From: Verrucomicrobiota bacterium
GTDB taxonomy: Bacteria; Verrucomicrobiota; Verrucomicrobiia; Opitutales; Opitutaceae
NCBI GenBank assembly: GCA_028293545.1
Contig: JAQGOP010000037.1
Span: 1 to 64,000, forward strand
DNA length: 64,000 nucleotides
Reading direction: 5' to 3'
The first letter of the stretch is position 1, and each line of letters begins with the position of its first letter. Below the pieces are notes generated by a model. That model had not been told where the DNA came from, searched no databases, and was given only the letters and a program-made list of their open reading frames with translations. Position numbers and translations under genes: made by a program. Positions 1 to 64,000 of the stretch are shown piece after piece.

Positions 1-47
1 AACCCGGCGGAGCACCTCCTTCGCATTAAGAACACTGCTCCGCGCTT

Positions 48-95
48 GCCTCGCGCCGCGCGCGAGGCTCACGCTTATTTTTTAATTTTAAACAC
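48..95 (+). terminator. Hairpin followed by T-rich tract upstream of recA
   Basis: An 8-bp perfect stem (48-55 paired with 61-68, loop 56-60) is followed about 8 nt later by a T-rich run. It has the shape of an intrinsic terminator for a gene ending before the window. It could also lie within the recA leader and act in cis. No clear LexA-type box was found between it and the recA start. Confidence 0.45.
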
Positions 96-118
96 AAACC
101 TCAGCTCACTTATTACAC

Positions 119-1183
<1,065 letters not shown>

Positions 1184-1236
1184 CTACAAGCGCAGGCGGC
1201 CCACCCTGCTCCGGCAGGGATCGGCTCCTTACGAGC

Positions 1237-1270
1237 GTGAGCGAGTGTAGGGTCAATCGCACTCGCTCAC
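1237..1270. repeat. 11-bp perfect inverted repeat downstream of recA
   Basis: GTGAGCGAGTG at 1237-1247 is the exact reverse complement of 1260-1270, with a 12-nt loop. It lies about 55 nt after the recA stop and just before the terminator-like hairpin. It may stabilise the recA 3' end or be part of the repeat cluster. Confidence 0.6.
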
Positions 1271-1287
1271 CGGCGGCTGTACAAAAA

Positions 1288-1315
1288 TCCGAAGCGTGGG
1301 GCTTCGGACTTTTGG
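1288..1315 (+). terminator. Intrinsic terminator of recA
   Basis: TCCGAAGC (1288-1295) pairs with GCTTCGGA (1301-1308) over a 5-nt loop, preceded by an A run and followed by CTTTT. The A-rich 5' flank and T-rich 3' flank mean it could work in both directions. Confidence 0.65.
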
Positions 1316-1390
1316 TCACGAATGGGCCCGAATGAACGCGAATCCGAGAATTTAGGACCAAGCCCTGTGATTTGATTCGGGGGGATTCGT
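1315..1390. repeat. Degenerate CACGAATG-family palindrome
   Basis: A left arm at 1315-1344 carries three spaced copies of CGAATG/CGAAT, like the complete element at 20.2 kb. A weak right arm with two ATTCG words lies at 1375-1390. The spacer is short and the arms are diverged, so this is probably a decayed copy. Confidence 0.5.
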
Positions 1391-1545
1391 TTCCCAACGT
1401 CGTCAAGAATCCGGGGTTTTGTTCGTACTGGATATTCGATTCACGAAACAGGCGGGAGAGCCTCGCTGCGTTTTATCTTGGCGCGCTGCGGACGCATTCG
1501 CGTGATCGGCGCAGCATGCCGGCGGCTTTTGACTTGGCGTTCCGA

Positions 1546-1568
1546 GACGTGAAGCGTTGCTTCACGTC
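1546..1568 (+). promoter_or_regulatory. 10-bp hairpin abutting the mnmE start codon
   Basis: GACGTGAAGC (1546-1555) pairs perfectly with 1559-1568 over a 3-nt loop (GTT). Only two bases separate it from the mnmE ATG at 1571. In an mRNA it would occupy the whole ribosome landing zone, so it could control translation. No T-run follows, so it is not an intrinsic terminator. Confidence 0.5.
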
Positions 1569-1570
1569 CC

Positions 1571-2926
1571 ATGCCGCGTTTCACCGACACCATCGCTGCG
1601 CTCGCGACGCCGAACGGCACGTCGGCGATTGCGCTCGTGCGCGTGAGCGGGCCGGATGTGTCGCGCATTGCGCGGGAAGTCATCGGCGAACTGCCGAGCG
1701 CGCGCCTGGCGCGTCACGGCGATTATCGCGACCGGTCGAATACTTTGGTCGACGACGTGCTTTTCACGTTTTTCCCCTCGGGAAACTCCTATACCGGCGA
1801 AGACGCGTTGGAAATTTCCTCCCACGGAAATCCATTTATAACGCAGAAGATCCTGGAGGATTTATTCGCGCGCGGCTGTCGCGCGGCCGAGCCCGGGGAA
1901 TTTACGCAGCGGGCGTTTCTCAATGGGCGCATGGATCTGAGCCAGGCGGAAGCGGTGATGGACCTGATCCACGCACGCAGCGAACGCGCGCTGGCGGCGG
2001 CGAATCAACAATTGCGCGGGTCGCTGGGCCGCACAATGGCCGGGCTGACTGAACGCTTGCTCGCGGCGCTTGCGCGGATTGAAGCGTATATTGATTTTCC
2101 CGATGAGGATCTTCCGGCGGAGGATCGCGCAAGCGTTCGACTGATGCTGGAGAGCTTGTCGGTGGAAACCGGGCGCCTGCTTGCGACCAGTCACTATGGG
2201 GAGCTTTTGCGCGATGGCATCAAGACGGTAATTGTCGGGGCGCCGAACGCCGGGAAAAGCAGCCTGCTCAATCGGCTGGTGGGTCGGGAGCGTGCGATCG
2301 TGAGCCCTGAGCCGGGCACGACCCGGGATTTCATTGAGGAGCGAATTATCGTCGGTCCGCATTGCCTGCGCCTGATCGATACGGCGGGAATCAATCTTGC
2401 TCCCGGCGCGATCGAGAAGCTCGGAATTGAAAAATCCATGGAGCGGGTCGCTGAAGCGGATTTGATCCTCTTTGTGATGGAAGCGGGTCGTCCCCTGCCC
2501 GCCTTGCCTGCTTCCCTTGTCGAAACCCTTCGGGGTCCCCAAGTCTTGACCGTCATGAACAAGATCGATCTGGCGATGGATGCGGAGACAGCGTTGGCTG
2601 CTGCAAGCCTCAACACCATAAGAGTTTCCGCGCTGACCGGCGAAGGCATTGAGGCGCTCACGGCTGCGATTGTGATGGCGGCGTATAAGTTGGAACCATC
2701 AGAACAAGAAGCTTTTATAGCAATAAATGCCCGACATGCCGACGCCCTGGCCCGGGCGCAGGTTTGCTTGGGCGAGGCGATTGATAAATTAGGCGACGAG
2801 GTGTTGATCGAGCTGATTGCCAGTGATCTACGTGGAACACTAGGGGCTTACGGCGATATCGTTGGACGCATTGATAATGAGCGAATGCTCGACCATTTGT
2901 TTTCTGCGTTTTGCATCGGGAAATGA
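1571..2926 (+). CDS. mnmE: tRNA modification GTPase MnmE
   Basis: MnmE is the GTPase partner of MnmG; together they install the (carboxymethyl)aminomethyl group at U34 of certain tRNAs. The 451-aa protein has the N-terminal formyl-THF-binding fold, then a helical domain interrupted by a G domain: G1 GAPNAGKSS at about 223-231, G3 DTAG near 270 and G4 NKID near 331. It ends in the diagnostic CIGK. The start fits family N-termini (DTIAALATP). A 10-bp hairpin sits directly upstream. mnmG follows after 52 nt, so the two are probably cotranscribed. Codon use is less C-ending than in recA or atp. Confidence 0.97.
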   Translation: MPRFTDTIAALATPNGTSAIALVRVSGPDVSRIAREVIGELPSARLARHGDYRDRSNTLVDDVLFTFFPSGNSYTGEDALEISSHGNPFITQKILEDLFARGCRAAEPGEFTQRAFLNGRMDLSQAEAVMDLIHARSERALAAANQQLRGSLGRTMAGLTERLLAALARIEAYIDFPDEDLPAEDRASVRLMLESLSVETGRLLATSHYGELLRDGIKTVIVGAPNAGKSSLLNRLVGRERAIVSPEPGTTRDFIEERIIVGPHCLRLIDTAGINLAPGAIEKLGIEKSMERVAEADLILFVMEAGRPLPALPASLVETLRGPQVLTVMNKIDLAMDAETALAAASLNTIRVSALTGEGIEALTAAIVMAAYKLEPSEQEAFIAINARHADALARAQVCLGEAIDKLGDEVLIELIASDLRGTLGAYGDIVGRIDNERMLDHLFSAFCIGK

Positions 2927-2978
2927 TCAACGCGCGCATCTGGTTAGCATCCCCGTTTCATATTGAGTCTGTTAGTTA

Positions 2979-4862
2979 ATGATATACAACAAGATACCAT
3001 TCGAAGTGATTGTCTGCGGCGCGGGACATGCGGGCGTGGAGGCCGCGCTCGCTGCGTCGCGGATGGGTGCCACTACCCTACTCCTGACCGGCAACATCGA
3101 CACGATTGCTCAGATGAGCTGCAACCCTGCAATCGGCGGCCAAGCGAAGGGTCAGATGGTTCGCGAGATCGATGCGCTCGGTGGTGAGATGGGAATCAAT
3201 ACCGACGTCACAGGAATTCAGTTTCGGCTTTTAAATGAGTCGAAAGGCGCCGCTGTGCAGTCACCGCGAGCCCAGTGCGACAAGAAGGCGTACCAGTTTC
3301 GGCTGAAACACACGCTCGAGCTGCAGCCGAATTTGCAGATTTTCCAGGCAACTGTGACGGGCTTGATTTTCAAGGACTCCAAGGTGATTGGGTGCCGGAC
3401 GAACTTGGATATAGATTTTATGGGCCAAACGGTGGTCGTCACGACCGGTACGTTTCTTCGCGGCCTGATGCACATCGGGCAGAACAAGAATGAAGGCGGC
3501 CGTTTGGGCGACTTTAGCGCCAAGAGTCTTTCAGCGAGTTTTCTGGAGGCTGGGATTACGTTGGAGCGATTGAAGACGGGAACGCCGCCGAGGTTGCTGG
3601 GGCGCAGCATCGATTTTTCGAAGATGGAAGAGCAGAAGGGAGATGCTCATCCGACGCTTTTCGCATTCCACGATACCAGAGAAGAGAACGAATTGTTCCA
3701 TGTGGAACAAAGCGGAGAGCGGAGACTAGGGTGGGTTCCCGGTTCGGAACAGGTCTCGTGCTGGATGACTCACACCACGTCGCAAACGGCAGAAATCGTC
3801 CGCTCTAATCTTCATAAATCCGCCATGTACAGCGGGGAAATCGAGGGAGTGGGGCCGCGATATTGCCCGAGTATCGAAGACAAATTCGTCCGCTTTGCCG
3901 ACAAGCCCCGCCACATCCTTTTTCTCGAGCCAGAGGGCAGATCGACGAACGAGTATTACGTAAACGGGTTGTCAACAAGTCTGCCTTTCGATGTCCAGCT
4001 CGACATGGTTCATAGCATCCCAGGCCTCGAGCGGGCACACCTTCTTCGACCTGCTTACGCGGTCGAATATGACTTCGCCCATCCTACTCAACTCTTTCCC
4101 TCACTGGAGTCTAAGAAAGTGGAGAACCTCTTTTTCGCCGGCCAAATTAACGGCACATCCGGCTACGAGGAGGCCGCGGGGCAGGGTTTGGTCGCCGGCG
4201 TAAACGCTGTGAATAAGATGCGAGGAACTCCGCCGATGCTGATCCAGCGCCACGAAGGATACATCGGCGTCCTCATCGATGACCTAGTCAATAAAGGCAC
4301 AAACGAGCCCTACCGCATGTTCACCAGCCGCGCTGAACATCGGCTGCTCTTTAATCACGGCAGCGCGGAGTTTCGAATGCTATCTCTTGTTAAATCGTAT
4401 AAGCTATTATCTAGTAATAGAATAGCAAATATAGAAGCAAAAAAGGCCAAAATTGACCACTGGATCGAGTTCCTAGAGAAAAATCGGGCCTTCGACGGTA
4501 CGTGGGCCGACGGCATTCGACGAAATCGGGCAGGGGCCGCGATTCCCGAGGGCTTGGCAGCCGAGCCAGCTGCCGTCCGCGATGAAGTGCTTTATCGCGT
4601 CAGCTACCACGGCTATTTGATTCGTGAACAGCGCCATATCGACAAATTGGCGCATATCGAAAAGATCCGCCTGCCTGCAGATATGGATTACTTGGCCATT
4701 CGCGGACTGCGTCGGGAGAGCGCGTTAAAACTCGCAGAGTTCAAGCCTATGACCCTCGGCCAAGCAAGCCGGATCAGCGGAGTTAACCCAGCAGACATCA
4801 GCATCTTAATGGTAATGATTCAAGCGGGCAGGGGAGCAAGCGCGACTGCCGAGTCGCAATAG
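2979..4862 (+). CDS. mnmG: tRNA uridine-5-carboxymethylaminomethyl modification enzyme MnmG
   Basis: This is the FAD-binding partner of MnmE for wobble-uridine modification. The 627-aa product has the N-terminal dinucleotide loop [17 protein letters not shown] (about 14-30), the family signature SCNPAIGG near 47-54, a second signature in [17 protein letters not shown], and the helical C-terminal domain that binds MnmE. The gene lies between mnmE and trmB. Around 4380-4450 the coding sequence becomes noticeably AT-rich compared with its surroundings. The reading frame is intact throughout. Confidence 0.97.
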
Positions 4863-4874
4863 ACCCGTGGTCCA

Positions 4875-5480
4875 ATGGAAAATCCCACACGCACCGCCGA
4901 GCACCTGACACGCATTTCTCGACGCCAGAGTGACTTAACTGTTAAAGTTGCAAGTCTCTTGGCTAATCATGGGCCAATCGTTTGGGAAATCGGCTGCGGT
5001 CACGGGCATTTCCTCACCGCCTACGCCGTCGCGCATCCGAACGAAATTTGTATCGGCGTCGACATCAGCTTGGATCGAATTGAGCGCGGTGTTCGAAAAC
5101 GTAACCGAGCCAAACTCAATAACCTCCATTTCCTCCACGCCGATGCGCTCGATTTTCTCAATGCGCTGCCCGCCGGCATAACGTTTTCCGATATCTATAT
5201 CCTTTTCCCTGATCCTTGGCCAAAACGCCGCCACCAGAAAAACCGCATCCTTCAGCCGGAGTTTTTGACCGCAGCTGCAAAGCGGGCAGGGCAGGGCACT
5301 CGCCTGCATTTCCGGACCGACTACGAACCCTACTTCCGCGACACCGAGGCCACCATCGATCGACACCCCGATTGGAAGATCGTCACCGAGTCGTGGCCCT
5401 TCGAAGAAATCACAGTTTTCCAGAGTCGGGCAGTCTCGCATTTCTCGCTCACCGCGAAGCGCGAACCGAATCGCGCATAA
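4875..5480 (+). CDS. trmB: tRNA (guanine-N7-)-methyltransferase TrmB
   Basis: TrmB makes m7G46 in tRNA using SAM. The 201-aa protein has the SAM loop EIGCGHGHFL (residues 38-47), the acidic VDIS strand and the family-specific PDPWPKRRHQKNR motif near residues 112-124. It starts 12 nt after mnmG in the same direction, completing a three-gene tRNA-modification set. In many bacteria rsmG occupies the slot after mnmG, so trmB here is a lineage-specific arrangement. Confidence 0.95.
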   Translation: MENPTRTAEHLTRISRRQSDLTVKVASLLANHGPIVWEIGCGHGHFLTAYAVAHPNEICIGVDISLDRIERGVRKRNRAKLNNLHFLHADALDFLNALPAGITFSDIYILFPDPWPKRRHQKNRILQPEFLTAAAKRAGQGTRLHFRTDYEPYFRDTEATIDRHPDWKIVTESWPFEEITVFQSRAVSHFSLTAKREPNRA

Positions 5481-5616
5481 GTTTGTTCGGTTCGCCAACG
5501 CGTCCGAATTAATTCTTTCAAGTCACTCGAATTCTTACCCATTTCAGGGGTTGACGGAGACTGATGCGACAGCCTTTCTCTTGCTTTTCCCTAGATCGAC
5601 CCTGCTTCCTAAAACC

Positions 5617-6501
5617 ATGTTACGAGTCAAAAAACTCGCCGCTTTTTTCGCCTTCGTCATCGCGACCGTCTCCGTTTTCGCCGCTGAAGGCGCGGGTGAA
5701 GGCGTAGATCCGAGTGCAGCCCGGCTTTACGACATGGGACATGGCTGGTTTCTCACCAATAGTATTGTGACGGGGTGGGTCGTCTCCGGTTTGCTTGTGG
5801 CCTTGATCCTGTGGCTCGTGGGCAGACCGCAAATTCTTCCCAGCCGGGGCCAAGCCGTCGTCGAAGCCCTCATCGAAGCCTTGCGCGAGCTCTTTGAACC
5901 AATCGTTGGCAAGAAGGCCTTCCCCCTCGCATTCCCGCTCCTCGTTACGTTTTTCATTTATATTCTCTTCCACAACTGGATGGGCCTGATCCCCGGCGTC
6001 GGCACGATCGGCTGGGGCCAGGATGTCGACGGGCATTTCCATATGCTTCGCCCGTTGATTCGCCCCTTCAATTCGGACTTCAACGGCACGATCGCCCTCG
6101 CCCTGATTTCCTTCGGCGGTTGGGCCATCATCGTCTTCAAGATCGCCGGCCCGAAAATGATTCTTTGGGATCTTTTCGGCAATAAAGCCGACAAGAACGA
6201 CACCCCGGGCTGGCTCTATCCGATTCTTGCGCTGGTCTTTCTCATCGTCGGTTTCATCGAGGTATTCTCCATCGCGATTCGGCCCTTTACGCTCTCCGTC
6301 CGTCTTTTCGGCAACGTCTTTGGCGGTGAAAACCTCCTCCACGGTACGGGCTTTTTCTTTGTGTTCTATTTCATGGAGCTGCTCGTCGGCCTCATCCAAG
6401 CCCTCGTTTTCACTCTCCTGACCTCGGTGTATATCGGGTTGCTTTCCAACCACGGTGACGATCACGGCGACGAGCACGGGCACGCCGAAGCTCATCATTA
6501 A
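5617..6501 (+). CDS. atpB: F1Fo ATP synthase subunit a
   Basis: This membrane subunit forms the two proton half-channels next to the c-ring. The 294-aa protein, from the ATG at 5617, starts with a signal-like segment. A TTG 66 nt upstream in frame would add 22 unlikely residues. About five membrane helices follow, and the essential arginine lies in LSVRLFGNVFGGE. The C-terminus ends in a His/Asp-rich tail (NHGDDHGDEHGHAEAHH), which is unusual and could bind metal or sense pH. It is the first gene of the eight-gene atp operon; no atpI precedes it. Confidence 0.96.
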   Translation: MLRVKKLAAFFAFVIATVSVFAAEGAGEGVDPSAARLYDMGHGWFLTNSIVTGWVVSGLLVALILWLVGRPQILPSRGQAVVEALIEALRELFEPIVGKKAFPLAFPLLVTFFIYILFHNWMGLIPGVGTIGWGQDVDGHFHMLRPLIRPFNSDFNGTIALALISFGGWAIIVFKIAGPKMILWDLFGNKADKNDTPGWLYPILALVFLIVGFIEVFSIAIRPFTLSVRLFGNVFGGENLLHGTGFFFVFYFMELLVGLIQALVFTLLTSVYIGLLSNHGDDHGDEHGHAEAHH

Positions 6502-6510
6502 GATACTCTC

Positions 6511-6542
6511 CCGCCGGCAGTGTGCTCATGTACACACGGCGG
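6511..6542 (+). promoter_or_regulatory. Bulged hairpin in the atpB-atpE gap
   Basis: CCGCC (6511-6515) pairs with GGCGG (6538-6542), and GTGTG pairs with CACAC inside, leaving a small bulge and loop. The unpaired, A-rich stretch before atpE begins after it. The c subunit is needed in many copies per enzyme, so an mRNA structure that protects or favours atpE is plausible. This is inference from position. Confidence 0.45.
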
Positions 6543-6578
6543 AAACCCAACAAAAAAGCATAATCCACCGTCACAAAT

Positions 6579-6779
6579 ATGATCGCAGAACTCACAGGTA
6601 ACATCGCCAGTGCATTTGGTCTCCTCGGCGCCGCCCTCGGCGTCGGTCTCATCGGCCTCAAGGCCGCTGAAGCCGTCGGTCGCAATCCCGCCGCTTCCGG
6701 CAAGGTCCTCGTCCAAGCCATCATCGGTATGGCCCTCGCGGAAGGCCTCGGCATCCTCGCGCTGTTCCTCGCCAAGTAA
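6579..6779 (+). CDS. atpE: F1Fo ATP synthase subunit c
   Basis: Subunit c forms the rotating ring that carries protons. It is a hairpin of two helices joined by the polar loop GRNPAASGK. At 66 aa it is shorter than most family members (about 70-90). The ion-carrying Glu lies in helix 2 in ALAEGLGIL. The Na+-type ES/ET pair is absent, which suggests proton coupling. The AAATATG start has no Shine-Dalgarno but an A-rich leader downstream of a hairpin. Confidence 0.95.
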
Positions 6780-6838
6780 CTAAGTCTCCCAAACTCGGCA
6801 GCGCGCCTCCAACCGCGCTGCCACTTCACTTTTCCGCC

Positions 6839-7405
6839 ATGACGCTGCCCCTCTTCCTCGCCGCCGCCACCGAGCACGCTGCCACGAGTCCGCTCGACAG
6901 CCTTCGCGATACGTTCGTGCACTTCGGGGTCGAATGGAAATACATCCTGATCCAGCTGGTCAGCTTCCTCATCGTCCTTGGCGTTCTCTATAAATTCGCC
7001 ATCAAGCCCACCATCGCGGCGATGGAAGAACGCGCCGGGAAAATCAATTCCGGCCTCAAATACGCCGAGGAGATGCAGGCCAAGCTCGCCGCCGCCCAGC
7101 AGGAGAGCGCCGCGATCATCAAGAAATCCCAAGTCGAGGCTACCCGTATCATCGACGACGCCCGCAAGTCCGCGAAGGATTTCCTCGACCGCCAGACCCA
7201 GGAAACGTCCGCCAAGGTCAGCGACATGCTCGCCAAGGGCCAGCAGTCCATCGAGCTCGAGCACAAGAAAATGCTCGCCGATGCCCGCACCGAGATCGCC
7301 CGCCTCGTCGTCATCACGACCGAGCGCGTCCTCGCCAAGAAACTCTCCGACGCCGATCGCAGCTCCTACAACGAAGCCGCCTCGCGCGAGCTCATGAGCC
7401 TCTGA
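6839..7405 (+). CDS. atpF: F1Fo ATP synthase subunit b
   Basis: Subunit b is the peripheral-stalk protein anchoring F1 to subunit a. The 188-aa product has about 30 N-terminal residues, one membrane helix (around 36-53, [19 protein letters not shown]) and a long, charged, Ala-rich coiled coil to the C-terminus (residues 62-175). The leader CACTTCACTTTTCCGCC is pyrimidine-rich and has no Shine-Dalgarno sequence. It lies between atpE and atpH in the standard operon order. Confidence 0.95.
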
Positions 7406-7417
7406 TCGAAACCAGGC

Positions 7418-7469
7418 CTGAAGAACTGAAGGGCTGAACTTCTCGGCCGCCCCAGCTTCAGTCCTTCAG
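7418..7469. repeat. CTGAA-type inverted repeat between atpF and atpH
   Basis: The left arm 7418-7436 contains repeated CTGAAG/CTGAA words. The right arm 7453-7469 holds their reverse complement TTCAG words in the same spacing. The arms match except for a 2-nt gap and one mismatch. The same word type recurs between atpG-atpD and atpD-atpC, so it is specific to gaps of this operon within the window. Confidence 0.65.
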
Positions 7470-7499
7470 CCGTTCCGACCTTCACTCCTTTTCTTCTCG

Positions 7500-7895
7500 A
7501 TGGCCTCCGCCAAAAAACAAATCCAGCTCCTGGCCCGCCAGTATTTCAAACTGAGCCTGGCTGACGGCGTTCTCTCTTCCGAACGCGTCGGTGGCGTGCT
7601 CGAACACATTGCGAAGCATCGTCCCGCCAACACCAACGCCGTCCTTAAAGCCTACCAGCGCCTCGTCGCCGCCGAGTTCGCCCGCGGACAAGCCGTGGTG
7701 GAGCACGCCGGCGCCCTGAGCGAAACCACGCTCTCCTCGATCGCCAACGTCATGGGCCGGAAATATAATCGCCCCGTCTCCGCGATCTCGAAAAAGAACG
7801 ACGCCCTTATCGCCGGCGTCCGCGTTCGCATCGGCGACGACACTTACGAATCCTCCGTCGCCGGCCAACTCGCCGCCCTCAGCGCCGCCGTCTAA
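7500..7895 (+). CDS. atpH: F1Fo ATP synthase subunit delta, short form
   Basis: Delta (the OSCP equivalent) joins the top of F1 to the b stalk. The product is only 131 aa against about 175-180 in most bacteria. The C-terminal part is conserved (LIAGVRVRIGDDTYESSVAGQL, like the family GGVRVRVGD strand). The six-helix N-terminal domain is reduced to roughly 85 residues or fewer. The ATG at 7500 follows a polypyrimidine leader and an in-operon inverted repeat. No in-frame upstream start would lengthen it. Position between atpF and atpA makes the identity firm despite weak family similarity. Confidence 0.88.
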   Translation: MASAKKQIQLLARQYFKLSLADGVLSSERVGGVLEHIAKHRPANTNAVLKAYQRLVAAEFARGQAVVEHAGALSETTLSSIANVMGRKYNRPVSAISKKNDALIAGVRVRIGDDTYESSVAGQLAALSAAV

Positions 7896-7937
7896 GACAA
7901 TTTACCAGTCAGCCCGATCCCCAACCTACGTTTTCCG

Positions 7938-9464
7938 ATGAGCACCGTCCTTGATCAAATCGAACAGCAGATCGCCAAGCTCTCCAGCAAGGCCGTCAAA
8001 AAGAATACCGGCCATATCCGCACCGTCGCCGATGGCGTCGCTAAAATCGACGGCCTGTCCGAGGTCATGTACAATGAAATGGTGCAGTTCCCCGGTGGCG
8101 CCATCGGCATCGCGCTCAACCTGGAGGAAGATGAAGTCGGCTGCGTCGTCCTTGGTGACGTCTCGCAGCTCAAGGAAGGCGACGAAGTCCAGACCACCGG
8201 CAAGCTTCTCTCTGTCCCCGTCGGTCGCGCCCTCCTCGGACGCGCGGTCGATGCCCTCGGCAATCCCGTCGACGGCAAAGGTCCCATCGCCGCCACGGAA
8301 ACCTATCCCGTCGAGAAGATCGCCCCCGGCATCATCGTCCGTAAATCCGTTTCCCAGCCCCTCTTCACCGGCATCATGGCGATCGACTCCATGATCCCGA
8401 TCGGTCGCGGCCAGCGCGAACTCATCATCGGTGACCGCGGCACCGGCAAGACCACGATCGCGATCGATACGATCATCAACCAGGCGAAAATCAACAAGGT
8501 CGGCCTCGCGAGCAAGGATCCCAAATTCCGTCCCGTTTATTCCATCTACGTCGCGGTCGGGCAGAAAAATTCCAACATCGTCCGCACCATGTCGGCCCTC
8601 GAGGCCGCCGGCGCGCTTGAGTTCACCATCATCGTCGCCGCCCCGGCCGCCGACAATCCCGCCAACCAATACCTCGCCCCGTTCTCCGGCGCCGCGATGG
8701 GTGAGTGGTTCATGGAAAATGGCCAGGACGCGCTCATCGTGTTCGACGATCTTTCAAAGCACGCCGTGGCTTACCGCCAGATCTCGCTGATCCTGAAACG
8801 TCCGTCCGGCCGCGAGGCGTATCCGGGCGATGTGTTCTATCTCCACTCGCGCCTTCTCGAACGCGCCGCACGCCTCGACGGCAAGGGTTCGCTCACCGCG
8901 CTCCCGATCATTGAAACCCAGGCGGGCGACGTCTCGGCCTACATTCCGACGAACGTCATTTCGATTACCGACGGCCAGATCTTTCTCGAAACCGATCTCT
9001 TCAACCAAGGCATTCGCCCTGCGGTTTCCGTCGGTCTTTCCGTCTCGCGCGTCGGTTCCGCCGCCCAGATCAAGGCCACGAAGCAGGTCGGCGGTAAGCT
9101 CAAGGGCGAGCTCGCCCAATTCCGCGAGCTTGCAGCATTCGCGCAATTCGGTTCCGACCTCGACGCCAAGACCAAGGCCCAGCTCGAGCGCGGCGCCCGC
9201 ATCGTCGAACTTTTCAAGCAGCCCGCTTTCAGCCCCGTGCCGATCGAGCTTCAGGTCGCGATTCTCTTCGCGATGCAGAAAAATTTCTTCGACCCGATCG
9301 ACGCCAAGAAAGTCGTGGCCGCCGCCGCCTCGATGAAGGAGTTCTTCACGAGCCGTAAGGACGCCCTCCTCACGGAAATCCGCACCAAGGCCGCGCTCGA
9401 CAAGGATATCGAAGCGAAACTCCAAGCCGCCGCCGACGAGTGGAAAGCCACCTTCACCGCCTAA
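7938..9464 (+). CDS. atpA: F1Fo ATP synthase subunit alpha
   Basis: Alpha is the non-catalytic nucleotide-binding subunit of the F1 hexamer. The 508-aa product has the N-terminal beta-barrel, the Walker A loop GDRGTGKT at residues 165-172, the conserved AVGQKNSN and [17 protein letters not shown] segments and a helical C-terminal domain. Length and layout are normal. The leader ACCTACGTTTTCCG shows no Shine-Dalgarno sequence. Confidence 0.98.
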
Positions 9465-9468
9465 ATTA

Positions 9469-9542
9469 ATTACGATTTAGAATTACGACTTACGATTTCC
9501 GATCAAACGGTCTCGTCCCTCGTAAACCGCCCCTCGTAAATT
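9469..9542. repeat. TTACGA-type inverted repeat between atpA and atpG
   Basis: The left arm 9469-9498 carries three spaced TTACGA words (or close variants). The right arm 9513-9542 carries two CTCGTAAA words, their reverse complement. The design matches the CTGAA elements in neighbouring gaps but with a different word. It ends at the atpG start codon. Confidence 0.6.
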
Positions 9543-9545
9543 CCC

Positions 9546-10430
9546 ATGCCTTCCACCCGCGACATCCGCCGCCGCATCAAGTCGGTAAAAAACACCCGCC
9601 AGATCACCAAGGCGATGGAGTTGGTCGCGGCGTCGAAGATGAAGAAAGCGCAGCAGGCCGCGCTCGCCGGCCGCCCCTACGCCGAACTCATGGCCCAGAT
9701 GCTCGCCGCGCTCGCCGATCGCGTGGAGGAATCCCTCCATCCGTTTCTCGCCAAGCGCGAAGTGAAGACCCGCGGCATCATCCTCATCACTTCCGACAAA
9801 GGCCTGTGCGGCCCGCTGAATTCCAACGTCCTCAAGCTCGTCACCGATATCAAGACGCCTGCGAAGTACGCTGTGATCGGCCGCAAGGGCGCGCAGTTCA
9901 TCGCGCGCACCAAACGGAATCTTCTCGCTGATTTCCCCGCGAACGACCGCACCACCTTTTCCGACATCAAGGTCGTCGCGGAATTCATGGTGAAGCAGTT
10001 CCTCGAAGGCCACGTCGACACGGTCGAAGTGATCTGGCCGCGCTTCCGCAACACGCTCGTCCAAGTTCCGACCGTGATGACCCTGCTGCCGCTCACGAGC
10101 GTGAAGGACGTCATCACCGACCTGCGCTCCGACGCCGGCCTCGCCGCTCCCTCTGCGGGCGCGTCGACGCTTAACAACCAGATGCTGTTCGAGCCCAACG
10201 CCCACGCCGTCCTGGATTCGCTGCTTCCGCTCTACATCAACCGCGAAGTCTTCCAGCATGCCCTCGACGCCAAGGCCTCCGAGCACAGCGCGCGCATGGT
10301 CGCGATGAAGACCGCGAAGGACAACGCCACGAAACTCCTCGGCGATCTCACCCTCGAGTATAACAAAGCCCGCCAAGCCGGCATCACACAGGAAATCCTC
10401 GAGATCGCGGCCGCCCAGTTTGCGGCATAG
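9546..10430 (+). CDS. atpG: F1Fo ATP synthase subunit gamma
   Basis: Gamma is the central rotor shaft. The 294-aa product has the typical N-terminal coiled-coil helix (RDIRRRIKSVKNTRQITKAM at residues 5-24), a central Rossmann-like domain with ITSDKGLCGPLNSN, and the C-terminal helix ending NKARQAGITQEILEIAAAQ. It lies in the standard place between atpA and atpD. Confidence 0.97.
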   Translation: MPSTRDIRRRIKSVKNTRQITKAMELVAASKMKKAQQAALAGRPYAELMAQMLAALADRVEESLHPFLAKREVKTRGIILITSDKGLCGPLNSNVLKLVTDIKTPAKYAVIGRKGAQFIARTKRNLLADFPANDRTTFSDIKVVAEFMVKQFLEGHVDTVEVIWPRFRNTLVQVPTVMTLLPLTSVKDVITDLRSDAGLAAPSAGASTLNNQMLFEPNAHAVLDSLLPLYINREVFQHALDAKASEHSARMVAMKTAKDNATKLLGDLTLEYNKARQAGITQEILEIAAAQFAA

Positions 10431-10444
10431 TTAGGCCGAAAAAT

Positions 10445-11994
<1,550 letters not shown>

Positions 11995-12026
11995 GGCGTT
12001 CCTCCCTTCAGTTCCTTTCCTCCCAA

Positions 12027-12434
12027 ATGCCTTTGACCCTTGAAATCGTTACGCCCGAGGCCCGGGTCTACTCCGACACCATCGACACCGTGGTCATCCC
12101 GACCACGACCGGGGAAGTCGGCATTCTCCCCGGCCACATTCCGCTGCTCACCCAGATCGAAAACGGTGAATTGCGCGTGACGAAAAACGGCGTGACCCAC
12201 TGGTTGGCGGTCAGCGGCGGATTTGCCGAGGTCGAGGACGATAAAGTCCATGTCCTCGCCGAAAACGCGATCACCGAGGAAAAGATCGATGAGCACGCCG
12301 TCGAAGCCGCCATGCAGCGCGCCGAACAGCAGCTCAAGGACGCCAAGGATATCGATCCCCAGCAGTACGAACACCTGCAAAACCTGGTGCGCTATTCCGG
12401 CGTCCAACTCGCCGTCAAACGCCGCCGTCGCTAA
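12027..12434 (+). CDS. atpC: F1Fo ATP synthase subunit epsilon
   Basis: Epsilon is the rotor and regulatory subunit. The 135-aa product has the N-terminal beta-sandwich (PLTLEIVTPEARVYSDTID, then GEVGILPGHIPLLTQIENG) and a C-terminal helical hairpin. Its leader is almost pure pyrimidine (CAGTTCCTTTCCTCCC). It is the last gene of the atp operon and is followed by a terminator hairpin. Confidence 0.95.
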   Translation: MPLTLEIVTPEARVYSDTIDTVVIPTTTGEVGILPGHIPLLTQIENGELRVTKNGVTHWLAVSGGFAEVEDDKVHVLAENAITEEKIDEHAVEAAMQRAEQQLKDAKDIDPQQYEHLQNLVRYSGVQLAVKRRRR

Positions 12435-12443
12435 GGATTCCCA

Positions 12444-12474
12444 GGCCCGAGTGCCCACGCATTCGGGCCTTTTC
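12444..12474 (+). terminator. Intrinsic terminator of the atp operon
   Basis: A 10-bp stem (12444-12453 with 12460-12469, one G-U pair, 6-nt loop) is followed directly by TTTTCC. It separates the atp operon from the feo operon. Confidence 0.8.
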
Positions 12475-12487
12475 CTTGCACCCGCAT

Positions 12488-12502
12488 TGAAACTGAGTCT
12501 CG
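12488..12502 (+). promoter_or_regulatory. Possible Fur box upstream of feoA
   Basis: TGAAACTGAGTCTCG is a 7-1-7 imperfect palindrome that matches the general Fur pattern TGAGAAT-N-ATTCTCA at 10 of 14 positions. It overlaps a possible -35 (TTGAAA, 12487-12492) with a weak GACAAT 15 bp downstream. It lies 20 nt before feoA, where Fur control would be expected. The site is suggestive, not proven. Confidence 0.4.
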
Positions 12503-12522
12503 TTCGGGACAATTCCCATCTG

Positions 12523-12786
12523 ATGAACTCAACACGCGATCCGTTTCGCCCCCAGCGGCTGCGGTTGACCGATTTGCCCAACGGCGCTGTGGGTCGCGTG
12601 TGCGAACTCTCCGGGCAAGCCGAGGTTTGCCAACGGCTCCGGGAAATGGGCGTGGGCGAATCGATCATCATCGAACGCGTTTCGGGGCAGGGGACTTTGC
12701 TCTGCCAAGTCAGCAACACCCGCATCGCCCTCAGCGCCGGCGCCGCCGCGCACATCTTCGTCGAGTTGATCCGTTCCGCCCGCTGA
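12523..12786 (+). CDS. feoA: FeoA domain protein, first copy
   Basis: FeoA is a small SH3-like cytoplasmic protein that modulates the FeoB ferrous-iron transporter. The 87-aa product shows the FeoA pattern: L-T-DLPNGAVGRV, then CQRLREMGVGESIIIERV, then the final VSNTRIALSAGAAAHIFVEL strand. A longer in-frame opening upstream runs back through atpC sequence and is not credible. A second FeoA follows 7 nt later. Confidence 0.88.
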   Translation: MNSTRDPFRPQRLRLTDLPNGAVGRVCELSGQAEVCQRLREMGVGESIIIERVSGQGTLLCQVSNTRIALSAGAAAHIFVELIRSAR

Positions 12787-12793
12787 CCCCGCC

Positions 12794-13036
12794 ATGTCCG
12801 CGCCGCTGATCAAACTCTCCGACCTCGCCATTGGCGCGAGCGCCATCGTCCGCCAATTCCCGCCCAACGGCACAGCCTTCGTGCGCTTGCGGGAAATGGG
12901 CCTGCTGGCCGGCACCTCTGTCACCGTCGTCCGTGCCGCCCCCTTGGGCGATCCTCTCGAGATCAAAGTGCGCGGTTATCACCTCACGCTGCGCAAAGCC
13001 GACGCCGCCCACGTGCTCGTCGAGCCCGCTTCCTGA
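12794..13036 (+). CDS. feoA: FeoA domain protein, second copy
   Basis: This is the second SH3-like FeoA protein, 80 aa, with KLSDLAIGASAIV, FVRLREMGLLAGTSVTVV and GYHLTLRKADAAHVLVE. It differs clearly from the first copy, so the pair is not a recent duplication. The stop is one base before the feoB ATG, implying translational coupling. Two separate FeoA proteins may form a heteromeric regulator of FeoB. Confidence 0.9.
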   Translation: MSAPLIKLSDLAIGASAIVRQFPPNGTAFVRLREMGLLAGTSVTVVRAAPLGDPLEIKVRGYHLTLRKADAAHVLVEPAS

Positions 13037-13037
13037 A

Positions 13038-15161
13038 ATGGCGCTGCCGTCACACATCACCGTTCCCGCCGCGGCCTCCTCGTCGCGCACTCCCGTCTAC
13101 GCGCTCGTGGGCAATCCCAACTGTGGAAAAAGCACGCTTTTCAACGCGCTGACCGGCCTGAAACAAAAGGTCGGTAACTATCCCGGTGTCACCGTCGAAA
13201 AAAAGATTGGCACGACTTACTCGCAGCACGGCCAGCCCATCACCGTCATCGATCTCCCGGGCACCTATTCCCTCGCGGCGCGTTCGCCCGACGAGGCCGT
13301 CACCCGCGACGTGCTCCTCGGCCGACGCAGCGACACGCCGCAACCGGACCGCGTGCTGTGCATCGTCGACGCCACGAATCTCGAGCGAAACCTCTACCTC
13401 GTTCACCAGATCCTCGATCTTGGCCGGCCCGTCATCCTCGTGCTCAACATGATGGACCTCGCAGCCAAGGCCGGGCTCAACGTGCGCGTCGCCCGCCTGG
13501 AAAAGGAACTCGGCATCCCCGTCATCGCCTGCGAAGCCGTCAATGGCCGTGGCCTCGTGGAACTCCGCGTCGCCATGAGCCGCTCCGAACTTCCGCTCGC
13601 GCGCCACGCGTGGGACATGCCCGCGCCGATCGCCCCGGCGGTTTCGGAACTCGCCGCGTCGCTCCATGAAAACGATCGCAAGGCCCCGCTCATCGCACGC
13701 GCCGAGGCGCTGCTGCTGCTCACCGACCAGGATTCCGTCCGCGTCGCGGGTTCAACGCCCCTGAGTCCCCGCACCACCGAAATCCTGCGTGGCTGGGAAC
13801 AGCGCTGGGAAAGCGAAGGCACCGACTGGGCCGGCACCCTCGTCAACTCGCGCTACGAAGCCATCGGCCAGCTCGCTTCGCAGGTCGTGCTGCGCTCCGG
13901 CACCACCGGCCCGTCCGCGTCCGACAAGATCGACGCCGTCGCGACGCATCCGTTTTGGGGCTGGATCGTCCTCGGTGGAATCATGGCCCTCCTCTTCATC
14001 AGCATCTTTACGCTGGCCGAGGCGCCGATGAATTGGATCGACGACCAGACCGCCGCGCTCGCCGACCACGTCAAATCCGCGATGTCGCCCGGCGACCTGC
14101 GCGACCTGATCACCGACGGCGCAATCGCCGGGGTGGGGGGCATCGTGAAATTCCTCCCGCAGATCCTGATCTTGTTTTTCTTCATCGGCCTGCTCGAGAG
14201 CACCGGCTACATGGCGCGCGCTGCCTTCATCATGGATCGCTTGATGAGCCGCGTCGGCCTCAATGGGAAAAGTTTTATCCCGCTCCTCAGCTCCTACGCC
14301 TGTGCGATTCCCGGCATCATGGCGACGCGCACGATCGAGGACTCGAAGGATCGCCTCGTCACGATCCTCGTCGCACCGCTGATGAGCTGTTCCGCGCGCC
14401 TGCCGGTTTATTTGCTGATGATCGCGGCGATGATGCCGAGCGACACGGTTTCGCTCGGCGCCAAGGTGGGGATCATGCTGCTGATGTACGCGCTCGGCAC
14501 CTTTGGCGCGTTCGGTTTTGCCTGGCTCTTCAAACGCACGCTCCTGAAAGGCGCGCCGCCGCTGATGATCATGGAGCTTCCGCCGTATCGCCTGCCGGGC
14601 TTGAAGGACGTCGCGCTGCACATGCTGGAGCGCGCCTGGATTTTCCTGCGCCGCGCCGGCACCGTCATCCTGGGCATCAGCATCATTCTCTGGTTCCTCG
14701 CCGCGTATCCCAAGGCGCCGGAAGGCGCGACGCCGACGCAGCAACTCGCGCAGAGTTTTGCCGGGCGCGCGGGCCATGCGCTCGAGCCCGCAATCAAGCC
14801 GCTCGGCTTCGACTGGCAGATCGGCATCGGGCTCATCAGCTCGTTCGCCGCGCGCGAAGTTTTTGTTTCCACCATGGGCGTCGTCTTCAATGCCGAGGCG
14901 GCCGACGGCAACACCACGCCCCTGCGCGACGCCCTGAAGGCCGCGCGCTGGCCCGACGGGCGCCAGCTTTTCACGCCGCTCGCCTGCCTCTCGCTGATGA
15001 TCTTCTACGTCTTCGCGATGCAGTGCATGAGCACGATCGCGATCGTGAAACGCGAAACGAATAGCTGGAAATGGCCGATCTTCCAAACTGCCTACATGAC
15101 TGGCACTGCCTGGGTTTTGTCGTTGATTGTGTTCCAAGCCGGGCGCGCGCTCGGCTACTAG
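13038..15161 (+). CDS. feoB: Ferrous iron transporter FeoB
   Basis: FeoB is the main bacterial Fe2+ importer. From the ATG at 13038 it is 707 aa. The N-terminal G domain has G1 GNPNCGKS (25-32), G3 DLPGTYSL and G4-like NMMD. A GDI-like helical domain follows, then the polytopic membrane part with the gate motifs, including LLSSYACAIPGIMATRT and a C-terminal LISSFAAREVFVSTMG. An upstream extension of the open frame runs through feoA and is rejected. The order feoA-feoA-feoB-Cys-rich peptide forms a compact operon. Confidence 0.96.
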   Translation: MALPSHITVPAAASSSRTPVYALVGNPNCGKSTLFNALTGLKQKVGNYPGVTVEKKIGTTYSQHGQPITVIDLPGTYSLAARSPDEAVTRDVLLGRRSDTPQPDRVLCIVDATNLERNLYLVHQILDLGRPVILVLNMMDLAAKAGLNVRVARLEKELGIPVIACEAVNGRGLVELRVAMSRSELPLARHAWDMPAPIAPAVSELAASLHENDRKAPLIARAEALLLLTDQDSVRVAGSTPLSPRTTEILRGWEQRWESEGTDWAGTLVNSRYEAIGQLASQVVLRSGTTGPSASDKIDAVATHPFWGWIVLGGIMALLFISIFTLAEAPMNWIDDQTAALADHVKSAMSPGDLRDLITDGAIAGVGGIVKFLPQILILFFFIGLLESTGYMARAAFIMDRLMSRVGLNGKSFIPLLSSYACAIPGIMATRTIEDSKDRLVTILVAPLMSCSARLPVYLLMIAAMMPSDTVSLGAKVGIMLLMYALGTFGAFGFAWLFKRTLLKGAPPLMIMELPPYRLPGLKDVALHMLERAWIFLRRAGTVILGISIILWFLAAYPKAPEGATPTQQLAQSFAGRAGHALEPAIKPLGFDWQIGIGLISSFAAREVFVSTMGVVFNAEAADGNTTPLRDALKAARWPDGRQLFTPLACLSLMIFYVFAMQCMSTIAIVKRETNSWKWPIFQTAYMTGTAWVLSLIVFQAGRALGY

Positions 15162-15162
15162 C

Positions 15163-15318
15163 ATGAGTCCCCAATTCCAAACCATCGCGGCCCTCGTCGT
15201 CGTCGGCCTCGTCGCGGCGTGGTTCATACGCCGCTCGCTCGTGAGGAAAAAAAATCCCGGCTGCGGGTCGGATTGCGCCTGCGCCCCGGATCCCCTCAAG
15301 GCGCACTTGAAGAAATAG
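15163..15318 (+). CDS. FeoB-associated Cys-rich membrane peptide
   Basis: This 51-aa peptide starts one base after the feoB stop. It has one membrane helix (residues about 6-22, TIAALVVVGLVAAWF) followed by a basic stretch and the cluster NPGCGSDCACAP with three cysteines. Small proteins of this layout accompany feoB in many phyla (the FeoB-associated Cys-rich membrane protein family). They are thought to assist iron transport, perhaps as a metal relay. Confidence 0.85.
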   Translation: MSPQFQTIAALVVVGLVAAWFIRRSLVRKKNPGCGSDCACAPDPLKAHLKK

Positions 15319-15413
15319 GGCGGCGTTCTCCGGGTCACGCCCCGCTCCGGTCGCAGCGAGGCCCCACGTTTCCCGGTTGCGCGATCCGCCACGCGCCCCA
15401 AACGTCGCGCGCC

Positions 15414-16751
15414 ATGCTCCTTCGCCCTTCCTTACAGCTGGCGCTGTTTGCCAGTCTGGCTGCCGCGCTGTGCGCCCAGGATAAACCGCTCGCAATCGTC
15501 GGCGCAAAAATCATCCCGATCGCCGGCGAACCCATCGCCCGCGGGACCCTCATCGTCCAACACGGGAAAATCCTCGCCATCGGTTCCGCCGAAACCATCG
15601 CGCTTCCCCCCGGCGCCGACCTCATCGACGGCTCCGGCAAGGTCCTCATGCCCGGCCTTATCGACTCCCACAGCCACATCGGCGCCGGCACCGGTGGCGA
15701 CGGCTCCGGCCCCATCCAACCCGACGCCCGCGTGCTCGATTCGCTCGATGCCCGCGACGCCTCCATCCAAAAGGCCCGCGCCGGTGGCATCACCGCCGTC
15801 AACGTCATGCCCGGCTCCGGCCACCTCATCAGCGGCCAGACGCTTTACCTGAAACTTCGCGAGGCGCGCACCATCGACGACCTGTTGATCAAGCTGCCCG
15901 ACGGCACCAACGCCGGCGGGCTCAAGATGGCCAACGGCACCAACTCAATCCGGGCCACGCCATTTCCCGGCACCCGCGCCAAGTCCGCCGCCCTCGTGCG
16001 CGAACAATATATCAAGGCCGAGGAGTATCGGGAAAAAATCACCCGCGCGAAGGGCGATCCCGACAAGATGCCCGCTCGCGACCTCGGGCTCGAGGAACTC
16101 GTCGAAGTGCTCGAGGGCAAACGCATCGTCCAAAATCACACGCATCGCCACGACGACATCCTGACCGTGCTCCGTCTTTCCAAGGAGTTCGGCTTCAAGG
16201 TCGTGCTCCACCACGTCAGCGAAGGGTGGAAAGTCGCCGACGAAATCGCCGCGGCGCACGTCGCCTGCTCGGTCATCATGATCGATTCCCCCGGCGGAAA
16301 ACTCGAAACCCGCGAGGCCGACTGGCGCACGCCCGCCATCCTCGAAAAAGCCGGCGTACTCGTGGGTTTCCATACCGACGATCCGATCTGCGACTCCCGC
16401 CGTTTCCTGCGGACGCCCGCGCTCGCCGTCCGCGCCGGCATGTCGCGGAAGGGTGCGCTGGAAGCCGTCACGATCGCGAACGCCAAGATCCTGGGCCTCG
16501 ACGCCCGCATCGGTTCGCTCGAGGTCGGCAAGGACGCCGATTTCGTGCTGCTCTCCGCCGACCCCTTGAGCGTCTACACGCATGTCGAGCAGACCTGGGT
16601 CGAGGGCCGCAAGGTTTTCGACCTCTCCAATCCGCATGACCATCTTTACGCCGTCGGCGGCGACGGTGCGGGAGATCCCCGCCGCGCTCATCTCTGCTGC
16701 TTCACCAGTGCCTGGGACTTGATCGCTGACGCCAATGGAGGTGCCCAATGA
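15414..16751 (+). CDS. Exported metal-dependent amidohydrolase
   Basis: This is an imidazolonepropionase-like hydrolase. The 445-aa product has a signal peptide (residues 1-21, ending ALCAQ) and the amidohydrolase fold. Metal ligands are in place: HxH at H86/H88 (LIDSHSHIG), a His cluster H242/H244/H246, a His pair H266/H267, and the late Asp in GFHTDDP (about 320-323). The substrate is unknown. An upstream in-frame extension through the 51-aa peptide is rejected because it would bury the signal peptide. The end overlaps the next gene, a paralogue without these ligands. Confidence 0.85.
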   Translation: MLLRPSLQLALFASLAAALCAQDKPLAIVGAKIIPIAGEPIARGTLIVQHGKILAIGSAETIALPPGADLIDGSGKVLMPGLIDSHSHIGAGTGGDGSGPIQPDARVLDSLDARDASIQKARAGGITAVNVMPGSGHLISGQTLYLKLREARTIDDLLIKLPDGTNAGGLKMANGTNSIRATPFPGTRAKSAALVREQYIKAEEYREKITRAKGDPDKMPARDLGLEELVEVLEGKRIVQNHTHRHDDILTVLRLSKEFGFKVVLHHVSEGWKVADEIAAAHVACSVIMIDSPGGKLETREADWRTPAILEKAGVLVGFHTDDPICDSRRFLRTPALAVRAGMSRKGALEAVTIANAKILGLDARIGSLEVGKDADFVLLSADPLSVYTHVEQTWVEGRKVFDLSNPHDHLYAVGGDGAGDPRRAHLCCFTSAWDLIADANGGAQ

Positions 16752-18001
16752 AAAATGTCATCCGCATTCTTGCCCTGTTCGTTCTCGCGAGCTCGCCGCT
16801 GATCGTTCGCGCCGAGAACATCGCCATCGTCGGCGACACCATTTACACCATGAACGGCAACCCGATCAAAAACGGCGTCGTGCTGGTCAGTGACGGGAAA
16901 ATTTCCGCCATCGGCCCCGCCGATTCCGTGAAGATTCCCGCCGACTGCCGCGTGCTCAAGGCCGCGGTCGTCACGCCCGGTTTGATCGACGCGCACGCCA
17001 CCGTGGGCCTCTCCGGATTGCTCAATCAACCGCAGGACCAGGACATGTGGGAAAAATCCGCGCCCATGCAGCCCGAGCTGCGCGCGATCGACGCCTACAA
17101 CGCGAAAGACACGCTGGTCAGCTGGGTTCGCTCCTTCGGCGTCACCACCGTCAACACCGGGCACGCACCCACCGCCCTTATTTCCGGCCAAACCATGATC
17201 GCGAAAACCCTCGGGCGCACCGCCGACGAGGACGTCATCAATCCCGCAGCGATGACCTCGGTCACGCTCGGCCGGAACGGACTCACCTTCGCGGAAGGCC
17301 CGCCCGGGTCCGGTGGAGGCAGCGCCGCCAAGCCTCCCGGCACGCGCGCCAAAGCCGTGGCGATGCTGCGGGCGGAGATTATCCGCGCCCAGGAATACGC
17401 GCATAAACGCGAGGGCAAGGATGAGTCCAAGCGGCCGGGTCGCGACCTGCGGCTCGAAGCCATTCTCCGCGCCATCGACGGGTCGCAGCCGTTTCTCGTC
17501 ACCGTCAACCGCCAGCAGGACATCCTCTCCGCGCTGCGGCTCGCCAAGGAATTCAACCTCAAGATCATCCTCGATGGCTGCGCGGACGCCCCGCTCGTGC
17601 TCGACGAAATCAAGGCCAGCGGTTTCCCCGTCATTGTTCACCCCACGATGCAGCGCACGTACGAGGACATGGAAAACCTGAGCGTGGAAACCGCGGGCAA
17701 ACTCCACGCCGCCGGGATCCCGATCGCGATGCAGAGCAGTTATGAAGGGTACGTGCCGAAAACCCGGATCGTGTTGTTTGAAGCCGCCGTCGCGGCCGCG
17801 AACGGCTTGGGCTTCGATGCCGCCCTCGCCAGTATCACCATCGACGCGGCAAAACTTCTCGGCATCGCCGATCGCACCGGCTCGCTGCAGCCCGGGAAGG
17901 ATGCCGACCTCGCGCTCTACGACGGCGATCCCTTTGAGTACACGTCGCACTGCGTGGGCACGCTCATCAACGGCCAGGTCTTCGCCGACGGTCCCCATTG
18001 A
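16748..18001 (+). CDS. Amidohydrolase-fold paralogue lacking metal ligands (probable pseudo-enzyme)
   Basis: The 417-aa protein has a signal peptide (MKNVIRILALFVLASS...RA) and aligns along its length with its upstream neighbour, including the C-terminal GSLQPGKDADLALYDGDP. The catalytic positions are lost. HxH becomes DAHATVG (H83/T85). The H-T-H-R-H cluster becomes T252/N254/Q256. The His pair becomes D276-G277. HTDDP becomes QSSYEGY. The start ATG overlaps the preceding stop by 4 nt. The protein is otherwise well conserved and open, so it is not a pseudogene. A structural or heterodimer partner role is the simplest reading. Confidence 0.8.
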   Translation: MKNVIRILALFVLASSPLIVRAENIAIVGDTIYTMNGNPIKNGVVLVSDGKISAIGPADSVKIPADCRVLKAAVVTPGLIDAHATVGLSGLLNQPQDQDMWEKSAPMQPELRAIDAYNAKDTLVSWVRSFGVTTVNTGHAPTALISGQTMIAKTLGRTADEDVINPAAMTSVTLGRNGLTFAEGPPGSGGGSAAKPPGTRAKAVAMLRAEIIRAQEYAHKREGKDESKRPGRDLRLEAILRAIDGSQPFLVTVNRQQDILSALRLAKEFNLKIILDGCADAPLVLDEIKASGFPVIVHPTMQRTYEDMENLSVETAGKLHAAGIPIAMQSSYEGYVPKTRIVLFEAAVAAANGLGFDAALASITIDAAKLLGIADRTGSLQPGKDADLALYDGDPFEYTSHCVGTLINGQVFADGPH

Positions 18002-18007
18002 TCCGCC

Positions 18008-18793
18008 ATGGAAGTCATCATTCGTCCGGACGCTGAATCGGGCTGCCTGCTCGGCGCAAAAATCATCGCCCGCCTTGTGCGCGAAAAACCCCGCGCCGTG
18101 CTGGGCCTCGCGACGGGCCGCACTCCATTGCGGCTCTACCAGGAGTTGATCCGCATGCATCGCGAGGAGGGCCTGGATTTCAGCGCGATCACGACCTTCA
18201 ACCTCGATGAATACGTGGGGCTGCCAGGCACGCATGACCAATCCTACCGCTACTTCATGCGGGAAAATTTCTTTCGCCATATCAACATCGACCAGGGGCG
18301 CACGCATGTCCCGGAAGGCACCGCTCCCGATCTTCACGCCGAATGCCGCGCGTACGAGGAGCGCATCACCGCCGCCGGCGGGATCGATCTCCAGCTGCTC
18401 GGCCTGGGTCGAAATGGCCACATCGGTTTCAACGAACCCTCGGGTTCGCTGCGTTCGCGCACGTGGATCAAGATTCTTTCCGAGCAAACCCTCGAGGATA
18501 ACAGCGATGTGTTTGGCTCGCGCGCGGCCATGCCGCGCTACGCGATCACGATGGGCATCGGCACCATCCTCGATGCGCGCCGCTGCCTGCTGCTCGCCTT
18601 CGGCCCGCCGAAGACCCGCGCGGTCGAGCGCATGATCGAAGGCCCGCTTGCCGCGATCTGCCCCGCCTCGGCGCTGCAGCTTCACCCGCGCGCCACGGTC
18701 GTCGTCGACGAAGCCTCCGCCTCCGCGTTGCAGTTCGCCGACCACTACCGCTGGATCGATACGAACAAGCTTCCCTGGCAGCGCTACGATTGA
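18008..18793 (+). CDS. nagB: Glucosamine-6-phosphate deaminase
   Basis: NagB converts glucosamine-6-phosphate to fructose-6-phosphate and ammonia. The 261-aa product shows LGLATGRTPLRLYQEL (phosphate loop), TTFNLDEYVGL with the catalytic Asp, the LGLGRNGHIGFNEP motif with the active-site His, and a C-terminal lid region. It starts 7 nt after the second amidohydrolase, so the three genes are probably one transcript. That suggests, without proving, that the exported hydrolases act on an amino-sugar derivative. Confidence 0.94.
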   Translation: MEVIIRPDAESGCLLGAKIIARLVREKPRAVLGLATGRTPLRLYQELIRMHREEGLDFSAITTFNLDEYVGLPGTHDQSYRYFMRENFFRHINIDQGRTHVPEGTAPDLHAECRAYEERITAAGGIDLQLLGLGRNGHIGFNEPSGSLRSRTWIKILSEQTLEDNSDVFGSRAAMPRYAITMGIGTILDARRCLLLAFGPPKTRAVERMIEGPLAAICPASALQLHPRATVVVDEASASALQFADHYRWIDTNKLPWQRYD

Positions 18794-18833
18794 GGCGGTG
18801 CCCCAAGGCTCGCGTGGGCCGTCGATCATCCGC

Positions 18834-19481
18834 TTACGCTTCGATCCACACCTGGAATCGCTGCACGATTTCCATCATCACGCGCGCGAACATCCCGAGG
18901 TAGCCGAGCGTTGCGACCAGCAGCCCGTACGCCGCGGCAATCGCGACGCCGTCGCGCTCCATCATCCCGAGCATCCCGATCACGATCACCAGGGCCGGCA
19001 GCGTGTTGGTGAACGGCATGCCGACGAGCGGCAGCAGCAGGAGAAATCCGCAGAACCCCACCATGGCGGAGTGCAGGCGCAGGCGCATCGGCGTGTCTGT
19101 CCACCACGGCCAACGCGGCTTCAAGCGCCGCTCGATCCAGCCGATGAACTTGCTCGCGCCCTCGAGCACCGCGCGAAAAAACTTCGGCGGCAGCTGGGTC
19201 GCCAGCAAACGCTTCGGCAGCCACGGCGGCAGGCCGAGCGCAAAACGCGCCGCAATGAAGAGGATCACCAATCCAAAGGGCACCGACAGGCCGGGAATCG
19301 AAACCGGCGCGCAGAAGGGCAGGGCGAGGATGATGATGAGCAGTCCCGACGCCCGCGCCCCGAGGACCTCCATCACCTCATGCAACGCCACGCGGCGTTC
19401 CGAAAATTCCCCCGCGAGGAGATGCAGCTCCTCCGAAAGTTTCTTCAACGGGTCGGCGCCCGTGACCGCTTGGTGAAACAC
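18834..19481 (-). CDS. ExoD-family membrane protein
   Basis: The 215-aa product matches the exopolysaccharide-synthesis ExoD family: an N-terminal soluble helix (LKKLSEELHLLAGEFSERRV), the segment GARASGLLIIILALPFCAPV with a conserved Pro, and several hydrophobic helices to the C-terminus. The biochemical role of ExoD is not known. It ends near the convergent nagB and lies 17 nt downstream of queE on the same strand. Confidence 0.85.
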   Translation of the reverse strand: MFHQAVTGADPLKKLSEELHLLAGEFSERRVALHEVMEVLGARASGLLIIILALPFCAPVSIPGLSVPFGLVILFIAARFALGLPPWLPKRLLATQLPPKFFRAVLEGASKFIGWIERRLKPRWPWWTDTPMRLRLHSAMVGFCGFLLLLPLVGMPFTNTLPALVIVIGMLGMMERDGVAIAAAYGLLVATLGYLGMFARVMMEIVQRFQVWIEA

Positions 19482-19498
19482 AGGAGTGGACGGGACCC

Positions 19499-20191
19499 TC
19501 AGGTCCCGCGTTTGTTACCGTACAGTTCCAAGTGGAGACGATGCGCATATCGGTAGCCGCGCGCCTTGCACAGCTCGGCGAGCCAGCTGCTTCGCTCCCT
19601 GATACTTTCCACCGTGATGCCTTCCGGCATGAGCAGGACCCGGTGACGCGGCACCTCGAGTTTCAATGAGACGATCATCCCCTCGATCTCGTCGATGTCC
19701 GTCGGCTTCGTCACGACAAACTTCAACTGGTAATCAGAGTGTTCGATCCACGTGCGCACCACGTCCGGCTGCCAGCGCAACGCCTCGTGTTTTTTCCGCC
19801 ACGTCATGCTCAGCCGCTCGTCGGGCGCCGAGTTCAACAGCTTCGGCGACAACGAGGCGAGATCGCACGCGATGCCGTCGGGCAGGACCGTTGCCGCGGT
19901 TTCGATCGTGATGTGGTAGTTCAATTCCTTCAGCGCGGCTGCGAGTTCCTTGATGTCCTTCGCAATCATCGGCTCGCCCCCCGTGAGGACCACGTGACGC
20001 GCCGGATGCTGCTCCACTTCCTTGACGATCTGCTCCACCGACATCGGCGAGCCTTCGGGATTCCATGAGGCGTAGGGCGTGTCGCACCAATTGCAGCGCA
20101 GGTTGCACCCGCTCGTGCGCACGAACACCGACGGCACGCCGGTCAGCGTGCCCTCGCCTTGGATCGAATAGAATATCTCCGAAATCAGCAT
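19499..20191 (-). CDS. queE: 7-carboxy-7-deazaguanine synthase
   Basis: QueE is the radical-SAM enzyme that contracts the pterin ring to 7-carboxy-7-deazaguanine in queuosine synthesis. The 230-aa product has the cluster motif CNLRCNWCDTPYASW, with the CxxxCxxC binding a 4Fe-4S cluster, preceded by EIFYSIQGEGTLTGVPSVF, and LTGGEPM for SAM contact. queC lies upstream on the same strand, separated by a 111-bp palindromic element. Confidence 0.95.
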   Translation of the reverse strand: MLISEIFYSIQGEGTLTGVPSVFVRTSGCNLRCNWCDTPYASWNPEGSPMSVEQIVKEVEQHPARHVVLTGGEPMIAKDIKELAAALKELNYHITIETAATVLPDGIACDLASLSPKLLNSAPDERLSMTWRKKHEALRWQPDVVRTWIEHSDYQLKFVVTKPTDIDEIEGMIVSLKLEVPRHRVLLMPEGITVESIRERSSWLAELCKARGYRYAHRLHLELYGNKRGT

Positions 20192-20200
20192 CGAGTTTTT

Positions 20201-20311
20201 TTAACCACGAATGGACACGAATGAACACGAATCAGAGTTCCGAAGCTCGGTATTTCCCTCCGGGATTTCGCGGACTCGATCCGGATCTGATTCGTGTGCA
20301 TTCGTGGTTAA
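20201..20311. repeat. Complete CACGAATG-family palindromic element between queC and queE
   Basis: The left arm 20201-20232 contains three spaced copies of CACGAAT(G). The right arm 20290-20311 is the reverse complement of the first 22 bases of the left arm with one mismatch. The 57-bp interior is unrelated to that of the copy at 27.5 kb. It fills the whole gap between queC and queE. Confidence 0.8.
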
Positions 20312-20997
20312 ACGGCTTGGGGTTTGGACGGCAGCGGCTCCAGCGATGCATAAATCGTCGGATCGTTTACTCCCGCCTGCATGAAAGCCTCGCGGCGTTC
20401 GACGCAGGTCCCGCATTTGCCGCAATGAATCGCTCCACCCTTGTAACACGACCACGTGCGCGCGAAATCCACCCCGATGCGCGCTCCCTCCGCGGCGATC
20501 TGGCCCTTGGTCATCGCGATGAAAGGCCGGAGCAACCGCACCTGCGCGTACGTGCCCAGACGCATCGCGTCGCCCATCGCGCGCATGAAATCCTCGCGGC
20601 AATCCGGGTAAATCGCGTGGTCGCCACCATGGGCCGCGATCACGAGGCCCTCCGCCTCCATGCTCTCCGCCAGCCCGCACGCGATCGACAGCATGATCGC
20701 GTTCCGAAACGGCACCACCGTCTGCTTCATATTCGCCGCTTCATAGTGGCCCTCCGGCACCTCGCCCCCGCTCTTCAAAAGATCAGACGCGAATAGCCGG
20801 TTCACGAAATCCAGCGCAATGACCTCATGCCTCACGCCGATCTTCGCCGCGTGCTCCGCCGCGAACGGCAGCTCCCGGTCGTTATGCTTCGCTCCATAGT
20901 TGAAACTTACCACCGCCGCGACCGCATGCGCCTGCCGCGCCCAATAAAGCGCCGTCACGGAATCCATCCCCCCAGAGCAAAGCACCACGACTTTCAT
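20308..20997 (-). CDS. queC: 7-cyano-7-deazaguanine synthase
   Basis: QueC converts 7-carboxy-7-deazaguanine to preQ0 with ATP and ammonia. From the ATG at 20997 it is 229 aa and begins MKVVVLCSGGMDS, the PP-loop. The zinc site CxxCxxC is seen in HCGKCGTCVERREAF near the C-terminus. A longer frame upstream reads through the tail of a CACGAATG repeat and is rejected. Only queC and queE of the pathway are in the window. Confidence 0.95.
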   Translation of the reverse strand: MKVVVLCSGGMDSVTALYWARQAHAVAAVVSFNYGAKHNDRELPFAAEHAAKIGVRHEVIALDFVNRLFASDLLKSGGEVPEGHYEAANMKQTVVPFRNAIMLSIACGLAESMEAEGLVIAAHGGDHAIYPDCREDFMRAMGDAMRLGTYAQVRLLRPFIAMTKGQIAAEGARIGVDFARTWSCYKGGAIHCGKCGTCVERREAFMQAGVNDPTIYASLEPLPSKPQAV

Positions 20998-21102
20998 CCT
21001 CGAAGCATGGCGATCAACGCGCCAAAAGAAAAACCAATCTTCCAACTCCCGACCTTTCATATCCGCGCAATCCGAGGGAAAATTCCGGGGCTTGAAGCCT
21101 GG

Positions 21103-21124
21103 ATTCGTATCCATTCGTGGCTAA
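21103..21124. repeat. Solitary right arm of the CACGAATG family
   Basis: This 22-bp segment matches the right arms of the elements at 20.2 and 27.5 kb with a few changes (GGCTAA for GGTTAA). No left arm is visible within 100 bp, so it is a remnant. It lies 13 bp before the deacetylase start. Confidence 0.6.
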
Positions 21125-21137
21125 AAATAATCTTCCC

Positions 21138-22010
21138 ATGCTCCTGATCCACGATCCCCGGTGCGCCGAATACGGCTCCTCGATGCGACCCGAGCAGCCC
21201 GCTCGCGTGATTCGCAGTGCGGCGCGCCTTCGCTCCGCTCATCCGGATTGGACCTGGCGGATCCCCGCTGCCACGGTCGCCGATGAAACTCTCCTCCTCG
21301 CCCACACACCGGCGCATTTGAAACGCCTCGGCCAAAAACGCGATTTCGACGCCGACACACCTTATCTCCCGAACATCGCCGAGCATGCGCGCCAAGCCGT
21401 CGCCGCCGCCCTCGAGGCCGCCGACTCTGCCCTCGCCGGGCGACACGCATTCAGCCTGATGCGTCCGCCCGGGCATCACGCGACCAGCGACCAGGCCATG
21501 GGCTTCTGCTACCTGAACCAAATCGCGATCGCCGCATTGAGCGCTCGGCAGAAAGGCGTCGGGCGCGTGGCCATCTGGGACTTCGACGCGCATCATGGCA
21601 ACGGGACCGAGGCTATCCTGCATGGACGCGATGGCGTGCTCTTTTCGTCGGTTCACCAGTACCCGGGCTACCCTGGCACCGGCACGACCTCGTTCGATAA
21701 CTGCCATAACTGGCCCGTCGCGCCCCAAACCTCCCGGCGGCGGCACATGGAAGCTCTCCGGGAGTCGTTCGATACAGTCGTGGCGTTCAAACCCGACCTC
21801 GTCCTGATGTCCGCTGGTTTCGACGCCTACGCCCGGGATCCCATCACGGAAATGACCTTGGAAACCGACGATTTCGCGACCTTGGGCCGCTGGATGAGCG
21901 AAAGCGGGTTGAAAGCCGCCGCAATCCTCGAAGGGGGATACAGCGACGACCTACCTTTGTTGATTGATGCCTTCCTGACGGCGTGGGAGAAATCCGCGCC
22001 CGCAGAATGA
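21138..22010 (+). CDS. Class II histone deacetylase-like / acetoin utilisation deacetylase
   Basis: This is a zinc hydrolase of the arginase-deacetylase fold that removes acyl groups from lysine or polyamine substrates. From the ATG at 21138 it is 290 aa. Visible motifs are RPPGHHA with the catalytic His pair, WDFDAHHGNGTEA with zinc-binding Asp and His, and SAGFDAYARDP with the second zinc Asp. The substrate cannot be read from sequence. The stop overlaps the start of the RNase D gene (ATGA), so the two are translationally coupled. Confidence 0.88.
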   Translation: MLLIHDPRCAEYGSSMRPEQPARVIRSAARLRSAHPDWTWRIPAATVADETLLLAHTPAHLKRLGQKRDFDADTPYLPNIAEHARQAVAAALEAADSALAGRHAFSLMRPPGHHATSDQAMGFCYLNQIAIAALSARQKGVGRVAIWDFDAHHGNGTEAILHGRDGVLFSSVHQYPGYPGTGTTSFDNCHNWPVAPQTSRRRHMEALRESFDTVVAFKPDLVLMSAGFDAYARDPITEMTLETDDFATLGRWMSESGLKAAAILEGGYSDDLPLLIDAFLTAWEKSAPAE

Positions 22011-23185
22011 TTTCCCGCTTCCTTCCGATTAGAGTCCGACGTTTGCTCGGGGTGAAAGTGACCACCCGTCCGCCCGTCTACCAACTCCTCGACCAGCCCA
22101 GCTCCCTTGCGCCATTGCTCGCCGCATTGGACCGCGTCGACGAAGTCTCCCTCGATACCGAGGCGGACAACATGTATCACTACAAGACGCGGGTCTGCCT
22201 GATGCAGTTCCTCGTGGGCGGCGAGGTGTTCCTCGTCGATGTGCTCGCCCCGGGCCTGAAGCTCGACGCGATGCTGACCCGGCTGGCGACGAAACATCTC
22301 CTGATGCACGGCAGCGATTTCGACCTGCGCCTGCTCCACGACCTCTGCGGCTTTCGTCCCAAGAGCATCTTCGACACCATGCTCGCCGCCCAGCTGCTCG
22401 GCCGCCAGCGCATCGGGCTCGCTTCCCTGCTCGAGGAACACTTCAGCGTCGCGGTCGATAAATCCGGCCAGAAAGCGAATTGGTCCCAGCGTCCGATCAC
22501 GCCGAAACTGTTGAACTACGCCGCTCTCGACGTCTGGTACCTCCCCGAGTTGCGCGACATCCTCACGAAGGAACTCAAGAAACTTCACCGCCTCGACTGG
22601 CTCGACCAACAGTGCCGCGCGCAGATCGAAGCCGGGTCCACCGGTTTCGCCCCGGCGACGGAGAACGACTGGCGCATCGGCCGGGGCGAACGCCTGCGCG
22701 GCGCAGGCCTCAGCGTGCTGCATGCCGTCTGGCACTGGCGCGAACAGCAGGCCAAGCGCCTCGACACACCGCCCTTCAAGGTTTGCGGCAACACCCTGCT
22801 TCTCCAGATCTCCGAAGCGGCCGACGCGGGCGAATCCGAGCAATCCATCCTCGGGAAAATTCACCTCGGCCGGCGCCACGATCGAATTTTTCAGTCCCTC
22901 GCCGTCGCGCTGCGCGAGGGGCTTGAGCGCGATCCCAAGACGCTGCCGCGCCGCCCCGGCCGCGACCCCAACCACGTTTCACTCTCGCAGGCCGAGATCG
23001 AGCTCCAGGATCGCATCAAGTCCGACCGCGATCGCGTCGCCGCCAAGCTCGTCATCGAAGCCACGCTCATCGCGAACCGCTCCCAGCTCGCCCAGATCGC
23101 CCGCGCTCCCCGCCATCTCGATAAGATTCTTTTGTCGTGGCAGGCCGACCTCCTGCGCGATGAACCTTCGCTGAAAGAAAAGTAG
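22007..23185 (+). CDS. rnd: Ribonuclease D
   Basis: RNase D is a 3'-5' exonuclease in tRNA and stable-RNA maturation. From the ATG at 22007 it is 392 aa. The DEDDy active site is complete: DTEAD (Exo I), HGSDFDLRLL (Exo II) and YAALDVWYL (Exo III, with Tyr and Asp). HRDC-like helical regions follow. The sequence FDTMLAAQLLG is family-typical. A palindromic hairpin follows the stop immediately. Confidence 0.92.
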   Translation: MISRFLPIRVRRLLGVKVTTRPPVYQLLDQPSSLAPLLAALDRVDEVSLDTEADNMYHYKTRVCLMQFLVGGEVFLVDVLAPGLKLDAMLTRLATKHLLMHGSDFDLRLLHDLCGFRPKSIFDTMLAAQLLGRQRIGLASLLEEHFSVAVDKSGQKANWSQRPITPKLLNYAALDVWYLPELRDILTKELKKLHRLDWLDQQCRAQIEAGSTGFAPATENDWRIGRGERLRGAGLSVLHAVWHWREQQAKRLDTPPFKVCGNTLLLQISEAADAGESEQSILGKIHLGRRHDRIFQSLAVALREGLERDPKTLPRRPGRDPNHVSLSQAEIELQDRIKSDRDRVAAKLVIEATLIANRSQLAQIARAPRHLDKILLSWQADLLRDEPSLKEK

Positions 23186-23186
23186 G

Positions 23187-23240
23187 ACGCGGTCTCTGAC
23201 CCGGCCTCCGTGGTCCCGGAGGCGGGTCAAAGACGCCGCC
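23187..23240. repeat. GCGGTCT-family hairpin after RNase D
   Basis: A stem of about 22 bp with one bulged base (23187-23210 with 23217-23240) lies directly after the rnd stop. Its arm (CGCGGTCT.TGACCC.G..TC) closely resembles the outer arm of the 169-bp element at 53.3 kb, so the two belong to one family. It could end rnd transcription, but no T-run follows. Confidence 0.6.
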
Positions 23241-23261
23241 CTGCCTCGACCCTCGTCGGCC

Positions 23262-24980
23262 ATGCCTCCGCCCGCCCTTCCCTCCGCCAACATCGCGCGC
23301 CATCTCGCGGTCATGGCCGCAGCTCAACCAGGACTCGCCGCGCTCAAGGTTCCCCGCGGGCGCACCGCCGGCGGTGACATCGATTACCTCACACTGACGT
23401 TCGCCCAGCTCGACACGGAAGTCTCCGCGTGGGGGAAAAAACTAACCGATGCCGGCGTCAAACCCGGTGACCGCACCCTGGTCATGGTGAAACCCGGCCT
23501 GCCCCTGATCGCCGCCGTCTTCGCGCTCTTCCGGATCGGCGCGGTGCCCGTCGTCATCGATCCGGGCATGGGCCTCGGGCACTTCCTGAAATGCGTCGCC
23601 CGCTCGCGTCCCCGCGTGTTGCTGGGAATTCCCGTCGCCCAGTTTGCGAGCCGGCTGTTCCGTCCAACGTTTTCCACCGTGGAAATCCGCGTCAAGGCGA
23701 GCCCGTCACTGACGGCCCAGCTTGCCACCTCCGGAAACGCCGCGGCGCTTTCAGACCCGGCGGTTCACCGGGCGTCGACAGACTTGGCCGCGATCCTGTT
23801 TACGTCAGGTTCCACGGGCGCACCAAAAGGGGTGTGCTACGAGCACGGCATGTTCGAGGCCCAGGTGCGCCTGATTCGTGAAACCTACGCGATCGCGCCC
23901 GGCGAAATCGACCTGCCGATGCTGCCGATCTTCGCGCTGTTCAATCCCGCGCTGGGCATGACCACGGTGGTGCCGGAAATCGATCCACGCCGGCCCGCCG
24001 AAGTTGACCCGGCGAAAATCGTGCAGGCGATCCGGCAGGAAAACGTCACCACTTCCTTCGGCTCGCCGACGCTGTGGCTCAAAGTGGGCGAGTACTGCTC
24101 GGCGCAGAAAATCACCCTGCCGAGTTTGTACCGCGTGCTCAGCGCCGGCGCACCCGTGCCCGCTGCGCTGTGGGAAAGTTCGCGGTACTGGATGCCGAAT
24201 GGACGGCTGCACAGCCCTTACGGTGCCACCGAAGCGTTGCCGATCGCATCGATCGCGAGCAATGAGGTCGATCTCCGCGCGGTCCGGGGCGCCTGCGTCG
24301 GCCGCCGGATCGCGGGCATCGACGTTCGCATCATTCGAATCACCGACTCCCCGATTACCATGCTCGGCGACACCGTGGAGCTGCCGGCAAACGAGATCGG
24401 GGAAATTATCGTGCACGGGCCGGTGGTCACCAAGACCTACGACGCGCAGTCCGAAGCGACGGCGCAGGCAAAGATCGAAGGGCCAGATATAAACTCCGAA
24501 GAAGTTCCGGCTGATCTTCGGATCCCGGATGTTGGCCTTCCTCGTGTTTCCGCACCCAACGCGGTCTGGCATCGCATGGGCGACTGTGGGTTCCTGGATT
24601 ATTCCGGTCGCCTGTGGTTTTGCGGGCGAAAAGCCGAGCGCGTCGAAACCGCGGCAGGTGCCATGTTCACGGAACCATGCGAGCAGGTTTTCCGGCGTCA
24701 CCCGCGTGTGACCCGCTGCGCGCTTGTCGGACTCGGTGAACGCGGGCAGCAACGCCCCGCGCTGATCGTCGAGGCGCCCCTCGCACGCTCGCACGTCCTC
24801 GCCACGTTTGCCCGCGAGCTGCGCTCGCTCGCATTGCAGCAAGCGCACACGTCCGGAATTTCACTGTTCTTTTTCCGGCCGAGGTTCCCGCTGGATATCC
24901 GGCACAACGCCAAGATCCACCGCCTCACCCTCGCCCGTTGGGCCGCGAAAGCGAAAGGGATCGAAACCGCTGCGCGATGA
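23262..24980 (+). CDS. oleC: OleC-like AMP-dependent ligase (beta-lactone synthetase type)
   Basis: This is a member of the acyl-adenylate superfamily. The 572-aa product has the P-loop signature ILFTSGSTGAPKGV, the A5-type motif YGATEALPIAS, and a C-terminal lid with the GRKAER and NAKIHRLTL lysine region. The fatty acid CoA-ligase subgroup with this layout, paired with an OleD-like reductase, is OleC, which closes a 3-hydroxy acid to a beta-lactone in long-chain olefin synthesis. oleA and oleB are not nearby. The stop overlaps the oleD start (ATGA). Confidence 0.8.
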   Translation: MPPPALPSANIARHLAVMAAAQPGLAALKVPRGRTAGGDIDYLTLTFAQLDTEVSAWGKKLTDAGVKPGDRTLVMVKPGLPLIAAVFALFRIGAVPVVIDPGMGLGHFLKCVARSRPRVLLGIPVAQFASRLFRPTFSTVEIRVKASPSLTAQLATSGNAAALSDPAVHRASTDLAAILFTSGSTGAPKGVCYEHGMFEAQVRLIRETYAIAPGEIDLPMLPIFALFNPALGMTTVVPEIDPRRPAEVDPAKIVQAIRQENVTTSFGSPTLWLKVGEYCSAQKITLPSLYRVLSAGAPVPAALWESSRYWMPNGRLHSPYGATEALPIASIASNEVDLRAVRGACVGRRIAGIDVRIIRITDSPITMLGDTVELPANEIGEIIVHGPVVTKTYDAQSEATAQAKIEGPDINSEEVPADLRIPDVGLPRVSAPNAVWHRMGDCGFLDYSGRLWFCGRKAERVETAAGAMFTEPCEQVFRRHPRVTRCALVGLGERGQQRPALIVEAPLARSHVLATFARELRSLALQQAHTSGISLFFFRPRFPLDIRHNAKIHRLTLARWAAKAKGIETAAR

Positions 24981-25966
24981 AGACACTCGTCACCGGCGGC
25001 ACCGGTTTTCTCGGTCGACGTCTGGTCGAGCGGCTCCTCGCCGACCAGCGCCAAGTGAGCGTGCTCGGCCGCACGCCGGCGCCCGATCTGGAGGCACGCG
25101 GCGTGCGCTTCATCCGCACATCGCTCGACGACGCCCCATCCGTGAGCGCGGCATGCGCGGGCATCGATGTGGTTTTTCACACCGCGGCCAAAGTCGGAGT
25201 GGTGGGACCCTACGAGGATTTTTTTCGCACCAACGTCCTCGGCACGCGCGCCATCATCGAAGGCTGCCGTGCGCACGGCGTGCGCAATCTCGTCTACACC
25301 AGCACACCCAGCGTGGTTTATAACGGCCGCGACCTGGCCAATGCCGATGAGTCCCTGCCGCTCACCGCCGCATGCCCAAGTCCCTATCCGCTGACAAAGG
25401 CTCTCGCCGAGCGCGAGGTCCTGGCCGCGAATAACGCCGCGCTGCACACCATCGCGCTCCGACCGCATTTAATCTGGGGCGTCGGCGATCCGCACTTGGT
25501 CCCCCGCGTCCTGGAGCGAGCCCGCGCGGGAAAACTGCGGATCGTCGGTTCCGGCCAAAATCGCGTGGACATGGTCCACGTCGAAAACGCCGTCGACGCC
25601 CATCTTGATGCCGAACGCGCCTTGACCAACCCCGCCGCAACCGGTCGCGCCTACTTCATCACGAACGGAGAACCCGTGCGGCTGTGGGAATGGATCAATG
25701 CTTTGCTGACGGCCCTCGGCGAGCGACCCATCACGAAAAAAATTCCCTTGGGCGCCGCGTCCGCGCTTGGCGCCCTCTGCGAAGCCGCGTGGCGCGTTTT
25801 GCCGCTGCGCGGAGAGCCGCCGATGACCCGCTTCATCGCCGCAGAACTCGCGAAGGATCATTGGTTCAACCTCGCAGCCGCCAGACGCGATTTGGGCTAC
25901 AGTCCCCGCGTCAGCATGGCCGAAGGCACAGCCGAGCTCGTCGCTTCGCTGCGGTCAAAACGCTGA
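24977..25966 (+). CDS. oleD: OleD-like NAD(P)-dependent 3-oxo/3-hydroxy acid reductase
   Basis: This is a short-chain dehydrogenase of the extended, 3-beta-HSD type. From the ATG at 24977 it is 329 aa, with the cofactor loop TGGTGFLGRR (7-16) and the active-site YPLTK following the TSTPSVVY strand. In olefin synthesis OleD reduces the 2-alkyl-3-keto acid made by OleA to the substrate of OleC. The four-base overlap with oleC supports a shared pathway. Identification as OleD rests on that pairing; alone it could be another extended SDR. Confidence 0.8.
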   Translation: MKTLVTGGTGFLGRRLVERLLADQRQVSVLGRTPAPDLEARGVRFIRTSLDDAPSVSAACAGIDVVFHTAAKVGVVGPYEDFFRTNVLGTRAIIEGCRAHGVRNLVYTSTPSVVYNGRDLANADESLPLTAACPSPYPLTKALAEREVLAANNAALHTIALRPHLIWGVGDPHLVPRVLERARAGKLRIVGSGQNRVDMVHVENAVDAHLDAERALTNPAATGRAYFITNGEPVRLWEWINALLTALGERPITKKIPLGAASALGALCEAAWRVLPLRGEPPMTRFIAAELAKDHWFNLAAARRDLGYSPRVSMAEGTAELVASLRSKR

Positions 25967-25970
25967 ACCC

Positions 25971-26291
25971 TTAGGGCGCAAACATCTCGGACAATCCTTC
26001 CAAAACCGATTGGCCAGTCGCGGAATCCAAGATTCCCAGGCGTTTCACGAGCCGGGCCTTGTCGACGGTGCGGATCTGATCGAGCACCACCTGGCCCGAC
26101 CTCCCTTGGAATACACACGGCACACGGGTGGGGTACTCGCGTCCCTTGCTCGTCATCGGCGCAATAATGACTGTGGAAATATGCCAGTTCATCTCATCCG
26201 GGGAGATGATCGTCGCCGGTCGAGTTTTTTGAATTTCGTGGCCAATCGTGGGGTCCAGGTTGACCAGCCAGACTTCAAGACGATTTGTCAT
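25971..26291 (-). CDS. mazF: MazF/PemK-type endoribonuclease toxin
   Basis: This is a ribosome-independent mRNA interferase. The product from the ATG at 26291 is 106 aa. The family core is present: EVWLVNLDPTIGHEIQKTRPATIISPDEMN, then IIAPMTSKG, then PCVFQGRSGQVVLDQIRTVDKARL, with the Arg and Thr residues used by MazF enzymes. It begins 2 nt after the antitoxin stop. Its end converges on oleD with a gap of only 4 nt. Confidence 0.92.
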   Translation of the reverse strand: MTNRLEVWLVNLDPTIGHEIQKTRPATIISPDEMNWHISTVIIAPMTSKGREYPTRVPCVFQGRSGQVVLDQIRTVDKARLVKRLGILDSATGQSVLEGLSEMFAP

Positions 26292-26293
26292 GC

Positions 26294-26545
26294 TCACCAC
26301 TCCCACTCCTCGCGATCAAACGTGGTGGCCGCCGCATCTTCATGGACCGCGACGTCATCTTTCACCGCCGTCATTTCCTGAAACGCTTCCCTCCATCCAG
26401 TGCGGCGAGAAGCGATCGGACGGAGAATCAACGCGCCATTCTTAATCTGGAGATCCGCTTCTTCAGCGAATCCACAGCTTTCCAACATCGCCTTCGGAAT
26501 CCTGATTCCCCGCGAGTTTCCGATCGGAACAATCTTAGTCGTCAT
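26294..26545 (-). CDS. mazE: MazE-like AbrB-fold antitoxin
   Basis: The 83-aa product starts MTTKIVPIGNSRGIRIPKAML, the swapped-hairpin AbrB/MazE DNA-binding fold. An acidic C-terminal tail (AVKDDVAVHEDAAATTFDREEWEW) follows, as expected for toxin wrapping. The ATG at 26545 is chosen because the fold begins there; an upstream start adds 10 unsupported residues. Antitoxin-first order with tight spacing matches autoregulated mazEF operons. Confidence 0.9.
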   Translation of the reverse strand: MTTKIVPIGNSRGIRIPKAMLESCGFAEEADLQIKNGALILRPIASRRTGWREAFQEMTAVKDDVAVHEDAAATTFDREEWEW

Positions 26546-26549
26546 GGCC

Positions 26550-26590
26550 ACAATGTAGTTACACGAAGCAATCATGCAATCAGAAATACA
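26550..26590 (-). promoter_or_regulatory. Possible mazEF promoter
   Basis: The 120-bp gap upstream of mazE is clearly AT-rich. Read on the minus strand it has TTGCAT, 16 bp, then TACATT just before the start, overlapping the near-palindrome TGTAACTACA. This arrangement would suit a short-leader promoter repressed by the MazE-MazF complex. Evidence is by inspection only. Confidence 0.35.
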
Positions 26591-26665
26591 GCCAAGGTCA
26601 CTTATGTATCAAGCTTTATTACATGCACTTGTGTTGCATAAAACCCATCAAAACCATTAAACCAA

Positions 26666-27469
26666 TCACTCCATTCTTTGTCTCACTGCCTCAAAAAGCG
26701 TGATGATTGTAGCCATGGCCACATTCAGCGAGTCGGCTTGGCCCGCCATGGGAATGCGCACGGGAAGGTCGGCATTTTTCAGCCAGAATTCGCTAAGGCC
26801 GTACTGCTCGCTGCCCATGACCACCGCGAGCGGCCCCCGCAGGTCGGCATCCGAGTAAAGTCTTTCGGCCGCCGGCGTCGTCGCGATCGTGCGAATGCCT
26901 TTGCCCTTCAGCCACGCGTGCACTTCCGCGCTTTCCGCGACGACCAACGGCACGGAGAACAACACCCCGGTGGACGCGCGCACCACGTTGGGATTGAAAA
27001 TATCGGTGACCGGGTCGCACACGATCACCGCCTCGCATCCGGCGGCGTCGGCGCTGCGCAAAATCGTCCCCAGGTTACCTGGTTTCTCGATCGCCTCGAC
27101 CACGAGCAGGAAAGGCGACGCCGACAACGTCAATTCATCGAGCGACCGCCGCCACTGCGGCGCCACCGCAAGCAGGCCGTCAGGGCGTTCCCGATACGCG
27201 ACCTTGGCGAAGGTATCCTTCGTCAGCTCGAAAACCTGGGCGCCGGCCGCACGCGCCTGTTCTATGAGCGCGGTTTCGTTTTCGCCGAGAAACCATTCGG
27301 GGGAAAAATAGAGCTCGGAAAGCGGGACGTTTTTCTCGAGCGCGCGGCGGATTTCGCGGTAGCCCTCGACCAGGAAAACGCCGGCCTCATCGCGCGGACG
27401 CCGGTCGCGCAGCTTCACCAATTGCTTCACCCGCGGATTCTGGAGGCTTGTGATCTTTTCGACGGACAC
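26666..27469 (-). CDS. TrmH/SpoU-family RNA 2'-O-methyltransferase
   Basis: This is a SPOUT (knotted) methyltransferase. The probable GTG at 27469 gives 267 aa. The N-terminal substrate-binding part is KITSLQNPRVKQLVKLRDRR. The three SpoU motifs are EAIEKPGNLGTILRSADAAG, VMGSEQYGLSEFW and IPMAGQADSLNVAMATIITL. The family modifies 23S rRNA or tRNA; which site cannot be decided. A longer frame upstream reads through a CACGAATG repeat and is rejected. GTG codons at 27475 and 27478 are alternative starts. Confidence 0.88.
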   Translation of the reverse strand: MSVEKITSLQNPRVKQLVKLRDRRPRDEAGVFLVEGYREIRRALEKNVPLSELYFSPEWFLGENETALIEQARAAGAQVFELTKDTFAKVAYRERPDGLLAVAPQWRRSLDELTLSASPFLLVVEAIEKPGNLGTILRSADAAGCEAVIVCDPVTDIFNPNVVRASTGVLFSVPLVVAESAEVHAWLKGKGIRTIATTPAAERLYSDADLRGPLAVVMGSEQYGLSEFWLKNADLPVRIPMAGQADSLNVAMATIITLFEAVRQRME

Positions 27470-27542
27470 AGCCACCACGGAACACACGGAACCACCCAAA
27501 AGACAAAATTCTTTTCCGGTCCATGAAACCACCAAACCGTTT

Positions 27543-27677
27543 TTAACCACGAATGAACACGAATCCGAACTTCGCGTACCGAGCCAATCAAGGTTGGGTT
27601 CCGTGCTCTGCTTCCCCTCGGATCGAGCATGTAAGTAATCCGGGGATGGGGGTTGGATCGCGTCCATTCGTGGTTAA
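27543..27677. repeat. Complete CACGAATG-family palindromic element
   Basis: The left arm 27543-27566 and right arm about 27655-27677 are near-perfect inverted copies beginning TTAACCACGAATG. The interior (about 90 bp) differs from that of the 20.2-kb copy. It lies in the gap between the divergent TrmH and RNA-uridine methyltransferase genes. Confidence 0.75.
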
Positions 27678-27734
27678 GAGGTTCGAAGCAGAACGCCCCT
27701 TGCGTTCGCGCGCAGGATCGGAATTTTCAATAGC

Positions 27735-29009
27735 TTGGGTAAAAAGAAAAAGAACAACGACGTCCCGTTCGCGTATCATACCGAGCTCGAACTCGACATT
27801 GCCACCCTCACCAACCTCGGTTCCGGCCTGGGCCGCGTCGCCCTGCCCGGCGAAACGGAGGCCAAGTGGGTCATCATGGTTCCCTTCACGCTGCCCGGCG
27901 AGCGCGTGCGCGTGCGGGTCTTCCGCAACCACAAGAATTTCTCCGAGGCCGACCTGGTCAGCGTGCTCACGCCTTCATCTGCCCGCATCGCGGCACCGTG
28001 CCCGCTGTTCGGTCGCTGTGGCGGCTGCCAATACCAGCATCTCGCTTATGCGGACCAGCTCGCTTGGAAACAGCGGCAGGTCGCCGAGTTGCTCCAACAC
28101 ATGGCCGGGATCGAATTCCCCGTGTCGCCGGTCGTCGCTTCGCCCCGCGAGTTCGGCTACCGTTCAAAAATCACCCCGCACTTCAACGCCCCGCCGCCCC
28201 GGTTCGTCGGGGAGGATCCCGCGCCCGGAGGACCACCGATGCCGATCGGCTTCCTGCGCCAGGGCACGCGTTTCGACATCCTCGACGTCCCGCACTGTCC
28301 CATCGCCACGCCCGCGATCAACGAACGTCTCACGCAGGTTCGCGCCGAGGTGCTCGCGCGCCGTGAAACTTATACCCGCGGCGCCACGCTGCTGCTCCGC
28401 GAGGCCAGCGGCGTCGTCACCACTGATTACGACGCCGTGGTCACGGAAACCGTCGGCGACCTGAAGCTGCGCTTCCTCGCCCGCGATTTTTTCCAGAACA
28501 ACCCGTTCATCCTGCCGGCATTCACGAGCTATGTCCGCAACCAGGCCGCTGCCAGCGGCGCGCGTTTCCTCGTCGACGCCTACTGCGGCAGCGGGCTCTT
28601 TGCCCTCACTGCCGCGCCGGCCTTCGAAAAAGTCGCAGGCATCGAGCTCAGCGCGAGCAGCATCCAGTTCGCCCGTGAAAATGCCGCGGCAAACGGCATC
28701 GCCAACACGACCTTCCAAGCCGGCGACGCCTCCGCGATTTTCCAAGGGCTGACGTTTCCCGCCGCCGAAACCGCAGTCATCATCGATCCGCCGCGCAAGG
28801 GCTGCGACGACGCTTTCCTCAACCAGCTCTTCGCCTTCGCTCCGCGGGCCGTGGTGTACGTTTCGTGTGACCCGGCGACGCAGATGCGCGATTTGAAGAC
28901 TTTCCTGGCGGCGGGTTATGAGCTGGTCGCCGCCCAGCCCTTCGATCTCTTCCCGCAAACCCGGCATCTCGAGTGCGTTCTCACCCTCAGGTTTTCAGGC
29001 AGCACCTGA
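27735..29009 (+). CDS. RumA-type 23S rRNA (uracil-C5) methyltransferase
   Basis: This is a TRAM-domain class I methyltransferase that forms m5U in RNA. The 424-aa product (TTG start, lysine-rich KKKKNN tail) has a TRAM barrel (residues 15-75), the 4Fe-4S cluster loop CPLFGRCGGCQYQHL, the SAM motif VDAYCGSGLFALTA, the DPPRKGC motif, and the nucleophile loop VVYVSCDPAT. Whether it is RlmD- or RlmC-like is not resolved. No ATG alternative exists near the family N-terminus. Confidence 0.9.
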   Translation: MGKKKKNNDVPFAYHTELELDIATLTNLGSGLGRVALPGETEAKWVIMVPFTLPGERVRVRVFRNHKNFSEADLVSVLTPSSARIAAPCPLFGRCGGCQYQHLAYADQLAWKQRQVAELLQHMAGIEFPVSPVVASPREFGYRSKITPHFNAPPPRFVGEDPAPGGPPMPIGFLRQGTRFDILDVPHCPIATPAINERLTQVRAEVLARRETYTRGATLLLREASGVVTTDYDAVVTETVGDLKLRFLARDFFQNNPFILPAFTSYVRNQAAASGARFLVDAYCGSGLFALTAAPAFEKVAGIELSASSIQFARENAAANGIANTTFQAGDASAIFQGLTFPAAETAVIIDPPRKGCDDAFLNQLFAFAPRAVVYVSCDPATQMRDLKTFLAAGYELVAAQPFDLFPQTRHLECVLTLRFSGST

Positions 29010-29206
29010 ATTATTCCCCAGGTGGCTGGTGATTGCCGGTTCTGCGGTTTTCGCGCGATAGGAAGCGCCTTTTACGGTCTTCCCTGATTGTCTACAGGAG
29101 AACACCCTAGTTTTAAAAAATGCGGCTGCCCGGAAAATTTTGTCGATAAATTCCAAACCATTGGAAGGCTTTCGCCGTGGTTTGGGATCCACTACACCAA
29201 CGATAA

Positions 29207-29854
29207 ATGGTACTTAGTATTCACATTCCAAAGACTGGAGGTGCGAGTTTCCGCCGCATCCTCGCCGATTTTTTCCAAGAGGATTTTCTCCTGAAATATT
29301 GGCAAATGACCGATGCCCACGGCCAGGCGGTCGCCGCGGTTCCATCGAATATCCGCTGCATCCATGGGCACTTTGTGCCCGACGAGCTTCTGCCCCAGTT
29401 TCCAAACGCCGAACTGATCACTTGGGTTCGGGAACCCGTCGAACGGATCATTTCTTCCTACTTTCATCGGCGTCGTGATCCGGACTGGCAAAATCCGATT
29501 ACTCGGGAAATGCACGAGAAAAATCTTTCCTTGATCGAATTCGCGTCGCTCGACCTCATGCGAAATGAGATGTCGCGCTACCTCGGCACCCGGCGTCCCA
29601 GCGACTTCGCTTTCGTGGGTTGCTCCGATCAATTCGAAACGTCCATCAGCCGTTTCCGCACGCAGTTCGGACTTCGCGACGTTTCGACCCCGCGCGAAAA
29701 CTGCAATCCCGACCGGCACACGGACCGCTATCCCATCGATTCCGAAATCCGCCGGAAGATCGCCGCACTCAACGAAAGGGATGTCTCCTTGTACCAGGAA
29801 GTGTGCGCCAGCACGCTGGAAACCGCGTCCCGGGCGCACGAGGTTGCCAAATGA
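29207..29854 (+). CDS. Small sulfotransferase-family protein
   Basis: This is a cytosolic PAPS-dependent sulfotransferase of the Sulfotransfer_2 type. The 215-aa protein starts MVLSIHIPKTGGASFRRIL, whose IPKTGG is the 5'-phosphosulfate loop. The 3'-phosphate region TWVREPVERIISSYFHRR follows near residues 73-90. The acceptor is unknown; such proteins often modify polysaccharides or lipids. The 200-bp leader is more AT-rich than the surrounding DNA. The gene stands between RNA-modification genes and an unrelated membrane protein, so it may be acquired. Confidence 0.75.
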   Translation: MVLSIHIPKTGGASFRRILADFFQEDFLLKYWQMTDAHGQAVAAVPSNIRCIHGHFVPDELLPQFPNAELITWVREPVERIISSYFHRRRDPDWQNPITREMHEKNLSLIEFASLDLMRNEMSRYLGTRRPSDFAFVGCSDQFETSISRFRTQFGLRDVSTPRENCNPDRHTDRYPIDSEIRRKIAALNERDVSLYQEVCASTLETASRAHEVAK

Positions 29855-29878
29855 TTCGGTTATGTTAACGCCTCGGGA

Positions 29879-32080
29879 GTGAGCCAGATTCCACCCGTTT
29901 TACGCAGCGCGGCCAACGCGCGTCACACTTGGAAATTTTTCCGCAGCGGCGGCCTCGACCAGGTTTCCCTGGCCACCGCCGCTGACCTGCTCGCGCTGGA
30001 CCAACTCGACCAAAAACTGTGGGTCGCGCTTTCCTGCCCGGTCAAGGGCCTCGAACTCGATGAAAAAACCCTCGCGCTCATCGACGCGGACGGCGATGGG
30101 CGGATCCGGGTCCCCGAACTCATCGCCGCGGTCAATTGGGCGGCGGCGCGTTTGAAAGACCCTGCGGCCCTCCTGCGCGGCGTCGATCCGCTTCCGCTCG
30201 CCGCGATCAACGACTCCACCGCCGATGGCAAAATCCTCCTCGCCGGCGCCCGGCAAATCCTCGCCAGCCTCGGCCGGCCGAACGATACCGCCATCGCGGT
30301 CGCCGCCACGGACGATGTCTCAAGGATTTTTGCCGCCAGCCCTCTCAACGGCGATGGCGTGATCCCGCTCGAGGCCACCACCGACGCGGACGTCCAGGCC
30401 CTGATCAAGGACATCGTCGCCTGCCTTGGCGGCGTCGCCGATCGCACCGGCTCCATCGGCATCACGGCGGAAAAAACCGCGCTCTTCTATACCGAGCTCG
30501 CCGACTACGTGGCGTGGTTGGAAAAAAGCTCGGCGAAGGAAATCGCGATCCTGGGCCCCGACACCGAAGCCGCGTGCACGGCGCTCAAGGCCGTGCGCGC
30601 CAAGGTCGATGACTTCTTCGCGCGCTGCCGATTGGCGGCCTTCGATGCCCGAGCGATCGAAGCCTTGAACCGCCAGGAAACCGAGTACCTCGCGATCGCC
30701 GCGAAGGACCTCAAGATCACCGCGGAGGAAGTTGCGGGTTTCCCGCTTTCACGCATCGAGGCCAATCGGCCGCTGCCTCTCTTCCAAGCCACCAATCCCG
30801 CCTGGTCCGCTGCGCTCGAGAAGCTGCATGCCGCCGTTGTCACCCCGGTGCTCGGCGGTTCGCGGACCACCCTCACCGAGGCGGAATGGATGGACCTCAA
30901 CGCGCGTTTTGCCGCGTACGAAAGCTGGCTGGGCGGCAAGGCCGGTTCTGCCGTGGAAAAACTCGGGCTGGATCGCGCTCGAGAACTCCTCGCCGGCCGG
31001 GGGCGCGCCGCGCTCGAGGGCCTGCTCGCGCAAGACAAGGCGCTCGAGCCGGAGTTCAATGCCATCACCGCCGTCGACCGTCTGGTCCGCTACCACCGCG
31101 ATCTCCGCACTCTCCTCCACAATTTCATCAATTTATCGGACTTTTATTCGCACGATCGCCTCGCGGTCTTCCAAGCAGGCACGCTCTACATCGACAGCCG
31201 CTCCTGTGAACTCTGTATCCGGGTTGAGGATCCCGCGGCTCATGCCCTGCTCGCGACTTCGAGCAAGGCATACATCGCGTACATGGATTGCCACCGCGTC
31301 GGCGGAAGAAACCTGAAGATCGCCGCATGTGTCACCCAGGGCGACGCCGACTACCTCACCGTCGGCCGCAACGGCGTGTTCTATGACCGCAAGGGCGATG
31401 ACTGGGACGCGACCATCACCAAGATCATCGAGAACCCGATCAGCCTGCGCCAGGCCTTCTGGTCGCCGTACAAGAAATTCGTGCGCCTGATCGAGGAGCA
31501 GGTGGCCAAGCGCGCCGCTGCCGCCGATGCGGAGGCGAGCACCAAGCTGGCCACCGCCCCGGGGGCCTTGGCCAACCCCGACCAGGCCAAGGGTGCGCCT
31601 CCTAAAAAGATCGATATCGGCACCGTGGCCGCGTTGGGCGTGGCGGTCGGCGCCATCGGTGGCGCCATCGCGACCGTGGCGACCGGCCTCACCCGACTCG
31701 CGCCGTGGCAGCTGCCGCTTGTGCTCGTGGCCCTCGTGTTGGTGATTTCGCTGCCGGCGGTCATCATCGCCTGGCTGAAGCTTCGCCAACGCACCCTCGG
31801 CCCGATCCTCGACGCCAACGGCTGGGCCATTAACGGCCGGGTAAAAATCAACCTGCCGTTCGGCAATGCGCTCACCGAACGCGCGATCATCCCGCCCGGC
31901 TCGCAGCGGTCGCTCCGGGATCCTTACGCGGAAAAGAAAGGCGGGCGCAGGACGATCATCGTCATTGTCATCCTCGTCCTTGTTTTCCTCGGGCTTGGAA
32001 AACTCTTCGGCTTCTGGCCGTTCGCATCCGAGCCAGCCCCCCAGGACGAGCCGGCGCAGTCGTCGGAGGCCATGAATTAG
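29879..32080 (+). CDS. EF-hand membrane protein of unknown function
   Basis: This 733-aa protein (GTG start) was not recognised. Near the N-terminus is a textbook EF-hand loop (DADGDGRIRVPE, residues 69-80) with all calcium ligands. Two weaker EF-like loops follow at about 112-123 (DSTADGKI) and 155-166 (NGDGVI). A long helical region fills residues 170-570. Three hydrophobic segments lie near the C-terminus, at about residues 584-605, 613-642 and 680-700. The layout suggests a membrane-anchored protein with a calcium-binding N-terminal part; which side of the membrane it faces is unclear. Confidence 0.6.
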   Translation: MSQIPPVLRSAANARHTWKFFRSGGLDQVSLATAADLLALDQLDQKLWVALSCPVKGLELDEKTLALIDADGDGRIRVPELIAAVNWAAARLKDPAALLRGVDPLPLAAINDSTADGKILLAGARQILASLGRPNDTAIAVAATDDVSRIFAASPLNGDGVIPLEATTDADVQALIKDIVACLGGVADRTGSIGITAEKTALFYTELADYVAWLEKSSAKEIAILGPDTEAACTALKAVRAKVDDFFARCRLAAFDARAIEALNRQETEYLAIAAKDLKITAEEVAGFPLSRIEANRPLPLFQATNPAWSAALEKLHAAVVTPVLGGSRTTLTEAEWMDLNARFAAYESWLGGKAGSAVEKLGLDRARELLAGRGRAALEGLLAQDKALEPEFNAITAVDRLVRYHRDLRTLLHNFINLSDFYSHDRLAVFQAGTLYIDSRSCELCIRVEDPAAHALLATSSKAYIAYMDCHRVGGRNLKIAACVTQGDADYLTVGRNGVFYDRKGDDWDATITKIIENPISLRQAFWSPYKKFVRLIEEQVAKRAAAADAEASTKLATAPGALANPDQAKGAPPKKIDIGTVAALGVAVGAIGGAIATVATGLTRLAPWQLPLVLVALVLVISLPAVIIAWLKLRQRTLGPILDANGWAINGRVKINLPFGNALTERAIIPPGSQRSLRDPYAEKKGGRRTIIVIVILVLVFLGLGKLFGFWPFASEPAPQDEPAQSSEAMN

Positions 32081-32082
32081 GC

Positions 32083-32170
32083 GGAAGGCGTTGTCCCCAA
32101 CGCGCTGTTTGGCTCCGTCGACATTCCATGCGAAGGACGCACGCAACGCGTTAGGGCATGGGTTCCACCC
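32083..32170. repeat. GCGTTGTCCCCAACGCG-family repeat, copy 1
   Basis: This gap between the EF-hand gene and the next gene holds GCGTTGTCCCCAACGCG at 32088-32104. A 15-bp block TTTGGCTCCGTCGAC lies at 32108-32122, and a diverged inverted right end finishes GGGTTCCACC near 32170. Copy 2 at 49.5 kb has the same two blocks, the second one inverted. Confidence 0.6.
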
Positions 32171-32190
32171 TGTAATCACTCACCGCGTCC

Positions 32191-33744
32191 ATGATATCCC
32201 GCTTCCTCTGGCCGGTGTGCTGCGCACTCCTCGTGCTGCTCTTCGTCGGTGCGGTCGCGCGTTTTTATCACCCGGTCTACGGCTTCACGTCGTTGATCCA
32301 ATTCGATGCGACGAATGAGTTCACGATGGTGAAGGAGGCGAGGGAACGTCCCGTTTTCATCAACCACAAGAGCACGGGCTATGATGGCCTCTATTACGCT
32401 CAGCTCGCCGCGCATCCGCTGCTGCGCGATCCCGCCCTGCCCGTCGCCATGGACAACCTCGGCTACCGCGCGCGACGGATCTTCGCGAGCTGGACCGCTT
32501 GGGCCCTCGCGCTGGGCAACCGCACGCGGGCACTCGATGCCTATGCGCTGTTGAACCCGGTCTGTTGGCTCGGCCTGGCCGCGTTGCTTTTCAATTTTTT
32601 TCCCCCGCGCTCGGCGCACGACTTCGTGGCCTGGGCCGGATTGCTTTTTTCCGCCGGCGCGCTGACGAGCGTGCGCTTCGCACTCACCGACCTGCCGGCG
32701 CTGCTGCTCCTGACCGGCGTGATGTTCGCCGCCACGCGCGGAAAGCTGAACCGCGCGGTCGGGTTGCTCGCGGCCGCCGGGCTCACCCGCGAAACCTCCC
32801 TCCTGGCCGCGCCGGTGCTGGTCAGCGGATCGCGGCTGAAAGGTTTTGCTCGCGTCGCCCTCGCGGTCATCCCCCTCGTGCTTTGGCTGGCGTACGTCCG
32901 CCAGGTCGCGGGAGCGAGCGACAGCGGGTGGGGCAACTTCGCCTGGCCCGGCACGAAATTCCTCGAGAAATGGCAGGCGACCCTGAACGGATTCGACCGC
33001 CCGGACCTCGCGCTGCTCAACTGGACCACGCTCCTCGCGCTGCTCGCATTGACGGTCCAAGCCGCCTGGCTCATCGCACGCCCACAATGGCACGACCTGT
33101 GGTGGCGCTTCGGAATCGGCTATGCCGCGTTGCTGCTCCTGCTCGGCACCGCGGTGTGGGAAGGGCACCCGGGAGCGGCAACGCGCGTCCTCCTGCCACT
33201 CAACCTTGCATTCAATCTGCTCATGCCGCGCACCCGGCTCGGCTTGGCGCTATTGATCCTGGGAAACCTTTCGGTCCCCGCCGGCTTGGTCCAATTCGCC
33301 AGCCTGCCCAACGACGGCATCGAGCTCGCCGCGGCGCGGGTCGACGACCGCACCATCCTGGTGCAGACCGCCAAGGGCTGGTCGGGGGTGGAGCGCGATT
33401 CGAAACAATTCTGGGCGTGGAGCACGGGCGATGCCGAAGTGGCGATCCGGGCGCGGCCGGGCCCCATCAGCCTGGTGATGAATTTCCGCGTGCGGGGCCT
33501 CCGCCCGCAGACGCTCGAAATCTCCCAGGATGGGAAATCGCTGTGGCGGGGAAAGGTCGGCGCGGGCTGGCAACCGGTGCGGATCGCATGCGTCGATGGG
33601 TTGGTTTCGTTCAAGACCGACACTCCGCCAGTCCTTGAAGGTGACCAGCCCGGCGCCCGACGACTTGGATTCTGCCTGAGCCAAACGGAGCTCAGCGAAA
33701 TTCAATCCATTCCGGCGAGGAATACTGCTCCACCAAGCCGCTGA
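32191..33744 (+). CDS. Polytopic membrane protein, GT-C glycosyltransferase-like
   Basis: The 517-aa protein has 9-11 predicted membrane helices over residues 5-380 and a soluble beta-rich C-terminal domain (about 390-517). An early periplasmic loop contains GYDGLYYAQLAAHP, an acidic/aromatic loop like those in the dolichol-type GT-C enzymes. No catalytic motif is certain. Identity as a lipid-linked sugar or mannosyl transferase is a topology-based guess. It converges on, and overlaps by 53 nt, the gene on the opposite strand. Confidence 0.55.
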   Translation: MISRFLWPVCCALLVLLFVGAVARFYHPVYGFTSLIQFDATNEFTMVKEARERPVFINHKSTGYDGLYYAQLAAHPLLRDPALPVAMDNLGYRARRIFASWTAWALALGNRTRALDAYALLNPVCWLGLAALLFNFFPPRSAHDFVAWAGLLFSAGALTSVRFALTDLPALLLLTGVMFAATRGKLNRAVGLLAAAGLTRETSLLAAPVLVSGSRLKGFARVALAVIPLVLWLAYVRQVAGASDSGWGNFAWPGTKFLEKWQATLNGFDRPDLALLNWTTLLALLALTVQAAWLIARPQWHDLWWRFGIGYAALLLLLGTAVWEGHPGAATRVLLPLNLAFNLLMPRTRLGLALLILGNLSVPAGLVQFASLPNDGIELAAARVDDRTILVQTAKGWSGVERDSKQFWAWSTGDAEVAIRARPGPISLVMNFRVRGLRPQTLEISQDGKSLWRGKVGAGWQPVRIACVDGLVSFKTDTPPVLEGDQPGARRLGFCLSQTELSEIQSIPARNTAPPSR

Positions 33745-34417
33745 CTTCCTCGTCATCCAGTCCCGGCCAAGGGCTGGGCGTCGCTTCGCAACGAAGCGCG
33801 AGTCCGAGTTGCTCCGCGAGATCGTCGTGAAAGCGATCCCAGTCGAGATTTGCCCCGGCGCCGATCGCGGGCCGCCAAATGGATCCTTGGAAGAGAAGCC
33901 CGTGCTTGTTTCGTTTCTGCGCGCCGCCGGCGATTTTCTCCCCGCTGCCGGAATGAACCACATCGTGGAGTTCGGCGCGCTGGAAACACACGCCGCTCGC
34001 GGCGCAGGTCGCCCCGTCCGCGGGCGGCTCGCAGGACTGTTTTGTCACCGCCGGTACGCCTTGCGCGCGCAACGCACCCGCGACGCATTCGTGGATCTCG
34101 CGATAACTCTGCGTGGCACGCACATCCTCGAGGGGATGTCCGCGCGGAATCACCACCGAATAAGTCCAGTCGTCGCGATGATCGACGATTCCTCCGCCCG
34201 TCGGCCGGCGACAGACGTCGAGCCCTTCACCCGACGGCAGCGAGCTGCGGACGAACGAGATTTTTTGCGCGTAGCCGAAGGTAAACGCCGGGCGGTGCCA
34301 GCCGTAGTGGCGAAACCGCGGCGCGCTGGGACGCGGGTGCCCTTGGAGCAGCAGAAAATCCAGGGCCATGTTTTCCGCCGCGGTGCCGTGCTTCACCGGC
34401 AAGATTTCCAGCACCAT
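33692..34417 (-). CDS. Lipoate/octanoyl transferase of the LipM/LplA type
   Basis: This is a BPL_LplA_LipB-fold acyltransferase for lipoylation. The 241-aa product has RRPTGGGIVDH (residues 70-80), the Cys144 in GVCFQRAEL and Lys161 in GEKIAGGAQKR. The Cys plus Lys combination, with LLFQGSI following, resembles octanoyltransferases of the LipM group rather than ATP-dependent LplA. It is the third gene of a pdxH-kinase-this operon (20-nt gap) and its 3' end overlaps the opposite-strand membrane gene. Confidence 0.75.
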   Translation of the reverse strand: MVLEILPVKHGTAAENMALDFLLLQGHPRPSAPRFRHYGWHRPAFTFGYAQKISFVRSSLPSGEGLDVCRRPTGGGIVDHRDDWTYSVVIPRGHPLEDVRATQSYREIHECVAGALRAQGVPAVTKQSCEPPADGATCAASGVCFQRAELHDVVHSGSGEKIAGGAQKRNKHGLLFQGSIWRPAIGAGANLDWDRFHDDLAEQLGLALRCEATPSPWPGLDDEEVSGLVEQYSSPEWIEFR

Positions 34418-34437
34418 GTTCGCGCGTTTCCGGAAGG

Positions 34438-36018
34438 TTAAGCGTCGAGTAATGCCCGCGCGGCCTTCAGCAGCTCGCTCAGCGCATAAGGCTTGGGCAG
34501 GTGGATCCAGCGGACGCGTTTCAACCAGCCCAGCGATTCCGGGCTCCCGCGGCTGGTGGTCGAGAGTACGCGCAGGTTCGGCTCGAACTGATGCAGCGTG
34601 CGCGCGAGGCGATCGGCTTCGGCGGTGAAACTGGTGATGAGCAACTGCGGCGGCAGCGGGGAATGCCGCGCCCGGCGCAGCGCTTCATCGGGAGTTTTCA
34701 TCGCGACCACGCGATAGCCGTCGGCGGTGAGGATCCCGGTGACCATCTTGCGCACGACATCGTCGTCCTCGACCAACAACACCGATTCATGTCCACGTGT
34801 GGAGGGCAGGGGCTCGATCACCGCGCGTCGGTGGCTGCTGTCCTCGCGCACCTGGGTTTCCGGGAGGAGAATCTCGAACGTCGATCCCTCGGCCGGTCCG
34901 CTTTTCACCGTAATGAATCCGCCGCTCTGCTGGATCACGCCGTGCACGAGCGACAAGCCCAGGCCGGTGCCCTTGCCCTCGGGCTTCGTCGTGAAAAAAG
35001 GCTCGAACAGCTGCTTCTGGATTTCCTCGGTCATGCCGATGCCGTTGTCGCGGATCGTCACGCAGACATAGTCACCCGGCGGAGCGTCGGTGAAGCGCCG
35101 GTTGAAGCCCAACTTCAGCTTGCGCCGGCTCGTGGTGATCGCGACCCAGCCGCGCTGTTGCATCGCATCGCGCGCGTTCAGCGTCAGGTTGAAAAGCACC
35201 TGCTGGAATTGGACGGGGTCGATCCGCACCTGCCCGATGTTCGGGTCGAGCTGCAGCTCGAGCCGTCCCGATTCACCAAGCAGCCTCGCCAGGATGTCGG
35301 CGTTGGAGCTGATGAAGCGGTTGAGGTTGACGATGCGAACCTTCAACGGCTGCCTGCGCCCGAACGCGAGCAGCTGCCGCGTGAGCACGGCGGCCTTCTG
35401 GCCCGCTTGGTGGATTTCCTCCACTTCCTTGAGCACCTGGGGCTGGCCCACGACCTGGCCGGCGAGGAGTTGGCAGTAGCCATTGATGACCGAGAGGAGA
35501 TTATTGAAATCGTGGGCCACGCCGCCCGCGAGCCGGCCCACGGCGTCGAGGCGCTGCGCGTGGACCAACGCCTCCTGGAGTCGGCGTTTTTCCGTGATGT
35601 CGCGATACGTGGCCACGAAGTGGGTGATCGAAGGGCGCGCTCGGCCCTTGCCCCGCCGGCTCGCGCTTTTTTCCGCGGGGATGACGCTAAAACTCCAGGC
35701 CGCGTGGATCGTCGCGCCGTCCTTGCGCAGCAGGTAACCTTCCCCCCTGAGCGGTTTGCCCACTGCGGCGGCACGGCGCCAGCGGATGATTTTCGTCACG
35801 TCGCTTCTGTCCGCGTGCAAAAAACCCGGGCCGCGGCCGGCAATCGATTCGGCCGTGTAACCCGTCATCGCGCAAAAATTTTCATTCGCGAAAACGATTT
35901 CCATCGCCTCCCCCGCGGAACGCCGGCGGGCGATGAACACGCCTTCCTGCTGGGCCTGCAATGCGGCGGCCAGCAGCCCTTCCGGAACCGCCGGGACGGA
36001 GCGCCAATTCTTCTTCAC
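34438..36018 (-). CDS. PAS-containing sensor histidine kinase with degenerate receiver
   Basis: The 526-aa soluble protein has a PAS domain (residues 22-145, GYTAESIAGRGPGFLHADRSD), a HisKA dimer helix with phospho-acceptor His169 (GGVAHDFNNLLSV), an HATPase domain (N box FNLTLNARDAM, G boxes DNGIGM and GKGTGLGLS) and a C-terminal receiver-like domain (about 410-526). In that receiver the acidic EDD cluster and the KP lysine are kept, but the acceptor Asp position is Ser463 (LLITSFTAEAD). It has no membrane helix. Its start overlaps the pdxH stop by 4 nt. Confidence 0.88.
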   Translation of the reverse strand: MKKNWRSVPAVPEGLLAAALQAQQEGVFIARRRSAGEAMEIVFANENFCAMTGYTAESIAGRGPGFLHADRSDVTKIIRWRRAAAVGKPLRGEGYLLRKDGATIHAAWSFSVIPAEKSASRRGKGRARPSITHFVATYRDITEKRRLQEALVHAQRLDAVGRLAGGVAHDFNNLLSVINGYCQLLAGQVVGQPQVLKEVEEIHQAGQKAAVLTRQLLAFGRRQPLKVRIVNLNRFISSNADILARLLGESGRLELQLDPNIGQVRIDPVQFQQVLFNLTLNARDAMQQRGWVAITTSRRKLKLGFNRRFTDAPPGDYVCVTIRDNGIGMTEEIQKQLFEPFFTTKPEGKGTGLGLSLVHGVIQQSGGFITVKSGPAEGSTFEILLPETQVREDSSHRRAVIEPLPSTRGHESVLLVEDDDVVRKMVTGILTADGYRVVAMKTPDEALRRARHSPLPPQLLITSFTAEADRLARTLHQFEPNLRVLSTTSRGSPESLGWLKRVRWIHLPKPYALSELLKAARALLDA

Positions 36019-36653
36019 GGCGCCAGGCGTTCGACCGTCCAGCTCCCGTCCGCGACGCGACGATAGCGCAGCCGATCATGCAGGCGGCTGCGGCGTCCCT
36101 GCCAAAATTCCACCGTTTCCGGCGCGACGCGAAATCCGCCCCAATGCGGCGGCACCGGCACGACCTGCCCGGCATATTTTTTTTCCAGCGCCTTCATCGC
36201 GTCCTCCAGCGTCTTGCGGCCCGGGATGATCGTGCTCTGCGCCGAAGCCCACGCGGCAAGCTGGCTCGGCTGGGGCCGGCTGTGAAAATACGCCTCGGTT
36301 TCCTCGCGAGAGACTTTTGTCACCGCCCCCTCGACGATGACCTGCCGCTCGAACGGGAACCACGGGAACACCAGCGACACCCGGGGATTGCCGTCGAGTT
36401 CGCGACCCTTGCGGCTTTCGTAGCTGGTGTAGAAAACAAAACCGCGGCCATCGACGCCCTTCAGCAAAACCGTGCGCGCCGACGGCCGGCCCTCGCGCGT
36501 GGCCGTCGAGAGAATCATGGCATTGGGCTCGACGAGCTTCGAAGCCTCGGCCTCTTGGAACCACTTCTCGAACTGGCGGAACGGATCGCGTGCGAGGTCC
36601 TTCTCGGCAAGGCCGGCAAGGGTGTAATCTTTCCTGAGGTCAGCCAAAGCCAT
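36015..36653 (-). CDS. pdxH: Pyridoxamine 5'-phosphate oxidase
   Basis: PdxH is the FMN enzyme that oxidises PNP/PMP to pyridoxal phosphate. The 212-aa product has the split-barrel fold with family motifs GRPSARTVLLKG, FYTSYESRKGRELDGNP, the SxQS-like region ASAQSTIIPGR, and the C-terminal PDXH signature [16 protein letters not shown]. The gene heads a three-gene minus-strand cluster with a kinase and a LipM-like gene. The leader CGCTTTTTTCACTCTC is pyrimidine-rich. Confidence 0.96.
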   Translation of the reverse strand: MALADLRKDYTLAGLAEKDLARDPFRQFEKWFQEAEASKLVEPNAMILSTATREGRPSARTVLLKGVDGRGFVFYTSYESRKGRELDGNPRVSLVFPWFPFERQVIVEGAVTKVSREETEAYFHSRPQPSQLAAWASAQSTIIPGRKTLEDAMKALEKKYAGQVVPVPPHWGGFRVAPETVEFWQGRRSRLHDRLRYRRVADGSWTVERLAP

Positions 36654-36753
36654 GAGAGTGAAAAAAGCGTGGAGGGTTTCGCGCGGCGCGAAAACCTAAA
36701 TTTCGATCAATCGCTCGTTGCGCTGGTTTCCGGAAGACGCGGCAGAGTTGAAT

Positions 36754-36836
36754 ATTGAAAGTCGGAAGTTGAAAGGCCGGGAAGCGGTGGTCGCTCGCAG
36801 TCCAGCCCTTTCAACCTTCGATCCGTAACTTTCAAT
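36754..36836. repeat. TTGAAAG-type inverted repeat
   Basis: The left arm 36754-36777 carries TTGAAAG and GTTGAAAG words. The right arm 36805-36836 is their reverse complement with one extra repeat unit of about 8 nt. The 27-bp spacer is GC-rich. It lies between the DUF985 cupin gene and the pdxH promoter region, and touches the cupin stop. Confidence 0.7.
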
Positions 36837-37344
36837 CCATCAGCGATCGGCGCTCCCGCGTGAGCGCGCGGATCGATTTTTCCACCCACGGAAAATCCCG
36901 CAGGAGCGTCGCGCGATCACCCAGGTCGAATTCAGCCTCATCCCATGCCGGCGTCACGGTGCACCCGAGCAAAGCCCAGCCGCGGGAATGATCGGACGAC
37001 ACGAGTCGCGCGCCTTGCCAGGTTCCGCCCGGGACCACGAGCTGTGGACGCTGGCCCGCGAGCAGATCGGAGCCCAGCACGTGGATGGCGACCGAATGGT
37101 CCCGTGGATCCAGCAAAATGTGCTCGACCGCATCCCCCGCGTGGAAATGCCACAGCTCGTCCGCGCGCAGGCGGTGCAATGCGGAAAAGCCTTCCGGGGT
37201 GATGAGGAACAGGATGGATGAACTCGCCGCCCGCCCGTCAGGCAAGCGGGTCACGCTCGTCCACGTGCGACGGAAAAATCCTCCCTCGTGCTGCAGCGGT
37301 TCAAGTCCCAGGTCGCGAATGATTGTTTCAGCCTCGGGATTCAC
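36832..37344 (-). CDS. DUF985-family cupin protein
   Basis: This is a small double-stranded beta-helix protein of the cupin_5/DUF985 family; the function is unknown. The GTG at 37344 gives 170 aa, the usual family length, starting NPEAETIIRDLGLEPLQHEGG. Cupin metal-site residues are suggested by HRLRADELWHFHAGDAVEHIL (about residues 67-87) and the C-terminal GCTVTPAWDEAEFDLGDR. A longer open frame upstream adds 54 residues unlike the family. Confidence 0.8.
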   Translation of the reverse strand: MNPEAETIIRDLGLEPLQHEGGFFRRTWTSVTRLPDGRAASSSILFLITPEGFSALHRLRADELWHFHAGDAVEHILLDPRDHSVAIHVLGSDLLAGQRPQLVVPGGTWQGARLVSSDHSRGWALLGCTVTPAWDEAEFDLGDRATLLRDFPWVEKSIRALTRERRSLMD

Positions 37345-37570
37345 CGCAGAACCCAAGCACGGCTGGGCGGAAATGAAAGCCTTAGTCGGGGGCGGCCTCC
37401 AGCCCGCCTCGGGGAATTGATGAATACGAAGGCCGGGTATGGTCGTCCCGGCTCGTTCCTCGTACATCGTAAATTTCAGGGAGATCAGCGTTAGGCTAAA
37501 ACTCACTAACGTTGTTCAACCGTGCTTTAGGCTTTGGCTGGGGAGGGTCGAGGGCCAATCTCCCCTTATC

Positions 37571-38812
37571 ATGTCACCTGCTGCCTATCTCGACCGCCAT
37601 GCTGCTGACCTGACCGGATTGCTGCATCGCCTGATCAGCCTTCCCACCGTCAATCCTCCCGGCGAAAACTACGATGCCATCACGGCGCTCCTGACGCGCG
37701 AGCTGCAGGCCTCCGGGCTCAAGTCCAGGCGATACACGATTTCGAAGGCCGCGCTGCGTCGGCATCTCCCTGCGGACCAGCACGGTTTCCCGCGTTTCAA
37801 CGTGCTGGGCAAACTCGCCAGTCCCGGCGCAAAGAAAACGATTCATTTCAACGCCCACTACGACGTCGTGCCCGTTTCCGGGCGGTGGCGGCATGGCAGC
37901 CCGTTCAGCGGCCGGGTGGAGGGCGGGTGGATTTACGGCCGGGGCTCATCGGACATGAAAGGTTCGATCGCCAGCTGCCTGCTCGCCTTGCGCGCATTGC
38001 GGGCGACAGGCGTGAAGCCGTCGATGAACGTCGAGGTTTCATTCACGGCCGACGAAGAAACCGATTCGTTCCTCGGCACGGGCTGGCTGGTGGAGAACGC
38101 GCCGATCCGTCCCGACTATGCGATCGTGATGGAAGGCGGCGAGCGCGACACCGTCTGCTGCGGGCATAACGGCGTCGTGTGGCTGGAGGTCACGGTGCAT
38201 GGACGCGCCGCGCATGGTTCGCTGCCGGAGCGGGGCATCAATGCGCTGGAGAAAATGTCCGCGCTTGTGCTGCTCCTGTCCGAATATCAGCGGACGCTGT
38301 CGCGTCGCACCTTTCGCACGCCCGAGGGCAAGGTGATGTTCCCCACGATCAACCTGGGCGGTACTTTCAGTTCCGGCGACGGCGGCAAGATCAACACCGT
38401 GCCGGCCTTGGCGCGTTTCTCGATCGACCGGCGCGTGATCGCAATCGAGGACGTCGTTTCGGCCGAGAAGGAACTCCGCGCTTTCCTCACGACCGCGGCG
38501 CGGCGCATTCCGAACTGCCGGATCACGATCGAAAAAATCTCCGAGAACCATCCGTGTTACCACGCTCCCACGCATCCGTTCTTCGGCGCGATGGCGCGGA
38601 GCGTCACGCAGGTGCGGCGCGAACCCACGGCGTTCAACGTGTCGACGGGGTTCAACGACATGCACTTCTTCGCCCACCACCTCAAAATTCCGACCTTGGG
38701 TTACGGACCCGGCGGCCAAAACGAGCACGCCATCGACGAACGCGCGCGAGTGAAGGACCTGGTGAACTGCGCAAAAATCTACGCCGAGCTCCTCACCACG
38801 TTTACCGGTTAA
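37571..38812 (+). CDS. M20-family metallopeptidase (ArgE/DapE type)
   Basis: This is a zinc-dependent peptidase or deacylase. From the ATG at 37571 it is 413 aa. Metal-site segments are FNAHYDVVPVSGRW (His and Asp), GRGSSDMKG (bridging Asp) and FTADEETDSFLG (Glu pair). The dimerisation or lid domain with GRAAHGSLPE follows, and the last His lies in GPGGQNEHAID. The substrate is undetermined between deacylated amino acids and dipeptides. The leader CCAATCTCCCCTTATC is pyrimidine-rich. Confidence 0.88.
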   Translation: MSPAAYLDRHAADLTGLLHRLISLPTVNPPGENYDAITALLTRELQASGLKSRRYTISKAALRRHLPADQHGFPRFNVLGKLASPGAKKTIHFNAHYDVVPVSGRWRHGSPFSGRVEGGWIYGRGSSDMKGSIASCLLALRALRATGVKPSMNVEVSFTADEETDSFLGTGWLVENAPIRPDYAIVMEGGERDTVCCGHNGVVWLEVTVHGRAAHGSLPERGINALEKMSALVLLLSEYQRTLSRRTFRTPEGKVMFPTINLGGTFSSGDGGKINTVPALARFSIDRRVIAIEDVVSAEKELRAFLTTAARRIPNCRITIEKISENHPCYHAPTHPFFGAMARSVTQVRREPTAFNVSTGFNDMHFFAHHLKIPTLGYGPGGQNEHAIDERARVKDLVNCAKIYAELLTTFTG

Positions 38813-38824
38813 AAAACCCGGAAG

Positions 38825-39406
38825 CTAACTCGCCCAGCCTTGGCGGATCATGCTGACCGCGATCGCCGCGAGCAGCATTGAGATGATCTTCGAGATCGCG
38901 CGCATGCCCGTCGGGCGAATTTTACGGCCGATCAAATCGCTGTAGGCAAAGGCCAGCACCACCAGCACGAGGTTCGCCACCAGCGCGACCAGCGTGACCA
39001 TCCAACCGATGCTCTGCGCGAGCAGGATCAGTGTCGTGATCGAAGCCGGACCCGCAATTAGCGGCATGCCGAGCGGCACCACGCCGAAATCATCCGCCAG
39101 CTTGGCTGGTTCCTCCGCGGCGGAATGAATCAGGTCCCGGGCCGCGAGGATGAAAAGGATCAGGCCGCCCGCGATCTGGAAATCGCTGACCGTGATGCCG
39201 AGCGCAGTGAAAATTGTCTGGCCCAAAAACAGGAACAGCAGCGCCACCAGCCCGCCCGTCCACGCGGCTTGGTTGGCGATTTTCTTGCGCCGTTCGATCG
39301 GCACGCCCGCGCTCATCGCCAGGAAAACCGCGGCCAACCCGATCGGGTCGATCGCCACGAAGAGCGGGATGAAGGCTTTCAGGAAATTTTCCGCGAACAC
39401 CGGCAT
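38825..39406 (-). CDS. marC: MarC-family integral membrane protein
   Basis: From the ATG at 39406 it is 193 aa with six hydrophobic helices. Family patterns include FIPLFVAIDPIGLAAVFLAM, GGLILFILAARDLI and PLGMPLIAGPASITTLILL. MarC proteins are widespread inner-membrane proteins of unclear transport function, wrongly linked earlier to drug resistance. It follows the second histidine kinase by 66 nt on the same strand and converges on the M20 gene. Confidence 0.9.
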   Translation of the reverse strand: MPVFAENFLKAFIPLFVAIDPIGLAAVFLAMSAGVPIERRKKIANQAAWTGGLVALLFLFLGQTIFTALGITVSDFQIAGGLILFILAARDLIHSAAEEPAKLADDFGVVPLGMPLIAGPASITTLILLAQSIGWMVTLVALVANLVLVVLAFAYSDLIGRKIRPTGMRAISKIISMLLAAIAVSMIRQGWAS

Positions 39407-39472
39407 GCGGACAGCTTCGGGGCGCGCCGAACGGAAGAAAAGCTCCAAGCAACCGGCGCCCGCGGCTCCCCC

Positions 39473-41482
39473 TCACGCCACCAACGGCTTGATCGCGCGG
39501 CGCAGTCCTTCCAAGCCGAACGGTTTCACGATGGCGCATTCGAAACCTGCCAGCCTGAAATTCACCATCGCGGGATCCTCCGCATAGCCGCTCACCACCA
39601 AGGCCTTCACGCGGTGATCGATCTCCTTCAGCCGCTTGATCGTCTCGGCTCCGCCCAGGCCGCTTGTGACGCGGAGGTCGAGCACCACAAAATCAAATGG
39701 CCGGCCTTCATCGCGCGCCTGCACGAACAGCTCGATCGCCTTCCAGCCTTCCCGCGCGGGCGTCGGCTCGAAACCCAGCGTTTCGAGCATACCGGACATG
39801 ATTTCGCGGATTTCATTCTCATCGTCCATCACCAGCACGCGCCCCGCGGATTTCTGGCCGGGCCGCGGAAACGGAACCTGCGAAGCCTCGCGGCTGATCT
39901 CCGCGGACGATGCCTTCAGGTAGATGTGAAACGTGGTGCCGCGGCCCACCACCGACTCCACTTCCATTTTCCCGCCGTGCTTGGAAATGATCGAGTACAC
40001 CGTCGCGAGGCCCAAGCCCGTGCCGTTCGCTTTCGTGGTGTAAAACGGGTCGAAAATTTTCCGCAGGTTTTCCGGGGAAATTCCGCTGCCCGTGTCGCTC
40101 AAGCTGAGATGCACCACGCGGGCGCCGGGATTCATCATGCCTTTGACGTCGGAAAGGACGAGATTCCGCGAAACGATGCGCAGCGATCCCCGGCGGTTCA
40201 TCGCCTGCACGGCGTTCAGCGCAATGTTATTGATGACTTGGCCGAGCTGGCTCGCGTCGGCCTCGACCGGCCACAGGTCGGCCGCTTCCGCGAGCTCGAC
40301 GACCACCTCCGGCGCGTCCGCCGTCGCGAAGCCCACCGACTCCCGGATGATGTGCGGCAGTTCGATCGTTTTCTTCGACGGCTCGCCGCCCTTGGCGAAG
40401 GTCAGCAGCTGCTGCGTCAAACCCCGCGCGCGCCACGTCGCCTGCTCGATGCTGCGCAGGCGTTCGTCGACCGCGGGCGGCACGTCTGGAATTACCTCCG
40501 TGAGCGAAAGGTGACCCGTGATCACCGTGAGGATATTGTTGAAATCGTGCGCGATGCCGCCGGCCAGGAGTCCCAGGGACTCCAGCTTGTTCGCGCGTTC
40601 CTTTTCCTCCGCGCGCCGGCGATCCTCGGTGATGTCGCGGAAAACCACGACCATGCCGCCGCCGGCCCCGGATAGGAGCGTCGCCTTTTCAGCGATCAGG
40701 CGTTCGCGGCCATCGCGGGTGACCAGCAGGCTGTCCATGCCGGGCTGCACCGCGCGGTGGTCCACGTGTTCCGCGGCGACGGGCACGCGTGGTTTGCGCG
40801 TCGTTTCCTCCAGGATCGAAAATACCCGCGCGAGCGGCTGCGACTCGGCTTCGTTCTGGGTCCAACCCGTCAATTGCTCGGCGACTCGATTGAGGCGTTC
40901 GACCCGCCCCCGGCCATCGACGGTGATCACGCCGTCCGCGATCGATTGGAGCGTGATGGCGAGGCGCTGGCGCTCGGTGTCGAGCGATTGCTCGATGCGG
41001 CGGCGCTCGGTGATGTCGGTGAAGACTCCAAAGATTCCGACCGGGTGGCCGGAGACGTCGCGAATAATGTCCGCGCGAACGAATGCCGGGATCCGGCGCC
41101 CGTCCTTCGTCTTGATCTCGGTTTCGCCCGCCCACGAACGCCCGGCGCGGATGGTTTCATGGATTTCCCTGGCCGTGTCCTTGTCCGCGAAAAGCGTGGC
41201 GGGCTCGGTCACTGCATTCAATTCCGCGACCGTGTACCCAAAGAGCCCGACGTGGGCGCGGTTGTGATAAAGGGAATTGGCGTCCATGTCGCCGATCCCG
41301 ATGGCGTCGGAGGCGCTTTCGACCGCCTGGCTGATCCGCTGCAAAGTCTGTTCCGCGTTCAGGAGTTCCCGCGCCATGGCCTGCTGGGCTTGGAGCGCCT
41401 TCTCGTACCGGCGCCCGATCAAAAGCCCAATGAGCATCACGATGGCCAGCAGGCACCAGGGTAATAGGAGGGAGGCGCTCAT
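39473..41482 (-). CDS. Membrane-anchored hybrid histidine kinase with receiver
   Basis: From the ATG at 41482 it is 669 aa. One N-terminal membrane helix (residues 4-22) is followed by two PAS domains with a PAC motif ([13 protein letters not shown]), a HisKA helix with the acceptor His in [17 protein letters not shown], an HATPase domain ([18 protein letters not shown] and [12 protein letters not shown]) and a C-terminal receiver (about residues 545-669) that keeps the acidic pair MDDEN, the acceptor Asp in VVLDLRV and the Lys in VKPFG. No response regulator with an output domain is nearby. Confidence 0.9.
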
Positions 41483-41727
41483 GCCCAAGAGTTTCCTGCG
41501 CGCGGGGCGGGAGCAACTCCGCCCGCATTCAAACACCGATGGCCGACCCCGCGCGTTGGGGCCAACCCGTTCCACATTCGGCTCCGCCGAAAAGTTTTCC
41601 TTTTTGATCTTGGCCTGACGATTCGAAGTTTCACGGGACTTGGAGATTGGAACTTTGAGCTTTCAGTTGTCCGGCAGCTTGGAGGTTTTTCGTCGTCGGT
41701 CGACGCGGTTTTCTCACTTGTTTCACC

Positions 41728-41741
41728 CGTTCCGGAACGGC
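41728..41741. promoter_or_regulatory. 14-bp perfect palindrome upstream of the GH88-type gene
   Basis: CCGTTCCGGAACGG lies 19 nt before the hydrolase ATG. A perfect short palindrome at this place could be the binding site of a dimeric repressor responding to a sugar. No regulator gene is adjacent. Confidence 0.4.
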
Positions 41742-41758
41742 AACGTCACCCTTCATCC

Positions 41759-43129
41759 ATGAAAATCGACGCCACGCTCTCACCGGCCAAGCTCCAGAAG
41801 AAAGTCGCCCGGGTCTTTGAACTCGGAGCCCGGAAGATCCGCGCGATCGACGCCTCGTGGGATTCCGCGAAGGGCACGCCCGTTTTCACCGTCAAGGGAA
41901 AGTACACGTCGCGGGGTTGGACCGAGTGGACCCAAGGCTTCCAGTTCGGCATGGCCTTCCTCCATTTCGACGCCACCGGCGACCAGGATTCGCTCCAGCT
42001 CGGCCGCAACAAGACCCTGAAATACATGGCCTCCCACGTTTCACACGTGGGCGTGCACGACCATGGCTTCAACAACATCTCCACCTACGGCAACCTCCGC
42101 CGCCTGATGTTCGAGGGGAAGATCCCCTTCAACCAGGATGAGCTCAACTACGCCGAGCTGGCGCTCAAGGTCTCCGGCGCCGTCCAAGCCGCGCGCTGGT
42201 CCACCACGGCGTACGGCACCGGCTACGTTTACTCTTTCAACGGCCCCCATTCGCTCTTCTCGGACACGATCCGCTCGATGCGCTCGCTCGTCGTCGCCGA
42301 CCAGCTCGGCCACGTGCTGATGGGCGAGGGCGACAAGCCCGTAAACCTGCTCCTCCGCGCGATCGAGCACGCCAAGACCACCGCGCGCTTCAATGTCTAC
42401 TTCGGCGATGGACGCGACGCCTACGACGTCGGCGGCCGCGTCGTGCACGAGTCGATCTTCAACCGCAACGACGGCAACTACCGCTGCCCTTCGAGCCAGC
42501 AGGGCTTTTCCCCTTTCACCACGTGGACGCGCGGCGCCGCTTGGATCATCACGGGTTACGCCGAGCAGCTTGAGTTCCTCGACACCGTCAAGGGCTCGGC
42601 GCTCGACGCCGCCGGCGGACGTCGCGCGGTCACCGACCTTTTCCTGAAGACCGCGCGCGCGACCAGCGACTATTACATCGACGGCTACACGTCGACCGAC
42701 GGCATCCCATATTGGGACACTGGCGCAATGAACACGCACGCGCTCGGCCACTACCAGAAGCACGCCGCCGATCCCTTCAACGCGTTCGAGCCGGTCGACA
42801 GTTCCGCCGCGGCGATCGCGGCGCAGGGCTTGATCCGCCTCGGCAATTACCTCGCTGCGCACGGTGAGAAAGCGGCGGGGAAAAAATACCTCCAGGCGGG
42901 CCTCACCGTCGCGGATACGCTCTTCGCCGAGCCTTATCTCTCGACGGATTCGAAGCACCAAGGACTCCTTTTGCACAGCGTTTATCACCGTCCGAACGGC
43001 TGGGATTACATTCCGAAGGGCCGGAAAGTGCCCTGCGGAGAATCCTCCATGTGGGGCGATTACCACGCGATGGAACTCGCGCTGCTGATCTCGCGCATGG
43101 CCGAGGGGAAATACTACACGTTCTTTTGA
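41759..43129 (+). CDS. GH88/GH105-type unsaturated glycuronyl hydrolase
   Basis: The 456-aa protein resembles alpha6/alpha6-barrel hydrolases that remove unsaturated uronic acids from polysaccharide-lyase products. Matching segments are TRGWTEWTQGFQFGMAF, VGVHDHGFNN, FTTWTRGAAWIITGYAEQLEFL and the C-terminal ESSMWGDYHAMELALL. It has no signal peptide, so it acts in the cytoplasm. A perfect palindrome precedes it and a PHP phosphatase follows by 76 nt. The exact sugar cannot be told. Confidence 0.75.
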   Translation: MKIDATLSPAKLQKKVARVFELGARKIRAIDASWDSAKGTPVFTVKGKYTSRGWTEWTQGFQFGMAFLHFDATGDQDSLQLGRNKTLKYMASHVSHVGVHDHGFNNISTYGNLRRLMFEGKIPFNQDELNYAELALKVSGAVQAARWSTTAYGTGYVYSFNGPHSLFSDTIRSMRSLVVADQLGHVLMGEGDKPVNLLLRAIEHAKTTARFNVYFGDGRDAYDVGGRVVHESIFNRNDGNYRCPSSQQGFSPFTTWTRGAAWIITGYAEQLEFLDTVKGSALDAAGGRRAVTDLFLKTARATSDYYIDGYTSTDGIPYWDTGAMNTHALGHYQKHAADPFNAFEPVDSSAAAIAAQGLIRLGNYLAAHGEKAAGKKYLQAGLTVADTLFAEPYLSTDSKHQGLLLHSVYHRPNGWDYIPKGRKVPCGESSMWGDYHAMELALLISRMAEGKYYTFF

Positions 43130-43205
43130 GGTCGGACGGTCTGAGCGTGCCGCAGGAGCCGCGCAAAGACCGGCACTGCTACCTCGAATCAATCTCTTCA
43201 CCACC

Positions 43206-44024
43206 TTGCCAACCCCGCTTCTTTACGAATCACACTCCCACACGCCGCTGTGCAAGCACGCCGTCGGTTCGCCGACCGAGTACGCCGCGGTCGCGGAAGC
43301 GCATGGCCTGAAAGGGATCATCTTTACCTGCCATTGCCCGCTGCCGGATCGCTTTTCCGAGCACGTGCGCATGCGGCCGGAGGAATTCGATCGCTATGTC
43401 GAGATGGTCGCACAGGCGCGGGAAGTTTTTGCGGGACGCGTGGACGTGCGCCTCGGGCTCGAGAGCGATTACTATCCGGGAGTCGAACCGTGGCTGGAGC
43501 GGCTCCACGCGCGGGTGCCGCTGCACCACGTGCTGGGCTCGGTCCATCCGCAGGTGCCGGATTATCGGCGGCTTTATTTCACCGGTGACTGGTTCGAATA
43601 CCAAAAACTCTACTTCGACCATCTCGCCCGCTCCGCCGAATCGGGCCTCTACGACACGCTGGCCCATCCCGACCTGATCAAAAACGAGTCGCCGTCCGAT
43701 TGGGATTTCGCGCGCATCCAGTCCCATATCGAGCGGGCCCTCGATCGGATCGCGGCGTCGGGCGTGGCGATGGAGCTGAACACCAGCGGTGCGAACAAGG
43801 CCATCCCTGAGATCAATCCCAGTCCCACGATGCTCCGGTTGATCCTCGCGCGCGGCATCCCCGTGGTGCTCGGCGCCGATGCGCACCGGCCCACGCGCGT
43901 GGGCGACGGCTATGTGGCGGCGCTGCGCACGCTCCAGCAGGTCGGTTTTTCCGAGGTCAGTTTCTTCCTCGATCGAAAACGGCAAACCGTCCCAATCCCC
44001 GCCGCCCTCGCTTCCCTCGCTTAG
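43206..44024 (+). CDS. hisK: PHP-domain histidinol-phosphatase
   Basis: This is a polymerase-and-histidinol-phosphatase fold metalloenzyme, 272 aa from a TTG start. The early metal site is YESHSHTPLCKHA. Further ligands lie in TCHCPLP, GLESDY, LGSVHPQ, THPD-like LAHPDLI and GADAHRP. The pattern matches the HisK type that hydrolyses histidinol phosphate in histidine synthesis, though other PHP phosphatases share it. The leader CAATCTCTTCACCACC is pyrimidine-rich. Confidence 0.85.
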   Translation: MPTPLLYESHSHTPLCKHAVGSPTEYAAVAEAHGLKGIIFTCHCPLPDRFSEHVRMRPEEFDRYVEMVAQAREVFAGRVDVRLGLESDYYPGVEPWLERLHARVPLHHVLGSVHPQVPDYRRLYFTGDWFEYQKLYFDHLARSAESGLYDTLAHPDLIKNESPSDWDFARIQSHIERALDRIAASGVAMELNTSGANKAIPEINPSPTMLRLILARGIPVVLGADAHRPTRVGDGYVAALRTLQQVGFSEVSFFLDRKRQTVPIPAALASLA

Positions 44025-44030
44025 CGGATC

Positions 44031-45008
44031 TCACGCCAGCGTCTGCTCCACGAAAGTCATGTCCGCGGCGCTTAGCTCGCGACCCACGGCGGCGAGGTTG
44101 CAGGCCACCTGTCGCTCGTTGCGAAAACCCGGGATCACGCAGGCCACATTCGGATGATTGAGCAGGTAGCGCTGGGCGATCGCGGCCAGGTCTTCCGTGG
44201 TTGAGCCAAAGTGCGCTTTCAATTTGGCCAGCTTCGGTTTCAGCGCGCGCAGCTTTTCCGTCGTGAAACGGCCGCTGTTTCGGCGGTGGTCGCCTTCCTC
44301 AAACTGCGGCGGCTTTTCCGGGTCGAATTTGTCGAGCAGCAATCCCTGCGCGAGCGGGCTGAACGCGACGTACGACATCCCGTGCTCGGCGAGGAGCCGC
44401 GGCACGACCCCGCCGGGCTTGATGAAATCCCGCGATAACGCGCTGGCCCACGACTGCAGCACCATCGGCTTCACCACGGGCACCGCGCGCAAAAAATGCT
44501 CCTCGCTGTACGCGCTCTGGCCCTTGAGCCGGACTTTTCCTTCCCGCACCAGCGCATCCAGCGTGTCCGCCGCGCCCTGGAGCCATTCCCCGTGGGGCCC
44601 GAAATCTCCGTGGTGCAGGTAGTAAAGGTCGAGGTAGTCGCGCCCGAGATTCCGCAGCGATTGCTCGCATTGGTGACGCAGGTGCAGCGGATCGTACGCA
44701 TGCGGGGCGGTGCCGGGAAAATGCCCGACCTTGGTCGCGATCACGTACTCCGTGGATTTCAAACCCAGCCGCTTGAGCACGCGGGCCAGCATGCGCTCGG
44801 CCTTCCCGTTGCCGTAGACATCCGCGTTGTCGAAATGGTTCACCCCGGCATCGACCGCGCGTTTGATGGCGGCCGCGATCTCGTCCTCATTCACATTCGC
44901 CCAGCCGTTGGGTGTCCCGTTGACCCAGTTGAGCCCGCCCATCGTCCAGCACCCGAGGCTGATTTCCGAAACCTTCACGTCGCTGGTGCCGAGCGGGCGG
45001 TAATTCAT
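44031..45008 (-). CDS. Aldo/keto reductase
   Basis: This NADPH-dependent carbonyl reductase is 325 aa and has a TIM barrel. The catalytic tetrad is visible: Asp and Tyr in NHFDNADVYGNG, Lys in VIATKVGHFPG and His in LYYLHHGDFG. Cofactor contacts include VIPGFRNERQV near the end. The substrate is unknown. It converges on the PHP gene with 6 nt between stops. Confidence 0.92.
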   Translation of the reverse strand: MNYRPLGTSDVKVSEISLGCWTMGGLNWVNGTPNGWANVNEDEIAAAIKRAVDAGVNHFDNADVYGNGKAERMLARVLKRLGLKSTEYVIATKVGHFPGTAPHAYDPLHLRHQCEQSLRNLGRDYLDLYYLHHGDFGPHGEWLQGAADTLDALVREGKVRLKGQSAYSEEHFLRAVPVVKPMVLQSWASALSRDFIKPGGVVPRLLAEHGMSYVAFSPLAQGLLLDKFDPEKPPQFEEGDHRRNSGRFTTEKLRALKPKLAKLKAHFGSTTEDLAAIAQRYLLNHPNVACVIPGFRNERQVACNLAAVGRELSAADMTFVEQTLA

Positions 45009-45050
45009 GGGTCCAATTCACAAGGCTCGCGCGCCGCATGCAACCCCGGG

Positions 45051-45219
45051 AAGTAGCGCAGGCGGCCCGCCTGCTTCGGCGGAAGTAGCGAGTAGTGGAT
45101 AGCGAGCATACCGGACCCGGGGAGTCGTGCACCGTTACCGTAAGGGTGATCCGACTACTCGCTACGCACTACACGCTACTCGCTACTTTGGGCCGAAGCA
45201 GCCGGGCCGCCGGCGCTCC
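45051..45219. repeat. Nested GTAGCGAG palindrome with outer GC-rich arms
   Basis: The inner arms are 45083-45106 (GTAGCGAG words) and 45154-45188 (their reverse complement with one extra unit). The outer arms are 45056-45080 and about 45190-45214, matching at 23 of 25 positions. The whole gap between the divergent aldo/keto reductase and rlmN is thus one nested palindrome. It also contains whatever promoters the two genes use. Confidence 0.7.
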
Positions 45220-45265
45220 TTCGAAAAAACCTGTCATTTTCTCCGGCAACGCCTATCTCCGCGAT

Positions 45266-46321
<1,056 letters not shown>

Positions 46322-46372
46322 CGTCGGCGACTCGCCTGCTCGAAGATCGATCCGAATCTCCCGCCGCCGAGT

Positions 46373-47431
46373 CTATTTCCCCTGGCGCCGGGCCTGCACC
46401 GACGACGCCAACTGCGCCAAAAGCGGCAGGGTTTTTTCCCAGGCCAGGCAACCGTCGGTGATGCTGCGGCCATAGACCAGGGGCTTTGCCTGGTAATCCT
46501 GCGTTCCACCCAAGAGGTTGCTTTCGATCATCACCGCCGCGATCGCGGTTTCACCGGCGCTGATCTGCCCCGCGACATCAGCGACCACGTCGATCTGTTT
46601 CTCCGGGTCCTTGCCGCTGTTGGCGTGGCTGCAGTCGACCATGAGATAAGGCGGCAGCTGATTCTTTTTCAGCATCGCCTTGGCCTCCTGCACGCCCGCC
46701 GCGGAAAAATTCGGGCCCTTGCTGCCGCCGCGCAGCACCAGGTGTCCATGCTCGTTGCCGGCCGTGCCCATCACTGCGGGCGCGCCCTGCCGCGTAAGCG
46801 ACGGAAACCAATGCGGGTGACGCGCGGACCGAATCGCGTCGACCGCCACCTGGATGTCGCCGTCGGTGCGATTCTTGAATCCCACCGGCATTGAAAGCCC
46901 CGAAGCCAGCTCGCGGTGAACCTGGCTCTCCACCGTGCGCGCGCCGATCGCGCCCCACGAAACGAGGTCCGCGTAATACTGGCCCAGGGTCGTGTCGAGG
47001 AACTCGGTCGCCACCGGCAGGCCGAGCTTGGTCACGTCGATCATCAGCTTCCTCGCAATGCGCAGGCCCGCGTTGATCTGAAAGCTCCCGTCGAGGAACG
47101 GATCGTTGATCAGCCCCTTCCAACCCAGCACCGTCCGCGGCTTTTCAAAATACACGCGCATCACCAGCAGCAGGTCCTGCGCGTAAAGCGGGATCACTTC
47201 CCGCAGCCGCTGGCCGTATTCCACCGCCGCAACCGGGTCATGGATGGAGCAAGGGCCGACTACGACGAGCAGGCGCGGGTCGATGCCGGTCAGGATCGCC
47301 TCGATTTCGCGGCGGCTGCGCGCAATCAGCTGGGCGCCGGCATCGTCGAGCGGCAAATCATCCTCCAGCACCGCCGGTGCAATGAGGGGCTTGGTCGCGC
47401 GGATGCGGAGATCGGAGGTCGACGGATGCAT
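46373..47431 (-). CDS. aroG: 3-deoxy-7-phosphoheptulonate (DAHP) synthase, class I
   Basis: This enzyme makes the first step of aromatic amino-acid synthesis from PEP and erythrose-4-phosphate. From the ATG at 47431 it is 352 aa with MHPSTSDLRIRATKPLI, matching enterobacterial AroG/F/H N-termini. Motifs are VVVGPCSIHDPVAA, RVYFEKPRTVLGWKGLINDP, ESQVHRELASG, KNRTDGD and VDCSHANSGK. The feedback type cannot be told. An ATG at 47470 would add 13 residues. The gene is 61 nt downstream of an unknown protein on the same strand. Confidence 0.95.
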   Translation of the reverse strand: MHPSTSDLRIRATKPLIAPAVLEDDLPLDDAGAQLIARSRREIEAILTGIDPRLLVVVGPCSIHDPVAAVEYGQRLREVIPLYAQDLLLVMRVYFEKPRTVLGWKGLINDPFLDGSFQINAGLRIARKLMIDVTKLGLPVATEFLDTTLGQYYADLVSWGAIGARTVESQVHRELASGLSMPVGFKNRTDGDIQVAVDAIRSARHPHWFPSLTRQGAPAVMGTAGNEHGHLVLRGGSKGPNFSAAGVQEAKAMLKKNQLPPYLMVDCSHANSGKDPEKQIDVVADVAGQISAGETAIAAVMIESNLLGGTQDYQAKPLVYGRSITDGCLAWEKTLPLLAQLASSVQARRQGK

Positions 47432-47492
47432 GAAACGACGGAGCGTAGGAACAACCGGGCTCTCGGCCATCTTTTCCGAACAGTCAAAAGGG

Positions 47493-48848
47493 CTAACCCG
47501 GCAGCGCCTGGGCCTGCTGGACGATCGGACTGGGCCGGAGCCCGGGCGAGGGCAGGGTGTCAGCGAGGCCCAGGCGACGCGCGGCATTCGCCAACGAAAT
47601 CCACGCGAGCGAAGCCCCGTCGCTTGCCGCTGCCTGCGCGGCCGCGGCGCTGATCACTTCCGGCGAGAGGACGACTTGGGGTTTGGGCAGCAGCTCTTTT
47701 TCGCCGAGGAAAAGCGTCAGCGACGTGCCGAGCAGGCCCAGCCAATCGCCGGGCCGGGCCGGCGCCGCATAGGGCAGGCCGGTCTTTTCGGGCGTCCATT
47801 CCATGAACATGCGGACCTGCTCGTGCAGCTTCGTGAGCTCCGCATCCGCCGTCGCGGCGTTCCAGCGCAGGTTGATCGTCTTCCGTTCCCGGAGTTTCTT
47901 CACGTCCCAGACGCGCAGGACCATCTCGTAATCCGCGTCCGCGCTTCGCAGCGCTCCCGTGAAAATGTAATCCAGGCCGCCCTCGGTCGTGTCGGCGAGC
48001 TGGCGAAGGTTCGCCGTCGTCCACTCCGCTCCCAGCAGCGCATAATAGTGCTGTCTGAACACGCCCACGACCGCGATCGACGAGTAATGCGGTGAAAAAT
48101 AAAACGTCTCCGCCAGCCACAGCGGCAACGCCCGCGTCAGGCGTCCCGCCTCGGTTTCCGGCTTCTGCGTCAACTCGGCCAAGTCACTCACGCCGACCAA
48201 CGCCAGCTGCGTGAAGGCCACCCGGCGCAGTCGCTCGCCTTTCGCCGGGAGAATTTCCGCGGCCAGCGGCTCCAGCCCATAAAACCAAATCGGTTTGCTG
48301 AGGCTCACGAAATTGATCTTGGCCGCATCCAGCACCGGCGCACTGCCCTCGGGCGGCGTGGGCTCGATCGGCGCGACGTCTTTTTGGATCAGCTCGGCGA
48401 TCGCATTCGAAAAACCGTGCAGCCGGTCCTCGAGTTCCGGGCGCTGCAGCGCGAAAAGAATATCGAGGACATGCTGCGCCGCCTCGGCGTGGCGCAGCGC
48501 GAGGTAGGCCTGCAGCAGGTTGAGGCCGGTCGCCGGGCCATGGCGGTCCGCATCGTAGCGCGGCGCCACGAGATCGACGATTTCCCGCACGTGCCCATTC
48601 ATCCCGAGGTCCGCCGAGATCGTGACCAGCACGTCCGCGCGATCGCCTGCTGTCGCCAGCACTTGCTCGTAAATCTCCATCGCGCCGGGCAGGTCCTTCG
48701 CCTCAAGCCGCTCCCGGGCCGTCACCAGCTGCGGCATGACTCCGCCGCCCGACGCCGTGGCCGTGGTCTCGGTCGAAACCTGCACCGGGGTCGGCATCGG
48801 CGCGGAGCCGTTTGGCTTCCTGCCGGAGAGTCGGTCGAAAAATCCCAT
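47493..48848 (-). CDS. Unknown helical-repeat (TPR-like) protein
   Basis: This 451-aa protein was not recognised. The N-terminus MGFFDRLSGRKPNGS is typical of peripheral cytoplasmic proteins. Residues about 42-160 are alternating helices with a TPR-like pattern (LEAKDLPGAMEIYEQVLATAGD). The middle and C-terminal parts are mixed alpha/beta, with no signal peptide or membrane helix. It directly precedes the DAHP synthase gene on the same strand, but a link to aromatic synthesis is not implied. Confidence 0.55.
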   Translation of the reverse strand: MGFFDRLSGRKPNGSAPMPTPVQVSTETTATASGGGVMPQLVTARERLEAKDLPGAMEIYEQVLATAGDRADVLVTISADLGMNGHVREIVDLVAPRYDADRHGPATGLNLLQAYLALRHAEAAQHVLDILFALQRPELEDRLHGFSNAIAELIQKDVAPIEPTPPEGSAPVLDAAKINFVSLSKPIWFYGLEPLAAEILPAKGERLRRVAFTQLALVGVSDLAELTQKPETEAGRLTRALPLWLAETFYFSPHYSSIAVVGVFRQHYYALLGAEWTTANLRQLADTTEGGLDYIFTGALRSADADYEMVLRVWDVKKLRERKTINLRWNAATADAELTKLHEQVRMFMEWTPEKTGLPYAAPARPGDWLGLLGTSLTLFLGEKELLPKPQVVLSPEVISAAAAQAAASDGASLAWISLANAARRLGLADTLPSPGLRPSPIVQQAQALPG

Positions 48849-48885
48849 GGTCCCGAGAAAACCAACGCGACCAAGGCTGGCGACG

Positions 48886-49476
48886 CTAAATCCGGCGCCG
48901 CCGAAAATGGATCAGCAGCGCCGCCACGATTCCCGCCGCATGGGCCAGCGGGACCGTGCGGACGTCCGAGCTGTTGAAGCGGGGAAAGATCGTGGATCCC
49001 GCCGACGACTCCACGACGATCTTCAGCGCCAGCAGCACCAGCACCGCCCACCAAAACCACGGGTCCGTCGGTTTCCTCGCCAGCTGCGTCAGGGCCAGGA
49101 GCGTCAAGGCTCCCGCCGCCAATCCCGAGAGGCCGCCATAGTAGGCGAGGCTTGGATCGAGGATGAGGAGCGCAAGACCGATGATGGCCGGGGCGAGGGC
49201 AAAAAACCACCGTGTGCGGCTTGGAGCGATTCGCTCCGCCCAGATTCCCGCGGGAAGCAGCACTGCCAGGTTCCACGCCAAGTGGCTCGCGCTGAAATGC
49301 ACGAGATTACCCGTCCAGAGCCGCCAGAACTCCCCGCGCACAATGGCGGTGCGGAGATAAACCAATTTCTCCGCGACGGGATCGTCCGTGAAGACCGCGC
49401 CCGCCGCCGCCGCAACGATCAGCGTGGCCCACGGCATTTTTACCGAACGCCAGCGCGCCGGCTTTTGAGATTCCAT
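48886..49476 (-). CDS. Rhombosortase-like rhomboid intramembrane protease
   Basis: From the ATG at 49476 it is 196 aa with about six membrane helices. Rhomboid features are FWRLWTGNLVHFSASHLAWNLA (first helix-loop with conserved Asn), the active-site Ser in YYGGLSGLAAGAL and the His in LAHAAGIVAALLI. The short length and GEFWRLWTG start match the rhombosortase subgroup, which processes GlyGly-CTERM proteins. No protein with such a C-terminal tail is seen in the window. Confidence 0.75.
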   Translation of the reverse strand: MESQKPARWRSVKMPWATLIVAAAAGAVFTDDPVAEKLVYLRTAIVRGEFWRLWTGNLVHFSASHLAWNLAVLLPAGIWAERIAPSRTRWFFALAPAIIGLALLILDPSLAYYGGLSGLAAGALTLLALTQLARKPTDPWFWWAVLVLLALKIVVESSAGSTIFPRFNSSDVRTVPLAHAAGIVAALLIHFRRRRI

Positions 49477-49510
49477 GGGCCTAGCCTTAGGGCGGCCCAA
49501 GCCGACTCAA

Positions 49511-49580
49511 GGTGGAACGCGTTGTCCCCAACGCGTCGAGCGACTCCGCCGGCGTTTAATCGTCGACGGAGCCAAACCGT
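49511..49580. repeat. GCGTTGTCCCCAACGCG-family repeat, copy 2
   Basis: GCGTTGTCCCCAACGCG at 49519-49535 is identical to the block at 32.1 kb. GTCGACGGAGCCAAA at 49562-49576 is the exact reverse complement of the 15-bp block there. The repeat begins GGTGGAAC, matching the inverted right end of the other copy. It lies between the rhombosortase start and the lytic transglycosylase stop. Confidence 0.65.
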
Positions 49581-49634
49581 TCGCCGGGCCCAGCGTCTTC
49601 GACCGCCGTGCTCAGAAGTCCCTCACCCGCGAAC

Positions 49635-50600
49635 TTAGGTTCGCGGCGCGGGCAGCTTTTCCGGTGTCACGCCGGTGCGCACCGCGATCGTCGCACAGAC
49701 TTTCGGCACATACATCCGCGTTTCCGCCGACAGTGCCGGCGAGATCTCTGCGAACGTCTTCGCATTCCGCGAGGCGAGCAATCGCCGCACGCGTCCTTCC
49801 CCGGCATTATACGCGGCGAATGCCAGCGGCCAGTCGCCGAATCTTTCGTGCAGCTTCTTCAAATATCGGGCCGCCGCCCGCGCCGATTTTTCGGCGTCGG
49901 TGCGTTCGTCCGGCAGAAAGGTTTTCAATCCCAGCGCGCGGGCGGTTTCCGGCATGAATTGGAAAAGTCCCTTGGCCCCGACCGGGCTCCGCGCCGCCGG
50001 ATCGAGGGTCGATTCCGACTCCGCCAGCCACGCCAATTCCGGCGGGACACCCTCCGCCGAAAATCCCTTTCGCAGAATCGGCATCAATGCCTCCGCCTGC
50101 GCGGGCTGCGGCCGCGCGCGCATGCGCGCAAGCCAGAGGTCGTAATAGGGAATGCGCACGTTGACCGGCACACCGACTGTCCCGGAGGGCGGTTTCGGCG
50201 GCAGCGCCGACCCCGGGATTTTTCCCGCCGCCTTTGCCGCCTCGATATAATCCAAGCGCACCGTCAGCCAGTCGGCATAATCCTCGTAACCCGGGAGCAC
50301 CCGCAAGGCCGCGAGCGCGGCCTTCGCCTCCGGCTCGAAGCCCACCAAGACTTTCAAATCGTCGTTGTCCAGCGCCTGCTGCAGCCGCGCGGCGAACGAG
50401 TCAAAGCGCTCGCGCGAGGGAAACTCGTACTGTTCCTTCACCTCGTCGGGCGCCAATTGATCGAACAATTCCTTCCCGGCATCGTAGATTTCATCTGGCG
50501 AGGGCAGCTCCGCGCCCGCTGGTGTTTTTGGCGGAGGCTCGGCGGCCAATAATGTCGTCCCCATAAAAACCAGCGCGAAAACTGAAGAGATGCGTCGCAT
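49635..50600 (-). CDS. Exported lytic murein transglycosylase (SLT domain)
   Basis: This enzyme cleaves peptidoglycan glycan strands. From the ATG at 50600 it is 321 aa with a signal peptide (MRRISSVFALVFMGTTLLAAEP). A linker and helical region (to about 170) precede the SLT domain, which has the catalytic Glu in PPELAWLAESESTLDPAARSP, then GAKGLFQFMPETARALG and AFAAYNAGEGRV. There is no LysM or other binding domain. The leader GTCTTCCTCCCC is pure pyrimidine over its last 8 bases. Confidence 0.9.
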   Translation of the reverse strand: MRRISSVFALVFMGTTLLAAEPPPKTPAGAELPSPDEIYDAGKELFDQLAPDEVKEQYEFPSRERFDSFAARLQQALDNDDLKVLVGFEPEAKAALAALRVLPGYEDYADWLTVRLDYIEAAKAAGKIPGSALPPKPPSGTVGVPVNVRIPYYDLWLARMRARPQPAQAEALMPILRKGFSAEGVPPELAWLAESESTLDPAARSPVGAKGLFQFMPETARALGLKTFLPDERTDAEKSARAAARYLKKLHERFGDWPLAFAAYNAGEGRVRRLLASRNAKTFAEISPALSAETRMYVPKVCATIAVRTGVTPEKLPAPRT

Positions 50601-50735
50601 GGGGAGGAAGACCTCGCCCACGTGAACAGGTTGCCCGCTAGTCCGCCAGCTTCGCGGAAGGCGGGTGGAGCGTGTTGTTTGCCTGTTTCCCGTTTGACCC
50701 TGCTTCGACGCGCTCTAAGTAGGACCGCTCCCTCC

Positions 50736-52121
50736 GTGAACCGCGTCCATATCAAGACCTACGGGTGCCAGATGAACGAGCGCGACAGTGAAGCTGTCGC
50801 GGCGATGTTGCGCGCCCGGGGCTATCGGATCGTGGGCAGCGAGGACGACTGCGATGTCCTCCTCCTGAACACGTGCTCCGTCCGCGACGCCGCCGAGCAA
50901 AAAGCCATCGGCAAGGCCGGCAATGTCCTCGCCCGGAAAAAGAAAAACCCGGATTTCGTCCTCGGGATCCTGGGCTGCATGGCGCAAAACCGCGGGGCTG
51001 CGCTGCTCGACCAGCTGCCCGACGTGGACCTCATCGTCGGCACGCAGAAATTTCACCAAGTTCCCGACTACCTGGACAATCTCCGCGCCGCACGCGACGC
51101 CGGTGTCCCATTGGGGGAAACGATCGTCGACATCGCGGAAGAGCCTGGCTCGCAGAACACCATTCGCGACCACGAGCTCGTCGATCGCCAGGTCAACGCG
51201 TTCGTGTCGATCCAGCAGGGCTGCAACATGGATTGCGCGTTCTGCATCGTGCCCAAAACGCGCGGTGACGAGCGGTCGCGCCCGATGGACGACATTGTCG
51301 CCGAGTGCCGGTCGCTGGCCGCCAAGGGCGTGAAAGAAGTCACGCTGCTCGGCCAGATCGTCACGAGCTACGGCCGGCGCGATTACGTGCACACCGGCGG
51401 GATCACTCCCTTCGTGCAACTGCTCGAGCGCGTGCAGGCGATCGACGGCATCGAGCGCATCCGTTTCACGTCGCCCCACCCGCGGGGCTTTAAACAGGAC
51501 CTCGTCGAGGCCTACGGCCGCCTTCCGAAACTGTGCGGCTACGTCCATCTCCCGATGCAGTCCGGGAGCGATCGAATCCTGCGCGCGATGAACCGGCCGT
51601 ACACCCGCGAGCGCTACCGGGAAATCGTGGACGCACTGCGCGCGGTGCGTCCGGACATGTATTTTTCCACGGACGTGATCGTCGGATTCCCCGGCGAGAC
51701 GGACGACGATTTCGCCCAGACACGCGACCTGTTCGAGGCCTGTAATTACGACATGGCCTACGTTTTCAAATATTCGATCCGCACCGGCACGCCGGCGGCG
51801 ACGATGGCGGGCCAGGTTTCCGAGGAGAAAAAAGAGGAGCGAAACCAGGTGTTACTCGACGTGCTCCGCCAGAATTCCGAACGGCGCAACGCCACCCTGG
51901 TGGGCACGGTCGAGGAAGTGCTGGTGGAAGGGCCCGACAAAACCGGAAAGCGTTTCACGGGCCGGACGCGCGGCAACCGCGTGTGCATCTTCGAAGCCGA
52001 TGCGCGGTTGATAGGGTCCTTGGCACTCCTGAAAATCACTCGGGCGAGCGTGAGCAGCCTTTATGGCGAACTCGTGCTGAGCGGGGTCGCCGATGCGACG
52101 GAGCCCACCCTCCCGGCTTAA
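50736..52121 (+). CDS. miaB: tRNA-2-methylthio-N6-dimethylallyladenosine synthase MiaB
   Basis: MiaB adds the methylthio group to i6A37 of tRNA. The GTG at 50736 gives 461 aa. The N-terminal auxiliary-cluster cysteines are in KTYGCQMNERDSE, LLNTCSVRDAAEQK and LGCMAQ. The radical-SAM motif is CNMDCAFCIVP, and a TRAM-like C-terminus follows. The pyrimidine run CGCTCCCTCC precedes the start. It is the first gene of a miaB-membrane protein-gmk cluster. Confidence 0.95.
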   Translation: MNRVHIKTYGCQMNERDSEAVAAMLRARGYRIVGSEDDCDVLLLNTCSVRDAAEQKAIGKAGNVLARKKKNPDFVLGILGCMAQNRGAALLDQLPDVDLIVGTQKFHQVPDYLDNLRAARDAGVPLGETIVDIAEEPGSQNTIRDHELVDRQVNAFVSIQQGCNMDCAFCIVPKTRGDERSRPMDDIVAECRSLAAKGVKEVTLLGQIVTSYGRRDYVHTGGITPFVQLLERVQAIDGIERIRFTSPHPRGFKQDLVEAYGRLPKLCGYVHLPMQSGSDRILRAMNRPYTRERYREIVDALRAVRPDMYFSTDVIVGFPGETDDDFAQTRDLFEACNYDMAYVFKYSIRTGTPAATMAGQVSEEKKEERNQVLLDVLRQNSERRNATLVGTVEEVLVEGPDKTGKRFTGRTRGNRVCIFEADARLIGSLALLKITRASVSSLYGELVLSGVADATEPTLPA

Positions 52122-52164
52122 TTTATCCTCGTCACCAACCTTCGGCCCGCTGTCACTCCCACCC

Positions 52165-52704
52165 ATGTCGCTCTTTCTCGCCACGCTCCTCCCGGGCCTC
52201 TTTTTGGCCGTGCTCGGGGGACTGCTGGCGTCCAACCAATCGATCGTCACGTCGTCGTTGAAAACGCTCCCGCGCTCGCCGACAGCGGCGCTTTTTTTCT
52301 TCGGCGCCGGCGCGGCGTGGTTTGTCTGGGTCGTGTGGCATTCCTCCACCGCCGATAATTTCGACCATCCGATCATCCTGTCGGCGGCGTTTGCCGCCGT
52401 CGCCCTGCTGTCGTTCAAATGCGTGCCTGATTTCCTTGCGGTGCGCGGCCTCTGTGTCCTCGCCCTGCTCATCGCGTGGCACCTGCGCGCTGCGGCGTAC
52501 ATGGAGTATGAAAAACCGCTGCGCCTGCTGATGGTGACCCCGATGTTCCTGGTCGTCGGGCTGGCGCTGTGGCTCGGGGTCCAACCGTATCGCCTGCGTG
52601 ATTTTTTCGAATGGCTCTTCGCCCGCGCCGCGCGCGCGCGGGGCTTGGGCGCGCTGCTGCTGGGTTACGGGGTCGTGCTCGTGGCGGTGGCTTTCACGTA
52701 CTGA
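52165..52704 (+). CDS. Six-helix membrane protein of unknown function
   Basis: The 179-aa protein was not recognised. It has about six hydrophobic segments (residues 2-20, 37-57, 66-85, 92-115, 120-140, 158-178) and short loops, one carrying NFDHP. It lies 43 nt after miaB and 13 nt before gmk in the same direction, so it may be cotranscribed with them. No motif points to a function. Confidence 0.65.
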   Translation: MSLFLATLLPGLFLAVLGGLLASNQSIVTSSLKTLPRSPTAALFFFGAGAAWFVWVVWHSSTADNFDHPIILSAAFAAVALLSFKCVPDFLAVRGLCVLALLIAWHLRAAAYMEYEKPLRLLMVTPMFLVVGLALWLGVQPYRLRDFFEWLFARAARARGLGALLLGYGVVLVAVAFTY

Positions 52705-52717
52705 TCCCGGCGCTGCG

Positions 52718-53320
52718 ATGACTGAGACGCCTGTCCTCCTCGTGGTCGCTGGTCCCGCCGGCTCGGGAAAAAGCACGCTCTGCGATCGACTCGTGGCGGA
52801 AATGCCGAGTTTTTCCCGCGTCGTCACGACCACCACGCGCGCGCCGCGCACGGGCGAAGTCAGTGGCGTCCATTATCATTTCCTGACGCCGGCGGAATTC
52901 GACGAGAAGCTGGCGCAAAACGCCTTCCTCGAATGGGCCTGGGTGCACGGCAACCGCCGTTATGGCACGCTGGCCTCGAGCGTGCTGGATCCGATCAACG
53001 CGGGCCAGAGCCTGGTCATCAGCGTCGACGTCCAAGGCGTGGAGAGTTTCCGGAAAGCCTCCGCGCACTACCCGATGATTGCGCGGCGCATGACGACGGT
53101 GTTCATCATCGTCGACCATGACCGCCTGGTCGCACGCATGCGCGGGCGCGCGCAGGACGACGAAAACGAAATCGCTGGCCGCATGAAGACCGCCGAGCGT
53201 GAACTTCGCGAAGCGGAGAAATTCGATTACGTGATCGAGAGCCGCACCCGCGACGAAGATTTCGCGGCGTTGCTCGAGATCGTGAAGCAAGCGCGAGCGA
53301 AGGCCGCGAAGACTTCGTAG
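52718..53320 (+). CDS. gmk: Guanylate kinase
   Basis: Gmk phosphorylates GMP to GDP. From the ATG at 52718 it is 200 aa with the P-loop AGPAGSGKSTLC (11-22), the GMP-binding region SRVVTTTTRAPRTGEVSGVHYHFL and the lid with RGRAQDDENEIAGRM. A longer frame upstream overlaps the membrane-protein gene and is rejected. It converges on gnd, with a 169-bp palindrome between them. Confidence 0.95.
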   Translation: MTETPVLLVVAGPAGSGKSTLCDRLVAEMPSFSRVVTTTTRAPRTGEVSGVHYHFLTPAEFDEKLAQNAFLEWAWVHGNRRYGTLASSVLDPINAGQSLVISVDVQGVESFRKASAHYPMIARRMTTVFIIVDHDRLVARMRGRAQDDENEIAGRMKTAERELREAEKFDYVIESRTRDEDFAALLEIVKQARAKAAKTS

Positions 53321-53327
53321 GATCGAC

Positions 53328-53496
53328 GTACGGCGCGGTCTCGGACCCGCCTCGGGGAAAACGTAGCGCCACGTCTCCGACTGGCTCGTTCGGATCCAAC
53401 TACAAACCTGCGACGTAGTGTTTGAAACGCGTAACGAGCCAGTCGGAGACTGGCGCTACGTCGATTCCCAGAGGCGGATCGGAGATCGCGCCGTAC
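53328..53496. repeat. 169-bp nested palindrome between gmk and gnd
   Basis: The outer arms 53328-53353 and 53471-53496 match at 23 of 26 positions. The middle arms 53360-53390 and 53433-53461 are near-perfect (one gapped base) and contain GTAGCGCC and CTCCGACTGGC blocks. It fills the gap between two convergent genes and could act as a bidirectional transcription end or a cruciform. The outer arm is related to the hairpin at 23.2 kb. Confidence 0.75.
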
Positions 53497-53509
53497 TTTC
53501 GTTGCAAAC

Positions 53510-55012
53510 TCAGACCTCCAGCTGCGGGCGATTCGCTTTCGGCCAGTCGAGGTGGAAGAACTTCCCGCGCGGCTTGTCGATGCGTTCGTAGGTGTGGGCG
53601 CCGAAATAATCGCGCTGGGCCTGAAGCAGGTTCGCCGGCAACCGCGCCGAACGATAGCTGTCGTAGTAGCAAAGCGCCGAGCTGAACGTCGGCGCCGGGA
53701 CACCGCACTCGGCGGCGAGCGACACGACCTTGCGCCAGTTTTCCTGCGCCTTCTTCACGGTCTTGTTGAAATACGGGTCGAGCAGGAGGTTCGCGAGTTT
53801 CGGATCGCGCGCATAGGCCTCGGTGATTTTCTGCAGGAACGCCGCGCGAATGATGCAGCCGCCGCGCCAGATCTGCGCGATCTCCCCGAAGTTCAGCGTC
53901 CACGAAAATTCCGTCTGCGCCGTGCGCATGAGCTGGAAGCCCTGCGCATACGAGCAGATCTTCGAGCAGTACAGCGCGTCGTGGATCGCGGCCAGCAGCG
54001 CCTTCCTGGAGCCGCGGTATTTTTTCGAGGGACCCTTGAGGATCTTCGCCGCCGCCACGCGCTCGTCCTTGATCGCGGAAATGCAGCGCGCAAAAACCGC
54101 CTCGGCCACCGTCGGTGCCGGCACGCCCATGTCGAGCGCGTTGGTCGACGTCCATTTGCCCGTGCCTTTTTGGCCGGCCGTGTCGAGGACCACGTCCACG
54201 AACGGTTTCTTCGACGACGGGTCCTTCTGCTTGAGGATGTCCGCCGTGATCTCGATCAGGAAACTGTCGAGGATGCCCGCGTTCCACTCGGTGAAGATCG
54301 CGCCCATTTCCGCGGGCTTCAGGCCAAGCAGGCCCTTCATCAACGCGTAAGCCTCACAGATCATCTGCATGTCGCCATACTCGATGCCGTTGTGGACCAT
54401 CTTGACGTAATGCCCGGCGCCGTTGGCGCCGATGTACGTCGTGCAGGGCACGCCACCCACCACCGGCTTCCCGGGAGCTGCGCCGGGAATCGGTTTGCCG
54501 GTCTTGGCGTCAACCTTTGCCGCGATCGCTTCCCAGATTGGTTTCAATTCCTGCCACGAAGCGGGATCGCCGCCGGGCATCAGCGAAGGACCAAAACGCG
54601 CCCCTTCCTCGCCGCCGGAAACGCCTGAGCCGACGAAGCGGAGATTTTTTTCGCGCAGCGCTTTTTCGCGGCGGATCGTATCGGTCCAAAGCGCATTGCC
54701 GCCGTCGATCACGATGTCGCCCGCCTCGAGCAGCGGCACGAGCCCGTCGATTACTGCGTCCGTCGCCTTGCCGGCCTGCACGAGAATCACGATCTTGCGC
54801 GGCTTCGCGATCGAGGTGACAAATTCCTCAAGCGTCTTGGTCCCGACCACGCCGCCCGGCGTGCTGGGATTGTCGGAAACAAACTTGTCGGTCTTTTCCG
54901 TCGTGCGGTTGTAAACCGAAATCTGAAAACCGTGGTCGGCGATGTTCAGCGCGAGGTTCTGACCCATGACGGCGAGGCCGATGAGTCCAATGTCAGAGCG
55001 GGCTTTTGGCAT
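53510..55012 (-). CDS. gnd: 6-phosphogluconate dehydrogenase, decarboxylating
   Basis: Gnd oxidises 6-phosphogluconate to ribulose-5-phosphate and CO2 in the pentose phosphate pathway. The 500-aa product has the cofactor loop [18 protein letters not shown], the YNRTTEKTD segment that favours NADP, the signature [23 protein letters not shown] and the catalytic [19 protein letters not shown]. It is longer than the usual 470-480 aa because of a Gly/Pro-rich insert (about [18 protein letters not shown]) between the domains. The leader ends CTTTTCTCCCT. Confidence 0.96.
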
Positions 55013-55109
55013 AGGGAGAAAAGGCTTCTAAGCCTGCCTCCGTCCAAAAACCACTCTGTTTTTCGCCGCCCGGTAAAATCGCCGCAACGACGCCGCTTTC
55101 GCGGCTAGT

Positions 55110-55451
55110 TCAGCCCTTCTTCGGGGGCGCGGGCGGCGGCGGCGGCAGCACCGGGTTGGTCGCCTGCTTCGCGCCGTAACTGCCCTTGCTGGGGAGAAAG
55201 GGCGCGATCTTGTCGACCAAGGGCGTCAGGAACTTGGGCTCGTTGCGCTCGTAGATCCAGTTGATGCCCACCACGGAAAAGACGATCAGCGCGATCACGG
55301 CCATCACGACCTTGTTCGCCCCGGCGACCTTCTGGAGAATGATGACGACGACCACCAACACCAAAACCGCGATGCCCACCTTCCACCAGAATTCGGGCGG
55401 GACATGCTTGATTTTTTCGAGCGTGGTCGGCGCAACGGCAAGAAAGAGCAT
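55110..55451 (-). CDS. Small two-helix membrane protein, unknown
   Basis: The 113-aa protein has two hydrophobic segments (about residues 23-42 and 47-66), then a polar region and a Pro-rich C-terminus ending PPPPPAPPKKG. The N-terminus (MLFLAVAPTTLEKIKHVPPEFWW) could be a weak anchor. It is not recognised and has no motif. It lies between gnd and a 109-bp element, reading toward gnd. Confidence 0.6.
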   Translation of the reverse strand: MLFLAVAPTTLEKIKHVPPEFWWKVGIAVLVLVVVVIILQKVAGANKVVMAVIALIVFSVVGINWIYERNEPKFLTPLVDKIAPFLPSKGSYGAKQATNPVLPPPPPAPPKKG

Positions 55452-55520
55452 GCGGCAGGACTAACAATCGTCGCCGTCGAGACCAGACGAATCCGCCGAA
55501 CCCAGCCGCTCCCGAAGACT

Positions 55521-55629
55521 GGCCGCAAAGAAGCGCAAGTTTCCGGGGCCTCGGATCGAAATCTCCGCGCGCTTATAAGCGCTCCCAAATCTCCTTTGTA
55601 GCCTCGGAAACTTGCGCTTCTTTGCGGCC
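55521..55629 (+). repeat. 109-bp TIR element, copy A
   Basis: The termini are 25-bp perfect inverted repeats starting GGCCGCAAAGAAGCGCAAGT. The interior holds the perfect palindrome GCGCTTATAAGCGC in the centre. Copy B at 57.0 kb is the same element in reverse orientation (98 of 109 bases match after inversion, counted by hand). It has no coding capacity and is intergenic. Confidence 0.85.
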
Positions 55630-55691
55630 AATTCTCCGAGCGGCGGTGCGCCCTGAACATGGCAATTAACAAACCCGCTTTGGGCGGCGGA

Positions 55692-56942
55692 TCAGGACCA
55701 CGGATAAAACGGCGCGACGTATCCGACCGGGAAATCCGTGATCTCCGCGGGCAGTTCGACAAAGCCATCCGTGCCCACCAATCCGCCGAAATCCCCCGAA
55801 GTATTGCTCGGATCCGGCGTCGCCTGGCGCTCACCGAGCGGCCCGCTGCGCAGCTTTACCGGCAGGAGGTAGGCCAGCTTCGGGCGAAAGGTCACGGGGC
55901 AGGCGAGAGCCGCGGTCACAGGCCGGGGCACCGACGCGCCCGAGGCGCCAGCCAGCGCCGGCAGGACATAGCGGTGAAGGCAGGTGTACGACGAAACCGG
56001 ATTTCCCGGCAGCGCGAAAATGGGTTTCCCCTCCGGGCTCACGCCAAACCACATGGGTTTGCCCGGTCGCTGGCCCACGCCATGGAAAATCTTCCTCATG
56101 CCTTGGGCATCCAGTTCCGCCGGCAACAAATCGAATTTTCCCTTCGAAACCCCGCCGCTGATCAGCACCACGTCGAATTCCGCGATGATGTGCCACAGCA
56201 TGTGCTCAAGCTCGTGACGCATGTCGTGCACGTGAAACCTCTCGACCCAAGGGTAGCCGGCGAGGTGCAACGCCGCGCGCAGCGCATGGTCATTGCTCCG
56301 CCGCACTTGGTGCGGCGCCACTGCGTCGCCGACCTCGACCAGCTCGTCGCCCGAAGCGACCACCGCGATCTTCGGTCGCGCACTCACGGTCAGCTGCGTC
56401 GCGCCAATGGCGGCGGCGACGGCAATCTCGCGTCCCGTGATGCGCGTGCCGGCCGGAACGATCAGCTCGCCCTGGCGATGATCGCTGCCTCGGCGGTGCA
56501 CCGATTGGCCGGGCTTCGCCGCGGACGCCGACGCGAGCACCGTCATCTTCCCGTCTTCACTTTTCGTGTCCTCGTAAGGAATCACGCAATCGGCGCCTTC
56601 GGGCAGGACGGCACCGGTCATGACTTCCACGCAGGCATCGGTTGAAGCTCCCAGCTTGAAGGGTCGCATGCCGGCCGCCTGCGTGGCTTCGATGCGAAAC
56701 TCCCGGCGCTGCGCGGACAAATCGGCGGCCCGCAGTGCATAGCCATCCATCGTCACGCGGTCGAAGGGCGGGAGGTCGCGGTCCCCGCGAAGGTCGCTGC
56801 GCAGCACGCGTCCATGAGCATCGGCCAGCGCGCATTCCTCGCTGCCGAAACGCGGCAGCGCCTCGCGGATCAATTTCTCGGCTTCGGCCGGCGTCAGCAT
56901 CGCCGTCAACTTATTGGCCGCGCCAGGTGCGAACTTGCTCAT
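55692..56942 (-). CDS. moeA: Molybdopterin molybdenumtransferase MoeA
   Basis: MoeA inserts molybdate into molybdopterin during molybdenum-cofactor synthesis. The 416-aa product has the domain-III N-terminal region DRDLPPFDRVTMDGYALR, the central MoeA-like fold with VASGDELVEVGD, SGGVSKGKFDLLP and FALPGNPVSS signatures, and a C-terminal beta domain. No other Moco gene or molybdoenzyme is nearby. Two inverted copies of a 109-bp repeat flank it, at 62 bp and 90 bp distance. Confidence 0.94.
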   Translation of the reverse strand: MSKFAPGAANKLTAMLTPAEAEKLIREALPRFGSEECALADAHGRVLRSDLRGDRDLPPFDRVTMDGYALRAADLSAQRREFRIEATQAAGMRPFKLGASTDACVEVMTGAVLPEGADCVIPYEDTKSEDGKMTVLASASAAKPGQSVHRRGSDHRQGELIVPAGTRITGREIAVAAAIGATQLTVSARPKIAVVASGDELVEVGDAVAPHQVRRSNDHALRAALHLAGYPWVERFHVHDMRHELEHMLWHIIAEFDVVLISGGVSKGKFDLLPAELDAQGMRKIFHGVGQRPGKPMWFGVSPEGKPIFALPGNPVSSYTCLHRYVLPALAGASGASVPRPVTAALACPVTFRPKLAYLLPVKLRSGPLGERQATPDPSNTSGDFGGLVGTDGFVELPAEITDFPVGYVAPFYPWS

Positions 56943-57031
56943 CGGTCAGTGGGGGTGGGGCCATCGGATGATTTTTTTCGCAGCGTGGTGCGGACAAAGG
57001 AAAAGACGAGGCTTCTCTCCGCCTGCGAGTT

Positions 57032-57140
57032 GGCCGCAAAAAAGCGCAAGTTTCCGGGGCTGCGAAGGAGATTTGGGAGCGCTTATAAGCGCGCGGAAGT
57101 TTCGATTCGAAGCCGCAGAAACTTGCGCTTTTTTGCGGCC
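57032..57140 (-). repeat. 109-bp TIR element, copy B
   Basis: This is the inverted copy of the element at 55.5 kb, with 23-bp perfect terminal repeats starting GGCCGCAAAAAAGCGCAAGT. Where copy A has G at position 10 paired with C at position 100, copy B has A paired with T. The terminal stem is therefore preserved by a double change. The central GCGCTTATAAGCGC is identical. Confidence 0.85.
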
Positions 57141-57172
57141 AACCTGTTCGAGCCGGCGGCCGCCGGCGCTGC

Positions 57173-58051
57173 TTACAAATACCGGGCGGAGCGGCCGAGG
57201 TAGTTCAGCGTCCAGATTTCCTTCCACACCCGATAGCGGCCCTCGTGCGTGATCTTGCCGAGATCCTCGCGGTCGGAGTGCGAGTGCAGGAAACCCAGCT
57301 CGGTGTTCAATCGATCCAGCTCGTGCTGCGTCGCGTTCAGATCCGTCAGCGGGTCGACCGCGAAGGATACGATCGTGTCCTTGAGGCTCGCGATGCGCGC
57401 CTGATGGCGCTCGAGCAGCTTCGGCAGCGAACGGCACAGCGGCGCGCGTTCCACGAACCAGTTCTCGGGATAAAACCCGGCGAAGGGCACGTAGAGGTTG
57501 TCGGTGACGTACCGGCTGCCGTCGCTCGTGAGCGACGTGATGGCGAAGCAGATCGTGACGGCCCCGCTGGCCTGCGGGATGAACGTGACCTGCACGCGCA
57601 CCGTGCCATCGAGGTTTTGGTAAATGGAAACGCGCAGGTAGATCCCGCCGCCGATCTCGGCCTTCATCGCCTGGACCTGCTTGTAGTTTTGCCCGCGCAG
57701 CCACTCGCGCAGCTGCAGCGCCTTTGGCTGGGTGGGCCACTCGTCACCGACGAGGTTCAGCACATAACGCGGAAACAGCGGCAGCGGGCTCACGCTGAGC
57801 GCATGGATGCTGAGCCAGTTCAGCAGTGTTTCGCCCAGGAACCACAGCAGGAAGAAAAACACGGCAAGCGCCCAGTAGGGCCGGTCAACGAGTTTGAAAT
57901 CGCGGAAAACCTGCGCGGCGCCGAAAGCGAACACCAGCCAGCGCAGCCAGCGGTCCACGATCGAAAGCAGCGGCGAAGCCGCCCGCTGGTTGATCTGGGC
58001 CAGCATGAGCGAAACGAGGATCGCACCAAGGATTAGGTAGGGAATTTCCAC
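57173..58051 (-). CDS. Membrane protein of unknown function upstream of dnaN
   Basis: The 292-aa protein has three N-terminal membrane helices (residues 4-20, 35-52, 60-84), one containing LRWLVFAFGAAQVFRDF. A soluble alpha/beta part follows with RVSIYQNLDGTVRVQVTFIP. The end is helical and coiled-coil-like (LERHQARIASLKDT). It was not recognised. It lies 183 nt downstream of dnaN on the same strand. Confidence 0.65.
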   Translation of the reverse strand: MEIPYLILGAILVSLMLAQINQRAASPLLSIVDRWLRWLVFAFGAAQVFRDFKLVDRPYWALAVFFFLLWFLGETLLNWLSIHALSVSPLPLFPRYVLNLVGDEWPTQPKALQLREWLRGQNYKQVQAMKAEIGGGIYLRVSIYQNLDGTVRVQVTFIPQASGAVTICFAITSLTSDGSRYVTDNLYVPFAGFYPENWFVERAPLCRSLPKLLERHQARIASLKDTIVSFAVDPLTDLNATQHELDRLNTELGFLHSHSDREDLGKITHEGRYRVWKEIWTLNYLGRSARYL

Positions 58052-58234
58052 AGGAAGGGACGAGCGGCAGGCGGGGGAATATACGGATAAAACGGTTAAA
58101 TCCTAGGGGTGATTTTGCAGCCGCACCCGTTTCATCCTCCCCGCTGGCGCGATTCACCTGGCGAGGTCAAAGCCGACAGGGAGTCCCGGCGGACCTGCCC
58201 TGCGAGTAAAGAGGACAAACGGCGCGCCGAAAGC

Positions 58235-59359
58235 TCAGCTGAGGCGCACCGGCATGATCACACAGATGAAGCTGTCGAGGGTCTTGAAGACGCCCGGGCT
58301 CACTTCGTCCTTCAACTCGAAGAAAATTTCGTCCTTCGCCAGCGCGCGGAGCGGATCCATCACGAAGGTCGGGTTGAACGCGACCTGGAGTTCGGGCCCG
58401 CTGTAACCGATCGCCATCGATTCATGCGCTTCGCCGAAATCAGGGCTCTGCGCGGTGATCTCGAGCAGGTTGCTCGTCAGCTTGATCTTCACCGAATTCG
58501 ACTTCTCCGAGCACACCAGCGCCGCGCGATGCACGCATTGGAGGAAAAGTTCGCGCTCCAGCTTGATGCGTTGGTGCGTTTCCTTCGGGATGACTTGGTT
58601 GTAGTTCGGGTAATTGCCTTCGACGACCTTCGAGTAGAGGTAAACGTGGTCGATCAGGCCGCTCGTGTCCTTGTCCGTCGCAATCTGGAACGCCGCCCGG
58701 CGGTCGTTGAAGTTGATCTTCAGCTTTTCCCCCTTGTCGAGCAGGCGGGAGAGTTCGCCGACGGTCTTGGCCGGGAGGATGATCGCGCCCGCGGACGCAG
58801 CCGGGACATCCATTTCCTTCGACACGAGGGCCAGCCGGCGGCCATCGGTCGCCACGAGCGAGAGCTTGCCGTCCTTGAAGTTGAAATAGACGCCGTTGAG
58901 GATGTAACGCGTCTCATCGCTCGACTGCGCGTAGGCGACGCTCTTCAGCATCGAGGTGAGCTCACCCTGCTCGAGCGTGTAGGCCTTCTCGTCACCGAAC
59001 TCCGGCAACGGGGGAAATTCCTCCTTGCCGATGCCCATGATGCGGAAATTCGAGCCGCCGGACGTAAGTTTGACCTGGTGATTGGGCGAGGCGTCGAAGG
59101 TGACGTCGACGTTCGGCAACTCGCGGACGATCGTGGCCAAGCGCTTGACGGGCAGCGTCACGGCGCCGGTTTCCTTCACCTCGGCCTTGATTTTGCAGCG
59201 AATCCCGAGGTCGAGGTTGGTGGTGGTGAGCGAAATCTGGTCCTTTTCCGCTTCGATCAGCACGTTGCTCAGGATCGGCATCGTGGCTTTGGACCCGACG
59301 ACATTGAGCACTTGGGCAAGGCCGTTGGCGAAATGATCGCGGTTGATTTTAAATTTCAT
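58235..59359 (-). CDS. dnaN: DNA polymerase III beta clamp
   Basis: DnaN forms the dimeric ring that tethers DNA polymerase to DNA. The 374-aa product has three similar subdomains with the family's [22 protein letters not shown] start, [16 protein letters not shown] and [12 protein letters not shown] segments, ending VIMPVRLS. dnaA is not adjacent. The 241-bp gap upstream is AT-rich and has a perfect TATAAT on the minus strand; it may be both promoter and origin region. Confidence 0.97.
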
Positions 59360-59394
59360 GAAGAGCTGGATGGGGACCGGCTGGGAGAAGTTAA

Positions 59395-59600
59395 CAAAGT
59401 CTATTAGGATAAGGGATCAATAAGTAATTAAAGCAGTATTATTATAGGGTGCGAGGAACCCCAACAACCTGCGGTTTTCCCTCTGAAAATGCCCGTTTTT
59501 TTTCGGTGAAAAATCCTCGGCGTGGAAGCTGGTAACTGCCCACTTATTCGCAGGGTCGAGGTTGTTGGGAAGTCATCGGCAGGTTGTTCACAAGGAACTC
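59395..59600. other. Possible replication origin or dnaN control region
   Basis: The gap between dnaN and pssA has an AT-rich block (59395-59446) and three DnaA-box-like words: TTATTCGCA (59544-59552), TTGTTCACA (59584-59592) and an inverted TTAGGATAA (59404-59412). Each differs from the TTATNCACA pattern by one or two bases. AGGTTGTT words occur twice directly and once inverted. Next to dnaN this is a plausible but unproven oriC. Confidence 0.35.
59441..59467 (-). promoter_or_regulatory. Possible dnaN promoter
   Basis: On the minus strand TTGTTG (59467-59462) and a perfect TATAAT (59446-59441) are separated by 15 bp, about 80 nt upstream of the dnaN ATG. The spacing is shorter than ideal. 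The -35 overlaps one of the AGGTTGTT words, so regulation there is possible. Confidence 0.45.
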
Positions 59601-60485
59601 TCAAACCGTGTGGAAGGGCGATCGCGTGCGCGAAGGCCGGCGCCATTGCCGGATCAGGCCGAAGAAAATGTAGCCGAGGCAGGCGCCCAGGAAAGCGATC
59701 TCCTTGAACAGCACCACGAGCCCGATGAAGGCCAGGAAAAGGATGAAAGGCTGGAGACGCGTGCGGGTCTGGAGGTCGACGCCCTTGCCGCTCGGGTAAC
59801 GCACCGTGCTCACCATCAGCACTGCGATCAGGAGCATGAGCGGAGGCAGCGCGAGCGCCCAGAAACGGAGCTCCTTCGAAGTCGCGGACAGGTGAATCAG
59901 GAACAGCACCAGCGAGGCCACGGTCGCGGCGGCGGCCGGCACCGGCAGGCCCACGAAATCGCGGTTGGAGTCCTTCTTGTTGCCGTGGAGCAGGGGATTG
60001 GTGATGACGTTGAACCGCGCCAGCCGCACCGCGGCGCAAAGCAGGTAAATGAACCCGATGAACCACCCGATGCTCCGGAAGATCTCGTAACCCTGCGTCG
60101 GCGACAGGATCAGGAAGAAAACCATCAATGCCGGCGCGATGCCGAATGAGATGATGTCCGCGAGGGAATCGAATTCCGCGCCGAACAACGACTCGCGTCC
60201 ACCCATGCGCGCCACGCGACCATCGAGCGTGTCGAACGCCGCCGCGCCAAAGATGAACCAAACCGCCTGGGTGTAGTGGTCGGACGATGATTTGTTCAGG
60301 TACTCGCCCGAGGCCACCGTTTCCGCCAAGCGGGCCTGGATGCAGTGGATCACGGCGACGAACCCGCAGAACAGGTTCCCGGCGGTCATCAGGTTCGGCA
60401 GGAAATAAATCCGGCTGGCCTGCGTGACGTTGTAGGGATCCTCGCGCGAGGCGAGGTCGTCAGACACGGGACGGCGGGGATTCAT
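59601..60485 (-). CDS. pssA: CDP-diacylglycerol-serine O-phosphatidyltransferase
   Basis: PssA makes phosphatidylserine, the precursor of phosphatidylethanolamine. The 294-aa membrane protein carries the CDP-alcohol phosphotransferase motif DGRVARMGGRESLFGAEFD followed by SLAD, with the DGxxAR and GxxxDxxxD pattern. It has about eight helices, with a family-typical RFNV and LPVPAAAATVASL. Its ATG overlaps the stop of the RelE-like gene (ATGA), indicating translational coupling. The start is confirmed by that overlap. Confidence 0.93.
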   Translation of the reverse strand: MNPRRPVSDDLASREDPYNVTQASRIYFLPNLMTAGNLFCGFVAVIHCIQARLAETVASGEYLNKSSSDHYTQAVWFIFGAAAFDTLDGRVARMGGRESLFGAEFDSLADIISFGIAPALMVFFLILSPTQGYEIFRSIGWFIGFIYLLCAAVRLARFNVITNPLLHGNKKDSNRDFVGLPVPAAAATVASLVLFLIHLSATSKELRFWALALPPLMLLIAVLMVSTVRYPSGKGVDLQTRTRLQPFILFLAFIGLVVLFKEIAFLGACLGYIFFGLIRQWRRPSRTRSPFHTV

Positions 60486-60832
60486 TTCGTGAGGCTTTCC
60501 AGGTATTTCCAGAACTTGGAATGCTGCTCGACGAGCTGCTGTTCCGACACCGGCAGCTTGTTGCGCAGGAGGAAATCCTCGAGCGAGTTCTTGTGCAGGA
60601 TGTAGTGCGTGTGGAGCGTCTCGCCCTTCGCCTCGAAATAGAAGCGGTAGTCGCCGGCGCGGAGCCGGTAATACTCGCGCTCACCCCGATGAAACCGCCC
60701 CAGCGGCTCCCGCGGGTTGGCCAGGTCCGCCGGTTTCAGCCCCGTGATCGGCTCGATGAGGTCGAGCTGCGTGAGTTTGTCCAAGCGGTTAAGCTCACGC
60801 ATGCTTTGCTCTGAAAAAGTGACTTGGTACAT
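60482..60832 (-). CDS. RelE/ParE-fold protein coupled to pssA
   Basis: The 116-aa product shows the RelE/ParE fold: VTFSEQSMRELNRLDKLTQL, the beta-strand region YYRLRAGDYRFYFEAKGE with Tyr-Arg-Arg pattern, then a C-terminal extension DFLLRNKLPVSEQQLVEQHS. No antitoxin gene lies next to it; the nearest downstream gene is pssA, which it overlaps by 4 nt. It may be a domesticated toxin-fold protein rather than an active toxin. Confidence 0.75.
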   Translation of the reverse strand: MYQVTFSEQSMRELNRLDKLTQLDLIEPITGLKPADLANPREPLGRFHRGEREYYRLRAGDYRFYFEAKGETLHTHYILHKNSLEDFLLRNKLPVSEQQLVEQHSKFWKYLESLTK

Positions 60833-61046
60833 CGGGCAAACGTGTCACTCGGGACCGCCCGGGGTGCCCGGCGTCATGCGCGGGACCCTCGGCTGGCGTG
60901 AAATTTGACTGCGGGCGCCCATGAAAAAAACGGTTCTATCCCCGGCTCTTCTCGCGGCAACGCTATTCCTAGCCGCGCCCTGCTTCGAAGGCCCGGCCAC
61001 CTTCTTTCTAGTTTCCACCTGCGGAACCGGGGGCTACACCGTCGGC

Positions 61047-62261
61047 ATGCCTGTCACGTTGAAAGACATTCGTGCCGCCCAACGCCGGATCGCCGGCGGC
61101 GTCATCGTCTCGCCCTGTCCCGAATCCATCCCCCTCTCCGAAATCACCGGCGCCCGGATCGTCTGCAAACTCGATAACTTCCAGCGCACCGGCTCGTTCA
61201 AGGAACGCGGCGCGCGCAACGCGCTCCTCCTGCTTTCCCCCGCCGCGAAACAGCGCGGCGTCATCGCCGCCAGTGCCGGCAACCACGCGCTCGGCCTCGC
61301 GTACCATGGGCGACTGCTCGGCGTCCCCGTGACCGTCGTCATGCCCGACTACGCTCCGCTGGTCAAAATCACGACCTGCCAGCGCCTCGGCGCCAACGTC
61401 CTGATCCACGGCAAGGATTTCGCCGAGGCGCGCGCGGAGGCCGACCTGCTCGTGGCCAGCCGCAACCTCACTTACATCCACGGTTTCGATGCGCCGGATA
61501 TCATCGCGGGCCAGGGCACGATGGGCCTCGAGATCCTGAAACAGGTCCCCGATGCCGATGCCATCATCTGCCCCATCGGCGGCGGCGGCCTCATCGCGGG
61601 ATTGTCACTGGCCGTCAAATCCCTCCGCCCGCGCGTGAAGGTCATCGGCGTCGAAAGCGTTTCCACGGGAAACTACGCTGCGGCGCTGCAGGCCGGGAAA
61701 CCGGTGACAGTGGCACGCCGCCCGACGCTGGCCGACGGCCTGGCGACGCTTACCGTCGGCTCCAATGCGTTTGCCCTTGCGCGCCGGCACGTCGACCAGG
61801 TCGTCAGCGTGACCGAGGATTGGATCTCGCTCGCGATCCTCCGGATGCTGGAACTCGAAAAGACTGTCGTCGAGGGCGCCGCGGCGACCCCGCTCGCGGC
61901 GATGATGTCGGGCCAAATGCACCGGCTGCGCGGGAAGAAGGTCGTGCTCGTCGTCTGTGGCGGAAACATCGATCCGGCGATCCTGAGCCGCGTGATCGAG
62001 AAAGGCCTGGTGCACGACGGGCGCCTCACGCGTTTCACCGCGAAGATCAGTGATCGCCCCGGCGGGCTCGCCGTGCTCTGCCGGGTGATCGCCGACGCCG
62101 GTGCGAGCATCAAGGACATCGCGCACGACCGCGCCTTCAGCGGGCCCGATGTGTCGGCGGTCCATGCCGTGTGCACGGTCGAAACCCGCGACCACGCCCA
62201 CATTGCCGCGCTGCATCGCGCCTTGAAACGCCACGGCTTTCCGCTCGTCGTGGAAAAATGA
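61047..62261 (+). CDS. ilvA: Threonine ammonia-lyase (biosynthetic type) with ACT domain
   Basis: IlvA is the PLP enzyme that deaminates threonine to 2-oxobutanoate for isoleucine. From the ATG at 61047 it is 404 aa, starting VTLKDIRAAQRRIAGG like the family. The PLP lysine lies in FQRTGSFKERGA. GGGGLIAGLS and PLP-phosphate binding segments follow, then a C-terminal ACT-type domain (about residue 325 on, ISDRPGGLAVLCRVIADAG). An upstream ATG at 60921 gives a signal-like extension that does not suit a cytosolic enzyme. Its stop overlaps the next start. Confidence 0.93.
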   Translation: MPVTLKDIRAAQRRIAGGVIVSPCPESIPLSEITGARIVCKLDNFQRTGSFKERGARNALLLLSPAAKQRGVIAASAGNHALGLAYHGRLLGVPVTVVMPDYAPLVKITTCQRLGANVLIHGKDFAEARAEADLLVASRNLTYIHGFDAPDIIAGQGTMGLEILKQVPDADAIICPIGGGGLIAGLSLAVKSLRPRVKVIGVESVSTGNYAAALQAGKPVTVARRPTLADGLATLTVGSNAFALARRHVDQVVSVTEDWISLAILRMLELEKTVVEGAAATPLAAMMSGQMHRLRGKKVVLVVCGGNIDPAILSRVIEKGLVHDGRLTRFTAKISDRPGGLAVLCRVIADAGASIKDIAHDRAFSGPDVSAVHAVCTVETRDHAHIAALHRALKRHGFPLVVEK

Positions 62262-64000
62262 CGCGAGCCCGCCACGTCCGCTGGCTGCCGGGTTTCGCGA
62301 TTGCCGCACTGGCCGCGCTGCGCGTCGGCGCCGTGACGACGTTGGACATCCCTGTCTTCGCCGGCGGCTACGGCATCGCGTTTTACGAGGAAACCGCCCG
62401 GCGGTTCGAAAAGGAGCGCCCGGACGTGCGCATCCAGCTTTACGGCGACCCGCGCATCGCCGACCAACTCCGCATCCGGCTGATCGACGGCAACGTCCCC
62501 GATGCGGCCTCGGTCGCGGACATCCAGTGGCCGCAGCTGATCAAGGCCGGCCGCCTGCGCAACCTCGGCCCCGACTTGGCGCGGCAGAAAAACTGGGAGG
62601 GCGACAATTCGTGGGAGAGGTCATTCCTGCCCGGCGCGCTCGAGGCGTGGCAACTGCCCGAAGGCACCTACGGCGTGCCCTTCAGCTACGCGTGCTGGAC
62701 GATTTTTTATGATAAGAAATTTTTCCGCGAGCACCACCTAGCCGAGGCGCGGACGTGGGAGGAATATTTCGCGCTCTGCGAGCGAATCAGGCGCCTCGGC
62801 CGCGCCCCGCTCGCGGTCCCCGGGGTCTACCTGCGCTACACCGATTGTTTCCTGCGCGCCGCCTGGTGCAGCCTGGCGGGCGCCTCGGCGTGGCCGGCAT
62901 ATCGGAACTCGGAGCCGGGGGTGCACCTGGATCCCCGCTTCATCCGCGCGGTGCGAACCTGGCAGCAGCTGGCGCAGTATTTTTCTCCCGGCTGGCAGGG
63001 GATGACGCACACCTCCGCGCAACGGGAGCTGCTCGAGGGCCGCGCGGCGATGAACATCTCGGGATCGTGGATGGTGAGTGAAATGAAGGGAAAATTTCCG
63101 GAGGGCTTTGAACTGGGCGCGATGAGATTGCCGGTGTACGCCGACGGCGTCGGCGACCCGACGCTGCTCCAGGTCGGCACGGATTATTTTTTCGTCTTCG
63201 CGACGGGCGACCCGGTGCGCGAGCGCGCGACGATCGATTTCCTGCGTTTCCTGACTTCGCGCCAGAGGGCCGAGGCGTGGGTGCGCACGGTGGATTCCCC
63301 CGTGGCGGTGCGCGGGGTTCCGCGGGAGGCGTTTTCGGAAAAGATGCGCGACACCGCGGCGCTGATCGAAACGAGCGCTTCCGCGATCAACACGGCGGCC
63401 GATCTTTCGCAGCCGCCGGCGATCCGGCAGGCGTTGACCGATTCCCGCCTGCGCCTCATGCGCGGGGAAATCACGCCCAGGCAGTTCGCGGAACGGCTCG
63501 AGGCGGCGGCCGAAGGCGACCGGCAGCGCGCCTTGCGCCCGGGCTGGGTCAATTACAAGCACCCGGTGAAGGGCACGCTGTTGCTCGCGGCGCTGGTGCT
63601 CGGGGCCGCGGGTTTTGGGTTCTCCGCGTGGCGCGCGCGAAAAAATCGGCTTGCGCGCCGGGTCGATGCCGCGACCGATGCCGGGGCCTTCGGCCGGTTG
63701 CGGGCGGCGATGGCGGTGGGCTTCGTGGGCCCGGCGTTTTTCCTCTACGCGGCGTTGGTGCTCGCGCCGGGGATGGCGGCGTTGCTCTGGGCGTTCACGC
63801 GCTGGGATGGAATCAACGCCCGCCAGTGGGCGGGCCTCTATAATTTCAAGTGGCTGATGTTCGAGAGCGACGTCTTCTGGTCGGCCCTCGCGAACAACGC
63901 CTTCCTGATGGTCGTGCCCGCGCTCGTGGTGGTGCCGCTCTCGCTCGTGCTGGCCGCGCTGATTCATCGCGGGGTGCGCGGCGCGCATTTTTTCCGCGCG
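62258..64000 (+). CDS. Solute-binding protein fused to ABC transporter permease (open at window end)
   Basis: The reading frame runs 581 codons without a stop to the end of the window, so the gene continues beyond it. Residues 1-25 look like a signal or anchor (MTRARHVRWLPGFAIAALAA). Residues about 30-430 resemble a family-1 extracellular sugar-binding protein (GVPFSYACWTIFYDKKFF, MNISGSWMVSEMKG, GTDYFFVFATGD). A membrane helix then leads to a MalF-like permease region with RWDGINARQWAGLYNFKWL and a second helix. A binding protein fused to a permease is rare. It is coupled to ilvA by an ATGA overlap. Confidence 0.75.
   Translation, partial: MTRARHVRWLPGFAIAALAALRVGAVTTLDIPVFAGGYGIAFYEETARRFEKERPDVRIQLYGDPRIADQLRIRLIDGNVPDAASVADIQWPQLIKAGRLRNLGPDLARQKNWEGDNSWERSFLPGALEAWQLPEGTYGVPFSYACWTIFYDKKFFREHHLAEARTWEEYFALCERIRRLGRAPLAVPGVYLRYTDCFLRAAWCSLAGASAWPAYRNSEPGVHLDPRFIRAVRTWQQLAQYFSPGWQGMTHTSAQRELLEGRAAMNISGSWMVSEMKGKFPEGFELGAMRLPVYADGVGDPTLLQVGTDYFFVFATGDPVRERATIDFLRFLTSRQRAEAWVRTVDSPVAVRGVPREAFSEKMRDTAALIETSASAINTAADLSQPPAIRQALTDSRLRLMRGEITPRQFAERLEAAAEGDRQRALRPGWVNYKHPVKGTLLLAALVLGAAGFGFSAWRARKNRLARRVDAATDAGAFGRLRAAMAVGFVGPAFFLYAALVLAPGMAALLWAFTRWDGINARQWAGLYNFKWLMFESDVFWSALANNAFLMVVPALVVVPLSLVLAALIHRGVRGAHFFRA

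Follow-up and report, generated by a model that had tools for sequence, protein, structure and literature searches.

E1, a REPIN-like palindromic repeat family of an Opitutaceae genome, and its association with genes for GxxExxY nucleases

REPINs and the RAYT transposases linked to them offer the nearest described parallel to the palindromic repeat family E1 analyzed here. As far as the accessible part of Bertels and Rainey 2011 (PMC3116915) goes, the two systems share ~100-nt inverted-repeat hairpins, intergenic and numerous, together with a small number of nuclease genes that have the same repeat on their flanks but are not themselves amplified; RAYTs are described there as single-copy and apparently incapable of self-mobilisation. 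Measured against the same portion of that text, the E1 system is set apart by its candidate enzyme, a predicted PD-(D/E)XK rather than HUH/Y1 protein, by the lack of the GTAG tag, by arms that are long near-perfect palindromes, and by the occurrence of the GxxExxY gene-and-arms layout, with arms of varied sequence, in archaea as well as in many bacterial phyla.

TIRYTs and TIRtrons, according to the available sections of Di Nocera 2013 (PMC3733652), have transposase genes enclosed by long TIRs, some of these TIRs also form repeat families, and some REPs lie inside longer palindromes, much like the nested E1 copies described below. Unlike E1, these elements encode a tyrosine transposase and share the TIR motif GGGGWSAS, and GxxExxY proteins do not appear in those sections, which also state that CGTC repeats, some Rickettsia elements included, have no mobilising enzyme. 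The intervening sequences (IVSs) of 23S rRNA, as portrayed in the accessible part of PMC4990558, replace a hairpin loop and carry the S23p ORF, and they resemble E1 to the extent that some E1 copies seem to sit in the loop of another hairpin and that the gene-bearing form has one small ORF between its arms. However, IVSs reside in rRNA genes and encode S23p, whereas E1 has protein genes on both sides in most cases and the product of the gene-bearing form belongs to PF13366. MITEs and the Rickettsia palindromic elements (RPEs), in the accessible part of PMC10969869, are similar to E1 in size, inverted repeats, absence of an ORF and high copy number; unlike for MITEs, no target-site duplication was found for E1, and RPEs are often inserted in frame inside genes, whereas E1 is mostly between them.

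The GxxExxY family (TIGR04256/PF13366), of which the E1-borne nuclease is a member, is mentioned in the accessible passages of PMC8934634 outside any palindromic-arm setting. In the open-licence PubMed Central literature we found neither a description of GxxExxY/PF13366 genes between palindromic arms nor a paper on CACAGAGG- and CACGAA-type palindromes; several families of palindromic repeats in bacteria are not known to have a mobilising enzyme. Each ingredient of the E1 system has a known analogue; the pairing of nuclease and repeat was not found in print in that literature.

E1 at the moeA locus and across the source genome

The window, i.e. the whole stretch of 64,000 nucleotides analyzed here, corresponds to contig C5 of a 3.96-Mb genome (G000; 63 contigs, 84% complete). 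It contains two E1 copies, A and B, on either side of moeA and in opposite orientation (Table 1), as an earlier note on this DNA had described. The match of ~98 of 109 positions after inversion given in that note agrees with the 90% identity found over 115 nt and with the 101 matches among 113 columns compared in the alignment, and the long perfect terminal inverted repeats and the central palindrome it reported are present in both copies. A and B carry terminal inverted repeats, fall into the 50-500 bp size class and have no ORF; their DNA folds have z-scores of -10.6 and -9.9, respectively, with none of 200 shuffles equally stable. The order of genes is moeA, then a gene for a 113-aa protein, then gnd, with dnaN close by. 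Both copies lie between protein genes, unlike IVSs with their insertion in an rRNA helix, and the neighbors of the other E1 rows are called ORFs. No Rfam family reaches its gathering score in the region 55300-57400, and the top match there, MIR1437 (41.7 bits; gathering score 168), is in our view a long hairpin matched by chance.

Table 1. Coordinates of E1 copies and other features in the window
Feature	Position	Strand	Remarks
E1 copy A, palindromic element	55518..55632	+	between moeA and the 113-aa gene beside gnd; model R1, 123 bits
Copy A, left arm	55520..55549	+	30 nt, 97% complementary, 26 nt perfect
Copy A, central palindrome GCGCTTATAAGCGC	55569..55582	.	
Copy A, right arm	55601..55630	+	pairs with 55520..55549
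moeA, bystander gene between both insertions	55692..56942	-	MoeA_N, MoCF_biosynth and MoeA_C domains
E1 copy B, palindromic element	57029..57143	-	upstream of moeA, opposite orientation to A; model R1, 133.6 bits
Copy B, one arm	57029..57066	-	38 nt, 92% complementary, 26 nt perfect
Copy B, central palindrome GCGCTTATAAGCGC	57079..57092	.	
Copy B, other arm	57106..57143	-	pairs with 57029..57066
Palindrome of the related o2 family, AACCACGAATGGACACGAATGAACACGAATC ... GATTCGTGTGCATTCGTGGTTAAA	20196..20312	.	

E1 occupies at least 55 distinct places in G000 according to a covariance model built from 38 copies (123 rows, both strands); BLAST with copy A as a query reported 90 rows on both strands. 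The 38 aligned copies are 87-97% identical to their consensus. Placement was analyzed for 49 E1 rows, some of them partial copies (47 of these entered the nesting score, 42 the trimmed test and 38 the alignment A5). Forty rows are clear of genes called by a crude codon-usage gene caller, six overlap the end of a gene call by 9-21 bases, and three (L010, L025, L077) overlap a gene call by their entire matched stretch. The genes on both sides are oriented '--' at 14 rows, '++' at 9, divergently at 10 and convergently at 9 (undetermined: 7). Placement is mostly intergenic, without orientation preference. As in REPINs and REPs, two inverted units form a hairpin that is extragenic and present in high copy number; the ends of E1, however, read TTGGCCGC/GCGGCCAA, and neither a GTAG nor a CGTC tag occurs there in alignment A5. 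Target-site duplications, which the earlier note had proposed to look for, were not found in a scan of 42 copies.

Arm pairing, occurrence in relatives and nesting

The earlier note drew attention to a paired difference at the tip of the stem, G:C in A and A:T in B, and suggested a folded structure maintained by selection or copying. The difference between A and B is real, but covariation at this position is not supported over the 38 copies (GC 12, AT 11, GT 6, AC 8, gap 1; Fisher p = 0.19), hence the G:C/A:T change alone is not evidence of compensation. Covariation of the arms inside G000 is weak, with 93.1% of cells paired vs 92.5% in shuffles (4/500 as high) and 9 pairs changed on both sides vs 6.7 (34/500). 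In an alignment of 24 copies from seven species, 51 cells are changed on both sides vs 24.1 in shuffles (0/500), and 85.3% of cells are paired vs 82.9% (0/500); versions of the structure slid along the alignment reach 38-45%, a comparison that favors the unslid structure, which was folded from one of the alignment's own rows. The number of pairs with a both-side change (12 vs 10.5; 153/500) and that of further pair types (39 vs 39.1; 286/500) stay within the range of shuffles. The both-side changes between species support, without proving, selection or conversion that would keep the arms matched; the alignment contains several related rows per species, so it gives support and not proof. Compensation does show up in this comparison between species.

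The E1 model was searched against 19 genomes, with up to 150 candidates scored per genome and rows counted on both strands. At E<=0.001 it found 123 rows in G000, 84 in G003, 81 in G008, 68 in G005, 44 in G009, 35 in G007, 14 in G006, 8 in G002, 5 in G004, 2 in G020 and 1 in G012, and none in 8 of the 19 genomes, including G001, G010 and G011. E1 is matched in 8 of 11 congeners (5-84 rows, both strands), and their copies have diverged from those of G000. One copy with similar flanks is apparently common to two congeners (L034 and L049, judged by eye), and some E1 copies would accordingly be inherited.

Six congeners, G002 and G004-G008, have the order gnd, 113-aa gene, moeA in common, and in G001 moeA likewise adjoins the 113-aa gene; the comparison covered G001-G008, of which G003 has no orthologous moeA. 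No E1 arm is found at the moeA site in these seven congeners, where a degenerate-arm scan gave matches only inside gnd. The matched ends of moeA and of the 113-aa gene are separated by 244 nt in G000, by 56-100 nt in six congeners and by 310 nt in G007, where the intervening stretch is, on visual inspection, a different palindromic sequence. In the relatives' moeA loci we did not find the gene that lies upstream of moeA in G000. The number of copies in G000, which the earlier note had proposed to count, the site downstream of moeA that is free of E1 in seven congeners and the both-side changes of the arms between species support its view of a dispersed, structured, MITE- or REPIN-like element. 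Its idea that the pair of copies might invert or excise the moeA segment is not supported: the orientation of moeA relative to its downstream neighbor is identical in seven congeners, and an inverted pair would lead to inversion, not excision.

Nesting in other palindromes, as well as the link to a PD-(D/E)XK nuclease gene described in the next section, goes beyond the earlier note. In 14 of the 47 scored E1 copies the two flanks pair into a further inverted repeat (score >= 28, whereas none of 940 shuffles scores above 27), and with trimmed ends 13 of 42 copies lie inside one. Mismatched left and right flanks pass at a rate of 13.5% in the trimmed test and have a 95th percentile of 55 in the untrimmed one, since the outer repeats belong to shared families. 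The commonest of them are o1 (CACCACGAAATACACGAAACACACGAAAA), with 67 rows in G000, and o2 (TTTTTAACCGCGAATGGACGCGAATGAACGCGAATCC), with 71, rows that overlap one another in part. Elsewhere, what lies between o1 and o2 arms is a short loop, a gene, an E1 copy or a different palindrome, and o2 arms in particular enclose both E1 copies and GxxExxY genes in G000. At the 29 copies without visible nesting no target palindrome was detected (p = 0.15).

GxxExxY nuclease genes between E1-type and related arms

One locus of G000 (L128, C22:21683-22395) contains an open gene of 133 codons flanked by E1-type arms. Once inverted, the right arm aligns with the left one over 83 bases, a stretch that takes in the GCGCTTATAAGCGC core. 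The gene product is matched by PF13366 (2.9e-26) and by TIGR04256, GxxExxY (4.7e-30), above the curated cut-off of the profile, and retains D75, E85 and K87 of the D...ExK motif. L128 is the E1-armed gene-bearing element of G000, and its putative PD-(D/E)XK nuclease is the candidate mobiliser. Altogether G000 has five PF13366 genes: the L128 gene with its E1 arms, another with o1 arms, two with o2 arms (of these two, one has a stop) and a fifth, on C35, with weaker arms (score 29); E1, o1 and o2 arms also occur in this genome without a gene. A search for outward pairs of exact 11-base arm matches 300-4000 bp apart reported the nuclease element, the A-to-B pair at moeA, two neighboring E1 copies and no others, so no transposase-sized E1 element is visible among exact arm matches.

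The structure predicted for a relative of the L128 protein, encoded at L215, has a pLDDT of 94.6. Foldseek gave no match at E <= 0.001 for this model (best E 0.014), and its top rows are presumably PD-(D/E)XK nucleases. In a second structural comparison the best scores were Z 10.1 to 4ic1 (SSO0001) and 8.5 to the type IIG enzyme BpuSI; the Holliday-junction resolvase Hjc scored Z 7.6, where values under 8 may reflect a common arrangement only. Together with the PF13366 match, the L215 model points to a PD-(D/E)XK fold for the L128-type product. The modelled fold neighbors do not single out a cruciform-cutting enzyme, nor does the fold reveal the substrate. A sequence search of the PDB with the nuclease found nothing, no viral contig was found to carry the E1-borne nuclease, PADLOC gave weak matches for one of three nuclease proteins, and PHROGs had no match for the two that were compared.

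In 11 close pairs of GxxExxY genes, some of which share members, dN/dS is 0.03-0.12 for six pairs and 0.345 for one very close pair; dS is saturated in four, E1-type pairs among them. The flanking DNA is alike in 9 of the 11 pairs, on both sides in 8. Low dN/dS and similar flanks imply purifying selection and, in many cases, inheritance of the gene in place. Several GxxExxY genes are at orthologous sites in related species, thus the gene-bearing form has not been seen to jump.

The layout of gene and arms is not confined to the relatives of G000. When named genomes of bacteria and archaea were scanned, the best 80 of 580 confirmed GxxExxY loci came, judging by the record titles, from Planctomycetota, Chloroflexota, Bacteroidota, Verrucomicrobiota, Acidobacteriota, Cyanobacteria, archaea and others. 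Inverted repeats that score >= 30 flank the gene edges at 51 of the 76 testable loci among these best 80, compared to 7 of 711 same-size windows elsewhere in the same loci. Among relatives, inverted repeats (score >= 28) flank 42 of 51 GxxExxY loci. In a separate pass, 23 of 33 GxxExxY loci score >= 30, compared to 5.9% of 870 mismatched pairs and 10 of 26 Y1-transposase loci. Here and in the analyses reported below, the counts exclude loci of insufficient length for inverted-repeat scoring (4 of 80 in the named-genome scan, 1 of 52 in relatives, 1 of 28 in the E1-type subfamily and 8 of 30 with PF05635).

The arms of the palindrome superfamily to which E1 would belong consist of short periodic, CRCNRAG-like units, mostly 8-10 bp apart. 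The tandem motif CRCNRA(G/A)..CRCNRA is present in 40 of 44 arms (score >= 30, up to 60 nt) vs 0.4% of shuffles, and the best self-match is at lag 8-10 in 38 of the 44. With up to one mismatch, CACAGAGNNCACAGAG occurs 93, 6, 82, 53, 4, 52, 3, 62, 214, 6, 0 and 2 times in 12 named genomes, i.e. arm-motif repeats are present in 11 of the 12, while the reversed-motif control gives 0-1. In the two named genomes for which places were given, a plus match is often followed by a minus match within tens of bases, which leaves no room for a nuclease gene. The anatomy is of two kinds: gene-bearing members hold a small GxxExxY nuclease between arms of the same kind as those of gene-less members, and the latter, such as A and B, consist of arms and a structured core only.

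Three congener loci, L299, L305 and L166, encode close relatives of the L128 nuclease, and all three have E1-like arms; the scores of these proteins to L128 or L299 are 352-428, as against 186 at most for 19 other loci. With a profile of these four E1-type nucleases, 177 genomes of the order yielded 28 loci, distributed over 25 genomes, and flanking inverted repeats were detected at 23 of the 27 testable ones. One nuclease subfamily is associated with E1-type arms: the arm motif with up to 2 mismatches was found at 13 of 29 subfamily loci vs 0 of 125 other GxxExxY loci, counts in which the loci are not phylogenetically independent; the looser limit of 3 mismatches gives 16/29 vs 7/125. Across genomes, protein and arm similarity correlate with rho 0.19 over 42 loci (6 of 2000 permutations as high). 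The E1-type nuclease is absent among the PF13366 genes of G003, G005 and G008, despite 68-84 E1 rows in each, which speaks against E1 depending on it in a simple way.

Candidate explanations for the spread of E1

We consider it somewhat better than an even chance (roughly 0.55) that E1 is a REPIN-like, non-autonomous and lineage-specific member of a widespread palindrome superfamily, partnered with a PD-(D/E)XK nuclease that takes the place of the tyrosine transposase. The nuclease would recognize its own arms as a cruciform or a single-stranded hairpin and cut DNA at or near the loops of palindromes, and repair from another element would copy the palindrome into the cut. Such a mode would be like that of RAYTs acting on REPINs, or of a homing endonuclease that targets hairpin loops. 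The nuclease itself would mostly stay put under selection, and the gene-less palindromes would spread. Nesting, the absence of target-site duplications, the periodic arms and the association of gene and arms all fit a loop-cutting mechanism. The spread of E1 by the nuclease is what we infer from them.

The main rival, which we find unlikely yet deserving of serious attention, regards the nuclease as a passenger. The palindromes would spread by host processes (template switching, strand slippage or gene conversion between palindromes) or by another enzyme (e.g. a DDE transposase), and the gene, safe in the palindrome loops, would be retained because it serves elsewhere, for example in defence or DNA processing. 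Inheritance of some genes in place under purifying selection agrees with this, as do the three E1-rich genomes without an E1-type nuclease (G003, G005 and G008), the many different contents of palindrome loops, the unrelated PF05635 family found between arms of another style, and the weak PADLOC matches for one of three nucleases. However, a passenger would not be predicted to belong to a particular subfamily for a particular arm type, nor would the arms around it be predicted to be identical to gene-less repeats of the same genome, and another transposase has no counterpart in a transposase-sized E1 element among the exact 11-base arm matches.

It is improbable that E1 is a structured element (a terminator, an mRNA stabilizer or a nucleoid site) retained by selection and not by mobility. 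The both-side changes across species and the mostly intergenic placement would suit such a role, but convergent sites and gene ends are not preferred (23 co-directional, 10 divergent and 9 convergent neighborhoods), E1 is missing at the moeA site in relatives, and no Rfam family reaches the gathering score in the region 55300-57400. A terminator or regulatory role was rejected for the lack of orientation bias.

It is slightly less probable still that E1 belongs to the REPINs or TIR repeats and owes its mobility to a RAYT or TIRYT, i.e. a tyrosine (Y1) transposase. G000 has three PF01797 matches, and around a 202-aa gene of this genome there is a repeat whose end is GTAG-like; relatives of ~330 aa have GGGGTCAG TIRs of the sort reported for TIRYTs, and in G009 a PF01797 gene has one E1-like copy on one side, ~1.1 kb away (L098). 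Nevertheless, scans with the G000 arm at up to 4 errors, which could miss the diverged arms of relatives, and then with a degenerate arm found E1-type arms on both sides at none of 30 Y1 loci, on which ground RAYT/TIRYT was rejected as the mobiliser of E1. The inverted repeats around Y1 genes are of other kinds, and the end of E1 (TTGGCCGC) is without the GTAG tag.

A local duplication around moeA, which the earlier note had named as the alternative (two copies only, at fixed sites) and which the arrangement of A and B as an inverted pair 1.4 kb apart might suggest, is refuted by the many places of E1 in the genome (at least 55) and by the best matches of A (a copy on C47, 93%) and B (a copy on C51, 96%), which are closer than A and B are to each other (90%) and thus speak for independent insertions.

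A small, widespread nuclease family is found between such arms across bacteria and archaea, with one of its subfamilies tied to one type of arm, which supplies a candidate enzyme for the repeats as well as a candidate substrate for the nuclease. We tentatively extend this to a pan-prokaryotic class of mobile elements, of which we found no description in the literature searched and to which we give somewhat less than an even chance: palindromes with periodic arms and a GxxExxY nuclease of their own, which would cut hairpin or cruciform loops and copy palindromes into them, giving rise to nests, with a parallel class of 7-bp arms and four-helix-bundle (IVP) proteins. The findings suggest a link between palindromic repeats and rRNA intervening sequences, and if the wider idea is true the latter would be one outpost of a general life style of loop insertion. 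S23p of the 23S rRNA intervening sequences is presumably PF05635 (23S rRNA IVP, four-helix bundle). Fourteen of the 22 testable PF05635 genes in the genomes analyzed here are located between inverted repeats (score >= 30), compared to 11.7% of 462 mismatched control pairs, and the arms around these genes exhibit a strict 7-bp period in 13 of 13 cases.

Palindromes within palindromes and E1-armed variants

The loop between the arms of o1, a palindromic repeat family of the genome under study (G000), was found by eye to be occupied by a GAACAGAAGGTAACGAAGG-type palindrome at two loci, L109 (contig C46) and L127 (contig C29), which represents a further case of a palindrome within a palindrome. 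Two other loci of the same genome, L077 (C1:5922-6089) and L137 (C61, near 9976), carry variants with the arms of the interspersed palindromic family E1, in which the loop is different and longer and contains other hairpins. These variants suggest an exchange of arms and loops.

In a relative (G007, L175), the gap between moeA and the neighboring 113-aa gene contains a palindromic insert that, as judged by eye, is unrelated to E1; the corresponding spot in G000 is occupied by E1 copy A.

Sequences of the palindromic family o2 inside the window
Feature	Number	Position
o2-type palindrome	1	20196-20312
o2 half arm, lone	1	1317-1343

PF05635 genes

PF05635 genes encoding four-helix-bundle (IVP) proteins (among loci L182-L211, e.g. 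L191, L194, L196, L200 and L203) are flanked by inverted repeats whose period is strictly 7 bp, and constitute with them a second palindrome-gene pairing.

PF01797 genes

L097 (G000, C14:70870-71112) contains a RAYT-like PF01797 gene (202 aa) surrounded by CGTAGGGCGAGGTCTTGGACCCGCCTCGGGG repeats, apparently a separate REP system of the GTAG type in G000. At the congener loci L082 and L084-L089, TIRs with GGGGTCAG enclose PF01797 proteins of ~330 aa, an arrangement consistent with the TIRYT class as described in the literature. In another relative (G009, contig C23, L098), an E1-like copy (313-379) is located on one side of a PF01797 gene, ~1.1 kb away.
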